Positions 1-64,000 of a stretch of DNA of 64,000 nt are shown here, piece after piece. The notes beneath the pieces were generated by a model. That model did not search any database and was not told where the DNA came from. It was given only the letters and a program-made list of their open reading frames with translations. Position numbers and translations under genes: made by a program. How positions within the stretch are numbered: the stretch's first letter is position 1; every line of letters begins with the position of its first letter. Source of the stretch: Bacteroidaceae bacterium (GTDB taxonomy: Bacteria > Bacteroidota > Bacteroidia > Bacteroidales > Bacteroidaceae); assembly GCA_017650105.1 (NCBI GenBank), contig JAGCFO010000028.1, positions 1 through 64,000 on the forward strand, written 5' to 3'.

Positions 1-46
1 GCCGCGCCGATGGTACTGCCAAGGTGGGAGAGTAGGTAGCCGCCGC
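1..46 (+). rRNA. rrf: 5S ribosomal RNA, 3' end (partial)
   Basis: The first 46 bases match the 3' part of a Bacteroidetes 5S rRNA: the GATGGTACTGC stretch, then GGTGGGAGAGTAGGT and a closing GCCGCC. The 5' part lies outside the window. A strong hairpin and T-run follow directly, as expected at the end of an rRNA operon, so 16S and 23S genes should lie to the left on the same strand. Confidence 0.85.
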
Positions 47-57
47 TTTTTCTGGAG

Positions 58-100
58 GGCCGGGAATCAGTCTGATGACTTTTTCCCGGCCTTTTCTTTT
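58..100 (+). terminator. Rho-independent terminator of the rRNA operon
   Basis: GGCCGGGAA (58-66) pairs with TTCCCGGCC (83-91) around a 16-base loop and is followed by a T-rich tract (92-100). It sits 12 bases after the 5S end. Confidence 0.85.
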
Positions 101-402
101 TAGTCCAGGTCGTAAGATGGGGCTCCATTCCTCGTTTTATGTTCTTGGGTGGGGCAATTCAGTTTATTGGCTTTACTGAAAATCTTTGTGATATGACAGG
201 TATCTCTGATGAGCTGGTTGAGATACTTGATGAGCTGACTCTTTTGGCTGATAGGGTGTTTGTGTTTATTGATGGGTATAGTGCGTTTTTTGGTGTGACG
301 GGAAGGCTGTTCAGTTGGAGGAGAGAGTTTGTGACTTGATTGATAATAAATATGCCTGTGTTGAGAAGGGAAAAAATGTTTTTGTTTTTTCTTATGGGCG
401 TT
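101..402. other. Intergenic stretch without a supported gene
   Basis: About 300 bases between the rRNA terminator and the convergent end of the next gene. A 66-codon ORF at 139-339 (+) and a 114-codon ORF on the other strand are open, but neither resembles a protein I recognise, and there is no promoter-like TAnnTTTG ahead of the plus ORF. The right end holds a degenerate 21-bp repeat array (362-403). Confidence 0.5.
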
Positions 403-403
403 T
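362..403 (+). repeat. 21-bp repeat array, degenerate, 2 units
   Basis: Head TGAGAAGGG followed by AAAAAATGTTTT at 362-382, then a weaker unit at 383-403 reaching the stop codon of the minus-strand gene. The first unit resembles one in the array at 10631-10651. This is the least certain member of the family. Confidence 0.5.
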
Positions 404-3400
404 TATTTTTCGTTAAGGATGGGTGTTCCTTCGGGTGTGAGGCCTTCGGCAGAGATGGTGAAGGCACGTGAATAACCGTTGTTGTAGAAAGAGATGTTGG
501 CATTTCCAGTGTCGTCGGTAGTCACTTCTGGATTCCAATAGAGCGTGCGACGATAGTCTTTTTCGCCTGGGATAGGGCCGTCTGGATAAGTTGGAGAATA
601 GAACTCCACGACTGGAGTATAGCCCGAGAAGGTTGTATAACGCGAATTCTTGTCAACATAAGTCCGGCGCTTTCGGGATGGGTTAAGTTCAATATCAACT
701 ATATACAGTCCAGGGGCAAGTCCGGTGTTACGATCTTGTGCTTTCATTCCTGCCAGAGTTTCTATTTCATCGTGTGTGAGGAGTTGCGTCAGCCCGGGGA
801 ATGTCGAGTAAATCATGGGGCTGTCGTAGACAATGATGCTTTTTACTTCCTCAATGTCGAGCGCATATCCCGCAAAGTAAGCAGGGGAAGTACGGTTCTG
901 TTTTCCTTCATGGACATACCAGAACGTCCGATGACCATTTATGGGTGCGGCAGTTACCAACTGACGATAGTAAGGAAAGCGCGATTCGGTTGATTCCGTC
1001 GGAGAGATGAAATCCCCTGCGTCCCCCGTTGAGAGAGTAACGTCGTAGCCTTTTTCCCTTAAGTAGTCTTCCACCTTGTAAGTGTAGCTGCCTTCGTCGA
1101 TAAGCATTTCGGCGTCCTTTTCTGCATCGAATGCCTTGAAGGTGTAGAAGTCGATGTACTTCCTTCTTCCCGTAATCGTCACCTCATCGAGCACGTGTGA
1201 ATCTGTAGGGAGCCTGTATTCCGAGTCCTCCGCCTTTTCCACGGTGAGCATGCTGTCGATGCTCCAAGTATACTTCGGCAGCCACTTCTCAAGAGGCGTG
1301 TAGGCATAAAGACTGGGCCGTGAAGCGCGCTCCATCCTCACGCGCGTCGTCTTTTCGCTGCCTGCTCCTTTCTTTTGACGCGTCTCCATATAGAGGTCCC
1401 ATTCTCCCTCGAAGTCCTGCAAGCCTACGCTCCAGTACCCGAGGCTGTCGGTGGTGACAGTTGCCGTCTGTCTCTGGCTTCTGTCGGGCGAAGTGAGGCG
1501 AACTAGCACTTTCGTATCTGTTAGCGGGGTTTCCTTTATTCGGCTGAATGCCCATCCGTCAACAACGAGCTGCCCCTCCGTATAGTGCCGCACGACGAAA
1601 GGTTTTACCCCCGCCATTTGCTGCCAGTTGTAGCGCGTCCAGCCCTGAACCATCATCAGCAGGTCGAGAGCGTTTTCTCTGACAGACTTTTCTTCCGTAC
1701 CGAAATACCATTGCGGCTCTTCGATGAGCCCTTTCAACTCGGAGGAGAGGAGCAAGTAGGTGCGTATATCGTCATGATAAGCCGTCCCGTAGTCGGAGGC
1801 ATCGCGCACGGCAAGGGAGAAAGTGTTCTGTCTGGGAGAAGTTGTCGTCAGGTTAAGGTGAATTTCTTCGAAGGGGCTTACGGTTGCCTTGTCGGAAGTG
1901 ACGGAAACGCTCTCCGTAGCGATGCCGTTGTCGACGAAGAAGAGTCGTTGGGCATAGATGGTTCCGTTATTATCGAAGATGGTTACTTGGCAAACCCCTG
2001 TGGGATAGTTATTTGTCTGCAAGGAATGAACAGCCGGTTCTGTTCCTTCTCCAGCTGAAATGGTGTCGGTAAGCAAGCAGCGCCCCGATGAAGTAATCGT
2101 AAAGGCAAGTTTCTTGCCGGCAGTCATTCCTTTTGCCATAAGGGAGAGAAGAAGCTGATGCTCAGCTGGTTTCTCCACGCGCAGGGCATATCCGTTCGTC
2201 TCAACTGCGGGGAGGGAGAAGACGTGTTCCTTTCCTTTATATAACATTCTCACTTTCTGCTCTTTAGCGTTGGGCGTCAGCATAAAACATCCCATTCCTT
2301 TATGCTTCAGGGGAACAGACAGTTCCGTCCCGTCGGGAAGCGAAACCCTCTCAATCTCAACCCCTTGCCCGTGCTCGTCTGTAGCCTTGAAGGCAATGCG
2401 CGTAGAAATGCCGTCGATGAGATGTCCTCCTTCAGGATAGAATGAGACGTTCAGCTTGTCGGCTTTCGTTTCTTTGGGACGGTAAGTCTCCTTTCCGCTG
2501 TACTGCCGCATGACGGGATTGTCGTATTGCCCTTCCTCCTCAGGCGCTTTGTAGACGGGGATGACGCGCGAGTAGATGCCGGCGTCGTCGAAGTTAAGCA
2601 TAGCCCTCGTGTAAGCACGTATCTGATAGTATCCGCTCGGATAGCCGACGGCTCCGCGCTTCTCAACAGCCTCTTTTACCGACGTGTCGATGAGGGCAAA
2701 CGAGCCGTGACAGCGCCCTTTTACCACCTTCAGCTTCTGCTGCTTGAGGATGACGCCTGTGGGGGAGAGCAGCTCCACATACAGGATTTTGCTGCCTGCC
2801 ACCCTGTTGTCGGAAGCGTTTACCACGTTGGCAGCATACCAGATAGTCTCGCCCTGAAAGTATGCCGTGTTGTCGAGATGCAGATATACCTTCTCCTGAG
2901 GGCACAATCGGTTGAAATAGTTGATATGCGAAGACATCTGATACGCTTCCAAAGTCACCACGTCGGCCGGCTGTTCGTTGAACTGATGCGTTTTCTTCTT
3001 AAAGACCGATGCATCCTCAACCGTAAAGGTAAGGCAATAGTTATAGCGCACATTTCCCTGCACCACGGGGAGGAAAAGCTTTATCTGCTTGCCTATCTGC
3101 TCGTTAGCAACCTGCAGAGCCGTTTCTGTTGAATCAAACGTATTGGGCAGGATGGGAGCGATATCCTTGTTCTTCGCTTTCGGATAGTTGTCGCGTGGGA
3201 CGAGGAATCCGGTTAAGAATGAGTTCTTTAGCACACTGAAGACAGGCTTGTCGTTGCTGCCGTCCAAGTCGTACCCGAGCCGGGCGTGCTTCTTCTTCCC
3301 GTACGAGGCGTATATGTCCTTCGATGCAATCAGTAAGGGGAGGGGAGAGTCGGTTTTGATGGTGTAGTTGAAGGCGATGTCAGAGACATACCACGACATG

Positions 3401-3639
3401 CTGAGGACATCATCCTTGTAGTGATAGCGGTGGCATATCATGCTATCAAGGTCGAAGAACACCTCAGAGCGAATATTCGGCTCGGCACCACATTCTCTGC
3501 TGCACTCCACACGCTCCAGGCGGAAAGAGTAGTGCACAAGCCACTCTCCTCCCTCTTGGCAAAACGAGGGAAGGCACATTGCCTTCATCATAGCAAAGGC
3601 AAAAAGTATCGATAGAAATCTCTTTTCCAAGCTTTTCAT
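403..3639 (-). CDS. Large exported MG2-like / plug-like protein
   Basis: 1078-aa protein with a signal peptide (hydrophobic segment ending near CLPSFCQ). From about residue 248, EKVYLHLDNTAYFQGETIW is a typical start of a macroglobulin MG2-like domain, and MG-like beta-rich segments continue to about residue 600. Near residue 813, HVLDEVTITGRRK resembles the N-terminal part of a TonB-dependent receptor plug. The C-terminus has no outer-membrane barrel, so it is not a full receptor. Proteins of this architecture are common in Bacteroidetes and uncharacterised; they are thought to act in the periplasm or at the outer membrane. The start at 3639 (MKSLEKRF) is chosen because the signal peptide follows it; an in-frame ATG lies 33 bases upstream. 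Function is not known. Confidence 0.75.
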   Translation of the reverse strand: MKSLEKRFLSILFAFAMMKAMCLPSFCQEGGEWLVHYSFRLERVECSRECGAEPNIRSEVFFDLDSMICHRYHYKDDVLSMSWYVSDIAFNYTIKTDSPLPLLIASKDIYASYGKKKHARLGYDLDGSNDKPVFSVLKNSFLTGFLVPRDNYPKAKNKDIAPILPNTFDSTETALQVANEQIGKQIKLFLPVVQGNVRYNYCLTFTVEDASVFKKKTHQFNEQPADVVTLEAYQMSSHINYFNRLCPQEKVYLHLDNTAYFQGETIWYAANVVNASDNRVAGSKILYVELLSPTGVILKQQKLKVVKGRCHGSFALIDTSVKEAVEKRGAVGYPSGYYQIRAYTRAMLNFDDAGIYSRVIPVYKAPEEEGQYDNPVMRQYSGKETYRPKETKADKLNVSFYPEGGHLIDGISTRIAFKATDEHGQGVEIERVSLPDGTELSVPLKHKGMGCFMLTPNAKEQKVRMLYKGKEHVFSLPAVETNGYALRVEKPAEHQLLLSLMAKGMTAGKKLAFTITSSGRCLLTDTISAGEGTEPAVHSLQTNNYPTGVCQVTIFDNNGTIYAQRLFFVDNGIATESVSVTSDKATVSPFEEIHLNLTTTSPRQNTFSLAVRDASDYGTAYHDDIRTYLLLSSELKGLIEEPQWYFGTEEKSVRENALDLLMMVQGWTRYNWQQMAGVKPFVVRHYTEGQLVVDGWAFSRIKETPLTDTKVLVRLTSPDRSQRQTATVTTDSLGYWSVGLQDFEGEWDLYMETRQKKGAGSEKTTRVRMERASRPSLYAYTPLEKWLPKYTWSIDSMLTVEKAEDSEYRLPTDSHVLDEVTITGRRKYIDFYTFKAFDAEKDAEMLIDEGSYTYKVEDYLREKGYDVTLSTGDAGDFISPTESTESRFPYYRQLVTAAPINGHRTFWYVHEGKQNRTSPAYFAGYALDIEEVKSIIVYDSPMIYSTFPGLTQLLTHDEIETLAGMKAQDRNTGLAPGLYIVDIELNPSRKRRTYVDKNSRYTTFSGYTPVVEFYSPTYPDGPIPGEKDYRRTLYWNPEVTTDDTGNANISFYNNGYSRAFTISAEGLTPEGTPILNEK

Positions 3640-3724
3640 GGCAGGGACATAATAAGCTCTTTCCGTTTGCAAATATACGATTTTTCTGAAAAATCAGTCA
3701 AGAGTTTTCGGGTTTTTCTCATCA

Positions 3725-3816
3725 TCTGCAAGAGGGCGATATTTTGGGCAAAGAAAAAAATTTTTTGCTCAAAGAAAAAAAAATTATTCCCAAAGAAAAA
3801 AAATTTTTCCTTTGCC
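3725..3816. repeat. 21-bp repeat array, 4 plus units and an inverted unit
   Basis: Plus units start at 3725, 3746, 3767 and 3788, exactly 21 bp apart. Heads are GGGCAAAGA, GCTCAAAGA and TCCCAAAGA, each followed by an A-tract then a T-tract. An inverted unit (GGGCAAAGG head on the minus strand) covers 3796-3816 and shares the A/T tail with the last plus unit. Confidence 0.75.
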
Positions 3817-3980
3817 CATATTTTGCCCTGTCGGAAATCAAGCCTACAGCACTCTGTCGCCCCTATTCGTTTCTCTCCCTACAGCGCGAGCACGGACGCC
3901 CTCCGGGAATGATGCAGAAAGGCAGACAAAAAATTTTATAATAAAATTTTCCATTTATTTTTTGTTTTTGATTTTTTCTC

Positions 3981-3988
3981 TATTTTTG
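3981..3988 (+). promoter_or_regulatory. Possible Bacteroidetes -7 box (TATTTTTG)
   Basis: TATTTTTG fits TAnnTTTG and lies 62 bp before the ATG at 4051. The upstream TTTG at 3961-3964 is only 16 bp away, shorter than the usual spacing of about 20, so the -33 assignment is uncertain. Confidence 0.4.
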
Positions 3989-4050
3989 CGAGAGATAATG
4001 CAGAGAAAGCAATTATCATCATATTTTACCTTTTTAAAAACTGTACCTAT

Positions 4051-7000
4051 ATGAAAAACTCCCGTTTACTTTGTTTGGTGGCCGTACTGATGGCATTTGG
4101 CACGGCTTGGGCTGAGGATTTCATTTGGACCTTTAACCCAGAGGAGGCGTTGATTACAGACGCTTCGCAGATGTATGCCAACTCGGTGGAGAGCGCTCAG
4201 TTCGATGTGGAGAACCTAATCGATCCCAGCGACGACTACACCAACATTATCTTCCACTCATCGTGGAGCAATCCGCTTCCAGCGAGTGTGTACAACTACT
4301 TGCAGGTACACCTCAATGAGGCTCGCGAGGATATGGTCTTTACAATGGTCGGCTCCAACTGGGTATCAACCTACGACACGCCTGACCAGATGGAGATTCT
4401 TGTTTCCAACGAGCCGGAGAACGACCTTTCGTGGGTGTCGGTGGCTGAACTGCCCGATATGATTCCTGCCGAGCTGCACAGCCAGCATCCAGCCTTCTAC
4501 ACTTCTCCTCGCATCGCTTTCGGGGGCAAGTACACCGACGTGCGTTTCGTCGTAAAGGCTACGACTAACAACCGAAGCAACGGCAATGGCAATATCTACT
4601 TCAGCCTTGCCCGCTTCCAGATGTATCCTCCCATCCTGATCGACGACCCTGTGTTGTTGTTGCAGATGACTGTAGAAGAGTTGCTCAACGGCGACTACGA
4701 CTTCCCGACGGATACTGACCCCGGATTCCACGTTCAAGCATTGGTAGATGCCTACAACAAGGCTATGCTCGATGCCCAGAAAGCATTGGCATCGGCTGAT
4801 CCTGAAGCCTGCCGCGCAGCAAAAGAGGCCCTGCTGGCAGCTCTCGAGGCTGTGCAGAACGGAGTGGTTCCTATGACCGACGGTTTCTATTACATTGTCA
4901 ATAGCGACGATCGCTTTGAGAGCACTCAAGGCGAGGAGAAGGCAATGTTCGTGAGCGACGACAATATATTGAGCTGGAAAACGTTTGACTCCTTCGACGA
5001 GAGCTTTATCTTCTACATCGAAGAGCAGAAAAACGGCACCTACACCATTCGTAATTTCAGCAGCGGCGAATATATTACCGAGCAGGATGCCTCCTCTACC
5101 ACTGTTGCGGTGAGCTCAACTCCTACCGTCGGGCAGATTCTCACCAGCAAGGGCGCAGGCAAGTGGCACATCTCGAATCAGAATAATAACAAGTCGTATC
5201 ATGCTGCAGGTCACGGTATGGGCGGAGGAGAAAACGGCTATGTCACTCAATGGCAGAACGCCGCCTTGGATTTCTGTACGTGGTACCTGCGCCGCATCAA
5301 CGACGAGAAACTCATCCAAGAGCTTATCGAACGTCAGGAAGAGCGTGCTCTCTGCAAAACCATCTCTGATCTTGCCAAAACAGGCCGTGAAGTGTATAAC
5401 TCGGCATTTGCCTACGACGTCGACACCGCTCATCCCCTCATCACCGAGGCTGACGATAATCCCGATGCCAGCCAGATTTGGACTAATGCTCAGTCTCCTC
5501 TCGAGGGCAGCATAGGAGCTCTTATCGACAACAATCTGAGCACATATTTCCACTCGCTCTATAATGAAACGGAGAACGTAGGTCCTCATAATCTCATTAT
5601 TGACTTGCGCGACAAGCCAGTGAGCCAGTTTGTGTTCCACATGACTTCTCGCCAGAGTTCGTACTATGACTTCCCGTCGGATATTCGCATCTATGCTTCC
5701 AACGATCTCTCAACTCCCGACAGCTGGGTAGAAGTTGCTCATATTACCGAAGGCGTTCCCACCGGTTCGGGCGTTGATTACGACTCGCCGGGCATTACGA
5801 TGAACGATACTTATCGCTATTTGCGCTTCGATGTTTTGCGTACCATCAGCGGGCGCAGCAATGCCAGCACAGGTTCGTACTTCTTCACACTCAGCGAGTT
5901 CCAGATTTACGGATATGACATCGACTACGAGAATTCTCTCTGCTTCATCGTAGAGGGTTTGGAATATGCCTGCAACACACTTATTGACCTTATCGACGAG
6001 GCCCAGTTCAAGGTGGACGAGGAGAGTGTCACCCAGGCCGACATCGATGAACTTACCGCAGCCATCGCTACCGTGCGAGAACTGATTGAAGGTAAGCCGC
6101 TCATCAAGTTTAACTATACCAAGGACCTTAATACCGGCAATTATTGGTACTATAACCCCGCCGACGGCTTGCTTACTTCCGAGGATCAGCTCTATGCCAA
6201 CTCCGAAGAGAGCTCAGTATTCCGTGTAGGAAGACTTATCGACAAGTCCGACAACTATAGCGGCATCATCTACCACTCTTCGTGGAGCAATCCGTTGCCA
6301 GCTGATGTGGACAACTACTTCCAGTTCCACTTCAACGAACCTCACGATGCGTTCGTATTCACTATGGTCGGCTCAGGTTGGAGCGGTACTTACGATACGC
6401 CTGACCAGGTAGTATTCTACGGGACGAACACTCCCGACGAGGAGACTTCGTGGAAAAAGCTTATCGAGCTTCCAGACCTTATTCCCGATGAGCTCCACGA
6501 TGCATATCCTGCTCAATATCAGTCGCCGCGTATTAGCCTCGATGCTCCCTATACGGATCTGCGTATGATAGTAAAGGCAACGACTAACAATCGTAACAAC
6601 GGCAAGAACAACATTTTCGTAAGCCTTGCCCGTATGCAGTTCTACGAGTCGCGCGAGGTTACCGATCAGGCAGTCATTGACTCTCTCAAGCAGCTTGAAG
6701 TCGATGCTGTCGTTAATCCGCTTCTCGACTCTGTAGCTATGTACTACAATAAGGCTATGGGTGTTGGAACGCAGCCGCTTATCCTTCGCGACGATCAGCT
6801 CTATGCTAACTCGGAGGAGAGCGAGCAGTTCTACGTTGGCCGACTTATCGATCCTTCGCAGGACTATAGCTCTATCATCTTCCACACTTCGTGGAGCAAT
6901 CCGCTTCCTTCTACCGAGACTAACTATATTCAAGTTCATCTCGACGAAGCTGTAGAACATTTCATTTTCTCGATGATTGGTTCGAATTGGCCAAGCACAT

Positions 7001-8271
7001 ACGACACGCCTGACCATATCATTATTCAGGCAACTAATACTCCCGACGACGATGCTTCTTGGAAGGATATTATCGAAATGCCCGACCTTATTCCTTCTTC
7101 CGAGCACGGCGTTCATCCATCTAACTACACTTCGCCTCTCATTGAGCTGGGTGCTGCTTATACCGACATCCGCTTCCTGATTCTGAAGACAGTGAATATG
7201 CGTTTGGGAGCTTATGGCGTTCCTTACGTCAGTCTGGCGAGATTCCAGATGTGGGGTGATATAGCTGTTGAAGACGCTCCTTATTCTACTGTCAAGGGAC
7301 TGAGTGATGCTGTTGATGCCATGATGGCTGCTTCCGATGCTGTGAAGGCTAATCCGAGCGCTGAAAACCTTGCCACTCTGCGTGAGGCTGTTAAGCTTGT
7401 GCGCTGGACTATTATTAACGGTAACATCGAGCCAGGCAACGAGCCCGTGAATATTTACTTCATCGGTAATAGTATTACCTACGGCGCAGGCCTTTCCGAT
7501 CGTGGTACACAGGCTCCTCCTGCTCAGTGCGCCAAGAAAGTTGCCGAGCAGACAGGACGTCCCGTATTCTTCCAGAATGGAGGAGTGAGCGGTGCTACTA
7601 CCCTCAACTGGCTGCCGAAGACTTCCATGTTCCGCAATGCTAGCCGCTCAGCTAACGACTTGACTGACAACGGAGGATTCCTGTTCTTCAGCATCATGCT
7701 GGGTACTAACGACAGCGCCGAGAGCGGACCTACCGGCTCGCCCGTAAGTCCTGAGGATTACGGTGCTAATCTGAAGACTATCATCACTACGCTTCACGCG
7801 ACATTCCCTGATGCGCGCTTTATCGTCAACTATCCCATCTGGTACAGCCCCAACACCCACAACGGAGCCGTATATCTTGAAGGAGGTCTCGCACGCTTGA
7901 AGAGCTATCATCCTATCATCGACCAGGTAGTTGCCGACTTGGCAGCAGAGGGCATTCTCATCTGGACTGGTAGTAAGGATGCCTTCGGATTCTTCGAAGG
8001 AAAGCCAGAGTACTTCTTTGCGGAGAATGGCTACGACGGAATCTTCTATCTGCATCCCAATCCCGATGGCGCCGAGCACCTTGGCGGCTTCTGGGCACAG
8101 AGTATTATCGACCACATCGATATTACTGATATGGTTGACTTCGTTCCTGCCGATGCTCCCGCGTCAAATGCCGTTTACAACATGCAAGGCCAGCGCATCT
8201 CCGATGCTGAGCACCTCGCTCCGGGACTTTACATTGTCAATGGCCAAAAGGTTGCCGTTATCCGCAAGTAA
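4051..8271 (+). CDS. Secreted SGNH/GDSL hydrolase with three repeated domains
   Basis: 1406 aa with a signal peptide (ends near GTAWAED). Three copies of one 150-160-aa domain are visible at about residues 35-195, 710-866 and 913-1069; each carries YANS, then HSSWSNPLP or HTSWSNPLP, then TYDTPD, then YTD. A further discoidin (F5/8C)-like domain lies around 470-640. Residues 1133-1356 form an SGNH hydrolase: GNSIT with the nucleophile Ser, GTND in block III, and HPN near the C-terminal His. The last 30 residues (VYNMQGQRI...PGLYIVNGQKVAVI) are a sorting-like tail typical of Bacteroidetes secreted proteins. Probably a carbohydrate or ester deacetylase held on glycans by its repeated modules; the substrate cannot be read from sequence. 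A strong terminator follows. Confidence 0.85.
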   Translation: MKNSRLLCLVAVLMAFGTAWAEDFIWTFNPEEALITDASQMYANSVESAQFDVENLIDPSDDYTNIIFHSSWSNPLPASVYNYLQVHLNEAREDMVFTMVGSNWVSTYDTPDQMEILVSNEPENDLSWVSVAELPDMIPAELHSQHPAFYTSPRIAFGGKYTDVRFVVKATTNNRSNGNGNIYFSLARFQMYPPILIDDPVLLLQMTVEELLNGDYDFPTDTDPGFHVQALVDAYNKAMLDAQKALASADPEACRAAKEALLAALEAVQNGVVPMTDGFYYIVNSDDRFESTQGEEKAMFVSDDNILSWKTFDSFDESFIFYIEEQKNGTYTIRNFSSGEYITEQDASSTTVAVSSTPTVGQILTSKGAGKWHISNQNNNKSYHAAGHGMGGGENGYVTQWQNAALDFCTWYLRRINDEKLIQELIERQEERALCKTISDLAKTGREVYNSAFAYDVDTAHPLITEADDNPDASQIWTNAQSPLEGSIGALIDNNLSTYFHSLYNETENVGPHNLIIDLRDKPVSQFVFHMTSRQSSYYDFPSDIRIYASNDLSTPDSWVEVAHITEGVPTGSGVDYDSPGITMNDTYRYLRFDVLRTISGRSNASTGSYFFTLSEFQIYGYDIDYENSLCFIVEGLEYACNTLIDLIDEAQFKVDEESVTQADIDELTAAIATVRELIEGKPLIKFNYTKDLNTGNYWYYNPADGLLTSEDQLYANSEESSVFRVGRLIDKSDNYSGIIYHSSWSNPLPADVDNYFQFHFNEPHDAFVFTMVGSGWSGTYDTPDQVVFYGTNTPDEETSWKKLIELPDLIPDELHDAYPAQYQSPRISLDAPYTDLRMIVKATTNNRNNGKNNIFVSLARMQFYESREVTDQAVIDSLKQLEVDAVVNPLLDSVAMYYNKAMGVGTQPLILRDDQLYANSEESEQFYVGRLIDPSQDYSSIIFHTSWSNPLPSTETNYIQVHLDEAVEHFIFSMIGSNWPSTYDTPDHIIIQATNTPDDDASWKDIIEMPDLIPSSEHGVHPSNYTSPLIELGAAYTDIRFLILKTVNMRLGAYGVPYVSLARFQMWGDIAVEDAPYSTVKGLSDAVDAMMAASDAVKANPSAENLATLREAVKLVRWTIINGNIEPGNEPVNIYFIGNSITYGAGLSDRGTQAPPAQCAKKVAEQTGRPVFFQNGGVSGATTLNWLPKTSMFRNASRSANDLTDNGGFLFFSIMLGTNDSAESGPTGSPVSPEDYGANLKTIITTLHATFPDARFIVNYPIWYSPNTHNGAVYLEGGLARLKSYHPIIDQVVADLAAEGILIWTGSKDAFGFFEGKPEYFFAENGYDGIFYLHPNPDGAEHLGGFWAQSIIDHIDITDMVDFVPADAPASNAVYNMQGQRISDAEHLAPGLYIVNGQKVAVIRK

Positions 8272-8300
8272 CGGAAGCCTGCCTGGCAAGTACTGAAATC

Positions 8301-8340
8301 AAGGCCGGTGGTTCTCTTCTGAACCACCGGCCTTCTTTTT
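8301..8340 (+). terminator. Rho-independent terminator
   Basis: A perfect 14-bp stem (8301-8314 with 8321-8334), 6-base loop and the tail CTTTTT. It ends the SGNH hydrolase gene and separates it from the convergent GH43 gene. Confidence 0.9.
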
Positions 8341-8370
8341 GCGATGAGATGTCTTGTTGTGCCGTTTTAG

Positions 8371-9450
8371 TTAAATCTCAGGCCAGCCGTCTGCCGTCCA
8401 ACGGATGGTGCGCTGAATAAGAATCGACTGCCCTCCGTGAGAGATGCTGTAGCCGTGACAGATGAAAATGTCCTCATCGGGGAGGGCAGGGTCGAACGAA
8501 GCAAGATTATACGCTGCGCAATGTCCGGCAGCCTCAAATTCCTTCTTGTCGCCCTCAATTACCAGCGTTCCCCCGCCTTGAGCCATATCACGCCCGTCAC
8601 GGTCCAGGTAGGGCCCACAGATTGATTTGCTGCGCCCGACAACTACTTTATAGTTGCTCTGCATTCCTCTGCAGCAGTAGTCGTGCGAGACGAAGAGATA
8701 GTAGTAACTGCCGTGCCGCAGGACGAATGGAGCCTCGATGGCATTGCGCCCCGCATGTTTCGACGTGGGATTAGCCTCCACCTTCAGGGTATCAGCCATT
8801 GGGATGCGCCGTGCTATCGTGACGGGCTTCTCTCCCGAAGCCACGAGCATCGTTTCGGGGTTGAGACGGATGAGTTGTATGCCGTCCCAAAACGAACCCC
8901 ACGTCAGCCAAGGTTCTCCCTTCTCGTCGAGCACAAAGCAAGGGTCGATAGCGTTCCAATGGTCTCTTCCCTCGCGTGAGCACACTATCGGCCCGTGGTC
9001 TTCCCAGTGGTAGTTGATGCTGTCGTTAGGGTTCAGCGTGGGCGTCGAAGCCAATCCGATGGCGGAGGTGTTTCTTCCGAATGTGGAGCAGGAGTATGCC
9101 ATCCACCACTTTCCTGCGTAGCGGATAACGTCGGGTGCCCACATATGCCCGCGAAATCCCGGCACACTATCTGTTGCCCATTCGGGCGTATTTATTCTCG
9201 ATACGCCCGTATGTGTTCTCCATAATTTGCGATTCTGGCTCGACATCATCTGGATGCCCCATCCCGTTGAGAAGAGATAGTATGTGCCGTCCTCGTAAGC
9301 CATCACGGGGTCGTGCACCATTGGCGTGTCGGTGACAAAAGTTTCCGGCGTCCTTCGCCTGCTTCTTTGCCCGTCTGTAGGGTTGTTTTGCGCCACGCAG
9401 AGAAGGGTGGATGCTATCGTCAAGATTAGGATGGTGAGAGTGCGTCTCAT
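8371..9450 (-). CDS. GH43 arabinanase-like glycoside hydrolase
   Basis: 359 aa, signal peptide at 1-20 (ends near LLCVAQ). Five-bladed GH43 enzyme: Asp47 in VHDPVMA (general base), Asp169 in NAIDPCF (pKa modulator) and Glu239 in IEAPFV (acid). The pattern HMWAPDV, AIGLAST and WLTWGSFWDGIQ is typical of endo-1,5-alpha-L-arabinanases and related exo enzymes. Residues 71-91 (SQNRKLW, RTHTGVS, RINTPEW) are encoded by a 21-bp repeat array and lie between two blades; this segment is longer than I expect for the family. Secreted or periplasmic role in arabinan side-chain breakdown, fitting the GH51 and GH127/146 enzymes further right. Confidence 0.88.
   Translation of the reverse strand: MRRTLTILILTIASTLLCVAQNNPTDGQRSRRRTPETFVTDTPMVHDPVMAYEDGTYYLFSTGWGIQMMSSQNRKLWRTHTGVSRINTPEWATDSVPGFRGHMWAPDVIRYAGKWWMAYSCSTFGRNTSAIGLASTPTLNPNDSINYHWEDHGPIVCSREGRDHWNAIDPCFVLDEKGEPWLTWGSFWDGIQLIRLNPETMLVASGEKPVTIARRIPMADTLKVEANPTSKHAGRNAIEAPFVLRHGSYYYLFVSHDYCCRGMQSNYKVVVGRSKSICGPYLDRDGRDMAQGGGTLVIEGDKKEFEAAGHCAAYNLASFDPALPDEDIFICHGYSISHGGQSILIQRTIRWTADGWPEI
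9180..9242 (-). repeat. 21-bp repeat array inside the GH43 gene, 3 units
   Basis: Minus-strand units at 9222-9242, 9201-9221 and 9180-9200. The middle one has head GGAGAACAC and tail ATACGGGCGTAT, the last CGAGAATAA with ATACGCCCGAAT. A 14-base block (TATTTATTCTCGAT) and an inverted 12-base block (TTCTCCATAATT) are shared with the array inside the ModF-like gene at 17289-17372. Confidence 0.7.
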
Positions 9451-9543
9451 AGTTTTTGTATGGATGATAGGGTTATAGTTTACATTTCTTTTATGCTTCG
9501 TCGCCGGGCGAAAGAATACGAGTAACAGTAGTTGCGACTGCTT

Positions 9544-10545
9544 TCATTCGCCTATGTCAATGTATCCGCTTTCGTTCACAATCTTGGCTCCCTCTTTTGT
9601 ATAGAGGTACTGGAACAGACGATAGGCCATGCTCTCGTGTGGCTCTGACTTGCGGACAGCTGCATAGATATACGACGTGAAGGGGTAGCTGTTTTCCTTC
9701 AAGCTTTTTTTGTTGGGTTTCACTCCATCGATAGAAATCATTTTCACTTCTATCAAGTCGCGTACCATAGAGGTGCAGTAGAAGTAAGGAGAGTAGCCAA
9801 TGGCGTATTCATCGTGAGCGATGCACGAATAAGGGGAGAACATCGAGCTGCCTTTCATCACCCACGTGCTCGATTCGTCTAACATCGTCAAGCCTTTCAT
9901 AACCATTGTCTCCATTTTCTCCTGACTTCCTGAATCGGCATCGCGAATAAACGGAGTAATGGCGTGGTCCACTCCGCCAACCTCTTTCCAGTTAGTAATC
10001 TCGCCTGTGTAAATCTTCTGCAACTGTTCTGTCGTCAAGTTATTGACGGGATTTTTCGGATTCACGATAAACACAAGCGCATCAGTCGCCAAGGGTGTGG
10101 TAAGGAGCTCAACTCCAAGAGCTGCCGCAGAATCTTTTTCGTTACGCGAAATGTCGCGACTCGCAATTATCAAGTCCGCCTCTCCTTTTAAAAGATTCAT
10201 ATAGGCTCCGTGCGTGCCGTTGCGCTGATTCTTACGTCTAAAGTCCAAGGGGTAGCTAGACAATTCCTTCACGTTCAAATTAGCGTATATCTCATACGTG
10301 CCCATATTAATCGGATTAATGGACCAATGGTAAGGAATCCCAAGCAGTTTATAGGCAAGGATGTCTCGCAGAGGGCTCGTACTCGTAGAACAGTCTGTAT
10401 TAGGCCATTCTTCCCAAGTGACATCCTCAAATCCAAGTGTGCTCGTATCGTCATCCTGTGTGCGGGTGTCGTCATCCTGCGTGCAACTGCTCAGCACTAA
10501 AGACAAAACGACCAAATAAAAAAACGTTTTAGCGAAATATTTCAT
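9544..10545 (-). CDS. PstS-like phosphate-binding lipoprotein (orphan)
   Basis: 333 aa. Lipoprotein signal with lipobox LVLSSC, then two tandem heptads (TQDDDTR, TQDDDTS) encoded by an exact-length 21-bp duplication (10441-10482). The body follows the PBP-like fold of PstS: GEADLIIASRDISRNEKD, ALVFIVNPKNPVNNLT, LQKIYTGEITNWKEVGG and the SGSQEKME anion-loop region. No pstC, pstA, pstB or phoU lies nearby, so it is an orphan binding protein; family members of this kind act in phosphate uptake or as surface-exposed scavengers. Start: the longer reading frame begins at a TTG (10551); the ATG at 10545 is preferred. A -7-like TATCTTTG lies about 25 bp upstream. Confidence 0.82.
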   Translation of the reverse strand: MKYFAKTFFYLVVLSLVLSSCTQDDDTRTQDDDTSTLGFEDVTWEEWPNTDCSTSTSPLRDILAYKLLGIPYHWSINPINMGTYEIYANLNVKELSSYPLDFRRKNQRNGTHGAYMNLLKGEADLIIASRDISRNEKDSAAALGVELLTTPLATDALVFIVNPKNPVNNLTTEQLQKIYTGEITNWKEVGGVDHAITPFIRDADSGSQEKMETMVMKGLTMLDESSTWVMKGSSMFSPYSCIAHDEYAIGYSPYFYCTSMVRDLIEVKMISIDGVKPNKKSLKENSYPFTSYIYAAVRKSEPHESMAYRLFQYLYTKEGAKIVNESGYIDIGE

Positions 10546-10567
10546 AATCAAACTCTTTTTTTCGGGG

Positions 10568-10575
10568 CAAAGATA
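10568..10575 (-). promoter_or_regulatory. -7 box (TATCTTTG) for the PstS-like gene
   Basis: On the minus strand TATCTTTG matches the Bacteroidetes -7 consensus and lies 22 bp before the ATG. No clean TTTG is found 19-21 bp upstream. The adjoining 21-bp repeat array (10589-10651) overlaps where the -33 element would be. Confidence 0.5.
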
Positions 10576-10588
10576 GCAACTTTTTTAT

Positions 10589-10651
10589 ACAACAGCTTTT
10601 TTCCTTTCCTAAATGTTTTTTCCCTTTTCGATAACAGTTTTTCCCTTCTCA
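10589..10651 (-). repeat. 21-bp repeat array, 3 units
   Basis: Minus-strand units at 10631-10651 (head TGAGAAGGG, tail AAAAACTGTTAT), 10610-10630 (CGAAAAGGG, AAAAAACATTTA) and 10589-10609 (GGAAAGGAA, AAAAGCTGTTGT). Lies between the end of the AlkD-like gene and the PstS-like promoter. Confidence 0.7.
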
Positions 10652-10767
10652 ATACAGGATTATTGCGAAATCTCCTTCTGCGCCTCTTGCCGACAGCTTG
10701 GCGAAAGACAGGAGAGAGGCTCACCAGAAGGCATAATGCTGCTGTTTTGCGAAACGGCAACACAAGG

Positions 10768-11466
10768 CTATTTTCTGCGGAGCGAGCGAAGAAAAGCTTT
10801 CTGTTCGTCGGAAATGCGATAGCTCTCAATTGCCTTTTGGATGGCCTTGTTGTGCGTCCATTTCTCCAGCCTTCCCTTCTCGATGTAGGGCAGAGTGCTC
10901 TCGTACTGCTTGGCGAGAGCCGTTGCGAAATACCACGCTTGCATCATGCGGATGTAGTACTCCTCCCGCCGTATGGCTGCCACCATCCCGGGGTAGGCGG
11001 GCGAGAAGTCGTCGTCGAGAAAGTGCTGCATCAGCATGCCTATTCCGAAACGCACGGTGTATTCATGCTCGTCAGCCATCCATTCCCTGATGGCCTGCAG
11101 CAGCGCAGGCTTGTCCTTCTTGAAACACTTGGGCGACAGTTGGTCGCAGGTTGCCCAGTTGTCGATGTGAGGAAGGAATCGCTTCACCTCGCGCAGGCAT
11201 ACGTCGAAGTCCTTTGTTGCCGAGAGGATGAAGGCGTGCAACTGGTTCTCCTCGAAGAGGGAATGCGCGGTGTTGCTGATAAACGGCGCCGCTTCCCCGC
11301 TGGCTATCAGCTCCTTCGCCATCGTGCGCAGCGCGGGAGTTCGCACGCCGATAATAGTTTCGGGACTTATGTTAGGCAACAGCTTGCGCTGAAACTCGGC
11401 ATACTTCTCGTCGCTCATCTCGCGAAGTCTCTGTCTGATACTGAGGGCGTTTTCTGTTTGAGTCAT
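10768..11466 (-). CDS. DNA alkylation repair protein, AlkD-like
   Basis: 232 aa, cytoplasmic, all-helical HEAT-like repeats. Motifs: GVRTPALRTMAKE near the N-terminus, FEENQLHAFIL, IDNWATCDQLSPK and MQAWYFATALAK, which are characteristic of the AlkD/AlkC superfamily of DNA glycosylases that remove alkylated purines. Length is normal (E. coli-type AlkD homologues are 220-240 aa). It ends about 220 bp before the PstS-like gene and starts 29 bp after the end of the GH71/99-like gene, so it may be co-transcribed with that gene. The WATCD motif holds the Trp-Asp region used in substrate binding in this family. Confidence 0.88.
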   Translation of the reverse strand: MTQTENALSIRQRLREMSDEKYAEFQRKLLPNISPETIIGVRTPALRTMAKELIASGEAAPFISNTAHSLFEENQLHAFILSATKDFDVCLREVKRFLPHIDNWATCDQLSPKCFKKDKPALLQAIREWMADEHEYTVRFGIGMLMQHFLDDDFSPAYPGMVAAIRREEYYIRMMQAWYFATALAKQYESTLPYIEKGRLEKWTHNKAIQKAIESYRISDEQKAFLRSLRRK

Positions 11467-11494
11467 AGTTCGTTCTATCGTTTGTAGGAGTGAT

Positions 11495-13336
11495 TTATGG
11501 TTTTCCTCTCAGCACATAGTTGAATCGTCCCAGCGGAGCCACGTCGCCGTTCACCAGAAAGTCGGCAATATTGCCTTCCTCCTGCATGTTGTCTGCCCAT
11601 TTGAACTCCAGCCGAAACTCCCTGCTGCCGTCTATTCCGAGCAATCGCTTGGGGATGCTTATGACGAGCTTGTTGCCCCTCAGGTAGTAGGGGATTTCCC
11701 TCACGCGCTTCCAGCTCCAGCTCTTCCCGTCGGGGCTCTGGCTCTTGCTGTTCCGCTCGAGAAGAGCCTTGCCTGAGGAGGGGGATAATCTGTTGACTAT
11801 GAAGTCGTAACCCTCCCATCCCGTTTCGTGACGGCAGTCGATGTCGATGAAAAGCCGCATCCACGCGGAGTCTTGCGGAGAGGTGATTTCGTCGGCGCAC
11901 TCGATGTAGAAATAGACATTCCGTTTGTCGTGCGCCACCTTCGCTTCCACAAGGTCGTTGCGCCCCGTTTCATTTGTCATATAGCAGCCTTTCCAACCCT
12001 GACTGCTGCGATAAAGGGTGTTGCCCTTGTGTGTGCCGAATCCGTTGTCCACTCCCTTCCAGAAAACCCAGTCAATCTTCTCCTTCGTGGCGCAAATGTC
12101 GTCTGCCTCGCTCGGCATTCCCTTGAAACGCCGTATGTTGGCTATCATCTGATAGTAATAGTTGTCGCCGTGTCCCCCTCGCATAGGTTCTATGTCGCGG
12201 CTCTTCTCCTGGCTGAATTCATCGGGGAAGGCATTGGGTTGCTGCATCCACATCTCGTAGCGCCCGGCAATCCATTCGTTCCAGCCGGTAATGAATATGA
12301 ACTCGGGGTCAACCTTCAGCGCGTGGTCCCATTGTTCCTGGAAGTTAAGACCTTTTCCTGTCGCTTCGGGCGAGGGGGATTGTCCGTTTTTGTGTGTATA
12401 GCTGCGCCCGAACGAGCCGGGAGCGTTCATTGCCGTCAGCCCTCGCTCTGCCGACCAGTTCTGAGCCACTCCTACGGGCATTTCTTCGTAGCTGCCGTCG
12501 GCATTTCGCACATAGCCGTTCTGAGGATAAATCTCCAGCCAGCCCCATTGACGGTTGTTCTGCGGACCTCCCTGATAGGTGGGTTGCCCAGGGCGGAAGG
12601 TGAAGAAGTCTTGTATCTCGGGCGACAGGTCGTCGTCGTAGGCAAGAATGAGCGGCTTGCCTTTCCAGTAGAACCAGAGGTCTTGGTATTTCTTCGGCTT
12701 GTAGAGTTCGTTGTACAGCTGAGTGATGGCCCTTCTGCTGTCGGGCGTGGGGGCAAAGGCGAGTATGAAGGCTATCTGCGGCGTCTTCACCCCGTCAAGG
12801 CGCGCTTGGGTGAACACTTCGCACAGCTTCATGTACGATTCCGTCCACAGCATATCGCCGTTGGTGCAGTCGAAGATGATAACGTCCACGCCTGCCTCGC
12901 CAAGCATTTCGGCGTGTTTGCGAAGCACCCATTCGTCGGTGTCCCTGTAATAGCCGAAGAGCGGTTCTCCCCAGAAGTGGGTGGCTTTTACTCCTCCCCA
13001 CGCCGGGTCGTGGAAATCGTCGATGGCCTTCGGATGCTCGCGCAGAAACTTCGTGACGTCGAAGGGTTCCATCATGTTGGCAAAGTTTGTATGCCAAGTC
13101 CAGTAGAAGAGTCCCACGAAACGGTCTTGCCGCTCGTCGCCCACCTCCTCGTGAGAGGGCAGACGGCGCCCCAGCTCGTCGGTAGCGGGTAGCGACGAAG
13201 TGTAGCGATGCAGTTCCTTCGCGCGCAGAGAGGGCTGCGCCTGCTGAGCTGCTGCTGGCAGCAGGAGCCCGACGGCAAAGGCTGTCAGGAGGCATCGGAG
13301 GAGGGATTTTCTCGTGCTGCTCATAGTGTTTCTCAT
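11495..13336 (-). CDS. Secreted GH71/GH99-like protein with CBM9-like C-terminus
   Basis: 613 aa from the ATG at 13336 (a second ATG 12 bases later is equally possible); a signal peptide follows (LLRCLLTAFAVGLLLPAAAQ). N-terminal two thirds form a TIM-barrel-like region seen in Bacteroidetes proteins annotated as GH71/GH99-like: VGLFYWTWHTNFANMMEPFD, HFWGEPLFGYYR, AEMLGEAGVDVIIFDCTNG and EFIFITGWNEWIAGR. From about residue 470 a beta-sandwich resembling CBM9 follows (NVYFYIECADEITS, WMRLFIDID, GYDFIVNR). The long frame extending to 13504 adds 56 residues without signal peptide and is not favoured. The substrate is unknown; relatives act on mannans or alpha-glucans. Confidence 0.75.
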   Translation of the reverse strand: MRNTMSSTRKSLLRCLLTAFAVGLLLPAAAQQAQPSLRAKELHRYTSSLPATDELGRRLPSHEEVGDERQDRFVGLFYWTWHTNFANMMEPFDVTKFLREHPKAIDDFHDPAWGGVKATHFWGEPLFGYYRDTDEWVLRKHAEMLGEAGVDVIIFDCTNGDMLWTESYMKLCEVFTQARLDGVKTPQIAFILAFAPTPDSRRAITQLYNELYKPKKYQDLWFYWKGKPLILAYDDDLSPEIQDFFTFRPGQPTYQGGPQNNRQWGWLEIYPQNGYVRNADGSYEEMPVGVAQNWSAERGLTAMNAPGSFGRSYTHKNGQSPSPEATGKGLNFQEQWDHALKVDPEFIFITGWNEWIAGRYEMWMQQPNAFPDEFSQEKSRDIEPMRGGHGDNYYYQMIANIRRFKGMPSEADDICATKEKIDWVFWKGVDNGFGTHKGNTLYRSSQGWKGCYMTNETGRNDLVEAKVAHDKRNVYFYIECADEITSPQDSAWMRLFIDIDCRHETGWEGYDFIVNRLSPSSGKALLERNSKSQSPDGKSWSWKRVREIPYYLRGNKLVISIPKRLLGIDGSREFRLEFKWADNMQEEGNIADFLVNGDVAPLGRFNYVLRGKP

Positions 13337-13498
13337 GCTGTTCAGGGTGTTCTCTCTTTCGTGCTGTGCAAATTTAGGCAGATTCTTTCTTTTTTCCCAA
13401 CAATTGCGAAGAAACATTGTCGGCTCGAAGGAGTTTCTTGCTTCATAGTCGGAGTAGGGGAAATCGTCGCCTTTGTCTGCCGTTTTTAGGGGAAAAAC

Positions 13499-13530
13499 TT
13501 GCATTGTTCAAATTTGTTCACTATCTTTGC
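13499..13530 (+). promoter_or_regulatory. Likely promoter of the HU-wHTH gene
   Basis: TATCTTTG at 13523-13530 fits the -7 consensus; a weak TTG at 13499-13501 lies 21 bp upstream. The predicted start of transcription (about 13536) places the whole 22-bp-phased array (13551-13635) in the 5' leader. Confidence 0.55.
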
Positions 13531-13550
13531 AAAAGAAGGATTTTTGTTGT

Positions 13551-13635
13551 TGCAACACGTTGGGACACCTTACCCAACACGTTGGGACACCTTGCACAAC
13601 ACGTTGGGAAAGCTTGCGCAACGTGTTGGTGCAAC
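13551..13635. promoter_or_regulatory. Four CAACACGTTG sites phased at exactly 22 bp
   Basis: Near-palindromic cores CAACACGTTG start at 13553, 13575 and 13597; the fourth at 13619 is the inverted form CAACGTGTTG. Spacing is 22 bp each time. The segment GGGACACCTT follows the first two cores. The outer arms (TTGTTGTTGCAACACG on the left, CGTGTTGGTGCAAC on the right) can also pair into a long hairpin. It lies between the promoter and the ATG at 13672, so it is probably an operator cluster, perhaps for autoregulation by the gene product, or a structured leader. Confidence 0.7.
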
Positions 13636-13671
13636 AAAAAAGTCTGAACATAATACCAAAAAACAAAGCAT

Positions 13672-14349
13672 ATGAAACCATCATCCAAGACAAAGAAGAG
13701 CGGGAAGATACTCTTCCAGACGGTGCGCCGTTCTGCCGTGCGCGGCGAGCAACTTCCCGCAGGGCAGGAGCCTATCCGCCTGATGCCCTACAACCAAGCG
13801 ACAATCAGCACACAGGAACTGGCTGAAATCATCTCCGGGCGTTGCACGGTGAAGGAGCCCGACGTGTACGCCACGCTTATGGCGCTCTCGCAAGTGCTGG
13901 CAGAGACGCTTCTCGACGGCAACCGCCTTCGGGTGGACGGAGTGGGTACCTTCGACATCTCGCTGAAACAGAAGGACTTGCAAGCCGACGGGACGGAACA
14001 TCAGCCAAAGACGATGTCCGACACCGTTCGTGCCGAGGACGTCTGCATCAGCCGCGTCATTTTCACTCCCAGCAGCGAGCTGCAGAAGGCGCTGAAGCGC
14101 GCTGTTTTTGTAAGCAGCGGGGTGGATGCTGCCGATACCCTCTCGCGCGAAGAGCTCGACACGTTCCTCTCGCAGCATTTCGCAACGCAGCCAGCCCTCC
14201 AACGCCGACAGCTTGAAGAGCATTTCTCACTCTCTCGAAACCAGGCCATCCGCTGGCTCAAAATCCTTACCGACGAAGGCGTCCTCCAGCCCCTCGGAGC
14301 ACGCAACGCCCGCATCTACATTCCCGCGCGGGGCAACTTCGGAGCGTAA
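13672..14349 (+). CDS. HU-family DNA-binding protein fused to a winged helix
   Basis: 225 aa, cytoplasmic. Residues 1-125 follow the Bacteroidetes HU-like fold (QTVRRSAVRGEQ, ISTQELAEIISGRCTVKEPDVYATLMALSQVLAETLLDG and RVDGVGTFDISL). Residues about 150-220 form a helix-turn-helix region (LSREELDTFLS, QLEEHFSLSRNQAIRWLKILTDEGVLQPLG). This corresponds to the HU-HIG group (HU domain fused to wHTH, Ig or Gly-rich motif). It likely binds DNA as a regulator or nucleoid protein. The phased CAACACGTTG sites in its leader are obvious candidate targets. No partner gene is evident; the next gene is an orphan vsr 220 bp away. Confidence 0.85.
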   Translation: MKPSSKTKKSGKILFQTVRRSAVRGEQLPAGQEPIRLMPYNQATISTQELAEIISGRCTVKEPDVYATLMALSQVLAETLLDGNRLRVDGVGTFDISLKQKDLQADGTEHQPKTMSDTVRAEDVCISRVIFTPSSELQKALKRAVFVSSGVDAADTLSREELDTFLSQHFATQPALQRRQLEEHFSLSRNQAIRWLKILTDEGVLQPLGARNARIYIPARGNFGA

Positions 14350-14569
14350 TGATTTTCAGAAAGAGGCATCGCACTAATTCACAAAAATGCAACCTCCCCG
14401 CATCGTATTCAAATTGATTCATTACATTTGAAGCGGATTTTTCTTCCCATTTCTGCTGGAGTAGCGAGGAGTTCTTCCAATGCATCATCTCATCGCAAAA
14501 AATGTAGGAAAAACAGTATTCAAGATGCACTGAAAAAAATTAGTTGTAAGTTTCTAATGAAATAGGTAT

Positions 14570-15226
14570 ATGGACAAACTCTCTCCGCAGCAGCGACATG
14601 CAAATATGGCGGCTATCCACTCGAAAGGCACGAAGCCCGAGATGATAGTGCGTAGTGGATTGTGGAGAAGGGGTTTTCGTTATCGGTTGAACTCTCCTCG
14701 ATTGCCCGGGCATCCCGACTTAGTGCTCAAGAAGTATAGATCATGCATCTTCGTTAACGGATGTTTCTGGCACGGACACGAAGTGTCGTTCGAGGCTCTC
14801 GATGATGCTGTGTCGACTGAAGAAAGCACGGCGTTGGAAGGAATCGTCAACTCGGCGTGTTGTAAAATTCCGCATACCAACAGAGCTTTCTGGGTGGACA
14901 AGATTAGGCGCAATCAGATGCGCGACATTGAGCAACAGCATCAGTTGGCAAGGCTCGGCTGGCATTGCATCACCGTGTGGGAATGTTCCCTTAAGCCCTC
15001 CGTGCGCGAGCAAACTCTCTCGTCGCTGGCGTACACGCTTAACAAAATTTGGCTTGAAGATCATGCGGTGAAGGTTTCTTATCCTTCGGAGGTTGAGGAT
15101 GGAGAAATGATGTTGGCAGCTGAAGAGCAAGCTACCTACGGAGCGCTTCCCGATATGAAGAAAGAATCAGACGATTTGAAGAAAGAAGCGCGCGAGATGA
15201 AGAAAGCATACGAGAGCGAAAGCTAA
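14570..15226 (+). CDS. vsr: Vsr-like very short patch repair endonuclease, repeat-derived tail
   Basis: 218 aa; usual Vsr proteins have 130-160. Core: RHANMAAIHSKGTKPEMIVRSGLWRRGFRYR, then LPGHPDLVL with the catalytic Asp, then IFVNGCFWHGHE with metal and His ligands, NRAFWVDKIRRNQMRD and LGWHCITVWEC. Vsr nicks 5' of T:G mismatches that arise at methylated cytosines. A segment of about 25 residues between GCFWHGHE and PHTNRAFW is longer than in E. coli Vsr. The last residues are three heptads (KKESDDL, KKEAREM, KKAYESE) encoded by a 21-bp repeat array. No cytosine methyltransferase lies in the window, so its partner is not visible. Confidence 0.85.
   Translation: MDKLSPQQRHANMAAIHSKGTKPEMIVRSGLWRRGFRYRLNSPRLPGHPDLVLKKYRSCIFVNGCFWHGHEVSFEALDDAVSTEESTALEGIVNSACCKIPHTNRAFWVDKIRRNQMRDIEQQHQLARLGWHCITVWECSLKPSVREQTLSSLAYTLNKIWLEDHAVKVSYPSEVEDGEMMLAAEEQATYGALPDMKKESDDLKKEAREMKKAYESES
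15157..15219 (+). repeat. 21-bp repeat array at the 3' end of vsr, 3 units
   Basis: Units at 15157-15177, 15178-15198 and 15199-15219, all with head GAAGAAAG. The middle tail GCGCGCGAGAT is identical to that in the intergenic array at 54516-54536, and the two loci share 22 consecutive bases. In the vsr frame the units read as heptads starting KK. Confidence 0.8.
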
Positions 15227-15299
15227 GAATAATTACCGGAAGAGATTCTCAACGTGCGTGATGTTAGTAAAAAGGAATAAATTCATTATAATTGCAGTC

Positions 15300-16481
15300 A
15301 TGAAACAAACTCCAATCATTTTGCAGAAGATAATCGTGTCGACGTTGTTTGCCTGTATGGCTACGATAACAACAGCGCAGATACCCTTGGTGTATCAGCA
15401 GGAGAATATGGGAAGGCATCTTGCCAAGACGCGACTGTTGCCTCCCGAGCAGTTGCCTTTCATACGCACGCTTCCTGATGCGCTGGAAGGGGTGAGTCAT
15501 TTCGCCGACTGGGAATGGAGGCGCAACGTCATCAGTTCTCAGATTCAGCACTACGGGATAGGGGAGAAGCCCGAGGTGTCAACGGAGCAGATAGAGGCGC
15601 GAATGGATGGCGACACGCTCATTGTCGACGTCACCGTAAACGGGCAGACGCTGACGCTCCGCTCTGTTATCCACTATCCCGAGACGGAAGAGCCTGCTCC
15701 CTACGCTTTGATGATAGGCACCAGCATGATATCTCTGCCCTTCCAGCTTTTTGCAGGGCGTCCTATTGCTTTGATGACTTATCACGAGAAGCAAGTAAAC
15801 GACTACGGGCAGTGGGGAGAGCATCACGAGAGGGGAGAACATGATTTCGATCGTCTTTATCCAGCGCTGAAAGATAATGGAGCCTACAGCGAATGGGCTT
15901 GGGGGCTCAGTCGGCTCCTCGATGGCTTGCAGAAGTTGGGACCTGACGTGACAAAGATTGATATGAGCCGCATCGGAGTCACGGGATGTTCGTACGCCGG
16001 GAAGATGGCGCTCTATTGCGGTGCTTTTGACGAGCGTGTGGCGTTGACAATCGCCCAGGAGCCGGGAGGAGGCGGTGCGGCAGCTTGGCGAGCTTCGCAC
16101 GAGTCAACGAAAAGAGTGGAGGATTTGGATAAAACAGACTACCATTGGTTTCTGGAGAGTCAGAAGGAGTATTTTCACGGCGATAGCGTCTATCGACTTC
16201 CCTACGATCAGCACGAACTGTGCGCGATGGTTTGTCCGCGCGCATTGCTGCTTTTGGGAAATCCCGATTACGAGTGGCTGGCTGATGAGTCGATGAGAGT
16301 ATCTGCTGAGGCTGCTGCTAAAGTGTGGGAGCGCTTCGGAATAGCCGATCGTATGGGCTGGAGTATCGTTGGGGGACACGGACATTGTCAGCTGCCCGAG
16401 AGTCAATGGCCCGAGGTGCAGGCTTTTATCGACAGGTTCCTTTTGGGACGAGACGTCGATACGAGCAATGTGCGCAAATAG
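15300..16481 (+). CDS. CE15-like glucuronoyl esterase, secreted
   Basis: 393 aa from the ATG at 15300, with a signal peptide (VSTLFACMATITTAQ). Alpha/beta hydrolase with the CE15 layout: nucleophile Ser231 in VTGCSYAGKMA, Glu254 in IAQEPGGGGAAAWR, and His360 or His362 in VGGHGHCQLPE. CE15 enzymes cut the ester between 4-O-methylglucuronoyl groups of xylan and lignin alcohols. The family motif is GCSRxGK and QESGxGG; here Arg after the Ser is Tyr and the Ser in QES is Pro. The Arg helps form the oxyanion hole, so activity or substrate may differ. It follows vsr by 74 bp and converges with the ModF-like gene. Confidence 0.78.
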   Translation: MKQTPIILQKIIVSTLFACMATITTAQIPLVYQQENMGRHLAKTRLLPPEQLPFIRTLPDALEGVSHFADWEWRRNVISSQIQHYGIGEKPEVSTEQIEARMDGDTLIVDVTVNGQTLTLRSVIHYPETEEPAPYALMIGTSMISLPFQLFAGRPIALMTYHEKQVNDYGQWGEHHERGEHDFDRLYPALKDNGAYSEWAWGLSRLLDGLQKLGPDVTKIDMSRIGVTGCSYAGKMALYCGAFDERVALTIAQEPGGGGAAAWRASHESTKRVEDLDKTDYHWFLESQKEYFHGDSVYRLPYDQHELCAMVCPRALLLLGNPDYEWLADESMRVSAEAAAKVWERFGIADRMGWSIVGGHGHCQLPESQWPEVQAFIDRFLLGRDVDTSNVRK

Positions 16482-16572
16482 TTGAATAAAGCTAATTCCG
16501 TTTTCTGCCAACGCGCTGGTAATCTGCCGCATGCGGCGCTGTTGTTGAGAGGGAAGGGCCTTTTTCTCAGCG

Positions 16573-18102
16573 TCAATCCTTTTGCAGAAAAAGCTTCTGA
16601 TTGATGCAAGAAGGAAGCTCCTCAAGGTAGTGCGTCACCATGATGAGAGTCTTGTGGGGGCGACGGCAGAAAGCCTCGATGATGTCGCGCACCAAAGCAC
16701 GCCGCTGGGCATCCAGCCCGTGAAGAGGTTCGTCGAGGATGAGCAGTTCGGGATCTTTTACAAAAGCACGAGCCAGCAGACACATACGTTGCTCTCCGCT
16801 TGAGAGCTGCAGGAAGGTCTTCTCAGCCAGATGGCGGATGCCGAATAACTCCATCCATGTAAGGCAAATGTCGAGCTGCTCAGGTTGGGGGCGACGGTAG
16901 AGTCCTATGGTATCGAAGAGTCCGCTTGCAACGATGTTGGCAGCAGGAAGATCCTTGTTGTATGCTCTGTGCATCTCGGGGCTGACATAGCCGATATGGC
17001 GTTTTATTTCCCAAATGCTCTCGCCAGAGCCTCGCGCGTGCCCGAAAAGTTCTATGTCACAAGCGTATGCCTGAGGATTGTCGGCACAGACAAGGCTCAG
17101 AAGCGTGCTTTTCCCCGAGCCGTTGGCGCCATATACTGCCCAGCGCTCGCCTTCGTTCACTTGCCAGCTGAGGTCTTTCAGAATAGTGTGAGCTCCGTAG
17201 CTGATGCTCACGTTTCGGAAAGTCAGGATGGCTCCTCCTTCCTGCGGATAGAACGACTCGGAGGAGATGTCTTTGGGCTCGATAGACTGGATGAGAGTAT
17301 TTATTCTCGATGCTGAATTATGGAGAACAAATCTCTCCGTATTCCTTCTCGATACGGCGAGATTCCTTCTCGATAATTGCATTTGGAAATATTCCCTTCG
17401 TGTCTGCTTGGGCATCACTTGCAGGTTCTCTACGGGAATGACGTGGGTGACAAAGTCGGGGATGTCCTCCAGCCTCGACACGACAAGTATGACAAGAGTC
17501 TGTGTCTCGCGCGTTAGCTTTGTGAGCACGTCGGTAAGTTCCCTTCGCGTGTTGCTATCGAGCCCGATGTAGGGATTGTCGATGATGAGCACACGAGGCT
17601 GACTGATGAGTGCGCGAGTCAGTTGAAACTTGCGTAACTCTCCACTTGAGAGGCTGATAATGAGTCGATCCTTCAGCGGGCGCAGTTGAAACAGATCGAA
17701 GAGTTCATCGCGCAGAGTTTTCTTGATGTCGAGCCCGAGCCGTAAACAAGTCAGTTCAAGCAGTTGATTCACCGTAGGAGTGTCATCGTCAATCTCCAGC
17801 TGATTCCATCGCTGTTGCAGGAAGTAATTGTCGTCGAAAGCACCGTATGAGTCGCGGAAAGTGATGTATCGAATATTATCGCTTACGAGAGGTTTCTCGG
17901 AGGGCGCAAAATCAAAGTGTATAGCATCCCCTACAAGCGGATGACTGCCTGTGAGAATATCTACCAGACGCGATTTCCCCGCAGCGTTGGGCCCGGCAAT
18001 AGCAATCTGTTCCCCTTCGTTGATGCGGAGATTCACAGGACTTGCCATACGGTGCGCTGGGTTGCCCGTGATGCCGTCTTTGACTTCGATGATGGTTTGC
18101 AT
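16573..18102 (-). CDS. ModF/PhrA-like tandem ABC ATPase
   Basis: 509 aa from the ATG at 18102 (MQTIIEV); the reading frame is open further upstream but there it overlaps the preceding gene out of frame. Two ABC domains: first with GPNAAGKS, LSSGELRKFQL and LIIDNPYIGLD; second with GANGSGKST, GSGESIWEIKRHIGYVSPE, LSSGEQRMCLL and LLILDEPLHGLD. The second half closely follows E. coli ModF. In the first domain the catalytic Glu after Walker B is Asn, so it may bind without hydrolysing ATP. Residues 244-271, between the two domains, are heptads (AVSRRNT, ERFVLHN, SASRINT) encoded by a 21-bp repeat array. It lies 14 bp after the BASS transporter gene, likely one operon. Confidence 0.85.
   Translation of the reverse strand: MQTIIEVKDGITGNPAHRMASPVNLRINEGEQIAIAGPNAAGKSRLVDILTGSHPLVGDAIHFDFAPSEKPLVSDNIRYITFRDSYGAFDDNYFLQQRWNQLEIDDDTPTVNQLLELTCLRLGLDIKKTLRDELFDLFQLRPLKDRLIISLSSGELRKFQLTRALISQPRVLIIDNPYIGLDSNTRRELTDVLTKLTRETQTLVILVVSRLEDIPDFVTHVIPVENLQVMPKQTRREYFQMQLSRRNLAVSRRNTERFVLHNSASRINTLIQSIEPKDISSESFYPQEGGAILTFRNVSISYGAHTILKDLSWQVNEGERWAVYGANGSGKSTLLSLVCADNPQAYACDIELFGHARGSGESIWEIKRHIGYVSPEMHRAYNKDLPAANIVASGLFDTIGLYRRPQPEQLDICLTWMELFGIRHLAEKTFLQLSSGEQRMCLLARAFVKDPELLILDEPLHGLDAQRRALVRDIIEAFCRRPHKTLIMVTHYLEELPSCINQKLFLQKD
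17289..17372. repeat. 21-bp repeat array inside the ModF-like gene, 4 units
   Basis: Minus-strand units at 17352-17372 (CGAGAAGGA with ATCTCGCCGTAT), 17331-17351 (CGAGAAGGA with ATACGGAGAGAT), 17310-17330 and 17289-17309. A plus-strand unit (GGAGAACAA head) overlaps at 17322-17342. The block GGCGAGATTCCTTCTCGATA is shared with the intergenic array at 59943-60014. Confidence 0.8.
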
Positions 18103-18116
18103 AGCAGGGATGTCGG

Positions 18117-19106
18117 CTATTTGTTTCCCTCTCTTTGGATTTGCATTCTTCGCTGATAGAGCTGCCAGGAGTTGATGACGTTGTGCCAAATGCAGTAGAA
18201 TCCGCCGGCAATGGCTGTGACGGGGGTGAAAAACGTGTAGCACATCCAGATAAGGAAGACGGTGTTTTTCTGCCCTAAAGCCTGCCCGGCAGTTGTCTTC
18301 TCGGGATGATTCGTATCGTTTGCGATGTCGTATCTTTTCCCTATGCGCTTGCCTGCCCAGAACTGGAAGATGCAGCTTAGGAAACTCATGAGCGCGATAA
18401 GTGCCAGCACGACAATCCCTACCGAGCTGTGGACGATGCTTCGAGTGGAAACGGCGATAGCTATGCAGAGCGACACCGCCCAAAGGTAAAATGCCAAGTC
18501 GCCTGTGTGCTGCAGATGCTCGTTTAATTTCGGGCAGACGAAGCGAATCAACCAAGCCAGCAGCAGGGGGCATATCAGCAAGGGGAAAACCTTCGCAATG
18601 ATGGCAGCAAAGGCGCTGACAAAATTCATATCCGGCTGGGGATGGATGAGAGGTACCGCTAACGGCACAAGAATGGATACGGTGAGGTTGATAAGCACCG
18701 TGTAGGTAACAAGGTGTGCCGCATTGCCCCCGAGCTTATCCACGATGACGGCAGCAGCTGTCGCTGTAGGGCAGATAAGGCATAGCATAGTGCCCTCAAG
18801 GATGATTCTCGCGGGACCTTCCGGCAGCAACAGAAGCGCAGTGCAGAAGATGACGAAAAGCACAGTCTGCAAGAGCAGAAGCCACAAATGCCAGCCGCAG
18901 AGACGCAAGTCGGTGGGCTTGATTTTGCAGAACGACAAGAACAGCATCGAGGCAATGAGCAGAGGCTGCACCACGCTCACAATCCTATTTGTCGCAGCGT
19001 GAACCTCAGTCGAGAGGGGCAGGGCGACAAATATAAAATAGGAGACGATTCCCAGCGTGATGGAGATAACTAACGCCCAATTTTTCAGAAACTGTATCAG
19101 CTTCAT
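18117..19106 (-). CDS. BASS-family (bile acid:sodium symporter-like) transporter
   Basis: 329 aa inner-membrane protein with about nine hydrophobic segments. Features of the BASS/SBF superfamily: MLFLSFCKI near the first helices, GTMLCLICPTATAAAVIVDKLGGNAA (the conserved crossing region), and a Pro-rich later helix (VFPLLICPLLLAWLIRFV). Members move organic anions or precursors with sodium. A charged loop lies near residue 255 (GKRIGKRYDIANDTNHPE). The downstream ModF-like ATPase starts 14 bp after its stop, so they are probably co-transcribed, although BASS carriers need no ATPase. Confidence 0.82.
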   Translation of the reverse strand: MKLIQFLKNWALVISITLGIVSYFIFVALPLSTEVHAATNRIVSVVQPLLIASMLFLSFCKIKPTDLRLCGWHLWLLLLQTVLFVIFCTALLLLPEGPARIILEGTMLCLICPTATAAAVIVDKLGGNAAHLVTYTVLINLTVSILVPLAVPLIHPQPDMNFVSAFAAIIAKVFPLLICPLLLAWLIRFVCPKLNEHLQHTGDLAFYLWAVSLCIAIAVSTRSIVHSSVGIVVLALIALMSFLSCIFQFWAGKRIGKRYDIANDTNHPEKTTAGQALGQKNTVFLIWMCYTFFTPVTAIAGGFYCIWHNVINSWQLYQRRMQIQREGNK

Positions 19107-19209
19107 GTGCCTAACGTATATAGTTTAGTGTTGAGAATTCGTGGAATGGATGAATCGCTGAATGGTCTCGTCGATTAATCATTTCATCGATTATTCAGTT
19201 TTACAAGTC

Positions 19210-20400
19210 TTATTCTTTCCCCAGCTCGTTGCGCACCGTAGCGATAACGCCGTCCATCTGCGCAAGCCCCAACATTCGTCCGTGAAACGAATAGCCTGCG
19301 TTATATCCCTTGTCGGCATCTCCTAGCATCGTGCGCCCGTGATCAACTCTCATGGGTACGTCGGGACGTTCTTTTTCAAAGATTCGTACTACATCTATGA
19401 GGTTTGCCCTTCCGTGCAGATGATCGGCTTCGATAAAATTGCCGTTGGGCAATACATCCGTGCTGCGAAGGTGTACGAAATGGGTGCGGTGACAATACTT
19501 CTTTGCTAATGCAGGAACATCGTTATGGCTTCCTGCAGAGAGACTGCCGCAACAGAAAGTGAGCCCGTTGTGTGGGTTGGGAACAGCATTGAGAAACCAC
19601 TCGATGTCGGCGTCGCAACAAACAATGCGCGGCAGGCCGAGAAGGGGCATAGGAGGATCGTCGGGATGTACGCACATATCCATTGCCCACTCGTCGCAGA
19701 CGGGCATGATGGCTTCGAGGAAGTACTTCATGTTGGCACGCAGCTCATCTCGTCCGATGCCGTCGTAGAGAGAAAGCAGTTGGCGGAAGTGCGCAACGGG
19801 TGCGCTTTCGTCTTCTCTGATGTTGCCGTTGACGAAACCCTGCGTTTTCACTATGATGGCGTCGGTCAGTTGAGCATGCAGCTCATTCAGAGTTCCTTCG
19901 GCTTGAGCCTTTCGGTGCATTTCCGCTGCGGCATCCAGCTCGTGCTGCGGGTAATCCTTCTCGCAACCCTCGCGCTGAAGGATGTAACGGTCGAAATACA
20001 CAAACTTCACTCTGTCGAAGTAAAGCGATGTGGAGCCGTCGTCCCACGGGTGGTTCAGATCCGTTCTTGCCCAGTCGAGCACGGGCATGAAGTTGTAGCA
20101 GATGCAGTGGATGCCGGCACGCCCGAGGTTTGCCAGGCTCACCTTGTATTTCTCGATGAGCTCGTCGCGCTTTGCGCCGGCGTACTTTATTTCCTCGCTC
20201 ACAGGGAGACTTTCCACCACCGACCATTCGAGCCCGAAGCTCTCGATGTATTCTTTCATTTCCACGATATCCTCGTAGGGCCATATCTCGCCGTTAGGGA
20301 TGTCGTGAAGGGCGGTAACGATGCCCTCCACACCTATTTGCCGCAGCATGGGCAGCGTGATGTTGTCCTTTTTGCCGAACCAACGCCAAGTCTTCTTCAT
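19210..20400 (-). CDS. uxuA: Mannonate dehydratase
   Basis: 396 aa from the ATG at 20400 (MKKTWRWFG), near the 394 aa of E. coli UxuA. Cytoplasmic enzyme converting D-mannonate to 2-keto-3-deoxygluconate in glucuronate catabolism. Motifs: MKKTWRWFGKKDNITLPMLRQIG, IPNGEIW, WSVVESLPV, CYNFMPVLDWARTDL, MCVHPDDPP (metal ligands), NGLTFCCGSLSAG and HFVHLRSTD, MRVDHGRTM. The rest of the pathway (uxaC, uxuB, kdgK) is not in the window. It fits with the CE15-like esterase, which acts on glucuronoyl side chains. Confidence 0.95.
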   Translation of the reverse strand: MKKTWRWFGKKDNITLPMLRQIGVEGIVTALHDIPNGEIWPYEDIVEMKEYIESFGLEWSVVESLPVSEEIKYAGAKRDELIEKYKVSLANLGRAGIHCICYNFMPVLDWARTDLNHPWDDGSTSLYFDRVKFVYFDRYILQREGCEKDYPQHELDAAAEMHRKAQAEGTLNELHAQLTDAIIVKTQGFVNGNIREDESAPVAHFRQLLSLYDGIGRDELRANMKYFLEAIMPVCDEWAMDMCVHPDDPPMPLLGLPRIVCCDADIEWFLNAVPNPHNGLTFCCGSLSAGSHNDVPALAKKYCHRTHFVHLRSTDVLPNGNFIEADHLHGRANLIDVVRIFEKERPDVPMRVDHGRTMLGDADKGYNAGYSFHGRMLGLAQMDGVIATVRNELGKE

Positions 20401-20713
20401 ACTTTCCGAAATTTTTCGCAAAAGTACATTTTTTTTGTGAATTGCTGTGCCTTGTGGGCCAAAAAGAATGGGCGTTTTTTTTATTGAGCAAAAAATTTTT
20501 TTCTTTCTTCAAAAAAATTTTTCCCTTCTTCATATCGCGCGTTTCCTTCTTCATATTTTCTGCTGTCCAGAAGATAGCCTGAAGGGGGGAGAAAAGGCTG
20601 TCTTTTCGCTTATTCTGCAGGCGGGGAGGAGAGAAGAAAAGTTTTTTTATGTGATGTAAAGAAAAATCATTATTTTTGCGCTGGAAACGAAACTTCTTAA
20701 TCTTATCGCAATC
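20401..20713. other. Divergent intergenic region with repeat array
   Basis: Lies between uxuA (-) and pncB (+). It holds a five-unit 21-bp repeat array (20469-20573) and a -7-like TATTTTTG at 20671-20678 ahead of pncB, without a clear -33 element. No gene seen. Confidence 0.6.
20469..20573 (-). repeat. 21-bp repeat array, 5 units
   Basis: Minus-strand units in exact phase: 20553-20573, 20532-20552 (GAAGAAGGA with AACGCGCGATAT), 20511-20531 (GAAGAAGGG with AAAAATTTTTTT), 20490-20510 (GAAGAAAGA with AAAAAATTTTTT) and 20469-20489 (GCTCAATAA head). Confidence 0.85.
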
Positions 20714-21922
20714 ATGAAACCTATCATCACACATTTTACCGACGACGACCTGTACAAGTTCAGCATGTGCTGCGCCATTCTCAACTGCTATCCGCGCGCA
20801 ATGGTGCGCTATCAGTTTGTTGACCGCAACAACACGGTCTATCCCAAGGGCTTTGCAGACTTAGTGAAAGAGCAGGTGAAATATCTCGAAGACCTGCGTT
20901 TCACCGACGAGGAGCAGGCTTTCATGGAGAGGAAGTGCACATACATTCCCCGCTGGTTCTACACCTACCTGAAGGGCTTCCGCTACAATGCCGACTGGGT
21001 GAAGGTGAGCCAGGATGCCGAAGGGCACCTTTCCATCTCGTTCGAGGGATACTGGCACGAGACGGTGTTGCTTGAGGTAAAAGTGCTGGCGATTGTTTCG
21101 GAGCTGTTCCACATTCTGAAGGGTGACATTGAGAAGGTTGACTACGATGCTTACTACCGCAAGTCGTACGAGAAGGCAAAGCGCATGATTGAGAACGGGC
21201 TCCTCGTTGCTGACTTTGGCTGCCGGCGCCGTCTCTCGCACGATGCGGAGGATGCCGCAGTTCGTGGCTTCATCGACGCAAATAGGGATGTGAAAGGCCC
21301 GGGAAAGTTTACCGGCTCCAGCACAGTCTGGTTTGCTATGAAATATAACCTCCAGCCCATCGGGACAATGGCCCACGAGTTTATCTCAGCTATCGCCGGC
21401 ATGTATGGCCCGCAGGAAGCCAACAACATAGCGATGGACATGTGGCAGAAAACATTTATCGGCAGCCTCGGAATCTTCCTCTACGACACATACGGCTTCG
21501 ACGCCTTCTCCGATAACTTCTCCGAGCACTTCGCACGCGTTTTCAGCGGATTACGTGTGGATAGCGGAGACAACCTTGAGCAGCTTGAGAAGATATGTGA
21601 AAAGTACAAGTCGTTCGGCATCGACCCTGCCAGCAAGCAAGTCGTTTTCAGCAACGCCCTTGACACCGAGCGAGCAATCGCCTTGCATAAGGCTGTAAAC
21701 GGGCGCGTGCAAGACAGCTACGGAATCGGCACGCATATCACATGTGACTTCCGCGATTTGGGAATTGAGCCTGCCAACATGGTAATCAAGCTGGTAGCGT
21801 CGAAGATAACAGAAAAACGTCATTGGAACGATACGTGCAAGATGAGCGAGGACAAAGGCAAATACACGGGAAAGCCCGAGACGTTTGCGATGTTCAAAAA
21901 GCTGCTACATATTGACGACTAA
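20714..21922 (+). CDS. pncB: Nicotinate phosphoribosyltransferase
   Basis: 402 aa cytoplasmic enzyme that makes nicotinate mononucleotide from nicotinate and PRPP in NAD salvage. Typical start ITHFTDDDLYKFSMCCAIL, then YTYLKGFRY, FGCRRRLSHDAED, FTGSSTVWFAMKYNLQPIGTMAHEF (phosphoribosyl-binding, with the His that is phosphorylated), and GLRVDSGDN. Length matches E. coli PncB (400 aa). A standalone gene, divergent from uxuA and convergent with the U32 gene. Confidence 0.96.
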   Translation: MKPIITHFTDDDLYKFSMCCAILNCYPRAMVRYQFVDRNNTVYPKGFADLVKEQVKYLEDLRFTDEEQAFMERKCTYIPRWFYTYLKGFRYNADWVKVSQDAEGHLSISFEGYWHETVLLEVKVLAIVSELFHILKGDIEKVDYDAYYRKSYEKAKRMIENGLLVADFGCRRRLSHDAEDAAVRGFIDANRDVKGPGKFTGSSTVWFAMKYNLQPIGTMAHEFISAIAGMYGPQEANNIAMDMWQKTFIGSLGIFLYDTYGFDAFSDNFSEHFARVFSGLRVDSGDNLEQLEKICEKYKSFGIDPASKQVVFSNALDTERAIALHKAVNGRVQDSYGIGTHITCDFRDLGIEPANMVIKLVASKITEKRHWNDTCKMSEDKGKYTGKPETFAMFKKLLHIDD

Positions 21923-21964
21923 GGAGCGACGTCAACCCGGAGAGGACAGAAGACAGATTAGTTT

Positions 21965-23881
21965 TCAGAAAGTTACCTCCATAATGCAGCGCTGACAGTC
22001 GAAACGGAGGGGAAATCTCCTCCCGTCATTCGAAACCAAAGTGAGCGCTTTCGGCGAGTTCTTCGGATGTTGCTTTGGGCAAAGACCGAAGGCATATCGA
22101 AGGCAATGCTTGCAAAACATCAACGTGCCGGCATCGGGTTTCTTCAGCTCAAATGCCTTTTCAATCTTCTCATAGCCCAGTTCCTTGTAGAACTCCGCTG
22201 ACTGCCGGTTCGAAACGTTGGCAAGATAGGAGAGGGTAGTGCTGGGTTTTGCATTCGGTTGATTTTGGAGAACACTTCTGTTTTTTTCGAGAAGGAATCT
22301 CGCGCTATCGAGAAGGGAAAATTTTTTTTGAAGAAGGGAAAAATATTTCTCGTCAAAGCCCCCGTGAGAATATTTTCTCAACGTCTCTTCGCGCATAATT
22401 CTCCTGCTGCGCAGAGCTGCTTCAACCACTTTTCTGCGCCATTCTGCCAACTTCGAGGAGGGAATAAAACGGTTGCCTTCCAAATTGATTTCAACGGTTC
22501 GAGCACGGAAAATGGTGCCTCCCAGGCGCGAAAGTTGTGCACGAATATTCTCCGTCTGCGGGCTGCGTGCTTCCTCTTTCTCGCAAGGAAAGGAAACGGT
22601 GGTATCGTCAAGGGAGAGGGCGTAGCCGAAAGGCGTCTCGCGCAGAAGTATATCCATCGGAATGCAGCGCGTTGAAGAAGGCTTGCTGAGAGTTCGTTCA
22701 AATTCGATGTCGTAGTTTCGATAAATGAGCGCTTTCTGAAGTCCCAGTCGGTTGGATTGAATAAAACTGGGTTCTAAATAAAGTTTCGTGCCCTCAGCTC
22801 GGTTCACACGGCATCCTTGCAACTGTTCCCTGTCGTCGATAAAACAGATTCCGTCTCCATTATGGAACATCTGCTTGCTTTCGATGACGATAGAGTCGCG
22901 CAGAATAGCTTTCGTGTGCCCCACAGGCTCTCCCATCGACTTGGGAGTCGCAAACGAGAAGATATCCTTTGTCCTTCCATGCAGGAAATAGTCGGTAAAC
23001 CCTCTATTGAAACTTTTCGCAGGCTGGGGAGTAAAGGAAAGGGATATTTCCCCTTCTGAAGCGCGCACGAATTCTTTTCGGCGCTCCAGGATAAAGTCAA
23101 TCCGCTGCCGGTAGAAGGCTGTAATGTTCTTCACGTAGCTTACATCCTTGAGGCGCCCTTCTATCTTGAACGAGCTTATGCCGGCATCCATCATCTCCTC
23201 CAGAGAATCGCTGCGGTTCATGTCCTTCAGCGACAGCAGATGACTGTTGACGGCAAGAGTTTCTCCCTTCTCGTCTTCAAGAGAGAAAGGCAAACGGCAG
23301 AATTGAGCACATTCGCCCCTATTTGCAGAACGTCCGAAACAGTATTGAGAAGCATAGCATTGCCCGCTGTAGCTCACGCAGAGCGCTCCGTGAACGAATG
23401 CCTCCAGTTTCATTTCCGGAACGGCATTATGTATGCTTCCTATCTCGCTGAGGCTAAGTTCCCTCGCGAGAACTGTTTGGCTGAATCCCAGCTCTTGAAG
23501 GAAACGTACCTTCTCTGCACTCCGATTGTCCATCTGCGTGCTTGCGTGCAGCGCGATAGGAGGCATGTTCATGCGGAGAAGAGCTAAATCCTGCGCGATG
23601 ATAGCATCTACGCCGATGTGATAAAGGTCCCAGATCAGTTTCTCAGCCTCCTCCAGCTCATCGTCAAAGAGTATCGTGTTGATGGTAGCATATATGCGCA
23701 CGCCGAAAGGATGTGCGTAGTCGACGAGAGCTTTCAAGTCTTCGAGAGTATTGCATGCCGACGCGCGAGCTCCGAATCGTGGCGCGCCGATATACACAGC
23801 ATCAGCGCCGTGTTCTACAGCCGCTATTCCGCATTCGAGATTCTTTGCGGGGGAGAGGAGTTCGATGCGTCTGGGGCTCAT
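21965..23881 (-). CDS. U32 family protein (RlhA/TrhP-like) with repeat-derived insert
   Basis: 638 aa. The N-terminal barrel has the U32 signature: IELLSPAKNLECGIAAVEHGADAVYIG, LHASTQMDNRSAE, LARELSLSEI, then the Cys cluster region FVHGALCVSYSGQCYASQYCFGRSANRGECAQFCRLPF. Family members with this layout bind an Fe-S cluster and take part in RNA hydroxylation (RlhA on 23S rRNA, TrhP on tRNA) rather than proteolysis. Residues 511-538 (QKKFSLL, DSARFLL, EKNRSVL) are heptads encoded by a 21-bp repeat array read antisense. The ATG overlaps the stop of the upstream MetA-like gene (ATGA), so the two are translationally coupled. Confidence 0.88.
   Translation of the reverse strand: MSPRRIELLSPAKNLECGIAAVEHGADAVYIGAPRFGARASACNTLEDLKALVDYAHPFGVRIYATINTILFDDELEEAEKLIWDLYHIGVDAIIAQDLALLRMNMPPIALHASTQMDNRSAEKVRFLQELGFSQTVLARELSLSEIGSIHNAVPEMKLEAFVHGALCVSYSGQCYASQYCFGRSANRGECAQFCRLPFSLEDEKGETLAVNSHLLSLKDMNRSDSLEEMMDAGISSFKIEGRLKDVSYVKNITAFYRQRIDFILERRKEFVRASEGEISLSFTPQPAKSFNRGFTDYFLHGRTKDIFSFATPKSMGEPVGHTKAILRDSIVIESKQMFHNGDGICFIDDREQLQGCRVNRAEGTKLYLEPSFIQSNRLGLQKALIYRNYDIEFERTLSKPSSTRCIPMDILLRETPFGYALSLDDTTVSFPCEKEEARSPQTENIRAQLSRLGGTIFRARTVEINLEGNRFIPSSKLAEWRRKVVEAALRSRRIMREETLRKYSHGGFDEKYFSLLQKKFSLLDSARFLLEKNRSVLQNQPNAKPSTTLSYLANVSNRQSAEFYKELGYEKIEKAFELKKPDAGTLMFCKHCLRYAFGLCPKQHPKNSPKALTLVSNDGRRFPLRFDCQRCIMEVTF
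22267..22350 (+). repeat. 21-bp repeat array inside the U32 gene, 4 units
   Basis: Plus-strand units at 22267-22287 (GGAGAACAC head), 22288-22308 (CGAGAAGGA with ATCTCGCGCTAT), 22309-22329 (CGAGAAGGG with AAAATTTTTTTT) and 22330-22350 (GAAGAAGGG with AAAAATATTTCT). A weaker fifth unit may follow to 22371. The host gene is on the opposite strand. Confidence 0.82.
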
Positions 23882-24690
23882 TTCTCTCTACGATGCAGTA
23901 TCATATAGTTCAGCCAGTTGCTGAACATTATCTGCCCGTTCTCTTGCCAGCTATTTATAATAGGAAGAGTTGGGTCGTCGTTCTCATAATAGTGCTCAGG
24001 TAGGGTTACCGTTTGTCTTCGCTCCACATCACGATAATATTCTTTGTCGAGCGTGTCGATTGCATACTCCTGATGTCCTACCAGATAGAGTTCCGTACCG
24101 TCGGAGTTCTCGGCAATGGAGATTCCGCTTCTCGGGGAGCGCGCGAGTACTCTAATGCTGGAATTTTCGTCAATCTCCGCATTTGTCATCGAGGTGTGCC
24201 TGCTGTGGGGAATAAAGAGTGGTTCCACGATGCCTTTGAAAAGTGGATGGGTGGGTTCTACAACTTGCTGAGGATAAACTCCTGACAATTTGACGACGTA
24301 TTCTTCGAATCTGCTGATGCCGAAGAAATGGTATAAGGCTGCTTGCGCACCCCAGCAGACGTAAAGAGTGGGGATACGTCTTTCTCGAAGCCAATCCATC
24401 AGTTCGCAAGCCTCAGGCCAGTAGTCAACTTCGTCGAAGAAAACATAGTCGAAGGGCGCTCCAGAGAAAACAAATCCGTCGATGGGATTCTCTCCGCTGT
24501 CGTGTTGTTTCCTCAATTCCACAGAATCGATATACATCTCATCGTGTGCGCTCTTGTTCTTGCTGACGTGGCTCTTCATTTTGGTGAGGACAAACTCTAC
24601 GGGCGTTTCTGCCTTTGAGAAGGCGCGAGCGAAGTTTGCCTCCGTGACATCTTTGTCAGGCATGAGGTTGAGAAGAGCAAGACGTATCAT
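23878..24690 (-). CDS. MetA-like homoserine O-acyltransferase, short form
   Basis: 270 aa cytoplasmic enzyme of methionine synthesis. Conserved: LLNLMPDK at the N-terminus, FSGAPFDYVFFDEVDYW, nucleophile Cys112 in YVCWGAQAAL, KLSGVYP, PHSRH, then His206 and Glu208 in VGHQEYA (usually HPE), and SNWLNY at the end. It lacks the first about 35 residues of E. coli MetA; an in-frame TAG lies three codons upstream of the ATG, so this is not a wrong start. The residue equivalent to position 111, which sets succinyl (Gly) or acetyl (Glu) preference, is Asp, so the acyl donor is uncertain. The stop overlaps the start of the U32 gene. Confidence 0.8.
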   Translation of the reverse strand: MIRLALLNLMPDKDVTEANFARAFSKAETPVEFVLTKMKSHVSKNKSAHDEMYIDSVELRKQHDSGENPIDGFVFSGAPFDYVFFDEVDYWPEACELMDWLRERRIPTLYVCWGAQAALYHFFGISRFEEYVVKLSGVYPQQVVEPTHPLFKGIVEPLFIPHSRHTSMTNAEIDENSSIRVLARSPRSGISIAENSDGTELYLVGHQEYAIDTLDKEYYRDVERRQTVTLPEHYYENDDPTLPIINSWQENGQIMFSNWLNYMILHRREK

Positions 24691-24717
24691 TTTATCAGTC
24701 TATGAAATGTTTTGAGA

Positions 24718-24755
24718 ATACATCGAGCACGGTTTTTCTCCCGTGCCCGATGTAT
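24718..24755. terminator. Hairpin between the M13 and MetA-like genes
   Basis: ATACATCGAGCACGG (24718-24732) pairs with CCGTGCCCGATGTAT (24741-24755) with one mismatch. It lies 13 bases after the stop of the M13 gene (-). The T-run on the minus strand is weak, so termination strength is uncertain. Confidence 0.55.
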
Positions 24756-24768
24756 ATGAATAAGGTAA

Positions 24769-26802
24769 TTACCAGATTTGAGCTCTCTTCTCGGGAGCGA
24801 GATAGAGGGCGTTGTCTGGAGTGATGTTGAAAGCGTCGTACCAAGCATCGATGTGAGGCAGAGTACCGTTCACGCGCCAACGTCCCAAGGAGTGCGGGTC
24901 ACTCTTTGTTAACTGACGGATGGCCTCATCTCTGATTTGTCCTGCCCAGACTCCTGCATAAGCCAAGAAGAAGCGTTGATCGGGTGTGAAGCCGAATTTA
25001 TCCTCCAGCGGGGCATCTTTCGTAGCGTTTTTGAAGGCTTGATAGGCTACCATCAAACCTCCATGATCGGCGATGTTTTCTCCCAAAGTGAGGGAACCGT
25101 TTCCATGAAGGCTGTCGCTTTTCAGAACTACGATGTTGTCGAAATGATCGACAAGCACTTGAGCACGTTCCTTAAATTTTTCTCCGTCGCCTGCAGCCCA
25201 CCAATCCGTGAAGTTGCCGTCTTTGTCAAACTGTCGTCCCTGATCGTCAAATCCGTGCGTCATTTCATGCCCGATTACTACGCCGATGGCTCCATAGTTG
25301 AAAGCATCGTCAGCATTCATGTCGAAGAAAGGATACTGCAGGATGCCGGCAGGGAAGCATATCTCGTTGGTAGTTGGGTTGTAGTAGGCGTTGACTGTCT
25401 GCGGAGTCATATGCCATTCGGTGTTGTCGACAGGCTTTTTGAATTTGCGCTCAACCATATCGTTCCAGCTGAATTTGCCTACTTCCACAAGATTTTCGTA
25501 AAGGCTCTTGGATGGGTCGACTGTCAGTTTAGAATAGTCTTTCCATTTGTCGGGATAGCCGACTTTCACGTAGAATGCGTCGAGCTTCTCGTGTGCGCGG
25601 GCTTTTGTGGAGTCGCTCATCCACTCCTGAGCGTCGATGCGCTCGCCAAGTGCTATCTGCAGATTGCGAACCAACTGTTCCATGCGGGCTTTTGCCTCTG
25701 CGGGGAAGTATTTCTCCACGTAGATTTGTCCAATTGCCTCACCCATAACGCCGCTCACGAGGCTTGTAGCCCTTTTCCATGTGGGCTGCTGCTCCTGACG
25801 TCCACTGAGGATAGTTCCGAAGAAGTGGAAGTTCTCCTCGTCGAGTTCGTGGTTGAGAGAAGATGCATTGCCGGTAATAACTTGCCAAAGCATATATGAC
25901 TTCTGCTTCTCAACGGGAGTTTCTGCCATCAGAGCCTCGACTTCATGTATGGGCTCGGGCTGGTTCATGTCCACTTCCTCCACTCCTTCCAAGCCGAGCT
26001 TGGTAAAGAGGTAGTTCCAGTCGATTCCCGGGAACTGAGCCTTCAGTTCGTCGTAGCTCATCTTGTGATAGTTAGCGGCTGGATCGCGCATTTGTACGCG
26101 GCTGTATGAAGCTTTTGCGATGCGGGTTTCAATCTCCATTACGTCGTTCATTTTCTGCTGGGCCTCCTCCTCGGAAAATCCGCAGAGGGTGAACATCTTG
26201 ACGATGTGCTGCTTGTATGCCTCGCGGATGGCAGTTGTTGCCTCGTCGGTGTCGAGATAGTAGTCTTTCTGCCCGAGAGTCAACCCGCCTTGCCCGATTT
26301 GCAGGATGTTGCTCTTGCTATCCATCATGTCGGCGCCGATGTACATCCCGAAGTAGCCGTCAACTCCGTTGAACGTGAGGTTAACCATCTCTTTTGCAAG
26401 GTCTTCCTTCGTGCTGATAGCGGCAATGCGATTCAGTATGGGACGAATGGGCTCGATGCCCTCCTTGTCTCTGCGCAGCGTATCCATATAGATGTTGTAC
26501 AGATCGGCAATCTTCTGCACGTTTCCTTCAGTCGATTTCTTCGAAACGACTTCCTCTATTATGCCCTTGAGCTGTTCGCGTGTGTCTTCGGCTACTTTGT
26601 CGAAGCTGCCGTAGCGTGAATACTCGGGTGCGATGGGATGAAGCGCCATCCAGCCTCCGCATGCGTACTGATAGAAATCGTCGCCTGCAACGGCCGTCAA
26701 GTCAAGATTTTCGGTTTTGATACCTGCGTCCATAGTCTTTTTTCCTGAACATGCAGCGAGGCAGAGAGCCACAGCTGCGATTAGTAGATACAATTTTTTC
26801 AT
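24769..26802 (-). CDS. M13 family zinc metallopeptidase, lipoprotein
   Basis: 677 aa from the ATG at 26802 (MKKLYLLIA). Lipoprotein signal with lipobox LAAC at about residue 18. Neprilysin/PepO-like peptidase: long N-terminal helical region (DDFYQYACGGW, the family start), NAYYNPTTNEICFPAGILQ, the zinc motif VIGHEMTHGFDDQGRQFD (HExxH, near residue 512), ENIADHGGL (third ligand Glu) and FFLAYAGVW. Length is normal for bacterial M13. It should sit in the outer membrane or periplasm and degrade peptides. It follows the ABC-F gene after a long repeat array. Confidence 0.93.
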   Translation of the reverse strand: MKKLYLLIAAVALCLAACSGKKTMDAGIKTENLDLTAVAGDDFYQYACGGWMALHPIAPEYSRYGSFDKVAEDTREQLKGIIEEVVSKKSTEGNVQKIADLYNIYMDTLRRDKEGIEPIRPILNRIAAISTKEDLAKEMVNLTFNGVDGYFGMYIGADMMDSKSNILQIGQGGLTLGQKDYYLDTDEATTAIREAYKQHIVKMFTLCGFSEEEAQQKMNDVMEIETRIAKASYSRVQMRDPAANYHKMSYDELKAQFPGIDWNYLFTKLGLEGVEEVDMNQPEPIHEVEALMAETPVEKQKSYMLWQVITGNASSLNHELDEENFHFFGTILSGRQEQQPTWKRATSLVSGVMGEAIGQIYVEKYFPAEAKARMEQLVRNLQIALGERIDAQEWMSDSTKARAHEKLDAFYVKVGYPDKWKDYSKLTVDPSKSLYENLVEVGKFSWNDMVERKFKKPVDNTEWHMTPQTVNAYYNPTTNEICFPAGILQYPFFDMNADDAFNYGAIGVVIGHEMTHGFDDQGRQFDKDGNFTDWWAAGDGEKFKERAQVLVDHFDNIVVLKSDSLHGNGSLTLGENIADHGGLMVAYQAFKNATKDAPLEDKFGFTPDQRFFLAYAGVWAGQIRDEAIRQLTKSDPHSLGRWRVNGTLPHIDAWYDAFNITPDNALYLAPEKRAQIW

Positions 26803-26850
26803 TTGTTGATGCAATTTTGTTAATTGTCCAAATTATTGTTGTCTCAGTCG

Positions 26851-27018
26851 ATAGTCATTTTTTCTTTGAGCAAAAGATTTTTTTCTTTCTTCATCTCGCG
26901 ATATTTGTTCTCCAAAAATTTTTTTCCCTTCTTCATATCGCGCGCTTCCTTCTCGAAAAATCGGTATGCTCTGTTCATATCTTTTTCCTCCTTGCTGATG
27001 GTACAAGAATGCTTCTCG
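26851..27018 (-). repeat. 21-bp repeat array, 8 units
   Basis: Eight minus-strand units in unbroken 21-bp phase from 27018 down to 26851: heads CGAGAAGCA, CAGCAAGGA, GAACAGAGC, CGAGAAGGA, GAAGAAGGG, GGAGAACAA, GAAGAAAGA and GCTCAAAGA. A ninth possible unit (27019-27039) runs into the last codons of the ABC-F gene. In one minus frame the array reads as a continuous string of heptads (EKEARDM, KKGKKFL, ENKYREM). Confidence 0.85.
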
Positions 27019-27025
27019 ATGCGGT

Positions 27026-28870
27026 TCATTCGCTTGGCGTCTGTTCCAGCTCGAGCATGCATCGCTCCCATTCCTCTTCGGCGCGCGCCAGCTCCTCTTT
27101 TTGTCTGGCATAGCTCTCGAAGAGAGCTGTGTTGGAAGCTCCGGAAGGCGTTGCCATCCATTCTTCCATCTCCTTCAAGTCGGCTTCGAGCTTCGAAACC
27201 TTTTTCTCTGCCTCGCTTACCACTTTTTCAAGCTTTCGGCGCGCGCGTTGACGCTCTTTGCGTGCTTCGAAATCGATGGCTCCCTGCTTGGCTTGCTGAG
27301 GGGAAGGGGAAGTACCTGTATCGCTGCTTGACGAAGGGCTTAAAGTTCTTTGCTGCGCGTCGAGTGACGTCAAGTTGCGCGAGCGAAGGTAGTCGTAAAT
27401 GCCTCCCAAGTGCTCTCTCACGTGCCCGTCGGCAAACTCATATACCTTTGTTACCAGCCCGTCGAGGAATTCCCTATCGTGACTCACCACGATGACGGTT
27501 CCGTCGAAGTCGCGGATAGCCTCCTTCAAAACGTCTTTCGAACGCATGTCGAGATGATTCGTAGGCTCGTCGAGGATAAGCAGGTTCACCGACTCGAGCA
27601 GCAGCTTTATCATTGCCAGACGGCTTCTCTCGCCTCCGCTAAGCACTTTCACCTTCTTGTCGGAAGCTTCTCCGCCAAACATGAAGGCTCCCAATATGTC
27701 GCGGATCTTTGTCCTGATGTCGCCAACGGCAACTCTGTCGATGGTGTCGAACACCGTGAGGCTCTCGTCGAGAAGCTGAGCCTGATTCTGGGCAAAGTAG
27801 CCAATCTGAACGTTATGTCCTATCGTCAGCTTCCCGTCGAAGGGGATTTCGTTCATGATGCATTTCACCAAGGTGGTCTTTCCTTCTCCGTTTTTGCCTA
27901 CGAAAGCCACTTTTTCTCCGCGCTTGATAGTGAGCGTTACTTTGTCGAAAACAACGTGTGAGCCGTAAGCTTTGCGCACTTCATCACAGATAATGGGGTA
28001 GTTTCCGCTCCTTTGCGCGGGACGGAACTTCAGCCTGAGCTGGCTCCTGTCTTCCTCGTCGATTTGAATAGGGACAATCTTCTCCAACTGCTTGATGCGG
28101 CTCTGCACTTGTATCGCCTTTGTGGGCTTGTAGCGGAAACGTTCGATAAACTCCTTGATGTCGCTGATTTCCTTCTGCTGGTTTTCGTAAGCCCTGAGCT
28201 GTTGCTCGCGACGTTCCTTCCGCAGGGTGACAAATTCGTCGTACTTCACGCGATAGTCATAGATAGTGCCGCAGCTAATCTCGATAGTGCGAGTTGTTAC
28301 GTTGTTGATGAACGCTCTGTCGTGACTAACGATGATTACTGCCTTTGCGCTACGGGCAAGAAAGTTCTCGAGCCATTGGATAGAGTCAATGTCGAGGTGG
28401 TTGGTAGGCTCGTCGAGCAGAAGAACGTCAGGCTTCTGCAGCAGAAGTTTCGCCAACTCGATGCGCATTCTCCATCCTCCGCTGAATTCACTTGTGGGAC
28501 GGTCCAAATCTTCTTCTTTGAATCCCAATCCCTTGAGGGTCTTTGCCATTTCTGCCTTCTGGCGATAGACTTCTCCCTCATCGTCGTCGGATGTGTTGCC
28601 GGCAAACACTTTTTCCGTTTCCTCGCGCACCGAACAAGTGTCGGCAATCTTCATTACCTGAGGAAGATAGCAGATTCGGCAACCGTGAGGCACAGTTACT
28701 GTGCCCTCCGTAGGCGTTTGCAGCCCAGCCAGAATGCGAAGCATCGTCGTCTTTCCGGCTCCGTTTTTGCCCACGAGGGCAATTCGGTCTTTGGGATTGA
28801 TAACGTAGCTGATGCCGGCAAATAGAGGCGTGGCGCCGAATTCTACTTTGAGGTTTTCAACGGAAATCAT
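27026..28870 (-). CDS. ABC-F family ATPase
   Basis: 614 aa from the ATG at 28870 (MISVENLKVEFG); the upstream open frame is not supported. Two ABC domains: GKNGAGKTT, FSGGWRMRIELAKLL, LLLDEPTNHLD, then GKNGEGKTT, LSGGERSRLAMIKLL, LLILDEPTNHLD. Between them is the charged linker typical of ABC-F proteins (residues about 235-310), and a coiled-coil C-terminal region (EARKERQRARRKLEKVVSEAEKKVSKLEADLKEMEE). ABC-F proteins act on the ribosome, not in transport. The closest named relatives are Uup and YheS types; which one cannot be settled here. Confidence 0.92.
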   Translation of the reverse strand: MISVENLKVEFGATPLFAGISYVINPKDRIALVGKNGAGKTTMLRILAGLQTPTEGTVTVPHGCRICYLPQVMKIADTCSVREETEKVFAGNTSDDDEGEVYRQKAEMAKTLKGLGFKEEDLDRPTSEFSGGWRMRIELAKLLLQKPDVLLLDEPTNHLDIDSIQWLENFLARSAKAVIIVSHDRAFINNVTTRTIEISCGTIYDYRVKYDEFVTLRKERREQQLRAYENQQKEISDIKEFIERFRYKPTKAIQVQSRIKQLEKIVPIQIDEEDRSQLRLKFRPAQRSGNYPIICDEVRKAYGSHVVFDKVTLTIKRGEKVAFVGKNGEGKTTLVKCIMNEIPFDGKLTIGHNVQIGYFAQNQAQLLDESLTVFDTIDRVAVGDIRTKIRDILGAFMFGGEASDKKVKVLSGGERSRLAMIKLLLESVNLLILDEPTNHLDMRSKDVLKEAIRDFDGTVIVVSHDREFLDGLVTKVYEFADGHVREHLGGIYDYLRSRNLTSLDAQQRTLSPSSSSDTGTSPSPQQAKQGAIDFEARKERQRARRKLEKVVSEAEKKVSKLEADLKEMEEWMATPSGASNTALFESYARQKEELARAEEEWERCMLELEQTPSE

Positions 28871-29010
28871 TTCGGGGTGCAAAATTACACTATTCCTTTT
28901 TAAAAAAGAAGAGAGCAGCTGAAAAACATCTTTCTCAAGAGAAATAATCGCCTTATAGGAAGAACAATAGGGAGAAAGCGGCTTTTCTTGTTGAAAAGAT
29001 TTCATCCTGA

Positions 29011-29042
29011 TTTGGTTTTCGAAAAAATATTTATTATCTTTG
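29011..29042 (+). promoter_or_regulatory. Bacteroidetes promoter of the CE7 gene
   Basis: TTTG (29011-29014), 20 bp, then TATCTTTG (29035-29042): a full match to the -33/-7 consensus. The ATG lies 31 bp further on. Confidence 0.8.
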
Positions 29043-29073
29043 CAAGGATGAAATGATTGTCCCAACTCCGCGT

Positions 29074-30381
29074 ATGAAAAAACTCACTCTCCTGCTTGCT
29101 TTGCTGGCGCCAATCGTGCTCTTGGCGCAGAACACGGTTCCGCAAACCGACGTCGTCTTCTATGCTCAGCCCAATCATGCCGACTGGCTTTACAAGACGG
29201 GCGAGAAGGCAACGGTTGACGTGCAGATTCTTGCCTACGGGATGCCTGCTGCAGGATTGGAGATAAGTTATGAGTTGGGTCCCGACGAGCTGGATGCGGA
29301 TGAGAAGGGGAGTGTTACAACCAATTCCGAAGGACGCGCCCGCGTCGTTGTCGGCACTATGAAGAAGCCCGGTTTTCGCGACTGCCGTATGTCGGTGACT
29401 TTTCACGACAAAGTCTATCGGCATCATGTGAAAGTGGGCTTTTCACCCGACAAGATTGAACCAACCGTTGCGATGCCCAAAGACTTCGAGGCGTTCTGGA
29501 ACGAAACAAAGGCTGAGGCTGCTAAATGTCCGATGACGGTGGAGCGAACGTATGTTCCCGAGTACAGCAACGATAAGATAGATTGTTGGCTCGTCAAGCT
29601 GCAGTGTTATCGTCGCGGGCAATATGTTTACGGCTACCTCACAATGCCGAAAAACGCTCAGCCCAAGTCCTGTCCTGTCGTTTTCAATCCTCCAGGCGCC
29701 GGCATCAAGCCTATGGAGCCCTCCAAGACTAACTATTTTGCCGAAAACGGGATTGTTTGCTTCAATATGGAGATTCACGGCATCCGTCCCGATCTGGATG
29801 CTGCCACTTACAAGGAGATTTCTGCAGCATTTGGCACCGAAAACAACAGTTATCTAGTAAACGGCATCGACAATCGAGAAAACTACTACATGCGGAAAGT
29901 TTATATGGCGTGCGTGAGAGCTCTCGACTACCTCACGTCCCTTCCTGAGTGGGACGGCGTGAACCTTATCGCACAAGGGGGAAGTCAAGGAGGCGCACTT
30001 GCGATAGTCACAGCTTCGCTCGACGAGAGGGTAACCCTCTGTGTGGCAAACCATCCAGCCCTCAGCGATATGGAAGGCTATCTGCACGGGAGGGCAGGGG
30101 GCTATCCGCATTTGAATCGGCGTTTCAACGAGCAGCTAACGCCCGAGAAAGTCAATACTTTGCGCTATTACGATGTGGTGAACTTTGCGCGCCGACTCTC
30201 CATCCCGTGCTATCTCACCTGGGGCTACAACGATAATACCTGCCCCCCGACAACCAGCTATGCCGTCTACAATGTCATCCCTTCGGAAAAAGAGGCGCTC
30301 CTGACTCCCGTCAACGAGCATTGGGTTTCTACTGAGACGCGCCTTCTGCAGATGCGTTGGATAAAGGCACATCTCAGATAA
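29074..30381 (+). CDS. Acetylxylan esterase, CE7 family
   Basis: 435 aa from the ATG at 29074, with signal peptide (LLLALLAPIVLLAQ). The first about 120 residues are a beta-sandwich; the rest is the CE7 alpha/beta hydrolase: RGQYVYGYLTMPK, VVFNPPGAG, and nucleophile Ser304 in AQGGSQGGALAIV, then Asp in TWGYNDNTCPP and His in VNEHWVS. CE7 enzymes remove acetyl groups from xylan fragments and other sugars. It has its own strong promoter and no partner on the same strand downstream. Confidence 0.9.
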   Translation: MKKLTLLLALLAPIVLLAQNTVPQTDVVFYAQPNHADWLYKTGEKATVDVQILAYGMPAAGLEISYELGPDELDADEKGSVTTNSEGRARVVVGTMKKPGFRDCRMSVTFHDKVYRHHVKVGFSPDKIEPTVAMPKDFEAFWNETKAEAAKCPMTVERTYVPEYSNDKIDCWLVKLQCYRRGQYVYGYLTMPKNAQPKSCPVVFNPPGAGIKPMEPSKTNYFAENGIVCFNMEIHGIRPDLDAATYKEISAAFGTENNSYLVNGIDNRENYYMRKVYMACVRALDYLTSLPEWDGVNLIAQGGSQGGALAIVTASLDERVTLCVANHPALSDMEGYLHGRAGGYPHLNRRFNEQLTPEKVNTLRYYDVVNFARRLSIPCYLTWGYNDNTCPPTTSYAVYNVIPSEKEALLTPVNEHWVSTETRLLQMRWIKAHLR

Positions 30382-30773
30382 TCAGTTTGGTATCCCCTTG
30401 AGGCGAAAAGCTATCCTGCAGCAGAAGTAAAGCTTCTCTCAAGCCGAAAAGACAAAACACCCTAATTCTCACGGGTGCCAACGATTTGAAGGAAGCCAAA
30501 AGAATTATGCGTAGTGCATATTCTTTTTTGGGCAAAGCATATCTCATTTTGGAGAACAAATATCGCGCTATGAAGAAGGGAAAAAATATTTTGGAGAACA
30601 CATATCGCGATATGGAGAACAAATAATCCGATATGTAGAAAGCATATCTTCTCCTGCCTCATGCACAAGGCTCGCATACTTTTGGGTTTCGGAAAAAATG
30701 CTGCTCCCCCGAATGAATTCTCATTTCACCCAGAGGAGCATAGCTTCGATGTCGCAATGTGTGTGCTGCTGAC
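30382..30773. other. Convergent intergenic region (392 bp) with the longest plus-strand array
   Basis: Lies between two gene ends (CE7 + and GH76 -). 30488-30655 is an eight-unit 21-bp array. The flanks (30382-30487, 30656-30773) show no gene and no clear terminator hairpin. Confidence 0.6.
30488..30655 (+). repeat. 21-bp repeat array, 8 units
   Basis: Units start at 30488, 30509, 30530, 30551, 30572, 30593, 30614 and 30635 without any slip. The clearest are 30551 (GGAGAACAA with ATATCGCGCTAT), 30572 (GAAGAAGGG with AAAAAATATTTT), 30593 (GGAGAACAC with ATATCGCGATAT) and 30614 (GGAGAACAA with ATAATCCGATAT). This is the best place to see the unit. Confidence 0.9.
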
Positions 30774-32903
30774 TTATCTCTTCATTAAGGTGCGCGACTG
30801 ATTACCCTTCTGCATGATGTAGTATCCTGCTGGCGGTGCATCGTGGAGACGTCTTCCACTCAAGTCATAGTAGGAAACGGGAGCGTCAGCTTCAGGCGTG
30901 ATGTCGTCGGAAATGGACTTGATAGCCGTTTCAAGCTCGGATGCCTGTTCTGTAAAGAACCGAATCTGATCCACTTTGGATTTAGCACGCGAATTGCTGC
31001 AATTGAAACGGACGTAAACGTGGTGCAAGCCGGTAGTAGGCGTTATGTCGGCAAAGAGAGTGTACCAGGGCTGGGCTTGATCTAATTCATTCGGCTCGAT
31101 AACACATGCGGGCGTGCCTTCCATCTTGTCGAAGTAGACTTCAACACTTCGGGTGATGTTGCTTGCTAAAGGCGATATGTCGATGGAAATACTACGCGCG
31201 GTTTCTTCTCCAAAGTCCACATTATCATACTTCACCCAGCAGCCATCCGTAACGTTAGCCACACGATTGTTTCCTCTCCCTTCCTCATCGACAACCGATA
31301 ATCCACTATGATAGTCGAATTTCTCGATTTGGAGTGTGTCGAATCCATTTTTGACAACGTCGCCCAGCACGGCATTAACTGCCGCAGACACAGCAGTTGA
31401 GCAACTGAAGGGGTTGGAAGCTGTCTCGGGCGTAGATTTTGTTAGCCAGGCAGAGGCGGTAACTCCCTCTACAGTACGGTTACAGTAGGAATGCATAGCG
31501 TTTGTCAAAAGCCAGGCCTTATAGTCAGGCTGGTTCAAATCAAGCACGAAGCGCCGCACATACCTCATCAAGATGCCCTTGAAACCGCACAAATCTCCGT
31601 CGTTGTTTTGGCAAGCGGTGATGACCCCCTTTGAGTTGCAGAGGCTGGTTTTTGTATAGCTTACAATCTTTTTTGCATCACGTAGGTATTGTTCGTCTCC
31701 ATAATGATCGTAGAGAAGACAGGCAGCGCCGAGCATAGTCCCCTGATTGTATGTAGAAGACCATTCGTTTTTTGATTTGACTGTTTCAGTTTCCGGATCC
31801 CAAACCACGCTGTCCCAAATCTTTCCCGTAGACATGTTGTTGGTCATAATCTTACGCTGAGCTGAGTAAAGATCACGAGCCTTCTCGAAGTACTCTTCTC
31901 CACAACCCGACATTCCAAGATAACAAGCAGCCACTTCGGTTGGACCTGTGCTACATGAGTTTGTTCCATATCTGTCGCCTGAATTCTCAGCCCAGCGCAT
32001 CATTCCAGTAAAGGGAATGTAGGCTCGTTTGTAGATGACGTCGAAATTCTTCTTGGCTACGTTGGTGTAAGACTTATTGCCTGTGAGCCAACCGAGACGC
32101 GCAACAGCAATAATCTGCCACATGACGTCGTCGTTGAAGTCGTGCCCATACCATTTGTAGGCATCTTTGTAAACAAGCTTGTCCCAGCTGTTGCCGACGT
32201 GTGTGTTGAAATAGTTATAAACGTAAGTAGCCATTTTGAGGTACTCTTCGTTGCCTGTGCTTTCGTAAGCATCGAGTACGACTTCTAATTGCTCACTCTC
32301 GCCCCATCCTCCGTAGCTGAAAGTCCGAGAAGAAGAGCTGATTCTCTTGGCAAACTTCTTCAGATAGTTGTCCACCATCTCGTCTCTCATTGCGGCAGTG
32401 AATATAGGTTTCGGTTCTACTTCTTCCATCTTCCATCTCTGGCAGTCGGAGTCGTCGATTTTTTCGCTCCAGACGGGAGTCTCGCCATCTTTTCCTGTCT
32501 GCACGGTAAGATATAAAGTGCTGTCGCGAGACATGATATGGAAAATCCCCTCTTCTTCGTCTACGGGGATGAAAACGAGTTTCGAATTGTTCAGAACTCG
32601 GTTAAGACGAAGGCTTCCCCCTACCTTTTGGCTGCGAGGAGTAGCGTAGTAACCAGAATAGACACTCTGCAGGGCGAATGCCGAATCGCCGGTATAAACA
32701 AGGCTCCACTGCGAGGAAGGTACATCCGTTTCGGTCCACAAAACAATCTCGGCACCAATCTCATACGAAGAGTTCTTGCAGAAAAGAGACTTCGCAGGGA
32801 ACTTTTGAGACTTGACGCTATAGGTTTTTCCTACTTCCAAGCTGGCTTGAGCCACAAGACAGAAAAGGCAGCAAGTGAGTATGGCAAATGTCTTTTTCAT
32901 CAT
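30774..32903 (-). CDS. GH76 alpha-1,6-mannanase-like enzyme, multi-domain
   Basis: 709 aa from the tandem ATGs at 32903/32900, with signal peptide (TFAILTCCLFCLVAQAS). Residues about 25-170 resemble a ricin-type lectin fold. The GH76 catalytic domain follows (about 180-530) with the Asp pair in YGHDFNDDVMWQIIA and the conserved FKGILMRYVRRFV. A CBM6-like module occupies about 540-680, and the end (PVSYYDLSGRRL...PPAGYYIMQKG) is a sorting-like tail. GH76 enzymes act on alpha-1,6-mannan backbones as in fungal cell walls. No GH92 or SusC/D genes are nearby. An open extension to 32972 would overlap the DMT gene by 4 bp. Confidence 0.88.
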   Translation of the reverse strand: MMKKTFAILTCCLFCLVAQASLEVGKTYSVKSQKFPAKSLFCKNSSYEIGAEIVLWTETDVPSSQWSLVYTGDSAFALQSVYSGYYATPRSQKVGGSLRLNRVLNNSKLVFIPVDEEEGIFHIMSRDSTLYLTVQTGKDGETPVWSEKIDDSDCQRWKMEEVEPKPIFTAAMRDEMVDNYLKKFAKRISSSSRTFSYGGWGESEQLEVVLDAYESTGNEEYLKMATYVYNYFNTHVGNSWDKLVYKDAYKWYGHDFNDDVMWQIIAVARLGWLTGNKSYTNVAKKNFDVIYKRAYIPFTGMMRWAENSGDRYGTNSCSTGPTEVAACYLGMSGCGEEYFEKARDLYSAQRKIMTNNMSTGKIWDSVVWDPETETVKSKNEWSSTYNQGTMLGAACLLYDHYGDEQYLRDAKKIVSYTKTSLCNSKGVITACQNNDGDLCGFKGILMRYVRRFVLDLNQPDYKAWLLTNAMHSYCNRTVEGVTASAWLTKSTPETASNPFSCSTAVSAAVNAVLGDVVKNGFDTLQIEKFDYHSGLSVVDEEGRGNNRVANVTDGCWVKYDNVDFGEETARSISIDISPLASNITRSVEVYFDKMEGTPACVIEPNELDQAQPWYTLFADITPTTGLHHVYVRFNCSNSRAKSKVDQIRFFTEQASELETAIKSISDDITPEADAPVSYYDLSGRRLHDAPPAGYYIMQKGNQSRTLMKR

Positions 32904-32968
32904 ATTTTTTGAAAAGGAGATAGTAGAATCTGTGTTGTTGATACCTCTATTTTGATAGTTTTTCTCTG

Positions 32969-33877
32969 TCAAAGTTTAAAGAACAGCACGATAGCAAGAA
33001 TAGAAATTACCAATCCGACGTATTGTATGGGGCGCAACTTTTCTTTGAAGAAGAGGACTCCAATCAGCGTCGTGACAAGGATGATGCCCACGTTGTAAAG
33101 AGGATAGAACGTGCCTGTATCAAGTGTGAGCAGTCCATTGAGCACGCTTCGGGTACATCCGAGATTTGCCAAGCCCAACGCAACACCCAATCCTACGCTT
33201 TTCCACGAGAGTCGGAACGGCTGCTTGATGCTCCTCAGCAGTATGGCAAGCAGCGTCAGCAGCATAGCCATAAGGAAAATGGTGCCAGCAAGAGCATCTA
33301 ACTGCTGATCGATGACTGCATCGCCTGCAGAGGCATACGTATCTGAAATCCTTTGTTGAACAAACTTGAGGGAGAAGTCGGAAGCGCCGTAGAAAAGGAA
33401 GACAACAAACAGGAAAGCCATACCGCCCCGATGCTTTTTTCTATCGACAAGATCCTTTTCCCCTTTTGATGCAGATTTTTCGCCAAGCGAGAACATCAGC
33501 ATGGCTGTAACTACCAGTATGACGGGAATCCACGACGGTGCGGGTTGAGCCAACAGCAGCCAGCCGCAAATGACTGGCACGATAAGACTTGCACGCGAGG
33601 CAGCGGTAGTCAGGGCCATTCCGCTGAGGCTTATGCTGTAGGACATAACAAGAAATCCTGCCATAAAGAAGAATCCCTGCAGCACGGAGAATCCTAACCA
33701 GCTTTCAGCGAAAGGATTGACGGGGAAGTCGTTCCTTATCAGCTGTGGAAGGAATGTTACTATCACGGCTGTCAGATAGTTCACAAACACGGCTTGCATA
33801 GTGTCGCCTTTCTGGCACAGTTTCAGTATGATGCAGAAGAGCGAGCCGCAAAGTATAGCAATTAGCAAATAAGTCAT
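32969..33877 (-). CDS. DMT superfamily (EamA-like) transporter
   Basis: 302 aa, about ten hydrophobic segments. N-terminus ILCGSLFCIILKLCQKG, then MSYSISLSGMALTTAASRASLIVPVICGWLLL, and FYPLYNVGIILVTTLIGVLFFKEKLRPIQYVGLVISILAIVLFF at the end, which is the classic DMT/EamA C-terminus. The substrate cannot be predicted. It lies between GH51 and GH76 on the same strand (63 bp after GH51), so it may belong to the same transcript. Confidence 0.85.
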   Translation of the reverse strand: MTYLLIAILCGSLFCIILKLCQKGDTMQAVFVNYLTAVIVTFLPQLIRNDFPVNPFAESWLGFSVLQGFFFMAGFLVMSYSISLSGMALTTAASRASLIVPVICGWLLLAQPAPSWIPVILVVTAMLMFSLGEKSASKGEKDLVDRKKHRGGMAFLFVVFLFYGASDFSLKFVQQRISDTYASAGDAVIDQQLDALAGTIFLMAMLLTLLAILLRSIKQPFRLSWKSVGLGVALGLANLGCTRSVLNGLLTLDTGTFYPLYNVGIILVTTLIGVLFFKEKLRPIQYVGLVISILAIVLFFKL

Positions 33878-33940
33878 TTCTTCAGTTTATCAAGTGTTTA
33901 GTTTTAGGAAAGAGGGCTTCGTTAGAAACCTTCCTTTCGT

Positions 33941-35533
33941 TTACTTTGTTGTTACCTCAAGGGTTACAATCGATTTCGCAGGCATCGTAACCGTAATCAT
34001 AGAAGCGTCTTTCTTGTTCGTCTTGAAGCCTTTGAACGGCTCTGTCTGAACTGAGTTGGGCTTCTCAAAGGTGTTGTGGTCTGCGATATTCTTTGACGTT
34101 AGGATGGTGCCGCTAACACTTTTTACCTTAGTTCCTTCCAAATTGACGGTAACTGTCTGTTCCTGAGCAAGGTCGACGTTTGCCAGCGAGACGTGGATAA
34201 GTCCCTTGTCGTCGCGAGAAGCTGTTGCCGAGAGGAGGGGCAGCGTGCGAGTGGGTTCTTCCTCGTTGCGCCCTCCGTTGAAACGTTCGTTGGGCACTTG
34301 CATGTTGTCGCAAGTGACGTCGAGAGGCAAACTGATGGCATCCTGATGCGGTACGTACATCTTGAAAACGTGGTACGTGGGAGTAAGAACCATCTTTTCG
34401 TTGTTGGTTAATATCATCGACTGGAGGACGTTTGCTATCTGCGCGATGTTACACATCTTGACACGCTCGGCGTATTTGTGGAACACGTTGAGGGAGAGCG
34501 CTGCCACGAAGGCATCGCGCATGGTGTTCTGCTGGAACAAGTGTCCTGGGATGGTTCCTTCTTCTTCGTCCCACCAGGTTCCCCATTCGTCAACAAGAAG
34601 GTCAATTCTCTTGCGTGCATCGTAACGGTCCATGATGTCAATATGTTTTTTCAGCACGGGCTCGATGCCGAGACATTTGCCTAAGCACCAGTAGTAGTCT
34701 TCGTCGGAGAATTTGGTAGCCTTTCCTTTGCTTCCGTTCCAGCCAAGCACCGTGTAGTAGTGGAGAGAGAGTGCATGCATGCGGTTTCCGATGTTCTTCA
34801 TGAGCGTTTCCGTCCAAGTGTAGTCGTAGTCGCTTGCTCCGCTGGCGATTTTATATAAACGGTTGCCGCTGAAGTCTTTGCAGTAGGTTGCGTAACGTCG
34901 ATACTCGTTGGAGTAATATTCGGGCGTCATGTTTCCTCCGCAGCCCCAGCTTTCGTTGCCAACGCCGATGAACTTCACTTTCCAAGGTTCGTTGCGTCCG
35001 TTCTTGTGTCGCAGTTCAGCCATAGGGCCGTCCGAAGCAGTCATGTATTCAACCCATTCGGAAGTCTCGCGCACGGTTCCGCTGCCGATATTCATGGATA
35101 CATAAGGTTCACACTCAAGAAGTTCGCAGAGGTTGAGGAATTCGTGCGTGCCGAAGCTGTTATCTTCAAGCGTGCCTCCCCAAGTGCTATTCACTTTTGC
35201 GGGGCGCTTGTCGCGCGGACCTATTCCGTCCATCCAGTGATAGTCGTCGGCAAAGCATCCTCCTGGCCATCGAAGCACGGGGATGTGAAGATCTTTGAGT
35301 GCACCGAGCACATCGTTGCGGTAGCCGTTGGTGTTTGGGATGGGGGAGTCTTCGCCTACCCAGAGGCCTCCGTAGATGCAAGTGCCGAGATGTTCGGCAA
35401 ACTGCCCGTAGATGTTGCGGCTGATGACGGTTTCGCCTTTTGTTGTTTGCACGTTAACTGTTGCCGTTCGCTCTGTTTTCGCTGCCATCAGCGAAAGGGG
35501 CAGCAGCATGCTGAGGATAAGAATTCGTTTCAT
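33941..35533 (-). CDS. GH51 alpha-L-arabinofuranosidase
   Basis: 530 aa with signal peptide (LILSMLLPLSLMAA). GH51 features: ISRNIYGQFAEHLGTCIYGGLWV at the N-terminus, VLRWPGGCFADDYHWMDGIGP, acid/base Glu194 in GVGNESWGCGG, and nucleophile Glu316 in VDEWGTWWD. A C-terminal beta-sandwich ends the protein. It removes arabinofuranose side chains from arabinan and arabinoxylan. The signal peptide places it outside the cytoplasm. Divergent from mltG; a 21-bp array separates them. Confidence 0.95.
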   Translation of the reverse strand: MKRILILSMLLPLSLMAAKTERTATVNVQTTKGETVISRNIYGQFAEHLGTCIYGGLWVGEDSPIPNTNGYRNDVLGALKDLHIPVLRWPGGCFADDYHWMDGIGPRDKRPAKVNSTWGGTLEDNSFGTHEFLNLCELLECEPYVSMNIGSGTVRETSEWVEYMTASDGPMAELRHKNGRNEPWKVKFIGVGNESWGCGGNMTPEYYSNEYRRYATYCKDFSGNRLYKIASGASDYDYTWTETLMKNIGNRMHALSLHYYTVLGWNGSKGKATKFSDEDYYWCLGKCLGIEPVLKKHIDIMDRYDARKRIDLLVDEWGTWWDEEEGTIPGHLFQQNTMRDAFVAALSLNVFHKYAERVKMCNIAQIANVLQSMILTNNEKMVLTPTYHVFKMYVPHQDAISLPLDVTCDNMQVPNERFNGGRNEEEPTRTLPLLSATASRDDKGLIHVSLANVDLAQEQTVTVNLEGTKVKSVSGTILTSKNIADHNTFEKPNSVQTEPFKGFKTNKKDASMITVTMPAKSIVTLEVTTK

Positions 35534-35541
35534 TGTGATAT

Positions 35542-35625
35542 GCTTAATAGATAATTTTTTTTGGAGAACAAATATCGCCGTATGAAGAAGGGAAAAATTT
35601 TTTTGGAGAAGGAATATTTTTATTT
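35542..35625 (+). repeat. 21-bp repeat array, 4 units
   Basis: Units at 35542-35562 (weak), 35563-35583 (GGAGAACAA with ATATCGCCGTAT), 35584-35604 (GAAGAAGGG with AAAAATTTTTTT) and 35605-35625 (GGAGAAGGA with ATATTTTTATTT). Starts 9 bp before the GH51 start codon, in the divergent region with mltG. Confidence 0.85.
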
Positions 35626-35725
35626 CGTCAATACATAATTTGAGGTTGTTTTTGCTTATTCTGATTCGGAAGGCAAATATACGAGTTTTTTCTTTATTTT
35701 TCTTTAGGAAGTGGCGTTTTTTCTT

Positions 35726-35733
35726 TATTTTTG
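35726..35733 (+). promoter_or_regulatory. Possible -7 box (TATTTTTG) for mltG
   Basis: TATTTTTG fits TAnnTTTG and lies 9 bp before the ATG at 35742, which would give an almost leaderless mRNA. No clear TTTG lies about 20 bp upstream. Confidence 0.35.
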
Positions 35734-35741
35734 CATCAATT

Positions 35742-36728
35742 ATGAGAAAATCGACAAAAAACCTGCTTTTCTTCCTTGTCGTGCTGCTTGTGTTGGCTTG
35801 CGCGGCAGTTGGCGCCGGATACTATTTCGTGTTGAGCCCTTTGGTAAAGAATGCCGAGGAGCACTTTGTGCAGCTGATGCCCAACGCTTCCGTCGAGGAG
35901 GTTTCGGCAAAGGTCCAGGAGGCTGCTGGATGCGACGTGAGAGGCTTTCGGCTGCTCTGCCGTCGCTCGTCATCCTTCAAGGCGGGCAACTATGCCATCC
36001 GTCAGGGCGATAGTATGCGCGATATTTGGCAGCGACTCGTTGCGGGCAATCAGACTCCCGTGAAGGTGGTGATTCCTGCTGCTCGTACCCTTGACAAAGT
36101 GGCGGGAGTGCTGGGAGACAAGCTGATGGCCGACTCTGCTGCCTTCTCGGCAGTCCTTCATCAACCCGAGCAAATGGCTATGCTCATCCCGAATACGTAC
36201 GAAGTGTATTGGACTGTTTCTCCCGAAGCTTTTGTTCAGCGCATGCAAGCTGAGCACGACAAGTTTTGGAACGAGAAGCGTCTGGCAAAGGCTCGTACTC
36301 AAGGACTTACGCCCGATGAGGTTGCCACGCTGGCTTCCATTGTGGATGAAGAGACAGCAAAGGGAAACGAAAAACCCGTTGTGGCAGGACTTTACCTCAA
36401 CCGCCTGAAACAAGGCATGTTGCTGCAGGCAGATCCTACCGTGAAGTATGCTGTGGGCGATCCTACCCTCAGGCGAATCCTCTTCGAACATTTGAAAGTG
36501 GATTCTCCTTATAATACATACGTGCACGCGGGACTTCCTCCAACTCCTATTCGTATTCCTACCGTGCAGTCTTTAGAAGCGGTGCTCAATCCTGCGCAAC
36601 ACAACTATCTGTATATGTGCGCCAAAGAGGATTTTAGCGGCTATCACAACTTTGCTGCTACCTTGTCGGAGCATAGTCGAAACGCGGCACGCTATCAGGC
36701 CGCACTCAACGCACGCGGTATCAAATGA
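35742..36728 (+). CDS. mltG: Endolytic murein transglycosylase MltG
   Basis: 328 aa from the ATG at 35742; one N-terminal membrane helix (LLFFLVVLLVLACAAVGAGYYF). The YceG/MltG fold shows a LysM-like region (YAIRQGDSMRDIWQRL), PNTYEVYWTVS, the catalytic Glu in IVDEETAKGNEKPVVAGLYLNRLKQGM, LQADPTVKYA and YNTYVHAGLPPTPI. It cuts nascent peptidoglycan strands in the periplasm. Its stop overlaps the start of the AGCS gene by 4 bp (ATGA), so the two are coupled. Confidence 0.93.
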   Translation: MRKSTKNLLFFLVVLLVLACAAVGAGYYFVLSPLVKNAEEHFVQLMPNASVEEVSAKVQEAAGCDVRGFRLLCRRSSSFKAGNYAIRQGDSMRDIWQRLVAGNQTPVKVVIPAARTLDKVAGVLGDKLMADSAAFSAVLHQPEQMAMLIPNTYEVYWTVSPEAFVQRMQAEHDKFWNEKRLAKARTQGLTPDEVATLASIVDEETAKGNEKPVVAGLYLNRLKQGMLLQADPTVKYAVGDPTLRRILFEHLKVDSPYNTYVHAGLPPTPIRIPTVQSLEAVLNPAQHNYLYMCAKEDFSGYHNFAATLSEHSRNAARYQAALNARGIK

Positions 36729-38227
36729 TACATTTCATCGATAAAGTCAACGATATCTTCTGGGGCTATTTCTTGATAGCCGGACTTATCCTGTGCGCCT
36801 TGTGGTTTACCCTCCGCACGAAAGGTGTGCAGTTTACGATGATAAGGGAGATGTTCCGTCTGCTGGGAGAATCTGCCGACAAGCCTGCCGAGAAAACATC
36901 TTCGGCTATCGAGAAAGAATCGACACCAGTCGAGAAGGCATCTACGAAAGAAAAGAAAACTCGTTTCCGGCTGAAGGCGGTCGGGCACAAGGGACATATC
37001 AGTTCCTTTCAGGCTTTTGCTGTATCGCTTGCTACGCGTGTGGGAACGGGTAATCTGGCAGGAGTAGCGTGTGCTATCGCTGTGGGAGGACCTGGTGCTG
37101 TCTTCTGGATGTGGGTGACAGCCCTTCTCGGCTCAGCGACAGCCTTTGTCGAAAGCACGCTGGCGCAACTGTTTAAGATTAAGGGGAAAGATTCCTTTGT
37201 CGGCGGGCCCGCCTATTATATGGAGCGGGGCTTGGGAAAACGCTGGATGGGAGTCGTTTTCGCTGTGTTGATAACTCTTACCTTTGGGCTCTCCTACAAC
37301 TCCGTGCAGAGCAACACGCTCTGTGCTGCATTAGATAGTGCTTTCGGCTGGAATAGGCTTGTCGTAGGACTGATAGTTTGTGCTGTGATGCTGGTGATAA
37401 TTTTCGGGGGAATACGCCGAATTGCCCGTTTCAGCAGCGCTATCGTGCCGATTATGGCGTTAGGGTATATTACGCTGGCTTTTGTAGTTGTAGCAATAAA
37501 TATTCATTCGCTGCCACACGTGTTAAAGATGATTTTCGAGGGGGCTTTCGGCTTGCGCCAGGCAGCAGGAGGCCTTGTCGGCTCGGCAATTATGCAAGGA
37601 GTGAAGAGAGGGCTCTTCAGCAATGAGGCAGGGGAGGGTTCTGCGCCGAATGCTGCCGCAACAGCGCATACTTCCCATCCTGTGAAGCAAGGGCTCATCC
37701 AGGCGCTGGGAGTTTTCACCGATACGTTGGTGATATGCTCTTGCACGGCGTTCATTATTCTCTGTAGTGGCGACACCCTTAATCCTGACGTAGAAGGCGT
37801 GCAGCTCACGCAGCATGCTCTTTCCACGCAATTCGGCTCTTTCGGCGTCTACTTTGTGGCAATAGCGCTTCTTTTCTTCGTTTTCAGCAGTCTGATAGGT
37901 AATTACTATTATGGTGAGGCAAATCTGCATTTCATGCTGAAAGGACACAAAAGTGAACGTCTCCTTCTAAATATTTTCCGCTGCTGCTCTGCCGGAATGG
38001 TTTTGTTTGGGGCTTTAGCAAGTTTGACAACAGTCTGGGCAATAGCAGACTTGTTTATGGCTCTGATGACAACGTTTAACCTGCTTTCGATAGCATTACT
38101 TGGGCATTACGCTTTTCGACTATTAGACGACTATCGTTCTCAGAAGAAAGAAGGAAACAAAAGTCCTGTTTTCCGCAAGAGAGAACTCTTCCCCGAAATT
38201 AGCGATAAACTGGAAGGTTGGGAATGA
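36725..38227 (+). CDS. AGCS family sodium:alanine symporter with repeat-derived insert
   Basis: 500 aa inner-membrane carrier. Family signature: FWGYFLIAGLILCALWFTLRTKGVQF, SSFQAFAVSLATRVGTGNLAGVACAIAVGGPGAVFWMW, FVGGPAYYMERGLGKRW and GLFSNEAGEGSAPNAAATA. It takes up alanine or glycine with sodium. Between the first helix and the GTGN motif, residues 55-76 (EKTSSAI, EKESTPV, EKASTKE) are heptads encoded by a 21-bp repeat array; in other AGCS proteins this loop is shorter. Starts inside the mltG stop codon. A strong bidirectional terminator follows. Confidence 0.92.
   Translation: MIHFIDKVNDIFWGYFLIAGLILCALWFTLRTKGVQFTMIREMFRLLGESADKPAEKTSSAIEKESTPVEKASTKEKKTRFRLKAVGHKGHISSFQAFAVSLATRVGTGNLAGVACAIAVGGPGAVFWMWVTALLGSATAFVESTLAQLFKIKGKDSFVGGPAYYMERGLGKRWMGVVFAVLITLTFGLSYNSVQSNTLCAALDSAFGWNRLVVGLIVCAVMLVIIFGGIRRIARFSSAIVPIMALGYITLAFVVVAINIHSLPHVLKMIFEGAFGLRQAAGGLVGSAIMQGVKRGLFSNEAGEGSAPNAAATAHTSHPVKQGLIQALGVFTDTLVICSCTAFIILCSGDTLNPDVEGVQLTQHALSTQFGSFGVYFVAIALLFFVFSSLIGNYYYGEANLHFMLKGHKSERLLLNIFRCCSAGMVLFGALASLTTVWAIADLFMALMTTFNLLSIALLGHYAFRLLDDYRSQKKEGNKSPVFRKRELFPEISDKLEGWE
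36889..36951 (+). repeat. 21-bp repeat array inside the AGCS gene, 3 units
   Basis: Units at 36889-36909 (CGAGAAAAC with ATCTTCGGCTAT), 36910-36930 (CGAGAAAGA with ATCGACACCAGT) and 36931-36951 (CGAGAAGGC with ATCTACGAAAGA). They read in the frame GAG AAx, giving heptads that begin with EK. Confidence 0.75.
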
Positions 38228-38272
38228 AAAGTATTTCTTTTCTGTGGAAATCATGAATCTTCCATTTATAAA

Positions 38273-38316
38273 AAAAGAGAAGACTGATACTTTAAGATCA
38301 GTCTTCTCTTTTGGTT
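38273..38316. terminator. Bidirectional Rho-independent terminator
   Basis: A perfect 16-bp stem (38273-38288 with 38297-38312), 8-base loop; A-run before and T-run after. It serves both the AGCS gene (+) and rng (-), which converge here. Confidence 0.92.
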
Positions 38317-38372
38317 TAAACTTTAATGTGTAACTTTTTGTCGTTTACTTTGTTATTATACGATAGTTACAC

Positions 38373-39962
38373 TTAATCCTTCGGCTTTCCGATAAATTCA
38401 TGTTCCTCTTTCATATCTATTTCGTTGTGCTTGCTGTCATAGAATTGATATTGAAGCAAAGCGAGAGATTGATTTGGAATAATGCGGATGCCTAATCCAT
38501 ACCTCATTTTCCACTTCATTGCCAACGAAGGAAAACCTTGATTGACGTATGCAGCAACGTAAGGATGGATATGTAGGTCGAAACGCTTTACGTTCAGTTT
38601 CTTTACCAGACAATCGATTTTGCTTTCAAGCGTATCGGTGAAAAGGATGGATGCCTTGATTGTGCCCGTGCCGAAGCAGGTAGGGCATGTTTCCTCTACG
38701 TCAACGTCCATAGCAGGACGGACTCTTTGGCGCGTGATTTGCATGAGCCCGAACTTACTCAGAGGAAGGATGTTGTGCTTGGCGCGGTCCTTTTTCATAT
38801 TGGCACACATGCGCTCGTAGAGTTTCTGCCTGTTCTCGGCAGTATCCATATCGATGAAATCAACGATAATGATACCTCCCATGTCTCTGAGCCTAAGTTG
38901 GCGAGCCAGTTCGTCAGCAGCGCCGAGGTTTACGTCAATAGCATTCTCTTCTTGGTTGGTATTGCCGCGCGAGCGATTTCCACTGTTGACGTCTACGGCA
39001 TGCAGCGCTTCTGTATGGTCTATGACAAGATAGGCTCCTCCTTTGTAAGGAACGATACGTCCAAAAGAAGATTTGATTTGTTTTGTCAGCCCGAAATTAT
39101 CGAAAATGGGTAAGTTCCCGGTGTAGTGTTTTACTATGGCGGCTCTTTCGGGTGCGATGAGGGTGACGTAATCTTTTATCTGTTTGAAGGTGTCCTCGTC
39201 GTTGATGTATATGTTTTCGTACGAGGGATTGAACAGATCGCGCAGCATTGCTACAGCCCGGCTCGATTCTTCGTAGATGAGCAAGGGGGCTTTGTCTGCT
39301 TTCTGTACACGGTGAATCACGTCGTCCCACTGATTAACAAGGACGTTCAGTTCAGCATCAAGCTCGGCAACGCGTTTGCCTTCGGCGACAGTACGAACAA
39401 TCACTCCGAAGTTTTTTGGCTTTATGCTCTGAAGCAGTTGCTTGAGTCGGGCGCGTTCTTCGGATGACTTGATTTTGGTTGATACCGACACTTTGTCGGA
39501 AAAAGGAACCAGCACGAGAAATCGGCCTGCAAACGAGAGGTCGCAAGTGATGCGTGGTCCTTTTGTGCTTATGGGCTCCTTGGTTACTTGCACCATAATC
39601 TCCTGTCCTTGCTGAAGGATGTTGGATATACTGCCCTCCTTCGGCAGTTCAGGGAGGATGGATGCTTTTGAGTAAGGATAGAGTTTCTTTTTGTCGCTAG
39701 TTACCTGCTTGAGGTACTTCTGGTAGGAGTTAAATCGACTGCCCAGATCTTGATAGTGAAGGAAAGCTTCTTTTCCTGAACCTACATCAACGAAGCAGGC
39801 ATTGAGGGCGGGCATTATTTTCTTGACACGTCCCCAATACATGTTGCCCACGGAGTATGACGCCTCGCGTCCCTCGCGCTGGAACTCCACCAGGTCCTTG
39901 TCTTCGGTAAGGGCGATGGTTATTTCCTTGGGCTGAACATCGATAAATAGTTCGCTTGTCAC
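38373..39962 (-). CDS. rng: Ribonuclease G/E family endoribonuclease
   Basis: 529 aa. Start is a GTG (VTSELFIDVQPKEI); an in-frame TAG two codons upstream rules out a longer form. S1 domain at about 37-130 (GNMYWGRVKKIMPALNACFVDVGSGKEAFLHYQDL), then the RNase G catalytic region: KGPRITCDLSFAGRFLVLVPF, GGAYLVIDHTEALHAVDVNSG with a metal-binding Asp, and GGIIIVDFIDM with the second Asp; zinc-link CPTC in VEETCPTCFGTG. It matures 16S rRNA and degrades mRNA. Part of the conserved block with HU, mutY, ssb and gldE. Confidence 0.95.
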   Translation of the reverse strand: MTSELFIDVQPKEITIALTEDKDLVEFQREGREASYSVGNMYWGRVKKIMPALNACFVDVGSGKEAFLHYQDLGSRFNSYQKYLKQVTSDKKKLYPYSKASILPELPKEGSISNILQQGQEIMVQVTKEPISTKGPRITCDLSFAGRFLVLVPFSDKVSVSTKIKSSEERARLKQLLQSIKPKNFGVIVRTVAEGKRVAELDAELNVLVNQWDDVIHRVQKADKAPLLIYEESSRAVAMLRDLFNPSYENIYINDEDTFKQIKDYVTLIAPERAAIVKHYTGNLPIFDNFGLTKQIKSSFGRIVPYKGGAYLVIDHTEALHAVDVNSGNRSRGNTNQEENAIDVNLGAADELARQLRLRDMGGIIIVDFIDMDTAENRQKLYERMCANMKKDRAKHNILPLSKFGLMQITRQRVRPAMDVDVEETCPTCFGTGTIKASILFTDTLESKIDCLVKKLNVKRFDLHIHPYVAAYVNQGFPSLAMKWKMRYGLGIRIIPNQSLALLQYQFYDSKHNEIDMKEEHEFIGKPKD

Positions 39963-39999
39963 TTTCTAACTAACTGATATGGGTTTTCAAATAAAGAGC

Positions 40000-40047
40000 A
40001 AAGAACAAACCTCCAATGGAGCGTATGCTCCGAGAAGTTTGTTCTTT
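40000..40047 (-). terminator. Hairpin between the small basic gene and rng
   Basis: AAAGAACAAAC (40000-40010) pairs with GTTTGTTCTTT (40037-40047), and a smaller hairpin GGAGC/GCTCC (40018-40031) sits in its loop. It follows the 29-codon gene (-) by 18 bp and precedes rng. It may be a terminator or partial attenuator; the minus-strand T-run is short. Confidence 0.65.
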
Positions 40048-40065
40048 GTTTTGATTCATAAGTGC

Positions 40066-40155
40066 TTACTTGCTCTTATGTCTGTTCTTGCGCAAACGTT
40101 TTTTACGTTTGTGCGTAGACATTTTATGTCTTTTTTTCTTTTTACCGTTTGGCAT
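40066..40155 (-). CDS. Small basic AURKAIP1/COX24-like protein, 29 aa
   Basis: Frame from ATG at 40155 to TAA at 40066-40068: 29 residues, MPNGKKKKRHKM then STHKRKKRLRKNRHKSK. Sixteen of them are Lys or Arg. The pattern KKRHKMxTHKRKKRLRKNRHK is a known short Bacteroidetes protein annotated with the AURKAIP1/COX24 domain, the domain of mitochondrial ribosomal protein mS38, so a ribosomal role is likely. It lies 27 bp after the HU gene on the same strand, so probably one transcript. It is easily missed because of its size. Confidence 0.85.
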   Translation of the reverse strand: MPNGKKKKRHKMSTHKRKKRLRKNRHKSK

Positions 40156-40182
40156 AGCGTTAATGTTATAGGGTTATCTTAT

Positions 40183-40458
40183 TTATTTCTTCACACCCTG
40201 CATGAAAACCTTGGCGGGTTTGAAAGCGGGAATGTTATGCTCGGGAACAACGAGGGTAGTGTTCTTGGAAATATTGCGTGCAGTCTTCTCGGCTCTCTTC
40301 TTCAGGATGAAGCTACCGAATCCGCGGAGATAAACATTCTCTTCCTTCATCAAGGATTCTTTTACTACTTCCATGAATGCTTCAACACACTTGAGGGCGT
40401 CTGCCTTGTCAACACCAGTCTTTGCAGAGATTTCGTTTACAACTTCTTGCTTTGTCAT
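40183..40458 (-). CDS. HU family DNA-binding protein
   Basis: 91 aa, normal HU length. MTKQEVVNEISAKTGVDKADALKCVEAFMEVVKESLMKEENVYLRGFGSFILKKRAEKTARNISKNTTLVVPEHNIPAFKPAKVF covers the whole HU/IHF fold, including GFGSF and the arm region around RNISKNTTLVVPEHNIPAFKP. It binds and bends DNA as a dimer. First gene of a minus-strand unit with the 29-aa gene and perhaps rng. A -7-like box (TATATTTG on the minus strand) lies at 40509-40516, about 50 bp upstream. Confidence 0.96.
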   Translation of the reverse strand: MTKQEVVNEISAKTGVDKADALKCVEAFMEVVKESLMKEENVYLRGFGSFILKKRAEKTARNISKNTTLVVPEHNIPAFKPAKVFMQGVKK

Positions 40459-40508
40459 TTTTTCTAAAATTTTATATGTTCTACAATGTACGTTATTTTT
40501 TTGGTCTG

Positions 40509-40516
40509 CAAATATA
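40509..40516 (-). promoter_or_regulatory. Possible -7 box (TATATTTG) for the HU gene
   Basis: On the minus strand TATATTTG fits TAnnTTTG; no clear TTTG lies 20 bp further upstream. Confidence 0.4.
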
Positions 40517-40655
40517 TAGCTTTTCTCTGATATAAAAAAATATTGGCGTTTTTTTTACAAAAAAATTTTATTTGGAAAGGCTTTGGTATTACTTTTGTGC
40601 TGTTTTTCGGGCGTTTTCTTCAAAATATGAGGATTATGCGTAGATTCGGAAAGAG

Positions 40656-41636
40656 ATGGAGGACGTTTCCCATAGGTTAATCAGTTGGTATGAATCGCAC
40701 AAGCGGGCTCTACCTTGGCGCGAGACTTCAGATCCGTATGCCATTTGGGTGTCGGAGATTATTCTGCAGCAAACCAGAGTGGCGCAAGGATATGATTACT
40801 ATGTCCGTTTTATGCACGCCTTTCCTTCGGTTGGTGCGCTTGCGGAAGCTGATGAAGATCAAGTGCTTCGCTTGTGGCAAGGATTGGGATACTACAGTCG
40901 TGCCCGCAACATGCACGCTGCTGCCAAGCAGATTGTTGCGCAGGGAAGTTTCCCAAGGACGTACGATGCCCTTTTAAATTTAAAAGGAGTAGGGCCTTAT
41001 ACTGCAGCTGCAATCGCTTCTTTCGCATTTGGGCTGCCTCATGCTGTCGTCGACGGCAACGTATGTCGCTTGATGGCGCGTCTGTTTGCCGTTGAGGAGC
41101 CGATTGATACCAGCAAGGGAAAGTCGCAAGTGGAAAGCCTTGCGAAGGCGTTGATGCCCGAGGAGCAGTCGGCGCTTTTTAATCAGGCAGTTATGGAATT
41201 CGGCGCTTTGCAATGTGTGCCTTCCTCTCCTCGATGCGAAGAGTGTCCTTTGGCTGACAAATGCCTCGCTTTGTCGCAGGGAAGGGTTGAGGCTCTTCCT
41301 CGCAAAAGTCATCGCACAAAAGTCACCGAGCGCTATTTTCACTACTTTCTCATCGAAGACGGCGAGAGCCTCTATTTGCGAAAGCGTACCGACGATGATA
41401 TCTGGCAAGGTTTGTATGAACTGCCGCTGAAGGAAGTCGCTACTCAGGATGCGGAAGAGGAGATGCCTCCCGTGAAGAGTGTGCGTCACGTCCTTTCGCA
41501 TCAGGTAATACACGCCTCGCTCTATCGTCAGACGGTTGTTCCTCCTCTGCCTCCTCGTGAGGGTTGTCTCGTGGTCCGCTGGAGTGATTTAGACGACTAC
41601 GCCCTTCCTCGCCTCGTGCAGATTCTTTTGGAATAA
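40656..41636 (+). CDS. mutY: A/G-specific adenine glycosylase
   Basis: 326 aa. Catalytic Glu in VSEIILQQTRVAQG, helix-hairpin-helix LNLKGVGPYTAAAIASFAF, catalytic Asp in AVVDGNVCRL, and the 4Fe-4S motif C-x6-C-x2-C-x5-C in CVPSSPRCEECPLADKC. A C-terminal NUDIX-like domain follows (YFHYFLIEDGESLYLRKR, DDIWQGLYELPLK) that recognises 8-oxoguanine. It removes adenine mispaired with 8-oxoG. Its stop codon lies inside a 21-bp repeat unit (41633-41653). Divergent from the HU gene. Confidence 0.96.
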   Translation: MEDVSHRLISWYESHKRALPWRETSDPYAIWVSEIILQQTRVAQGYDYYVRFMHAFPSVGALAEADEDQVLRLWQGLGYYSRARNMHAAAKQIVAQGSFPRTYDALLNLKGVGPYTAAAIASFAFGLPHAVVDGNVCRLMARLFAVEEPIDTSKGKSQVESLAKALMPEEQSALFNQAVMEFGALQCVPSSPRCEECPLADKCLALSQGRVEALPRKSHRTKVTERYFHYFLIEDGESLYLRKRTDDDIWQGLYELPLKEVATQDAEEEMPPVKSVRHVLSHQVIHASLYRQTVVPPLPPREGCLVVRWSDLDDYALPRLVQILLE

Positions 41637-41700
41637 TCCGTTTTTCCTTCTTCATCTCGCGCGCTTCCTTCTTCAGCGCTCCGTATGTAGAAAGAAAAAG
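41633..41700. repeat. 21-bp repeat array, 2 minus units and an inverted flank
   Basis: Minus units at 41654-41674 (GAAGAAGGA with AGCGCGCGAGAT) and 41633-41653 (GAAGAAGGA with AAAACGGATTAT); the latter covers the mutY stop codon. An inverted GTAGAAAG head occurs around 41688 and resembles the last unit of the array at 30635-30655. Confidence 0.75.
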
Positions 41701-41733
41701 AAATCGTTTTCTCGTAAAAAGAGCCTCAATCTT

Positions 41734-41764
41734 TTTGTTCTACCCGTAGATTTTACTATCTTTG
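41734..41764 (+). promoter_or_regulatory. Bacteroidetes promoter of ssb
   Basis: TTTG (41734-41737), 19 bp, TATCTTTG (41757-41764). ATG of ssb lies 38 bp downstream. Full consensus match. Confidence 0.8.
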
Positions 41765-41802
41765 CACTCAAGAATGATTACAAATCAAACAACCGAAACT
41801 AT

Positions 41803-42201
41803 ATGTCAGTAAATAAAGTTATTCTGGTCGGAAACGTTGGCACCGACCCTAAAGTCCGTTACTTCGACAAAGGCAGCGCTATCGCCACGTTCCGTATGGC
41901 AACCACCGAGCGCGGCTACACTCTTCAAAACGGCACGGAAGTGCCCGAGCGCACCGAATGGCATAATGTTGTCTTCTGGGGGAAGAACGCAGAAATTGTG
42001 GAGAAGTATGTTCACAAAGGCGACAAGATGTATGTTGAAGGGAAACTCCGCACGCGCAACTTCGACGATGCGAACGGCATCCAGCGGAGTGTTACGGAAA
42101 TTGCCGTCGATACGTTTGAGATGATGCCCCGTTCTCAGCAGAGCTCGATGGGCACTTCGGCTCCTCTGCCTGAGGATACAACGGCTGATAATCTGCCTTA
42201 A
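41803..42201 (+). CDS. ssb: Single-stranded DNA-binding protein
   Basis: 132 aa. OB fold: MSVNKVILVGNVGTDPKVRYF, ATFRMATTERGYTLQNGTEVPERTEWHNVVFWGKNAEIVEKYVHKGDKMYVEGKLRTR. A short linker and acidic tail follow, ending EDTTADNLP. Most bacterial SSBs end DxxLPF or DDLPF; here the stop comes after Pro, so the terminal Phe that docks into partner proteins is missing. Followed 16 bp later by gldE. Confidence 0.94.
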   Translation: MSVNKVILVGNVGTDPKVRYFDKGSAIATFRMATTERGYTLQNGTEVPERTEWHNVVFWGKNAEIVEKYVHKGDKMYVEGKLRTRNFDDANGIQRSVTEIAVDTFEMMPRSQQSSMGTSAPLPEDTTADNLP

Positions 42202-42217
42202 CTAAAAGAGCTGCTGA

Positions 42218-43525
42218 GTGTTGACGCCATTAATCCTTGTCTCTGCTGCGCTGTCGGTAACTGCGCCGTCGGCGGGAGCTATCGTTGCGTTGTGCCTCGT
42301 TGTTTTGCTGCTCGTATGTTCGGGATTCGTCTCAGCATCCGAAACGGCTTTCTTCGCACTCTCTCCTTCCGACAAAGCGTTGGTTGAAGAGAGCGACAGC
42401 ATGCATGACCAAATCATCCAGCGCCTTCTCGGCAACCCCGAGAAGCTGCTCGCCACCATCCTCATCTCAAACAACCTTATCAACGTGACAATTGTTCTGC
42501 TGAGCAACTTTGCGTTGATGAACATCTTCCATTTCGGCGCCCCGTGGGTGGAGTTTCTGTGCATCACGGTGCTGCTTACCTTCATCCTTTTGCTTTTCGG
42601 CGAGATTTTGCCGAAGCTCTATTCGGCCAGCCGTCCTCTCCATTTCTGCAGGAAAGCGGCTCCCGGCATTTTCGCCCTTACGAAGGTGTTTTCGCCCCTT
42701 GCCAATCTGCTGGCGCACTCTTCTGCTCTTGCCGACAAGATTGCCTCCGGGCAGGAAAACCTTTCCGTCGACGACTTGGAGCAAGCGCTTGAACTGACGG
42801 ATAAAAAGGAGATTTCGGCTGAGCAGAACATTCTGGAGGGCATCATTCGTTTCGGCGACGAGACTGTTCGCGAGGTGATGACTTCCAGGCTCGATATGAT
42901 GGCGTTGGACGTTGCCGACGACTATTCCGAAGTGTTGCGCCAAGTGGCTGAAAACATCTACTCGCGCATCCCTGTCTACGAAGACACGGTGGACAACATC
43001 AAGGGCATACTCTATATTAAGGATTTGCTGCCTCACCTTCACGAGGCGCCCTCCTTTGCCTGGCAGAAGCTGATGCGCCCTCCCGTCTTCGTACCAGATA
43101 CGAAACAAATCGACGATCTTCTCCGTGAGTTTCAGCGAGATAAGCGTCACATCGCTATCGTTGTCGACGAGTATGGAGGTACTCTCGGGATGGTTACGAT
43201 GGAGGACATTCTTGAAGAGATAGTAGGGGAGATAAATGACGAATATGACGATGCAGATAAGAGCTATACTCGCCTGAACAACAACACTTACATCTTCGAG
43301 GCGAAGACTCTTCTCTCCGATGTCTGCAAGGTGCTTGACATCGACGACGTTACCTTCGACGAAGTATCGGGAGACGCCGATTCGCTGGCAGGACTTCTGC
43401 TTGAGCTGAAAGGAGACTTCCCGCGCCTGAACGAAGTTATCCGATATAGGAACTTTTCTTTCGAGGTGCTCGAGATGGACGATCGGCACATAGTGAAGGT
43501 TAAAGTGATTGTGCATGCTGTCTGA
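42218..43525 (+). CDS. gldE: GldE-like CNNM/CorC-type membrane protein
   Basis: 435 aa. DUF21-type transmembrane domain (three to four helices within residues 1-165; VCSGFVSASETAFFALSPSDK is the family signature), two CBS domains (EVMTSRLDMMALDV to LYIKDLLPHL; MRPPVFVPDTKQIDDLLREFQRDKRHIAIVVDEYGGTLGMVTMEDILEEIVGEI), and the C-terminal CorC/HlyC domain (AKTLLSDVCKVLDID). In Bacteroidetes this protein next to ssb is named GldE after gliding motility; a metal transport or signalling role is possible. No ATG lies near the N-terminus: the start is GTG at 42218 or TTG at 42221. Confidence 0.88.
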   Translation: MLTPLILVSAALSVTAPSAGAIVALCLVVLLLVCSGFVSASETAFFALSPSDKALVEESDSMHDQIIQRLLGNPEKLLATILISNNLINVTIVLLSNFALMNIFHFGAPWVEFLCITVLLTFILLLFGEILPKLYSASRPLHFCRKAAPGIFALTKVFSPLANLLAHSSALADKIASGQENLSVDDLEQALELTDKKEISAEQNILEGIIRFGDETVREVMTSRLDMMALDVADDYSEVLRQVAENIYSRIPVYEDTVDNIKGILYIKDLLPHLHEAPSFAWQKLMRPPVFVPDTKQIDDLLREFQRDKRHIAIVVDEYGGTLGMVTMEDILEEIVGEINDEYDDADKSYTRLNNNTYIFEAKTLLSDVCKVLDIDDVTFDEVSGDADSLAGLLLELKGDFPRLNEVIRYRNFSFEVLEMDDRHIVKVKVIVHAV

Positions 43526-44165
43526 GCGGGCGTTGTCGGCTGACGGGCTATCGGGATTTGCCGTGTGGCACATCACCGAGTCGGAGGAGGAGTTGCTGAG
43601 CCTGCTTCCTTCGGATGTGGATTTTTCCGATATCATGAAGGCGAAGAGCAAGGCGCGTCGTTTGGAGCGACTGGCTGTGCGCGCCCTTCTTGCCCAAACG
43701 CTAGGCAGGGAGCATATCATCAATAATCTTCCTTCGGGACGTCCCGTTCTTGTCGACGGCAGTTGGCAGATAAGCGTCTCGCACACATCGGAGTGGGCTG
43801 CCCTTGCGTGGAGTAAGCAGCAGGGTGTGGGCATTGACATCGAGCGCCGTTCGAATAGGGTGTTACGGGTGTCGAGCCGGTTTATCAACGAGAGCGAGCG
43901 TGAGGCAGCTCAAACGTTTGGCAATCTTACGTCGCCCGAGTACGAACTGCTGATATGGGCAGCAAAAGAGTCGCTGTACAAACTTCTCGACAGACGAGGG
44001 CTTGACTTGCTTCACAACGTGCAAGTGATTCCTGATGGAGCCATAAGTGAACGTGGTGCATGCAGTGTTCGTGTCGAAGGGGAAGCAAAGCATTTTCCGC
44101 TTCTCTATAGATTTCACCCAGAATATGTCCTTGCCGTAGTCGGCACATCAGTTTCCCAAGTGTAA
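43515..44165 (+). CDS. 4'-phosphopantetheinyl transferase superfamily protein
   Basis: 216 aa from the ATG at 43515, which overlaps the gldE stop by 11 bp; a TTG start at 43509 would add two residues. Motifs: ISVSHTSEWAALA, VGIDIERRSNRVLRVSSRF (magnesium-binding DxE) and WAAKESLYKLL. This group loads phosphopantetheine onto acyl carrier proteins. Its position after mutY, ssb and gldE is the usual Bacteroidales order, so this may be the housekeeping Sfp-type enzyme. Translationally coupled to gldE. Confidence 0.9.
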   Translation: MLSERALSADGLSGFAVWHITESEEELLSLLPSDVDFSDIMKAKSKARRLERLAVRALLAQTLGREHIINNLPSGRPVLVDGSWQISVSHTSEWAALAWSKQQGVGIDIERRSNRVLRVSSRFINESEREAAQTFGNLTSPEYELLIWAAKESLYKLLDRRGLDLLHNVQVIPDGAISERGACSVRVEGEAKHFPLLYRFHPEYVLAVVGTSVSQV

Positions 44166-44229
44166 TCTACAAGCAACGTACGAGGGGAATGAGCGATTTC
44201 GAAGATGTTGTTTTCTCGCGATTTGTTTT

Positions 44230-44301
44230 GCGCAACAAATAATTATTTTTGGAGAAGGGAAAATTTTTTTTGGAGAACAAATAAAAATTTTTCCCTTCTT
44301 C
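44230..44301. repeat. 21-bp repeat array, 3 plus units and 1 inverted
   Basis: Plus units at 44230-44250 (GCGCAACAA head), 44251-44271 (GGAGAAGGG with AAAATTTTTTTT) and 44272-44292 (GGAGAACAA with ATAAAAATTTTT); a minus unit at 44281-44301 (GAAGAAGGG with AAAAATTTTTAT) overlaps the last by 12 bp through the shared A/T tail. Confidence 0.82.
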
Positions 44302-44443
44302 ATATTTTGCGTTGCGTGCTTGAGGCGAAAACCTCCTTTCTCCAGTTTCGGCACGAAAGAGCAAATCAGGTAGAGTAGGGAAGCGAGGCATCCCTTTCAT
44401 TAAGGGAAGCGACAAAAAAAAGTGTTCAATTCAAACGAAAAGA

Positions 44444-44475
44444 TTTGGAAAAAGCGAAAAGATTCTCTATCTTTG
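44444..44475 (+). promoter_or_regulatory. Bacteroidetes promoter of the GH43-CE8-GH3 cluster
   Basis: TTTG (44444-44447), 20 bp, TATCTTTG (44468-44475): full consensus. It lies about 70 bp upstream of the GH43 start and probably drives the following four genes. Confidence 0.8.
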
Positions 44476-44547
44476 TGGAGTATTATGCGAAATATGTCCC
44501 TGCGTTAGCTTGCCGCGCTGGGCAAGACCTTTAATTGTATGCAAATT

Positions 44548-46236
44548 ATGAGAAATTGGCTAGTCTTTTCCTTGCTTGCCCTGTGGGGTATAGCTCTCGC
44601 TGCTCAGAAACCTTATGTGTCGGAAGTATGGTGTGCCGACTTGGGTAACGGGCAGTACAAGAATCCTGTGCTCTATGCCGACTATAGCGATCCTGACGTC
44701 TGCCGCGTAGGCAACGATTTCTATATGACAGCATCGAGCTTCAACTGCATTCCCGGTCTTCCCATCCTGCACTCGCAAGACCTTGTCAATTGGGAGATTA
44801 TAGGGCATGCGGTTCCCTGGGCCCTCCATCCGTTCAGCGACGTTAAGCCCCAGCACGGCAACCATATATGGGCTCCCTCTATCCGATATCACGACGGCAG
44901 ATTCTATATCTTCTGGGGTGACCCTGACGAGGGCGTCTATCAAGTAAGCGCCCAAACCGCCGAGGGCCCTTGGACTGAGCCCGTATTAGTTAAGGAAGGG
45001 AAGGGAATTATTGATACGACGCCGCTTTGGGACGATGATGGGCGTGTGTGGATGGTGCATGCATACGCCGGAAGCCGTGCGGGCTTCAAGAGCGTTATCT
45101 CCGTGTGCGAACTTAATGCCGATGCGACGAAGGCGATAACTCCCTCTCGCGTGGTGTACGACGGGCACGGCACAGACCCTACGTGCGAAGGGCCGAAGTT
45201 TTATAAGAAAGACGGGTACTATTATATTTTCCATCCGGCAGGAGGCGTGCAGACAGGCTGGCAAGTTGTCTTGCGCTCGAAGAACGTGTTTGGACCCTAC
45301 GAGAAGCGCACGGTGCTGGCTCAGGGAAAGACAAAAGTGAACGGTCCTCATCAAGGTGGATGGGTGACAACTCCAACGGGTGAGGACTGGTTTCTGCACT
45401 TCCAGGATGTGGGCCCCCTCGGGCGTATCGTACATCTTCAGCCTATGGAGTGGAAGGAAGGTTGGCCCGTGATAGGTATCGACAAGGATGGAGACGGATG
45501 TGGAGACCCTGTGGAGAAGTATCGAAAGCCCAACGTGGGACATCCCGTTGCGGTGTGCAATCCAGTTGAGTCGGATGAGTTCGACGGCACGACGATTGGT
45601 CCTCAATGGCAGTGGCAAGGAAACTTCAGCGAGAAATGGCACTATTGCGCAGCCGACAAAGGTTTGCTCCGCCTGTTTGCTTCTCCTGTGCCCGATGATG
45701 CCGTGAGTCTCTGGGATGTGAGCAATCTCCTTCTGCAGAAACCGACGGCTCCTGAATTCACTTGCACCACAAAGCTTACGTTCTGTCCTTCAGAGAAATA
45801 CTTTGGCGAGAGATGCGGGCTTGTTGTGATGGGACTGGATTATGCCGGATTGGTATTGGAGAATACAGCTGAGGGCATCGTGCTGAGCAAGGTTGTTTGC
45901 CAAAATGCCGACAAAGGAAAGACGGAAACGGTGGAAGAATCGAAAAAGCTGGCAGAGGCTTCTAACGGCGATAAGACACCTTCTTCAACCGTTTGGCTCC
46001 GTTGCAAATACACGCAGAACGGTATGGATGCCAAGAACAAACTTGACCAACATGTGGAGGTGATGTTTTCATACAGTACCGACGGCAAGAAGTTCGTCCC
46101 TCTGGGCAAGACTTTTGCTGCTCGGCAAGGGAAATGGATTGGTTGCAAGACGGGAATCTTCTGCAACCGCCCTGCAAAAGAGAAGGTGGATGGAGGATGG
46201 TGTGACGTTGATTTCTTCCACGTCTCGAAGAAGTAG
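44548..46236 (+). CDS. GH43 beta-xylosidase / arabinofuranosidase
   Basis: 562 aa from the ATG at 44548 (an in-frame ATG nine bases earlier is possible); signal peptide SLLALWGIALAAQ. GH43 blades: Asp in YADYSDPDVCRVGNDFYMTASSF, Asp in GIIDTTPLWDDDGR and Glu in TCEGPKFYKKDGYYYIF. The C-terminal 230 residues form the beta-sandwich found in xylosidase-type GH43 proteins (FSEKWHYCAADKGLLRLFASPVPDD). First gene of a plus-strand cluster with CE8, GH3 and a lipoprotein. Likely releases xylose or arabinose from arabinoxylan fragments. Confidence 0.92.
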   Translation: MRNWLVFSLLALWGIALAAQKPYVSEVWCADLGNGQYKNPVLYADYSDPDVCRVGNDFYMTASSFNCIPGLPILHSQDLVNWEIIGHAVPWALHPFSDVKPQHGNHIWAPSIRYHDGRFYIFWGDPDEGVYQVSAQTAEGPWTEPVLVKEGKGIIDTTPLWDDDGRVWMVHAYAGSRAGFKSVISVCELNADATKAITPSRVVYDGHGTDPTCEGPKFYKKDGYYYIFHPAGGVQTGWQVVLRSKNVFGPYEKRTVLAQGKTKVNGPHQGGWVTTPTGEDWFLHFQDVGPLGRIVHLQPMEWKEGWPVIGIDKDGDGCGDPVEKYRKPNVGHPVAVCNPVESDEFDGTTIGPQWQWQGNFSEKWHYCAADKGLLRLFASPVPDDAVSLWDVSNLLLQKPTAPEFTCTTKLTFCPSEKYFGERCGLVVMGLDYAGLVLENTAEGIVLSKVVCQNADKGKTETVEESKKLAEASNGDKTPSSTVWLRCKYTQNGMDAKNKLDQHVEVMFSYSTDGKKFVPLGKTFAARQGKWIGCKTGIFCNRPAKEKVDGGWCDVDFFHVSKK

Positions 46237-46350
46237 GCACTCTAGTTCCGCGATAGTAATGCTTCCAGTTTACAGAAAGGAATAACAATCGTCAACTGAA
46301 AATCCAAAAGAGTAATGTTGTTTTCACATCATAAAACTATTTGCCTGATA

Positions 46351-47325
46351 ATGAAAAGAAAGTCATTGTTTATTCTGGCGTTTCTTCTGTTATGCGGAAG
46401 TATGGAAACATGGGGCGCAAGTCCTGGATACAAGGATACGATAGTTGTAGCTCGCGATGGTACAGGAGATTACCGTACGCTGACGGAGGCATTTGAGCAT
46501 TGTCGTGCTTATATGGATTACACCGTCCATATTCTCGTGAAGAAGGGTTTTTATAAGGAGAAGGTAATCGTTCCTTCGTGGCTGGAGAACATTGTTATCG
46601 AAGGGGAAGATGTTGAAAACACCATCATCAACTATGATGACCATGCTAACATCAATAATATGGGCACTTTCCGCACATATACCCTGCGAGTTGACGGTAA
46701 TGCTATCACGTTTCGCAATATAACTATCGAGAACAGTGCTCCACAGATGGGGCAGGCAGTAGCTCTTCATACTGAAGGTGACAGATTGGTGTTTATCGGC
46801 TGTCGGATTCTCGGTAATCAAGACACTGTGTTCACGGGGCACGGAGGAGCACGTCTTTACTTCAGCAACTGCTATATAGAAGGTACTACTGACTTCATTT
46901 TCGGCCCTGCAACAGCGTGGTTCGAGAATTGTACCATTCATTGCAAACGTGATAGCTACATCACCGCAGCTTCTACTCCTGCTGATGTGAAATATGGCTA
47001 TGTGTTCAATAAATGTCGTGTCACGTATGCTTCAAATGTTACAAATGTGAAGTTGGGACGCCCTTGGCGCGACTACGCCTACACGCTTTTTATTAACTGT
47101 GATTTGGGTGAGTTGATTGCTCCCGTTGGATGGGTTTCGTGGAACGTTCCCCATCCGGAGCAAACCGTAAGGTACGCAGAGTACGGATGCACGGGTTCTT
47201 CTGCCCGAACTGAAGATCGTGTGTCTTGGGCACGGCAACTAAGTAAAAAAGAAGCATCTGAAATTACCTTAGAAAAAGTGTTGCTAGGATGGAATCCGCT
47301 TGCAAAAGAATTGACTAATAAGTAA
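46351..47325 (+). CDS. Pectinesterase, CE8 family
   Basis: 324 aa from the ATG at 46351, with signal peptide (SLFILAFLLLCGSMETWGA). Right-handed beta-helix of CE8: VVARDGTGDYRTLTEAFEH, GQAVALHTEGDR, catalytic Asp in GNQDTVF and in GTTDFIFGPATAWFENC, then LGRPWRDYAYTLFINC with the conserved Arg. It removes methyl esters from homogalacturonan, making it a substrate for the PL1 lyase encoded at 54.6 kb. It lies 115 bp after the GH43 gene and 20 bp before GH3. Confidence 0.94.
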   Translation: MKRKSLFILAFLLLCGSMETWGASPGYKDTIVVARDGTGDYRTLTEAFEHCRAYMDYTVHILVKKGFYKEKVIVPSWLENIVIEGEDVENTIINYDDHANINNMGTFRTYTLRVDGNAITFRNITIENSAPQMGQAVALHTEGDRLVFIGCRILGNQDTVFTGHGGARLYFSNCYIEGTTDFIFGPATAWFENCTIHCKRDSYITAASTPADVKYGYVFNKCRVTYASNVTNVKLGRPWRDYAYTLFINCDLGELIAPVGWVSWNVPHPEQTVRYAEYGCTGSSARTEDRVSWARQLSKKEASEITLEKVLLGWNPLAKELTNK

Positions 47326-47344
47326 ATATCACAATAGAGTACAC

Positions 47345-49987
47345 ATGAAAAAGATTTGTATCCCCTTTGTCGCTGCGCTACTGTTTGTAGCATGCAACCA
47401 CACGTCGACAACGTATGAGTTTCCTTTTCAGAATCCTTCGCTCTCTCCCGATGAGCGTGCTGCTGATTTGGTTTCCCGTCTGACGCTGGAACAGAAGACA
47501 TCCCTCATGATGAACAGTTCCCCTGCAATCCCGGAGTTTGGAATTAAACGCTACGACTGGTGGAGCGAGGCCCTTCACGGCTATGCACGCTCGGGTTTGG
47601 CTACCGTCTTCCCGCAGTCGATAGGAATGGCTGCTTCTTTCGACCCTTCGTTGGTGGAAGAAGTTTTCACGGCTGTTTCTGATGAAGCACGTGCCAAAAG
47701 TCATCATTTCGCACAAGAGGGCGACGGAGGACTGGGACGTTATCAAGGTTTAACGGTATGGACTCCCAATATCAACATCTTCCGTGATCCCCGTTGGGGA
47801 CGCGGGCAGGAAACCTATGGCGAAGATCCATTCTTAACATCTGAGATGGGCTTGTCGGTAGTCAGAGGACTCCAAGGTCCGGAGAACAGCAAGTACGATA
47901 AGTTGCATGCATGCGCAAAGCATTATGCCGTACATAGTGGGCCCGAGTACGAGAGACACTTTTTCAACGCCGATTCGATTTCGTGGCGCGACTTGAATGA
48001 GACATATCTCTATGCCTTTGAACGTCTCGTGAAAGAGGCGCATGTCCACGAAGTTATGTGTGCGTATAATGCTTTCGAGGGACAGCCTTGCTGTAACAGC
48101 GATCAGTTGCTGATGCAAATTCTTCGCAATAAATGGGGGTATGACGATGTGGTAGTTTCAGACTGTGGAGCTATCGGTGATTTCTTTTCCCCTAATTATC
48201 GAAACCATCGCACTCATCCTGATGCAGCCTCTGCTTCTGCTGATGCTGTACTTTCGGGTACCGACTTGGAGTGCGGAGGAAACTATCGTGCTCTTCCTGC
48301 TGCAGTTCAGAAGGGGTTGATTACTGAGGAGCAGATAAACAAGTCACTGCATCGCCTACTGAGAGCTCGTTTCCAATTGGGAGAGATGGATCCAGATAGC
48401 CTTGTAGAGTGGACTAAGATACCGATGAGCGTTGTTGCCTCGAAGGAACACGATGCTCTTGCACTTAAGATGGCGCGTGAGACGATGGTGCTGTTGCAGA
48501 ACAAGGATAATATTCTTCCACTTAATGCTTCCGATTATGTGGGAGGACGTCGTCTTGCCGTGCTGGGACCTAATGCTGCCGATAGTGTTTGCCTGTCGGG
48601 TAATTATAACGGAACTCCTCGTCACAGCGTGACAGTTCTCGAGGGTATCACCAAGTATCTTCAGCAACAGGGTGCCGATCCCTCGGTTGTGCTTTATGAT
48701 AGGGTGAGCGAGTGGGTTTCCCCTGAGAGTTTCGAGAGCCATTTCAACTATTGTTCTTTTAACGGAGAACCTGGCTTCTATGCTACTTATTTCAATACTC
48801 CCCAACCCTCAGGTAGGCCTGTGGCTACTGCCCATTACACAGCTCCTTTCCGCCTCTGCACTTCGGGAGGTACCGTGTTTGCGCCAGGAGTGAATCTTGA
48901 GCGTTTTTCAGCCGTTTACAAAGCAACTTATCTTGCTCCTATAACGGGAGATGTCGAGGTTCAACTGTTCGTCAATGGTTCTGGTGACGTCGTTGTGAAT
49001 GATAAGCAGATTTGCAGTTTCCGTGAAGGGCACGGTTCTCGCAAGAAATATGGTGTTTTCCATGCTGAGAAAGGAAAAATGTATGACATTACCATCAACT
49101 TCGCGTTTTTCCAGCCTGATGCTCAGCTTAACGTTGATCTTGGCATGAAGCAAGCCTTCTCCGACGAAGCCCTGCTGGCAAGTCTCGAGGGCATTGACGA
49201 TGTGATATATGTGGGAGGCATCTCTCCTCAGCTCGAAGGCGAGGAGATGAATGTTCATTTCGAAGGTTTCTTCGGAGGAGACAGAACGAGCATTGAACTT
49301 CCTGTCGTACAGCGCCACGCTCTTCAGCTGCTCCATGATGCGGGCAAACGAGTAGTCTTTGTCAATTTGTCTGGTTCGGCATTGGCGTTGGAGCCCGAGA
49401 CAGAGAGTTGCGACGCCATTCTTCAGGCTTGGTACGGAGGACAGAGAGCTGGCACAGCCGTTGCTGATGTGCTCTTCGGTGAATATAATCCTGCTGGTAG
49501 GCTTCCCGTTACATTCTATCGCAACGATGCACAACTGGCAGGCTTCGAAGATTATCACATGGCTTCTGGACATACCTATCGCTACACGAAAGCAGATCCT
49601 CTCTTCCCGTTTGGTTTTGGCTTGAGCTACACCACTTTTGAGTATGGAGAGGCAGATGCTAATCCCTCGATGAAGACAGGCAGACGCTATCGCATCACCA
49701 TTCCCATCTCCAACGTGGGTTCCCGCGACGGTGAGGAAGTGGTACAGTTGTACGTTAAGCGTGAAAATGACACCGAAGGCCCCTGCTATTCGTTGCGACA
49801 GTTCCGCCGTGTGCCTATCGCAGCGGGTGAGACCGTGAAAGTGCGTTTCAATCTTACGGAGCAGTTCTTCCGTTCCTACGATAATAATTCTGGCTCTCTT
49901 GTTACCCTTCCCGGCACCTATCGTATCTATTACGGCTCCTCCTCTTCAGAAGTAGACCTAAAGAATTTCCTTATGGAAGTGAAATGA
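47345..49987 (+). CDS. GH3 beta-xylosidase/glucosidase with PA14 insert, lipoprotein
   Basis: 880 aa. Lipobox LFVAC near residue 17. GH3 N-terminal barrel: WWSEALHGYARSGLATVFPQSIGMAASFDP, VWTPNINIFRDPRWGRGQETYGEDP and nucleophile Asp273 in VVVSDCGAI. The (a/b)6 domain is interrupted by a PA14-like module (about 470-620: PGFYATYFNTPQ, FSAVYKATYLAPITGDVEVQLFVNGSGDVVVNDK). The C-terminal FnIII-like domain follows (NVGSRDGEEVVQLYVKR). The order of motifs fits xylan-targeting GH3 enzymes of Bacteroidetes. Co-transcribed with CE8 upstream. Confidence 0.93.
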   Translation: MKKICIPFVAALLFVACNHTSTTYEFPFQNPSLSPDERAADLVSRLTLEQKTSLMMNSSPAIPEFGIKRYDWWSEALHGYARSGLATVFPQSIGMAASFDPSLVEEVFTAVSDEARAKSHHFAQEGDGGLGRYQGLTVWTPNINIFRDPRWGRGQETYGEDPFLTSEMGLSVVRGLQGPENSKYDKLHACAKHYAVHSGPEYERHFFNADSISWRDLNETYLYAFERLVKEAHVHEVMCAYNAFEGQPCCNSDQLLMQILRNKWGYDDVVVSDCGAIGDFFSPNYRNHRTHPDAASASADAVLSGTDLECGGNYRALPAAVQKGLITEEQINKSLHRLLRARFQLGEMDPDSLVEWTKIPMSVVASKEHDALALKMARETMVLLQNKDNILPLNASDYVGGRRLAVLGPNAADSVCLSGNYNGTPRHSVTVLEGITKYLQQQGADPSVVLYDRVSEWVSPESFESHFNYCSFNGEPGFYATYFNTPQPSGRPVATAHYTAPFRLCTSGGTVFAPGVNLERFSAVYKATYLAPITGDVEVQLFVNGSGDVVVNDKQICSFREGHGSRKKYGVFHAEKGKMYDITINFAFFQPDAQLNVDLGMKQAFSDEALLASLEGIDDVIYVGGISPQLEGEEMNVHFEGFFGGDRTSIELPVVQRHALQLLHDAGKRVVFVNLSGSALALEPETESCDAILQAWYGGQRAGTAVADVLFGEYNPAGRLPVTFYRNDAQLAGFEDYHMASGHTYRYTKADPLFPFGFGLSYTTFEYGEADANPSMKTGRRYRITIPISNVGSRDGEEVVQLYVKRENDTEGPCYSLRQFRRVPIAAGETVKVRFNLTEQFFRSYDNNSGSLVTLPGTYRIYYGSSSSEVDLKNFLMEVK

Positions 49988-50010
49988 CAGAATCTCAAAA
50001 ACAATATGAT

Positions 50011-50418
50011 ATGAAAAGTTTGAAAAAGATTTGCCTGATGCTGCCAGCCGTTGCGCTGATGCTCATCTCGTGTGTGGCAGACGAAAGTGATATGATTGTT
50101 GGTTCGTGGAAAGTGGTGAAAAGCGAAATTCACGGTTCCGATTTCTCGCCTTCCATTGGCGACGTGTTTAACTTCCATACGGGTGGCAACTATTCAGTGA
50201 TTGAAGCTGACGGTTCCAAGTCGTATGGCATTTGGGAATACCGCAACGAAAACGGGCGTTCGCTCTCTCTCTCTACCGACGATGGTGATGCCAACTATGC
50301 AGTTTACGAAATACAAACGCTCACGTCGCAGACGCTTGTGCTGGGTTTCGATTTCGGATTGATGTACGGCACCTACACTCTTGAACGCTTGCTCGACGGG
50401 AATTCCCGCGACAGGTAG
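50011..50418 (+). CDS. Lipocalin-like lipoprotein
   Basis: 135 aa from the ATG at 50011; lipobox LMLISC. The mature part starts with MIVGSWKVVKSEI, the usual opening of Bacteroidetes lipocalin-like proteins, then FNFHTGGNYSVIEADGSKSYGIWEYRNENG and a final beta-rich part. Binding partner unknown. A longer frame from the ATGA overlap with GH3 (49984) adds nine residues but breaks the signal peptide pattern, so the inner start is preferred. Last gene of the GH43-CE8-GH3 cluster; a 9-bp-arm hairpin follows at 50448-50473. Confidence 0.75.
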   Translation: MKSLKKICLMLPAVALMLISCVADESDMIVGSWKVVKSEIHGSDFSPSIGDVFNFHTGGNYSVIEADGSKSYGIWEYRNENGRSLSLSTDDGDANYAVYEIQTLTSQTLVLGFDFGLMYGTYTLERLLDGNSRDR

Positions 50419-50437
50419 TGGGCACATTTCTCCTTTT

Positions 50438-50529
50438 GTGTAGATGGGTGTAGATGTTTATACTCATCTACACTTATTTAATGCAATGGGAATCAGTACC
50501 TTCCATCGTAGGGGATAGGAGTGTAGATG
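50438..50529. repeat. GTGTAGATG repeats, three direct and one inverted
   Basis: GTGTAGATG occurs at 50438, 50448 and 50521, and inverted (CATCTACAC) at 50465-50473. The copies at 50448 and 50465 form a 9-bp hairpin with an 8-base loop followed by TTATTTA, a possible weak terminator for the lipocalin-like gene. The third direct copy lies 110 bp before the DUF6512 start and could be an operator half-site. Confidence 0.6.
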
Positions 50530-50590
50530 GTTTTCGAAAAAAAGTAACGCTTTACCTCATTTTTGCAACTCAGTTGCATTTTTGAATGGC

Positions 50591-50598
50591 TATCTTTG
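50591..50598 (+). promoter_or_regulatory. Possible -7 box (TATCTTTG) for the DUF6512 gene
   Basis: TATCTTTG matches the -7 consensus 33 bp before the ATG at 50631. The nearest TTTG (50562-50565) is 25 bp upstream, longer than usual. Confidence 0.5.
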
Positions 50599-50630
50599 CA
50601 GCAGAATCGAAAATCAGGCAAACGCATCAT

Positions 50631-51122
50631 ATGAAGAAGACAGAACGTCTACTTGTTATCATCCTTCTGACAGTAATAGGGACATGCATGCACTTTGTGT
50701 GTCACCTCCCGGGCTTCACGCATTGGATGGGAAACATTTTCCCCGTAAACGAGTGTGTATGGGAACACATGAAGATGGTTTTTTACCCTTTGCTGCTGCT
50801 TGCCCTCTATCTGTGCATTCGTTCTCGCAGCATTCATCCGTTTGGGGGGCCTGTCGTTGTTGCCTTTCCCGCTATGCTGGCGCAGATTGCCCTTTTCTTC
50901 TGCTATTGGCCCTTTTTCCACCATCCCGTACTTCTCCTCGACATCATCATTTATACTTCCGTGATGGTTCTTGCCCTTGTTTGGGGCGAGCGTTTGAGTC
51001 GGGTGGCTTGGGTGCGCAAGACTTGGTGGATATGGATACTTGTTGCCGTAGGCGTTATCCTCGCGTTGGGATACCTTACTTGGAATGCTCCCGACTGGTT
51101 CATCTTCACTTACACAGAGTAG
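50631..51122 (+). CDS. DUF6512-type membrane protein
   Basis: 163 aa from the ATG at 50631. Four to five hydrophobic segments: LLVIILLTVIGTCMHFVCHL, MVFYPLLLLALYLCIRS, VVAFPAMLAQIALFFCYWPFF, ILVAVGVILALGYL. The motif FPVNECVWEHMKMVFYP after the first helix is the hallmark of this family, which I recall as DUF6512. It carries conserved Glu-His residues at the membrane edge. Function unknown. It stands alone between a lipoprotein gene and a convergent glycosidase. Confidence 0.75.
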   Translation: MKKTERLLVIILLTVIGTCMHFVCHLPGFTHWMGNIFPVNECVWEHMKMVFYPLLLLALYLCIRSRSIHPFGGPVVVAFPAMLAQIALFFCYWPFFHHPVLLLDIIIYTSVMVLALVWGERLSRVAWVRKTWWIWILVAVGVILALGYLTWNAPDWFIFTYTE

Positions 51123-51172
51123 GTTTAAGCGGGTAGAGCAGAGCGCCTTCCATAGACGATTATTCTCAAAGG

Positions 51173-51235
51173 AAAAAAAATTTTCCCTTCTTCATCTCGC
51201 GCGCTGAAGAAGGAAAAAAATTTTTTTCTTTCTTC
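51173..51235. repeat. 21-bp repeat array, palindromic arrangement of 3 units
   Basis: Minus unit at 51173-51193 (GAAGAAGGG with AAAATTTTTTTT), centre ATCTCGCGCGCT, plus unit at 51206-51226 (GAAGAAGGA with AAAAAATTTTTT) and a minus unit overlapping it at 51215-51235 (GAAGAAAGA head). Lies between two convergent genes. Confidence 0.8.
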
Positions 51236-51373
51236 ATAATGATAGAGGTAAAAGTTAGCAAGTAAATTTACTTGAATCCTGCTGAGTTATGACAAAGAAT
51301 GGGTCGCCCTCAACCAAATTCTGGAAAAGACGATGCCTTGTAAAAAGTTTCTTCCAGAACAGAAAAGAGAGAT

Positions 51374-54300
51374 TTATTTGGCAATTCTTTTCTGGTTCCC
51401 TTCAATGTAGATAGTACCCGAAGGAAGCAGGGAAGGATCGCAGACAACACGTCCCAGCATGTCGACGATGTACTTGGGAGCGTTGCTTCGGCTATCGGTA
51501 ATAGGCTCAACGCTTGCGGGGACGATACACTTCAGCGTCATATAGTCGATGTCGGGCATCCAGTTGCTTTCGTTGTACAGGCGAATGGTGTTCAATCCAG
51601 GCTCTAAGTCAATAAAGGTGCTCCATGAATCGGTGCGCGTCCAACTTCCGCTGTTACAGTTTTTCGATTTGGGTTGTCCGTCGTTGACTTGGAGGAATAT
51701 TTTCCGGGTATCTTGGCTTGCGAAGTAGATGACAATTTTATACTGGCCTCCTTCTTTGCTCCACACGTTTTGCCATTGTAAATCATTGTTGGCGCGCCTT
51801 CCTAACCATCCGACACCTTTTCCGCATGAAAAACCTGAGTCGTTTTTCCAAGAGGCAACATCGTTCTTGCCTACTTTGCTGAAGTCGCTCAGATAGGCTG
51901 TCTCAGCCTCGTAACACGTGCGCTCAAGACGCTCTTCGCCTTCCACAAGATAGATGCGAGTGGCATGAGCGGGAATAGTAACGGAGAAAGATGTCGTTGT
52001 GCAGTCGCTAAGGTCTTTCTGCTCAAATAAGTCGCGCATCTTGATGGTTCCTGCCAAGTCAATGCTCTCCCATTTCAGTTTTGTTGTGCGTTCATTGTCT
52101 GTGGGGTTGTAAAGGGCAACCACACGCTTGGTGCCAAAGAGCTGCTCGAAGTCTTTTACCATCGTGTAAACATGTCCGTCGTAGTAAGCAGGATAAGCCT
52201 GAAGATGCAGGCTGTCTTGGTTGATAGCAATCAAGTCGCTATTCGTCATTAGTTTGCGAGCTTGCTCTGACACGTTACTCATATCGCAGCCGATGAGAAG
52301 GGGAGAATCCATGATGCACCACATGCCGAAATGCGTTTTGTCTTCCTCTTCCGACATGCCGCGTCCCACTTCCAGCATGTCCATATCGTTATAGTGCCCT
52401 TCGCGGCAGAAGGCTGAGAGTGCGATATTCTCGTCGATGATGCCCTTTACGGAAACCCAGTCGTTGTAAATATCTCCTGTCGTGCGCCAAGAGCCTGCAA
52501 TGTCGTATGCCCATGTTCCAGGGAAAGACCAGCGGCAGATATTCATACGTAAATCGCTTCTTCCTGCCTTTGCCGCTGCTGCACGCATTGCAGCAGCAAT
52601 GATGCTATATCGCTCTTCTTCATCAGTCACGTAGCCCTCTTCTGTTAATCTGGAGGCGCCGCAGTAGTCCACTTTAATGAAATCGAATCCGCAATCCACA
52701 AACCAGAAGTCCATATCCTGCTGTTCGTGTTGCCAAATGCCGCTTCCCATTCCCCAAGGGTCACCCCAAGAAGCCGTGCCCTGAGCTGAAGCACAAGTGT
52801 TGTCGCCCGCATCGGTATAGATGCCCGCTTTCAGATTCTTGCTATGGATGTAATCCACAAGGGGCTTAAGCCCGTTAGGGAACTTTTGAGGATGGATAAG
52901 GAGATGCCCGTCGGATTCGTCATGATGATAGAAATAGCCATCATCGATGTTGATGTATTGGTAACCAGCATCGGCGAATCCCCTGTTCACACAAGCATTT
53001 GCCTGTTGTTTGATGAGGTTTTCATTGATGTTGATTCCGTATGTGTTCCACGAACTCCAGCCCATAGTAGGAGTGAGGAGCGCTTTTTCTTCTTCGGGCT
53101 GGGAGTCTTTGATATGAAGGAATTCTTTCCATCCGTCAGCACGCTGAAAACTAAGTTTACTGCCATCGGGAACGTTCAGCATCACATCGTGCAAAGTGCC
53201 GAAGTCGGCAACGTGCAAGTCCGTCTCTGGGGGAGTCTCTCCTAATAAAAAGATGTCGGAGAGTTTGTTGCAACCCTCAAATGCGTTATAGCCCACTCTT
53301 TTGATAGAGGAGGGGAGGGAGATGCTGTTGGCTGATGATTTATAGAAAGCATCGTGCCCGATTTCATCTACTATGTAAGTTTTGTTGTCGTAGGTGACAG
53401 TTTCGGGTATCACGATATCGCCCTTGTAGCCAAAGCGTTTCCCTTCGGGGAAGGTGACGGCGCAAGAAGTGGCGCTTGTCACTTGGTAAGTAATGCTATC
53501 GACTGTAAAGATTGATGCACTTTCAGGGAGAGTTGCCTCAGCTGGAGCATCCTTCTGTAAGATGAAAGCCCTGCTGTAGTTGAAGCAGAACTTTTCGTCT
53601 GGGTTGTCGGTTAGGGTAAAGGGAATGAGTGCTGTTCTTCTCGTCTCAGCGACAGTTTTGTTGTTATGCACGTGGAAAACATACCACATCTGCCCTTCTT
53701 TATCGCAGAAGATATCCCCGTGTCCAGTGCCGTTTAAGCCAAGATGATGTCTTGTCAAGATAGGAGAAGTAACCTTCGTCCAAGGACCTTTGGGAGAGGT
53801 TGCATAAGCGTAACCCACAGCATAGTTGATATTGCGATAATCGTTGCAAGAATAAACGAGATAATAGTAGTCTCCGTCCTTGAAAACAGTAGGCCCTTCA
53901 GCTACGGCGTAACCGTTAGTGACGTTTTGCCAAGTACCGTAAGCGGCTGAAACACATTGCTTAGCATTTGAAAGAGATTGCCTGTTGTCTGACAGGTCGG
54001 CTACGTAGATGGAATTTGAGCCATCCACACGAACATAATAGAGGTATTGTTTCCCATTGTCATCCACGAAGTAGAAAGGGTCTATCATGCTGCTATTAGG
54101 GTCTATTGCACCGATTTCCTCCTGTTTGAAAGGCCCGTGAGGGTCGTCGGCATAGGCAATAGCAATCTTCTCATCGGCAGCATAGGCTAATCCAAAGGAA
54201 GAGGAATCTTTTACCCTGAAAATCTGAGGAGCCCAGAACTTTGATGAGCCGAACGACTGGCTATTGTGCAATAGGCGCCCGTCTGCGGCAAGTCCTGCCT

Positions 54301-54484
54301 TTGGAGTCCAATGAACAAGGTCTTCGGAAGTATAAAGAGTGAATCCTCCATCCACTTCACCCGTGCCTGTGAGGTAATACACGCCGTCGTGACAAAAGAC
54401 GGTAGGATCTGCTAAGCGGATATCGGTTGCTTTAGTTGCCAGGCTCAGGCAAGCAATGAGGAAAAGGATAGTTGTTTTTTTCAT
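51374..54484 (-). CDS. Multi-domain GH43 - LRR - GH27 - CBM enzyme
   Basis: 1036 aa, signal peptide (ILFLIACLSLATKA). GH43 domain about 20-320: Asp26 in RLADPTVF, Asp135 in SSMIDPFYF, Glu196 in VAEGPTVF. Residues 355-420 are a BspA/LRR5-type segment (IVDEIGHDAFYKSSANSISLPSS, VGYNAFEGCNKLSDI). GH27 domain about 468-850: LTPTMGWSSWNTYG, nucleophile Asp606 in IKVDYCGA, acid/base Asp702 in YNDMDMLEVG. Residues 855-990 form a CBM6/35-like module (CYEAETAYLSDF), and a sorting-like tail ends the protein. It probably removes alpha-L-arabinofuranosyl or beta-xylosyl and alpha-galactosyl or beta-arabinopyranosyl groups from one branched glycan. Same strand as the PL1 gene upstream. Confidence 0.9.
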   Translation of the reverse strand: MKKTTILFLIACLSLATKATDIRLADPTVFCHDGVYYLTGTGEVDGGFTLYTSEDLVHWTPKAGLAADGRLLHNSQSFGSSKFWAPQIFRVKDSSSFGLAYAADEKIAIAYADDPHGPFKQEEIGAIDPNSSMIDPFYFVDDNGKQYLYYVRVDGSNSIYVADLSDNRQSLSNAKQCVSAAYGTWQNVTNGYAVAEGPTVFKDGDYYYLVYSCNDYRNINYAVGYAYATSPKGPWTKVTSPILTRHHLGLNGTGHGDIFCDKEGQMWYVFHVHNNKTVAETRRTALIPFTLTDNPDEKFCFNYSRAFILQKDAPAEATLPESASIFTVDSITYQVTSATSCAVTFPEGKRFGYKGDIVIPETVTYDNKTYIVDEIGHDAFYKSSANSISLPSSIKRVGYNAFEGCNKLSDIFLLGETPPETDLHVADFGTLHDVMLNVPDGSKLSFQRADGWKEFLHIKDSQPEEEKALLTPTMGWSSWNTYGININENLIKQQANACVNRGFADAGYQYINIDDGYFYHHDESDGHLLIHPQKFPNGLKPLVDYIHSKNLKAGIYTDAGDNTCASAQGTASWGDPWGMGSGIWQHEQQDMDFWFVDCGFDFIKVDYCGASRLTEEGYVTDEEERYSIIAAAMRAAAAKAGRSDLRMNICRWSFPGTWAYDIAGSWRTTGDIYNDWVSVKGIIDENIALSAFCREGHYNDMDMLEVGRGMSEEEDKTHFGMWCIMDSPLLIGCDMSNVSEQARKLMTNSDLIAINQDSLHLQAYPAYYDGHVYTMVKDFEQLFGTKRVVALYNPTDNERTTKLKWESIDLAGTIKMRDLFEQKDLSDCTTTSFSVTIPAHATRIYLVEGEERLERTCYEAETAYLSDFSKVGKNDVASWKNDSGFSCGKGVGWLGRRANNDLQWQNVWSKEGGQYKIVIYFASQDTRKIFLQVNDGQPKSKNCNSGSWTRTDSWSTFIDLEPGLNTIRLYNESNWMPDIDYMTLKCIVPASVEPITDSRSNAPKYIVDMLGRVVCDPSLLPSGTIYIEGNQKRIAK

Positions 54485-54494
54485 GAGTTTTTTT

Positions 54495-54557
54495 GGAGAA
54501 CGAATAATTTTTTTTGGAGAAGGAAGCGCGCGAGATGAAGAAAGAATAAATTTTTTT
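54495..54557 (+). repeat. 21-bp repeat array, 3 units
   Basis: Units at 54495-54515 (GGAGAACGA with ATAATTTTTTTT), 54516-54536 (GGAGAAGGA with AGCGCGCGAGAT) and 54537-54557 (GAAGAAAGA with ATAAATTTTTTT). Fills most of the 89 bp between the PL1 stop and the GH43-GH27 start. Confidence 0.85.
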
Positions 54558-54573
54558 TAGTTAATCAAATTTT

Positions 54574-56355
54574 TCAGGGCTTGCATTTGCCTGTCAGCAC
54601 TGTTCCGTCTGTTAGCGTGACGTGAACAATTAGCAAGGGCGACGTTGAGCCGATAGGGGAGAGAACTATGTCGTGCATCGCATCGTCGGCTGCCGTTTTT
54701 GCAGCAAGCAGGCTGCCGGACGGGCTGTAAACAACGACTTTCTTTATGGGGCGAGAGGCACGGATGCTAAGCCTTCCTCCTGCTTCGGGGCTGAGGACTA
54801 CATCTGCGGGTGTCCCATCTTTGCTGCGCAAGTATGCTTGTTCTCCTTCCAGCAAGAGGGTATTGATGGAGAGAGGCACTCCATTGATAGTGGCTCCTTC
54901 GTATTGGGCTGCAGTTATGTCAGCAACAAGCTCGTTGAGATAGTGCTCAAGCCAAGTGTAGCCGTCATCGGCAATCTCGTTGGCATCGGAGGAATCGGAG
55001 GGCGACAAATCGTGCGCAAACTCCCAGGCGTCGGGAATGCCGTCGGAATCAGAGTCCTTCGGAGCCTGAGTAGAATTATAGGTGCAATAGCCTCCCACAT
55101 CATCGGGGGTATCGATAATTCCCTTTGTCCCTCCCTTTGAGCCTTCGTAGGTATAAGTACCTTCTTCTGCTTCGTAAGCCACACGGGCATCTTGTGCATC
55201 ACGGGCAAAGCTGGCTCCAGCGAAGGCCAACACTTTTTCGAAAGCCTGTTCGGCAGTGTGTGTCGGAATGGGCTCGAACTCAAAAGGCTGGTCAGTACGG
55301 CATTCCGATAGGCTTTTGCCTGTATTGTTCTTCACTCCCTGAGTGCTCCAGTTGTTGTCGGTGACTGTGGCATTTCCCCACATATAGTTCCCGCTAAGGT
55401 AGTAGATGCCGTGATTGGTAGTAACGTTCTTTCCGTTGACGTCGATGACAAAAGACTTTGCGTCTTTGTCCATCTGTACCAGACGGCTCCTCACGCCCTG
55501 ACTGGTTGCTGGGCCATATTTGTAATAGTTGTTGATGATGTTATACTTTCCTGCTGATTCGCCTCCATAAGTGCTGTTAGAACCCCAGTTGTAAACTACA
55601 TTGTTGCGATAGTCGACGCGCTCTTCGGTAGTGTTTCCATGCGCATAGTCTAAACCGCTCCGCTGCCAACCGTTCAAACGAGCATTGCGGCTATCGTGGT
55701 GTGCCAGCAGATTGTGATGGAACGAAGCGTTTTCTCCTCCCCACAAACCTCCGTAACCATGATTCCCTTTGCCGTGAAGTGAGCAACGGAGCGACTCACT
55801 CAAGAGGCACCATTGCATAGTGAAGTTCTGATTGCCGTAGAAGGAGGCACACTCGTCAACAGAAAAGCTCATAGAGCAGTGATCGAGGATGATGTCTTTC
55901 CGATATCTTCCCCAAACTGCATCATCTTCGAAGTTTTGGTTCGCATCGCCTGGACGGAAACGGATGTATCGGATGATAACATTGTCAGCCTGAATGCACA
56001 CGCTGTTGTCTTTCAGACAGATTCCGTCGCCTGGAGCGCTCTGACCTGCAATAGTTAAATCGCCATTTTTAATGTTGAGTCTGCTCTTCAGTTCGATGAT
56101 GCCGCTCACGCGAAAGAGTATGGTTCGTTTCCCTTTTTGTTCTACACACCAACGCAGTGTGCCGCAGCGTGTCTTGCTGTCGCCCGTACTATTGTCGGCA
56201 AGGGAGGTAACAAAATAAACGGTGCCTCCTCTTCCGCCTGTGGTATATCTTCCTCCGCCTTCAGCACCAGGAAAGGCTGGCGTTTCATCGGCGTGGATTG
56301 CATGAAGAGGAAATAAGAACAGCAGAAGGATTATTATTGCTTTGTGTGTCTTCAT
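54574..56355 (-). CDS. PL1-family pectate lyase, secreted
   Basis: 593 aa, signal peptide (IIILLLFLFPLHAIHA). PL1 beta-helix: AFPGAEGGGRYTTGGRGGTVYFVTSLAD, GIIELKSRLNIKNGDLTIAGQSAPGDGICL, VIIRYIRFRPGD, LDHCSMSFSVDECASFYG and the catalytic Arg region HHDSRNARL. Residues around 430-460 hold an acidic DSDSDGIPDAWE motif (calcium-binding, thrombospondin type 3-like), then a beta-rich C-terminal tail. It cleaves polygalacturonate by beta-elimination. Works with the CE8 esterase. Upstream of the GH43-GH27 gene on the same strand. Confidence 0.9.
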   Translation of the reverse strand: MKTHKAIIILLLFLFPLHAIHADETPAFPGAEGGGRYTTGGRGGTVYFVTSLADNSTGDSKTRCGTLRWCVEQKGKRTILFRVSGIIELKSRLNIKNGDLTIAGQSAPGDGICLKDNSVCIQADNVIIRYIRFRPGDANQNFEDDAVWGRYRKDIILDHCSMSFSVDECASFYGNQNFTMQWCLLSESLRCSLHGKGNHGYGGLWGGENASFHHNLLAHHDSRNARLNGWQRSGLDYAHGNTTEERVDYRNNVVYNWGSNSTYGGESAGKYNIINNYYKYGPATSQGVRSRLVQMDKDAKSFVIDVNGKNVTTNHGIYYLSGNYMWGNATVTDNNWSTQGVKNNTGKSLSECRTDQPFEFEPIPTHTAEQAFEKVLAFAGASFARDAQDARVAYEAEEGTYTYEGSKGGTKGIIDTPDDVGGYCTYNSTQAPKDSDSDGIPDAWEFAHDLSPSDSSDANEIADDGYTWLEHYLNELVADITAAQYEGATINGVPLSINTLLLEGEQAYLRSKDGTPADVVLSPEAGGRLSIRASRPIKKVVVYSPSGSLLAAKTAADDAMHDIVLSPIGSTSPLLIVHVTLTDGTVLTGKCKP

Positions 56356-56417
56356 TTGCGAATGGTTTATCGTTGAGAGTGTATGAATGAGTCGTATCTT
56401 ATTGAGAGGTTTCTTTC

Positions 56418-59252
56418 TTAATACCAGTCGACGTTGGTTCCGGCAGATGACTTTTGGTCATATTTAAGCGCGTCTGCAAGCATGGAGCTATTAGCACGGA
56501 TGCTGAAATTGTAGCTGACGTATGGGCTGAGCACTACGCCACACGACATGCTGAAGCAATGGAGGTCACGCGAGATATTAAGTGTAGTGGTTGTAAAGTC
56601 GTGATCAATAAAATCCCATCCAGAGGAAAAGTTCATGTTCCATTTGTTGGAGATCTTTACGTTTCCCGAGATGTTGAGGTTCTGAGTAATCTTATATCCG
56701 TAGTATCCAGTGCCGTCGTCGCGTTTGTGGAAAGCATTAGGGGAAGTGTTTTCACGAAGCGTCACTCCGTAAGAAAGGGATAGACTCCAAGGTATGTTGA
56801 ATGCCATGTATCCGTCTTCGTCGTATTCGGCTTTTGCTTTCTCATTGTTTCCTCCTCCTGATCTGTTGGAAAAACGTCCTTTGTCGGGAGCCTTGGGTGC
56901 TGATGCATCCGAAGCATCGGCGTTGTCGCCTTCTTCCCCTTCGTCTTTGTCAGACTTGTCTGGATTTAGGAGCTTATTTATCTTCTCTTTCCATTCGTTC
57001 CACGAGTTGTTGTTAAAGGTATAGGAGAGGTTCTGGCTCATTCCTGGGAACCTAGGCAGGTGTCCTCTTACCCACATCTCCTGATCATCGCCCGTAATGG
57101 CAAGTTTACCACTTGCATCTTCTGTCCATACATATCCGTAAGTAGGCCATGTAGTGTTGAGGCTAAAGGTATAGCTCTTGGTAAATTTCATACGAAGTCG
57201 AGTGGTCAAGTTGCTCCAAGGCCTTGTCTTGGCTGCCATATTGTACGACATCGACATTCCTAATTCATCGATGAGGCTTACTTTCCTCACGCCAGTTGAG
57301 TCTTTGTCGGTTTTTACCTTCATCTCAACATTATTAGAGAGGTCGACGCTTACAGTCCCCGATTTCCCTTGCCCCACAGTGCCGTACAGAGAGCCGGTGT
57401 AGGGCGAATAGTCTACCGTGTGAACTTCGCCGTTGGCGTCGGTATAAGTGTATGACTTCCAGAATCCGTATCGCGAGTCGCTGAAGTCGGGCGACAAAGT
57501 ATAGCTTACTGATGGTGTCAACACGTGTCTAACCATTTTTACCTTGTCACCTAAGAAAGGCAAAGGAGTGTAGAACCCGTATAGTTTTGTGTTAGCACTA
57601 ACAGCGAAGTTGTAGTTCCAAACGCGGTTAAAGCCGTAGATGGTGTCCTTCACTGCTGCTCGCCGGCTCTCGTCCCACCTCTGGTCTATATGGTATGTGT
57701 ACCATCGACTAGTGTAGTTGAACGAGGGCGTGATGTTTATGTATTTAAAAGCGGTGAACGAGGCGCTGATCGGAATAGAGTGCTTCATGCCGTTTTTCCA
57801 GTCACGCGTGAGGCTTGTATGAAGGATTTGGTTCTCCTTTGCTGTCACGCTGTTGCTCAGAGTTCCTGTGTAGGTAAGGGCAATTTTTTCGTACCACCGC
57901 TCGTTTCCGGCTGCTTTTTTCCGCTTGAAGGGATAGATGCGGCTTAGGGAAATGTTGAGTGAAGGAAGTGTGAGCGACAGTGTGCTGTCGCGCATATTCT
58001 GTGCAATATTGAACGAACTGCTTATGTTGAGCTTTTGATCTGGGAAGGAGCGACTGTAACTGATGGATGATGTGCGTTGGCTCTGTGATGTGAGGGTAGG
58101 ATTGTAAAGGCTCGAGAGGTTTTTCTTCTCATAGTTAGTAGTTGCGTAGTTTACCGAAGCACTGAAATTAGAGTTAGGGTTGGCTTTGGCATCCTGTCGA
58201 TGACTCCATATGACTTTGAAGTTTTTCGACTCCGTGTAATCAGGCATGTTCTTTTCGCCATTGATGGTTACAAGGTAGTTAATGTTCACGCTGCCTGAGT
58301 ATTTGTAACGCTTCCTATAGTTACTGAGCGCGTTAACGCCCCACGACCCTTTCGTGAAGATTTCTCCAGTCAATTTCAGGTCCAGATAATCGCTGAAAGC
58401 GAAATAATATCCTCCGTCGCGTAGATAGAAGCCTCGTTCCAATTCGTCGCCGTAGGAGGGCATGATGAATCCTGAAGAATATTCGGTTGAAAATGGAAAG
58501 AACCCGAAAGGAATAGCCAGCGGCAGAGGTACATCGCAAACCACCAGATAGGCAGGGCCGAACACTACGTCTTTCTGTGGGCGCACCTTGCCTCGTGTCA
58601 TGTTGAGGTAGAAGTGAGGATTCTCGTGATCTTCGCAAGTAGTGTACTTACCATCCTGTATGTAAAATTCACCGCTTGCTCCCTTCTTTGCGTCGCGGCT
58701 TATCATGTATCCTTCGCCTTGAGTGGTAGTGACGTTGTGGATAAATCCCTTGCGCGAGTGGAAGTTATAGCTCATCGTTTGTGCTTCGTAAGGAGTCTCG
58801 CCCTCCTTGAAGACGGGACGCCCCGTTTCGTTGCCGAGTGTGTCGCGCTTTCCTTCGGCATACACTTCGCTCTTGTCGATGTTGATGGCAATATGGTCTG
58901 CTGTCAGTTCTATTTTCTGATAATTGACTTTTCCGCTTCCATAGAGATAGGCAAAACCGCCTCTCGTCCACACCATACTGTCGGAGGACTCGTAGTGCAC
59001 AGGGGCGTCGACTACTTCCTTTCGCACGCTGTCGGTAGGCACGCTGTCGGTTGTGAGGCTGTCTGCCGGAATGATAGAAAGACTGTCGCTTGGAGTGGGG
59101 GAGAAGGTGCTGTCGGCTGTAGCTGTAGTGTTGCGTGCACGACGCCCTAGTCGCAATCCCTGCGCGTTTGCAGTGTTTGCGACGAGCAACATTAGCATCA
59201 TGCAGAGGATAACTAAGTCTCTCTTTTTAGCTACGTCCTTCTTCCTATTCAT
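56418..59252 (-). CDS. lptD: LptD-like outer-membrane LPS assembly protein
   Basis: 944 aa from the ATG at 59252, signal peptide (LVILCMMLMLLVANTANAQ). Low-complexity Ser/Thr/Pro segment at about 40-85, then an OstA-type beta-jellyroll (FAYLYGSGKVNYQKIELTADHIAINIDKSEVYAEGKRD) and the LptD barrel: GPAYLVVCDVPLPLAIPFGFFPFSTEYSSGFIMPSYGDE, then aromatic beta-strands to the C-terminus. It inserts lipopolysaccharide in the outer leaflet. The acidic stretch around residue 780 (DKDEGEEGDNADASDASAPKAPDKG) is an unusual extracellular or periplasmic loop. Longer than E. coli LptD (784 aa), as in other Bacteroidetes. Confidence 0.88.
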   Translation of the reverse strand: MNRKKDVAKKRDLVILCMMLMLLVANTANAQGLRLGRRARNTTATADSTFSPTPSDSLSIIPADSLTTDSVPTDSVRKEVVDAPVHYESSDSMVWTRGGFAYLYGSGKVNYQKIELTADHIAINIDKSEVYAEGKRDTLGNETGRPVFKEGETPYEAQTMSYNFHSRKGFIHNVTTTQGEGYMISRDAKKGASGEFYIQDGKYTTCEDHENPHFYLNMTRGKVRPQKDVVFGPAYLVVCDVPLPLAIPFGFFPFSTEYSSGFIMPSYGDELERGFYLRDGGYYFAFSDYLDLKLTGEIFTKGSWGVNALSNYRKRYKYSGSVNINYLVTINGEKNMPDYTESKNFKVIWSHRQDAKANPNSNFSASVNYATTNYEKKNLSSLYNPTLTSQSQRTSSISYSRSFPDQKLNISSSFNIAQNMRDSTLSLTLPSLNISLSRIYPFKRKKAAGNERWYEKIALTYTGTLSNSVTAKENQILHTSLTRDWKNGMKHSIPISASFTAFKYINITPSFNYTSRWYTYHIDQRWDESRRAAVKDTIYGFNRVWNYNFAVSANTKLYGFYTPLPFLGDKVKMVRHVLTPSVSYTLSPDFSDSRYGFWKSYTYTDANGEVHTVDYSPYTGSLYGTVGQGKSGTVSVDLSNNVEMKVKTDKDSTGVRKVSLIDELGMSMSYNMAAKTRPWSNLTTRLRMKFTKSYTFSLNTTWPTYGYVWTEDASGKLAITGDDQEMWVRGHLPRFPGMSQNLSYTFNNNSWNEWKEKINKLLNPDKSDKDEGEEGDNADASDASAPKAPDKGRFSNRSGGGNNEKAKAEYDEDGYMAFNIPWSLSLSYGVTLRENTSPNAFHKRDDGTGYYGYKITQNLNISGNVKISNKWNMNFSSGWDFIDHDFTTTTLNISRDLHCFSMSCGVVLSPYVSYNFSIRANSSMLADALKYDQKSSAGTNVDWY

Positions 59253-59367
59253 AATAAGAGCGCGTAAAATTACTTCAAACACGCCTTATAGCAATGCTTT
59301 GCTGCCGTTTTTTAACTTTTATTTTTCTCATCCAATAGTTCTTGTTGCCGTTTTTACATTTGTTTGG

Positions 59368-59904
59368 CTATCCGAACAGCTTGTTCCAACGGTCAAACTT
59401 CTCTATTCCAGCCTCTCCGAACTTCAGAAGGCTCTTCCGGGCTTCCTCTACGCTTTTCTCATGGTCGAGACGCGTTTTCGAATAGAATTTATCTGCGTAA
59501 CAAATGACTTTTTCCTCCATACTCACGGGTTGCATGTCGCGATGTGGAAGAGGCCATCGGTTGCTGATGATCTGCTCAAGTGTGAGTCCCGTTCCCGTGT
59601 GTCGTTCGCACACGAGCGCGTGCCTCTCATATCCTTCGCTTCGCATCATTTCGGCTCCTATGAACCCGTGACAAATGTATGGCTCGTTTCCCGTGCAGAG
59701 AATGGATGGGGCGTTGGTTCGCACAATGCCGATGTCGTGCAACATTGCAGCCTCCCATAGGAAATCCTTGTCGAGACATAGCTCCGGATGTGCATCTGCA
59801 ATGCGTAGGGCTCGCTCGGCAACGGCTGTGCTGTGGCGAAGAAGCAGTTGCTGCAACTCAGGTTGGCCTACGTAGTACTTTTCTATAATGCGCAAAGGAT
59901 CCAT
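59368..59904 (-). CDS. HD domain hydrolase
   Basis: 178 aa. HD superfamily: HSTAVAERALRIADAHPE, then AAMLHDIGI with the metal-binding His-Asp, CHGFIGAEMMRSEG with the next His, HALVCERHTGTG and KVICYADKFYS with the late Asp. Members act as phosphohydrolases on nucleotides. This small stand-alone form in Bacteroidetes is uncharacterised. It lies 115 bp upstream of lptD on the same strand and divergent from mscS. Confidence 0.85.
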   Translation of the reverse strand: MDPLRIIEKYYVGQPELQQLLLRHSTAVAERALRIADAHPELCLDKDFLWEAAMLHDIGIVRTNAPSILCTGNEPYICHGFIGAEMMRSEGYERHALVCERHTGTGLTLEQIISNRWPLPHRDMQPVSMEEKVICYADKFYSKTRLDHEKSVEEARKSLLKFGEAGIEKFDRWNKLFG

Positions 59905-59942
59905 TTAGCTGAATTCTTTTTTGTCAAAACATTTTCTGATAT

Positions 59943-60014
59943 GGAGAAGGGAAAAATTTTTTTGGAGAACAAATAAATTTTTTTCCCTTCTTCATATGGC
60001 GAGATTCCTTCTCG
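59943..60014. repeat. 21-bp repeat array, 2 plus and 2 minus units
   Basis: Plus units at 59943-59963 (GGAGAAGGG with AAAAATTTTTTT) and 59964-59984 (GGAGAACAA with ATAAATTTTTTT); minus units at 59973-59993 (GAAGAAGGG head) and 59994-60014 (CGAGAAGGA with ATCTCGCCATAT). Inversion occurs at the shared A/T tail. Confidence 0.87.
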
Positions 60015-60075
60015 ATATTTAACCTTCGGTTTTAGATAGGTTTCGGCTCGGGGAAAAAAATAAATCGGGATTTAT

Positions 60076-60106
60076 TTTGTTCTCCTCTCGCCTTGCACTA
60101 TCTTTG
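60076..60106 (+). promoter_or_regulatory. Bacteroidetes promoter of mscS
   Basis: TTTG (60076-60079), 19 bp, TATCTTTG (60099-60106). The ATG lies 63 bp further on. Confidence 0.75.
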
Positions 60107-60169
60107 TCGGAGCAAAGGTAATGATTTTATCCGAATAATTCCCTATGCACCTTTTTTAATTATTGGAAA

Positions 60170-61039
60170 ATGCAGCAACTGTTAGATCATAAGATTTTTG
60201 GAATACCCGTTACGGAACCTCTGTTTTTTGTGATAAAGGTCCTCATAATCATCATTGTAGCAAAAATTGCGCTCTTAATCATCCATCGCCTTTTCAAGCG
60301 TGCCGATAAGCGAGCCAACCCGATGCTCGACGTCACGGGGAGAAGATACTTCGAGCGCATCTGCAAGTTCATCATTTACGTTATTGCCGTTTCCTCCGTC
60401 TTGGTCCTCATTCCCGGTATGGAAAAAATAGGCAACTCGGTGCTGACAAGCGCGGGAATCATCGCTGCGGCAGTAGGCTTGGCAGCGCAGGAAGCGCTTT
60501 CGAACTTTATCGGGGGACTTTTCATCATCATCAGCAAGCCTTTCCGCGTGGGCGACTATATCCAGATTGATGCAGAAAACCGAGGCACCGTGCGCGAGAT
60601 AACTCTGCGCCACACCGTTATCCTCAATCCCGAGAATCGTACCATCATCGTGCCCAATAGCAAAATCAATTCAAACACGATAGTCAACTCCACAGCCATC
60701 GACCCAAAGACGTGCGCCTTCGTGGAGATTAACGTCGCTTATACTGTCGATATAGATAAGGCTATGGATGTGATGCGCGATGAAATCATGAAACATCCGC
60801 TGCTTATCGATGTGCGCACCGAAGAGGCAAAAGAAAATGGGGAACCGCAAATTAGGATAAAAGTTATCTCCCTCGACGACAGCTCAATACGATTGCGTGC
60901 CTGGGCTTGGGCAGCTTCCACTCTCAATGCTTTCGAAATGAAGTGCGATCTTCTGAAGAGCATTAAAGAGCGTTTCGATGCTGAAGGAATAGAAATTCCT
61001 TATCCTTACTATAATCAGGTAATTCGCAAAGAGAATTAA
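60170..61039 (+). CDS. Small-conductance mechanosensitive channel, MscS family
   Basis: 289 aa, close to E. coli MscS (286). N-terminal membrane helices (FFVIKVLIIIIVAKIALLIIH; FIIYVIAVSSVLVLIPGM), then the pore helix region NSVLTSAGIIAAAVGLAAQEALSNFIGGLFIIISKPFRVGDYIQID, the beta domain (GTVREITLRHTVILNPENRTIIVPNSK) and a C-terminal alpha/beta domain (EINVAYTVDIDKAMDVMRDEI). Opens under membrane tension in osmotic downshock. Single-gene unit with its own promoter. Confidence 0.93.
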   Translation: MQQLLDHKIFGIPVTEPLFFVIKVLIIIIVAKIALLIIHRLFKRADKRANPMLDVTGRRYFERICKFIIYVIAVSSVLVLIPGMEKIGNSVLTSAGIIAAAVGLAAQEALSNFIGGLFIIISKPFRVGDYIQIDAENRGTVREITLRHTVILNPENRTIIVPNSKINSNTIVNSTAIDPKTCAFVEINVAYTVDIDKAMDVMRDEIMKHPLLIDVRTEEAKENGEPQIRIKVISLDDSSIRLRAWAWAASTLNAFEMKCDLLKSIKERFDAEGIEIPYPYYNQVIRKEN

Positions 61040-61082
61040 GGGAAACTCCTGATAGAGCAGCAAAGGCAATAAGGTCTGTTGA

Positions 61083-63647
61083 TTAGTTTTTCATCAAGCG
61101 AAGAGAATATAATCCCGGGCAGAAAGTGTTGGGGGAAGCCTGAAGTTTCACGACAAATTGCTTTTTCGCCTTTCCTCTTTTTGCAGTCAAAAGCTTATCG
61201 GGTATAGGAAATTCAATGTTGTAGAATCCGTTCTTCTCGGCACTCTCGTACGAATCAGGAATCGTAATTTCAGCGATAGCTGTCCCGTCTACCAAGAGCG
61301 TTGCCTTACGTCCTTTGTCAGCGGTAGTGAATCTGCAAAGTATGCTCAGTCCCTTTTTTACACCTTGATTATTGTAGAGAGTGTATTGAATAAATTCGTT
61401 TCGCTTCACATCACGATAACGTTCTGAATTGAAGAGACCTGTTGTGGAATGAGTACCGTAGCTGTATTCGTGTCCCGCTTCGCTTTGCTGTTCCCCTGGA
61501 GCCACAAAGTCAAGAGTGCGTTTCAGCAGTTTCTCGTTGGCAGCCTCGCTTGTTGCCATCTCGCTTTTTGCAAAATTTTCCGCTGTCTGCTGATACCAAT
61601 AGCACATATAGCGAGAATGATGAATGTCGAAGAAGGGGCGCAACTCTAACTGTTTCCATGCATAGGAGGAAACTTCTGGGCGACTGACATCGATGGAAAA
61701 GCGCAGTTGCCTAAGGTCTTTGGCGCAGATTTTGCTCAGCACATCCCTACGGTCCCCTATTAACAAAGGAGCTTTGGTGAGGCTCAATGATGTCGCTCTG
61801 CTCCCAGGAGCGTGATCCATGCGCCCTTCTCCAGCATACTCGTTATGTAGAGGTTCGAAAGGCAAATTAGTCAGTGCTGCTTCTTCTTGTGAAACGGCAG
61901 TCGTCTGAGCTCCCAATAGTATTGGCCCAAACTTGAAGGCGATGTAATCCGTATAATTGGGGCATTCCTCGTATCTGAGTTCCATAGGTAGAAAAACGCG
62001 AACCACATCGCCTTCCTTCCAAGAACGATCGATTGTAACATATGATGCTTCGCCTTTTGTTACATCCGTTTTTACAGGTATGCCATTGACAGTAATTAGA
62101 TATTCTCCTCCAACCCATGCGGGATGGCGTACGGCTAGTTTATAGGTGCCTGCTTTCAGGATTGTAAGGTTTGTGGTTGCTGTATTGGCTGTAGGCAGAT
62201 CTGGAGCATTCGTATCGATATAAGGGAAAATGGTTTCTTGGCGAATACGGAAAGTCTCATTTTGTAGCTCACTCGGAGTGAAAAGGTTCACATAGAGAAT
62301 CTCTTCTCCTTCGTGAGTGTAGATAAAATGCCCGTATTTGGAGTGATTTTCCATTCCCGTACCTACGCAGCACCACATGCCTTGATTCACTTGTGAATAT
62401 ATACGGTAGCCTTGTGGACGCAACGTAGTAAAATAGACATATCCTCCCGTGAGGGGATCTTGCGTGGTTAAGATATGATTCCACATCGTATTCTCGTAGA
62501 AATCGGCGTACTTGGCATCATGAGTTCTGTCATTCAACATTTCGGAAAGTTTCAACATATTGTTTGAATTACAGCTTTCAGGCCCATCCAGCTGATCGAT
62601 GTATCGATAGCCTCTATCTGCATGTAGGAAATGTTCGTTCACACTGTTCCCCCCGATGCATACGGTACGGTTGTTAGCCACATCCTCCCAGAAGTTTGTT
62701 GCAGCTATACCATAGTTGACAGCCGTAGTGTCATTCTCATAGATGCGTTCAAATCCGATGTATTTTGGCACTTGTGTATTGGCATGCTTGCCATCAAGAA
62801 ACGTAGTATTCAGCGACTGCATCCCATTCAACATGGTCTTGTGGCTATATTTTTTTGCAGCCTCTAGATATTTGTTTTCACGAAATAACTGATAGGCATC
62901 GAGCATGCTCTCGTTCATACCCCCATGTTCCCAATTCAACATTGCTTCCATTTTTTCTGCAGACAATTTTGATATGATATTGACACTCCAGTCTGCTAAT
63001 TTGTGGAATAGTTCTTTTGCGGTATCGTTCTCGCCATAAATGTAGGCATCGCGTAATCCCGCTAGCAGTTTGTGCTGGCAGTAAAAAGGAACCCAGCCTC
63101 CTTTTTTGTTGAAGGCTTCGAGATTGCCGTTATAGAGTTCTTTCCACATCTCGTTGATGGGCTGCCCTCCGATGAAACCATAAAGTCCGTCTGAGTTATT
63201 ATCAAATACGTTTTGACAGTCTTTCAGAACACTGATCATATAGTCTAATCTCTCTTTCAAAGCGTTCCTCATAGTTACATCGGTGGTTGCTGCATAGGCT
63301 AATGACAACGCTGACAAATAGTGACTACCCACATGTCCTTCTAAATTGAAGCTATTATCACCCCAATTAATAAATTTTGGATGTTTATCCTGCCAACCGA
63401 AGTAAGGAGAGTCAATATTGTCAGAAAGTCCTGCCTGTCGAATAAATGGTGTTAGTAACCTGTCTACGTCATATCCTAATAGATGCTTGTTGTTAAGTTC
63501 TAATGAGGACTTAAAAGGTCCGTCAAGCAACAATACTTCTTTTAAGTCAAAATGCCTCGGATACAACTCGCTCTGCGCTTTTGTTGATGAAGCGAGTGCA
63601 CAGAGCAAAAAGAAGGTAAATATTATCTTAAATGACTTTGTTCCCAT
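61083..63647 (-). CDS. GH127/GH146-type beta-L-arabinofuranosidase, secreted
   Basis: 854 aa, signal peptide (IIFTFFLLCALASSTKA). Former DUF1680 family: DLKEVLLLDGPFKSSLELNNKHLLGYDVDRLLTPF at the start, LEGHVGSHYLSALSLAYAAT, then QLDGPESCNSNNMLKL and QGMWCCVGTGMENHSKYG. The Glu-x-Cys and Cys-Cys residues match the zinc site and nucleophile Cys known from HypBA1-like enzymes. Length and the WCCVGTGMENHSKYG pattern point to the GH146-like side of the family. It removes beta-L-arabinofuranose from pectic or glycoprotein glycans. It follows the next gene's stop by 10 bp, so the two are likely co-transcribed. Confidence 0.9.
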   Translation of the reverse strand: MGTKSFKIIFTFFLLCALASSTKAQSELYPRHFDLKEVLLLDGPFKSSLELNNKHLLGYDVDRLLTPFIRQAGLSDNIDSPYFGWQDKHPKFINWGDNSFNLEGHVGSHYLSALSLAYAATTDVTMRNALKERLDYMISVLKDCQNVFDNNSDGLYGFIGGQPINEMWKELYNGNLEAFNKKGGWVPFYCQHKLLAGLRDAYIYGENDTAKELFHKLADWSVNIISKLSAEKMEAMLNWEHGGMNESMLDAYQLFRENKYLEAAKKYSHKTMLNGMQSLNTTFLDGKHANTQVPKYIGFERIYENDTTAVNYGIAATNFWEDVANNRTVCIGGNSVNEHFLHADRGYRYIDQLDGPESCNSNNMLKLSEMLNDRTHDAKYADFYENTMWNHILTTQDPLTGGYVYFTTLRPQGYRIYSQVNQGMWCCVGTGMENHSKYGHFIYTHEGEEILYVNLFTPSELQNETFRIRQETIFPYIDTNAPDLPTANTATTNLTILKAGTYKLAVRHPAWVGGEYLITVNGIPVKTDVTKGEASYVTIDRSWKEGDVVRVFLPMELRYEECPNYTDYIAFKFGPILLGAQTTAVSQEEAALTNLPFEPLHNEYAGEGRMDHAPGSRATSLSLTKAPLLIGDRRDVLSKICAKDLRQLRFSIDVSRPEVSSYAWKQLELRPFFDIHHSRYMCYWYQQTAENFAKSEMATSEAANEKLLKRTLDFVAPGEQQSEAGHEYSYGTHSTTGLFNSERYRDVKRNEFIQYTLYNNQGVKKGLSILCRFTTADKGRKATLLVDGTAIAEITIPDSYESAEKNGFYNIEFPIPDKLLTAKRGKAKKQFVVKLQASPNTFCPGLYSLRLMKN

Positions 63648-63657
63648 AATGCGTTTC

Positions 63658-64000
63658 CTAACATTTATTTGTCATGATATTAAGCACCATCTCATCTGTC
63701 GCGTTCATTGCCTCAGCTCCGATGCTGGTGAGGTTGTGTATGCTTTTGTCAACGCTGTCGTCAACGATACCTTCTGCAGAGGTTACGCATTTTCCTTCCA
63801 TTGAAAGCAATGCCGAAAGAACAGCCGTGGAAACTCCAGAGGCGATCTTAAGGGAGCACGAGGGTTTCGCCCCATCGCAAATCATTCCTGTCAAGTTAGC
63901 AATCATGTTTTTTACACTTCGGCATACATGCCCATAGTCACCGCCCATTAATAGAGTTATTCCTACACTACTTCCTATGCCAGCTACCACACATCCGCAC
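63658..64000 (-). CDS. Serine dehydratase alpha-like / UPF0597 protein, C-terminal part
   Basis: The last 113 residues of a gene that continues beyond the right edge; the frame is open through 64000, so the apparent start inside the window is not real. The visible part, VVAGIGSSVGITLLMG, HVCRSVKNMIANLTGMICDGAKPSCSLKIASGVSTAVLSALLSM and VTSAEGIVDDSVDKSIHNL, follows the C-terminus of the UPF0597 (YhaM/CdsB) family, with the Fe-S-associated Cys in MICDGAKPSC. Members include L-cysteine desulfidases and serine dehydratase-like enzymes. It lies 10 bp ahead of the arabinofuranosidase gene. Confidence 0.82.
   Translation of the reverse strand, partial: CGCVVAGIGSSVGITLLMGGDYGHVCRSVKNMIANLTGMICDGAKPSCSLKIASGVSTAVLSALLSMEGKCVTSAEGIVDDSVDKSIHNLTSIGAEAMNATDEMVLNIMTNKC

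Follow-up and report, generated by a model that had tools for sequence, protein, structure and literature searches.

What is the function of a phased array of near-palindromes that lies between the start of transcription and the start codon of a gene for an HU-like protein? A sequence-only reading of the window (the whole 64-kb stretch of Bacteroidaceae DNA analyzed here) had seen this array as a site through which the protein might control itself, and had offered a hairpin in the leader RNA as an alternative. Our results point to autoregulation as the best reading, and indicate that the same element stands at many other chromosomal sites.

A 22-bp array in the leader of an HU-like gene

Three direct copies of the core CAACACGTTG and an inverted fourth (CAACGTGTTG) lie exactly where the sequence-only reading had placed them, each separated from the next by the same step of exactly 22 bp (Table 1), and exact matches to CAACACGTTG in the 64-kb window are confined to the array cores. 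A chance origin of the array is ruled out by this core spacing, by the TRF call (period 22, 3.5 copies and 87% match across 13553–13629) and by a shuffle comparison in which the leader reached a lag-22 match score of 39/44 against a maximum of 23 (100 shuffles). Two features had gone undescribed in that reading: the 12-bp spacers (GGACACCTTACC, GGACACCTTGCA and GGAAAGCTTGCG) are near-palindromes too, so that core and spacer dyads follow one another at 11-bp intervals, and the array is bordered on both sides by arms that complement each other. A second dyad displaced by 11 bp was also found in 24 of 46 leaders, compared to 6% of shuffled units. The earlier placement of the array 3′ of a likely promoter, in the leader of a gene encoding HU and putative winged-helix domains (HU-wHTH), agrees with our annotation, in which it sits between a promoter of Bacteroidetes type inferred from sequence (CTTG-N20-TATCTTTG) and the ATG of the 225-aa HU-HIG gene at 13672. 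Likewise, the array is unrelated in sequence to the 21-bp family with which it had been contrasted. An A/T-rich 21-bp array family (GAAGAAGG/ATATCGCGATAT) is present in the window at 3742–3808, in the upstream region of 19210, and at 20489–20532, 26787–26961 and 30539–30640; no cognate protein was found for this family.

HU proteins are usually viewed as non-specific DNA benders. The protein encoded here scored 59.2 bits against the PF18291 (HU-HIG) profile, above its curated cut-off of 26.2, and ten of ten diverse members matched the same profile, which reportedly stems from a 2017 paper on the HU/IHF superfamily. Its conserved C-terminal region gave weak helix-turn-helix matches (3iwz, E 0.0011; HTH_36, Crp and others in single members). 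A search of a viral collection with the single protein found no relatives. A gene for a Vsr-type mismatch endonuclease (PF03852, 14570–15226) follows the HU gene.

Table 1 Features of the array, its leader and the encoded protein (window positions unless residues are given)
Feature	Position	Strand	Basis or remark
Inferred Bacteroidetes-type promoter	13498–13529	+	CTTG (about -33) 13498–13501, 20-bp spacer, TATCTTTG (-7) 13522–13529
Left arm TTTTTGTTGTTG	13541–13552		complements right arm; paired in predicted fold; found in dispersed copies
Core A1 CAACACGTTG	13553–13562	+	sequence
Spacer palindrome B1 GGACACCTTACC	13563–13574		dyad 11 bp from core dyads
Core A2 CAACACGTTG	13575–13584	+	sequence
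Spacer palindrome B2 GGACACCTTGCA	13585–13596		sequence
Core A3 CAACACGTTG	13597–13606	+	sequence
Spacer palindrome B3 GGAAAGCTTGCG	13607–13618		sequence
Core A4, + strand reading CAACGTGTTG	13619–13628	-	sequence
Right arm GTGCAACAAAAAA	13629–13641		sequence; alignment boundaries of dispersed copies
225-aa HU-like protein	13672–14349	+	HU-HIG domain residues 31–144; PF18291 profile match
Winged-helix-like C-terminal region	residues about 156–225		putative recognition helix SRNQAIRWLK, residues 188–197

Most full-length genes of this family in gut and rumen Bacteroidales have their own, differently spelled 22-bp array at the start of transcription. For each gene, the 300 bp upstream of the coding region were evaluated for the best-scoring repeat period among 12–40. 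Counting species that share ancestry, and thus are not independent, the best period was exactly 22 bp in 38 of 42 leaders of close paralogues; among 23 more distant HU genes, 12 had a best period of 22 and two had one of 21. Outside the genus, full-length HU-wHTH genes showed a period of 22 in 17 of 30 cases and of 21 in five, and all eight leaders from Bacteroides, Parabacteroides, Phocaeicola and two phage contigs had period 22, including that of the Parabacteroides distasonis HU gene directly upstream of rpsL. Some single-domain HU-HIG genes outside the genus likewise show 22-bp leaders, and the 138-aa HU-HIG genes of the source genome lack the period. No clear array was seen in some HU-wHTH leaders (e.g., G181.C131, G047.C193, G047.C3 and G059.C55). 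Among 302 control leaders of non-HU genes, a lag-22 score of at least 28 was reached by two, both of them dispersed copies of the array family; most lag-21 leaders among these controls are explained by the A/T-rich 21-bp family.

The relation to the promoter is similarly regular. The strict -7 consensus TAnYTTTG was found upstream of 33 of 46 leader arrays (1.3% in shuffles), and in these 33 leaders the array begins a median of 12 nt after the box. Between the end of the array and the start codon there is a median of 49 nt. As in an operator array, the candidate sites thus extend across the start region of the gene for the protein itself. Two side observations concern other family members: a 208-aa full-length HU-HIG gene of the source genome (L179, G000:C43:58084) has its own 21-bp leader array (CTTTTATATAAAAGGCGCCCT), and HU-wHTH genes on plasmid-labelled records of Bacteroides finegoldii and Bacteroides sp. 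(L442–L444), each with its own 22-bp leader, neighbor genes for VapE-domain, BT4734/BF3469-family or DUF3874 proteins typical of mobile elements.

Dispersed copies and their spelling

The supposition of a site unique to the HU leader did not hold. The genome search for core pairs at 22 bp that the sequence-only reading had proposed recovered arrays at 16 intergenic loci of the source genome, and a unique autoregulatory site is therefore rejected. The dispersed copies are discrete elements of about 95 bp with complementary arms at their edges, several of which (L322, L325, L329, L332 and L336) are embedded in repeated segments of 200–370 bp that may represent a composite mobile element. Within this genome, the HU-leader array alone stands near a gene start and directly after a promoter. 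Across nine related genomes, none of 79 arrays (78 dispersed) falls inside a called gene and few are close to gene starts, a distribution that speaks against a classic regulon. Convergent gene pairs appeared enriched for arrays (20/57 vs. 36/210, p 0.005), and 20 of 24 arrays lay on the 3′ side; as both comparisons use improvised gene calling and count orthologues twice, they are reported here and not relied on.

Arrays of paralogues look unrelated to one another: CAACACGTTG in the source genome (G000), CACGAAGG/ACGTGTTCCTTC in G015, AACGGGTTAGGACACGTGTCC in G011 and TTCGCGAA/CARCG in G012. Patterns derived from leaders were scanned over 19 genomes of the genus, with reversed patterns as control. 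For the CACGAAGG type, G015 had 41 matches at 17 loci, and the other 18 genomes and the reversed controls had none; the AACGGGTT type matched 78 times in G011 and no more than 12 times in any other genome; and the TTCRCGAA type had 48 matches in G012, 14 in G014 and 10 in G004, with few or none elsewhere. CAAC arrays abound in G000, G015, G008, G016 and G003; nine genomes lack them, including those whose examined HU-wHTH leaders have other arrays. The GATGNGCATC type occurs at four loci, upstream of HU-type genes only, with no dispersed copies. This last type implies that leader arrays are independent of dispersal and, as one of five leader types tested, that a genome-wide role is not general.

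This turnover also takes place at fixed positions. Dispersed arrays stay at orthologous sites across species, and two orthologous intergenic pairs (L327/L448 and L326/L450) hold a CAAC array in G000 and a CACGAAGG array in G015 at the same place. The same switch separates the HU leaders of these genomes, in which the promoter and the 3′ leader can still be aligned, and the two HU proteins are 75% identical. Lack of conserved cores in orthologous leaders was one of two findings that had been named in advance as counting against the original idea. The core letters are indeed not kept, whereas the architecture is, and leader arrays and dispersed copies are respelled jointly. Close species retain their arrays at the same positions, where whole 22-bp units can be gained or lost. 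As separate observations, the leader arrays of HU genes with identical protein sequence in G016 and G003 (L195 and L194) differ by exactly 44 bp (two units), and the B spacers of L302–L321 (G016/G008) surround an ACGT centre with half-site flanks that are drawn, in numerous combinations, from a limited repertoire (ATAC, AGCC, GGTA, TGCA and similar).

An array of this kind could also be a mobile or copied repeat (MITE or REP-like), spread and homogenized by transposition or gene conversion, whose leader copy is the oldest or a tolerated one and is not bound by protein. Sharp boundaries at about 95 bp with complementary arms, the copies lying within longer repeated segments, and the precedent of BrickBuilt, a 23-bp intergenic family of Porphyromonas gingivalis described as a MITE (PMC4596501), are as expected of such an element. 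Nearly all close paralogues nevertheless have leader arrays, including the type without dispersed copies; dispersed arrays stay at orthologous sites between species and are respelled in place; and the tie to HU genes and to the promoter would be left unexplained. We consider this explanation unlikely.

Form of the site and its candidate reader

The hairpin of the outer arms offered by the sequence-only reading is disfavored, as the transcript strand has no folding advantage over the complementary one. The sense strand was more stable than the antisense in 19 of 46 leaders (p 0.29), G-U pairs were not enriched in these leaders (94/1493 vs. 121/1541), no Rfam covariance-model match was obtained up to E 1, and no GC stem with a T run behind it, as in an intrinsic terminator, was found at the array; double-stranded DNA is thus favored as the selected form. 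Control at the RNA level, in which a long leader hairpin with paired arms would govern stability, translation or attenuation, could draw on the observations that the leader RNA has a more stable fold than shuffled sequences (z -2.9) and that the arms are complementary in many paralogues. Set against these, in addition to the strand, G-U, Rfam and terminator results, is the location of the majority of copies outside leaders, and we regard RNA control as improbable.

The putative recognition helix reads SRNQAIRWLK in G000 and SQKQANRWLK in G015. In a comparison of 45 leaders, more similar helices go with more similar arrays once the remainder of the protein is taken into account (partial r 0.28, permutation p 0.0005). 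Other protein windows correlate with array similarity as well as the helix does, and the helix is therefore not established as the sole specificity determinant. Furthermore, the prediction that genomes rich in CAAC arrays carry full-length HU-wHTH proteins failed in three rumen genomes with many CAACRYGTTG arrays, in which a full-length relative was looked for and none found. In two of these three, single-domain HU-HIG genes form families, and most of their leaders carry the CAACACGTTG core, exact or with one letter changed, a short distance after a TACCTTTG-like box. Since single-domain HU-HIG genes can also have 22-bp leaders, the winged helix may not be the reader, and the HU-HIG domain may read the sequence instead. 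We give least credence to the idea that another factor binds the arrays and that the HU-like gene is a conserved member of its regulon: arrays at single-domain genes without a winged helix and the putative status of the reading domain would suit it, but different arrays for each paralogue in one genome would demand many co-evolving outside factors, and array similarity tracks the protein's own sequence.

Proposed role and known systems

Autoregulation through the leader array is the best reading because the array follows the promoter and because a 22-bp leader array is widespread in the gene family, although the array is not confined to the leader. In our judgment, the array is probably an operator-like site at which the HU-like protein binds and represses its own gene, and the protein probably also occupies the dispersed intergenic arrays. 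HU-like dimers would bind the near-palindromes that alternate in 11-bp steps along some 76 bp from the transcription start; this position at the start of the transcript suggests negative autoregulation, in which the bound protein would obstruct transcription at initiation or early in elongation and so lower its own synthesis. The same protein would occupy about 15 more arrays of like sequence in intergenic DNA, and a shift in the specificity of a protein would carry leader and dispersed arrays with it. Because dispersed sites mostly avoid promoters, chromosome shaping or insulation appears a more likely role for them than promoter control, and this is the weakest step of the proposal. We know of no published binding test.

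The distribution of arrays suggests a large unrecognized family of DNA-binding proteins, each member of which would mark the chromosome through a site that is private to it and co-evolves with it. We put forward more tentatively, at somewhat less than even confidence, that an order-wide HU-like family may use private, fast-changing 22-bp array codes, with protein, leader array and dispersed arrays switching specificity together. Judged from sequence, members of a very large Bacteroidales family, abundant human gut genera included, appear to read specific 22-bp arrays and to control themselves, and in several species 10 to 20 chromosomal sites are apparently marked by such arrays. If true, the fast joint change of protein, operator and dispersed sites would offer a natural experiment in the evolution of DNA recognition, could account for orphan intergenic repeats such as BrickBuilt, and would make the order-wide array code a diversifying, site-specific bacterial chromatin system. 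The idea can be tested directly in cultured species, for example with the Parabacteroides distasonis HU-family gene upstream of rpsL.

Among published repeats, BrickBuilt is the nearest parallel that we found. It is a tandem 23-nt repeat with 19 intergenic copies per genome, restricted to its species and read as a MITE, and its shortest copy (BrickBuilt_14, 84 nt) is listed in Table 1 of that report directly upstream of PGN_0872, a + strand gene for a DNA-binding protein of the HU family (PF00216) (PMC4596501). Both families are thus species-restricted, intergenic tandem repeats of about two helical turns, and the position of BrickBuilt_14 fits the HU-leader rule found here. They differ in unit length (23 nt as opposed to 22 bp) and in extent, BrickBuilt having a leader and a tail segment, both long, and terminal inverted repeats where the element here spans about 95 bp with short complementary arms only; BrickBuilt is read as a transposable element with promoters, and the parts of that report considered here connect it to no cognate HU-like protein (PMC4596501).

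The protein itself is a clear member of HU-HIG (PF18291), for which we found, in the open-access full-text literature, no description of a link to arrays or of an array or regulatory mechanism. Enterobacterial REP/BIME elements, which are bound by IHF, HU or gyrase, are similarly short palindromic intergenic repeats, often 3′ of genes, that involve HU-superfamily proteins; the array here differs in its fixed 22-bp phase, its copy at the start site of an HU-like gene and its paralogue-specific spelling. Chromosome-organizing proteins such as MatP, Noc and SlmA each have about 20 to 70 dispersed palindromic sites (matS, NBS and SBS, respectively). Those are single, slowly evolving sites of proteins that have another fold and are not known to have a family-wide array in their own leaders, whereas arrays of 3.5 units are found here. 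The element may nonetheless work like such a site-specific nucleoid protein system, with dispersed sites and an operator at the protein's own gene, the new part being its private, co-diversifying arrays.
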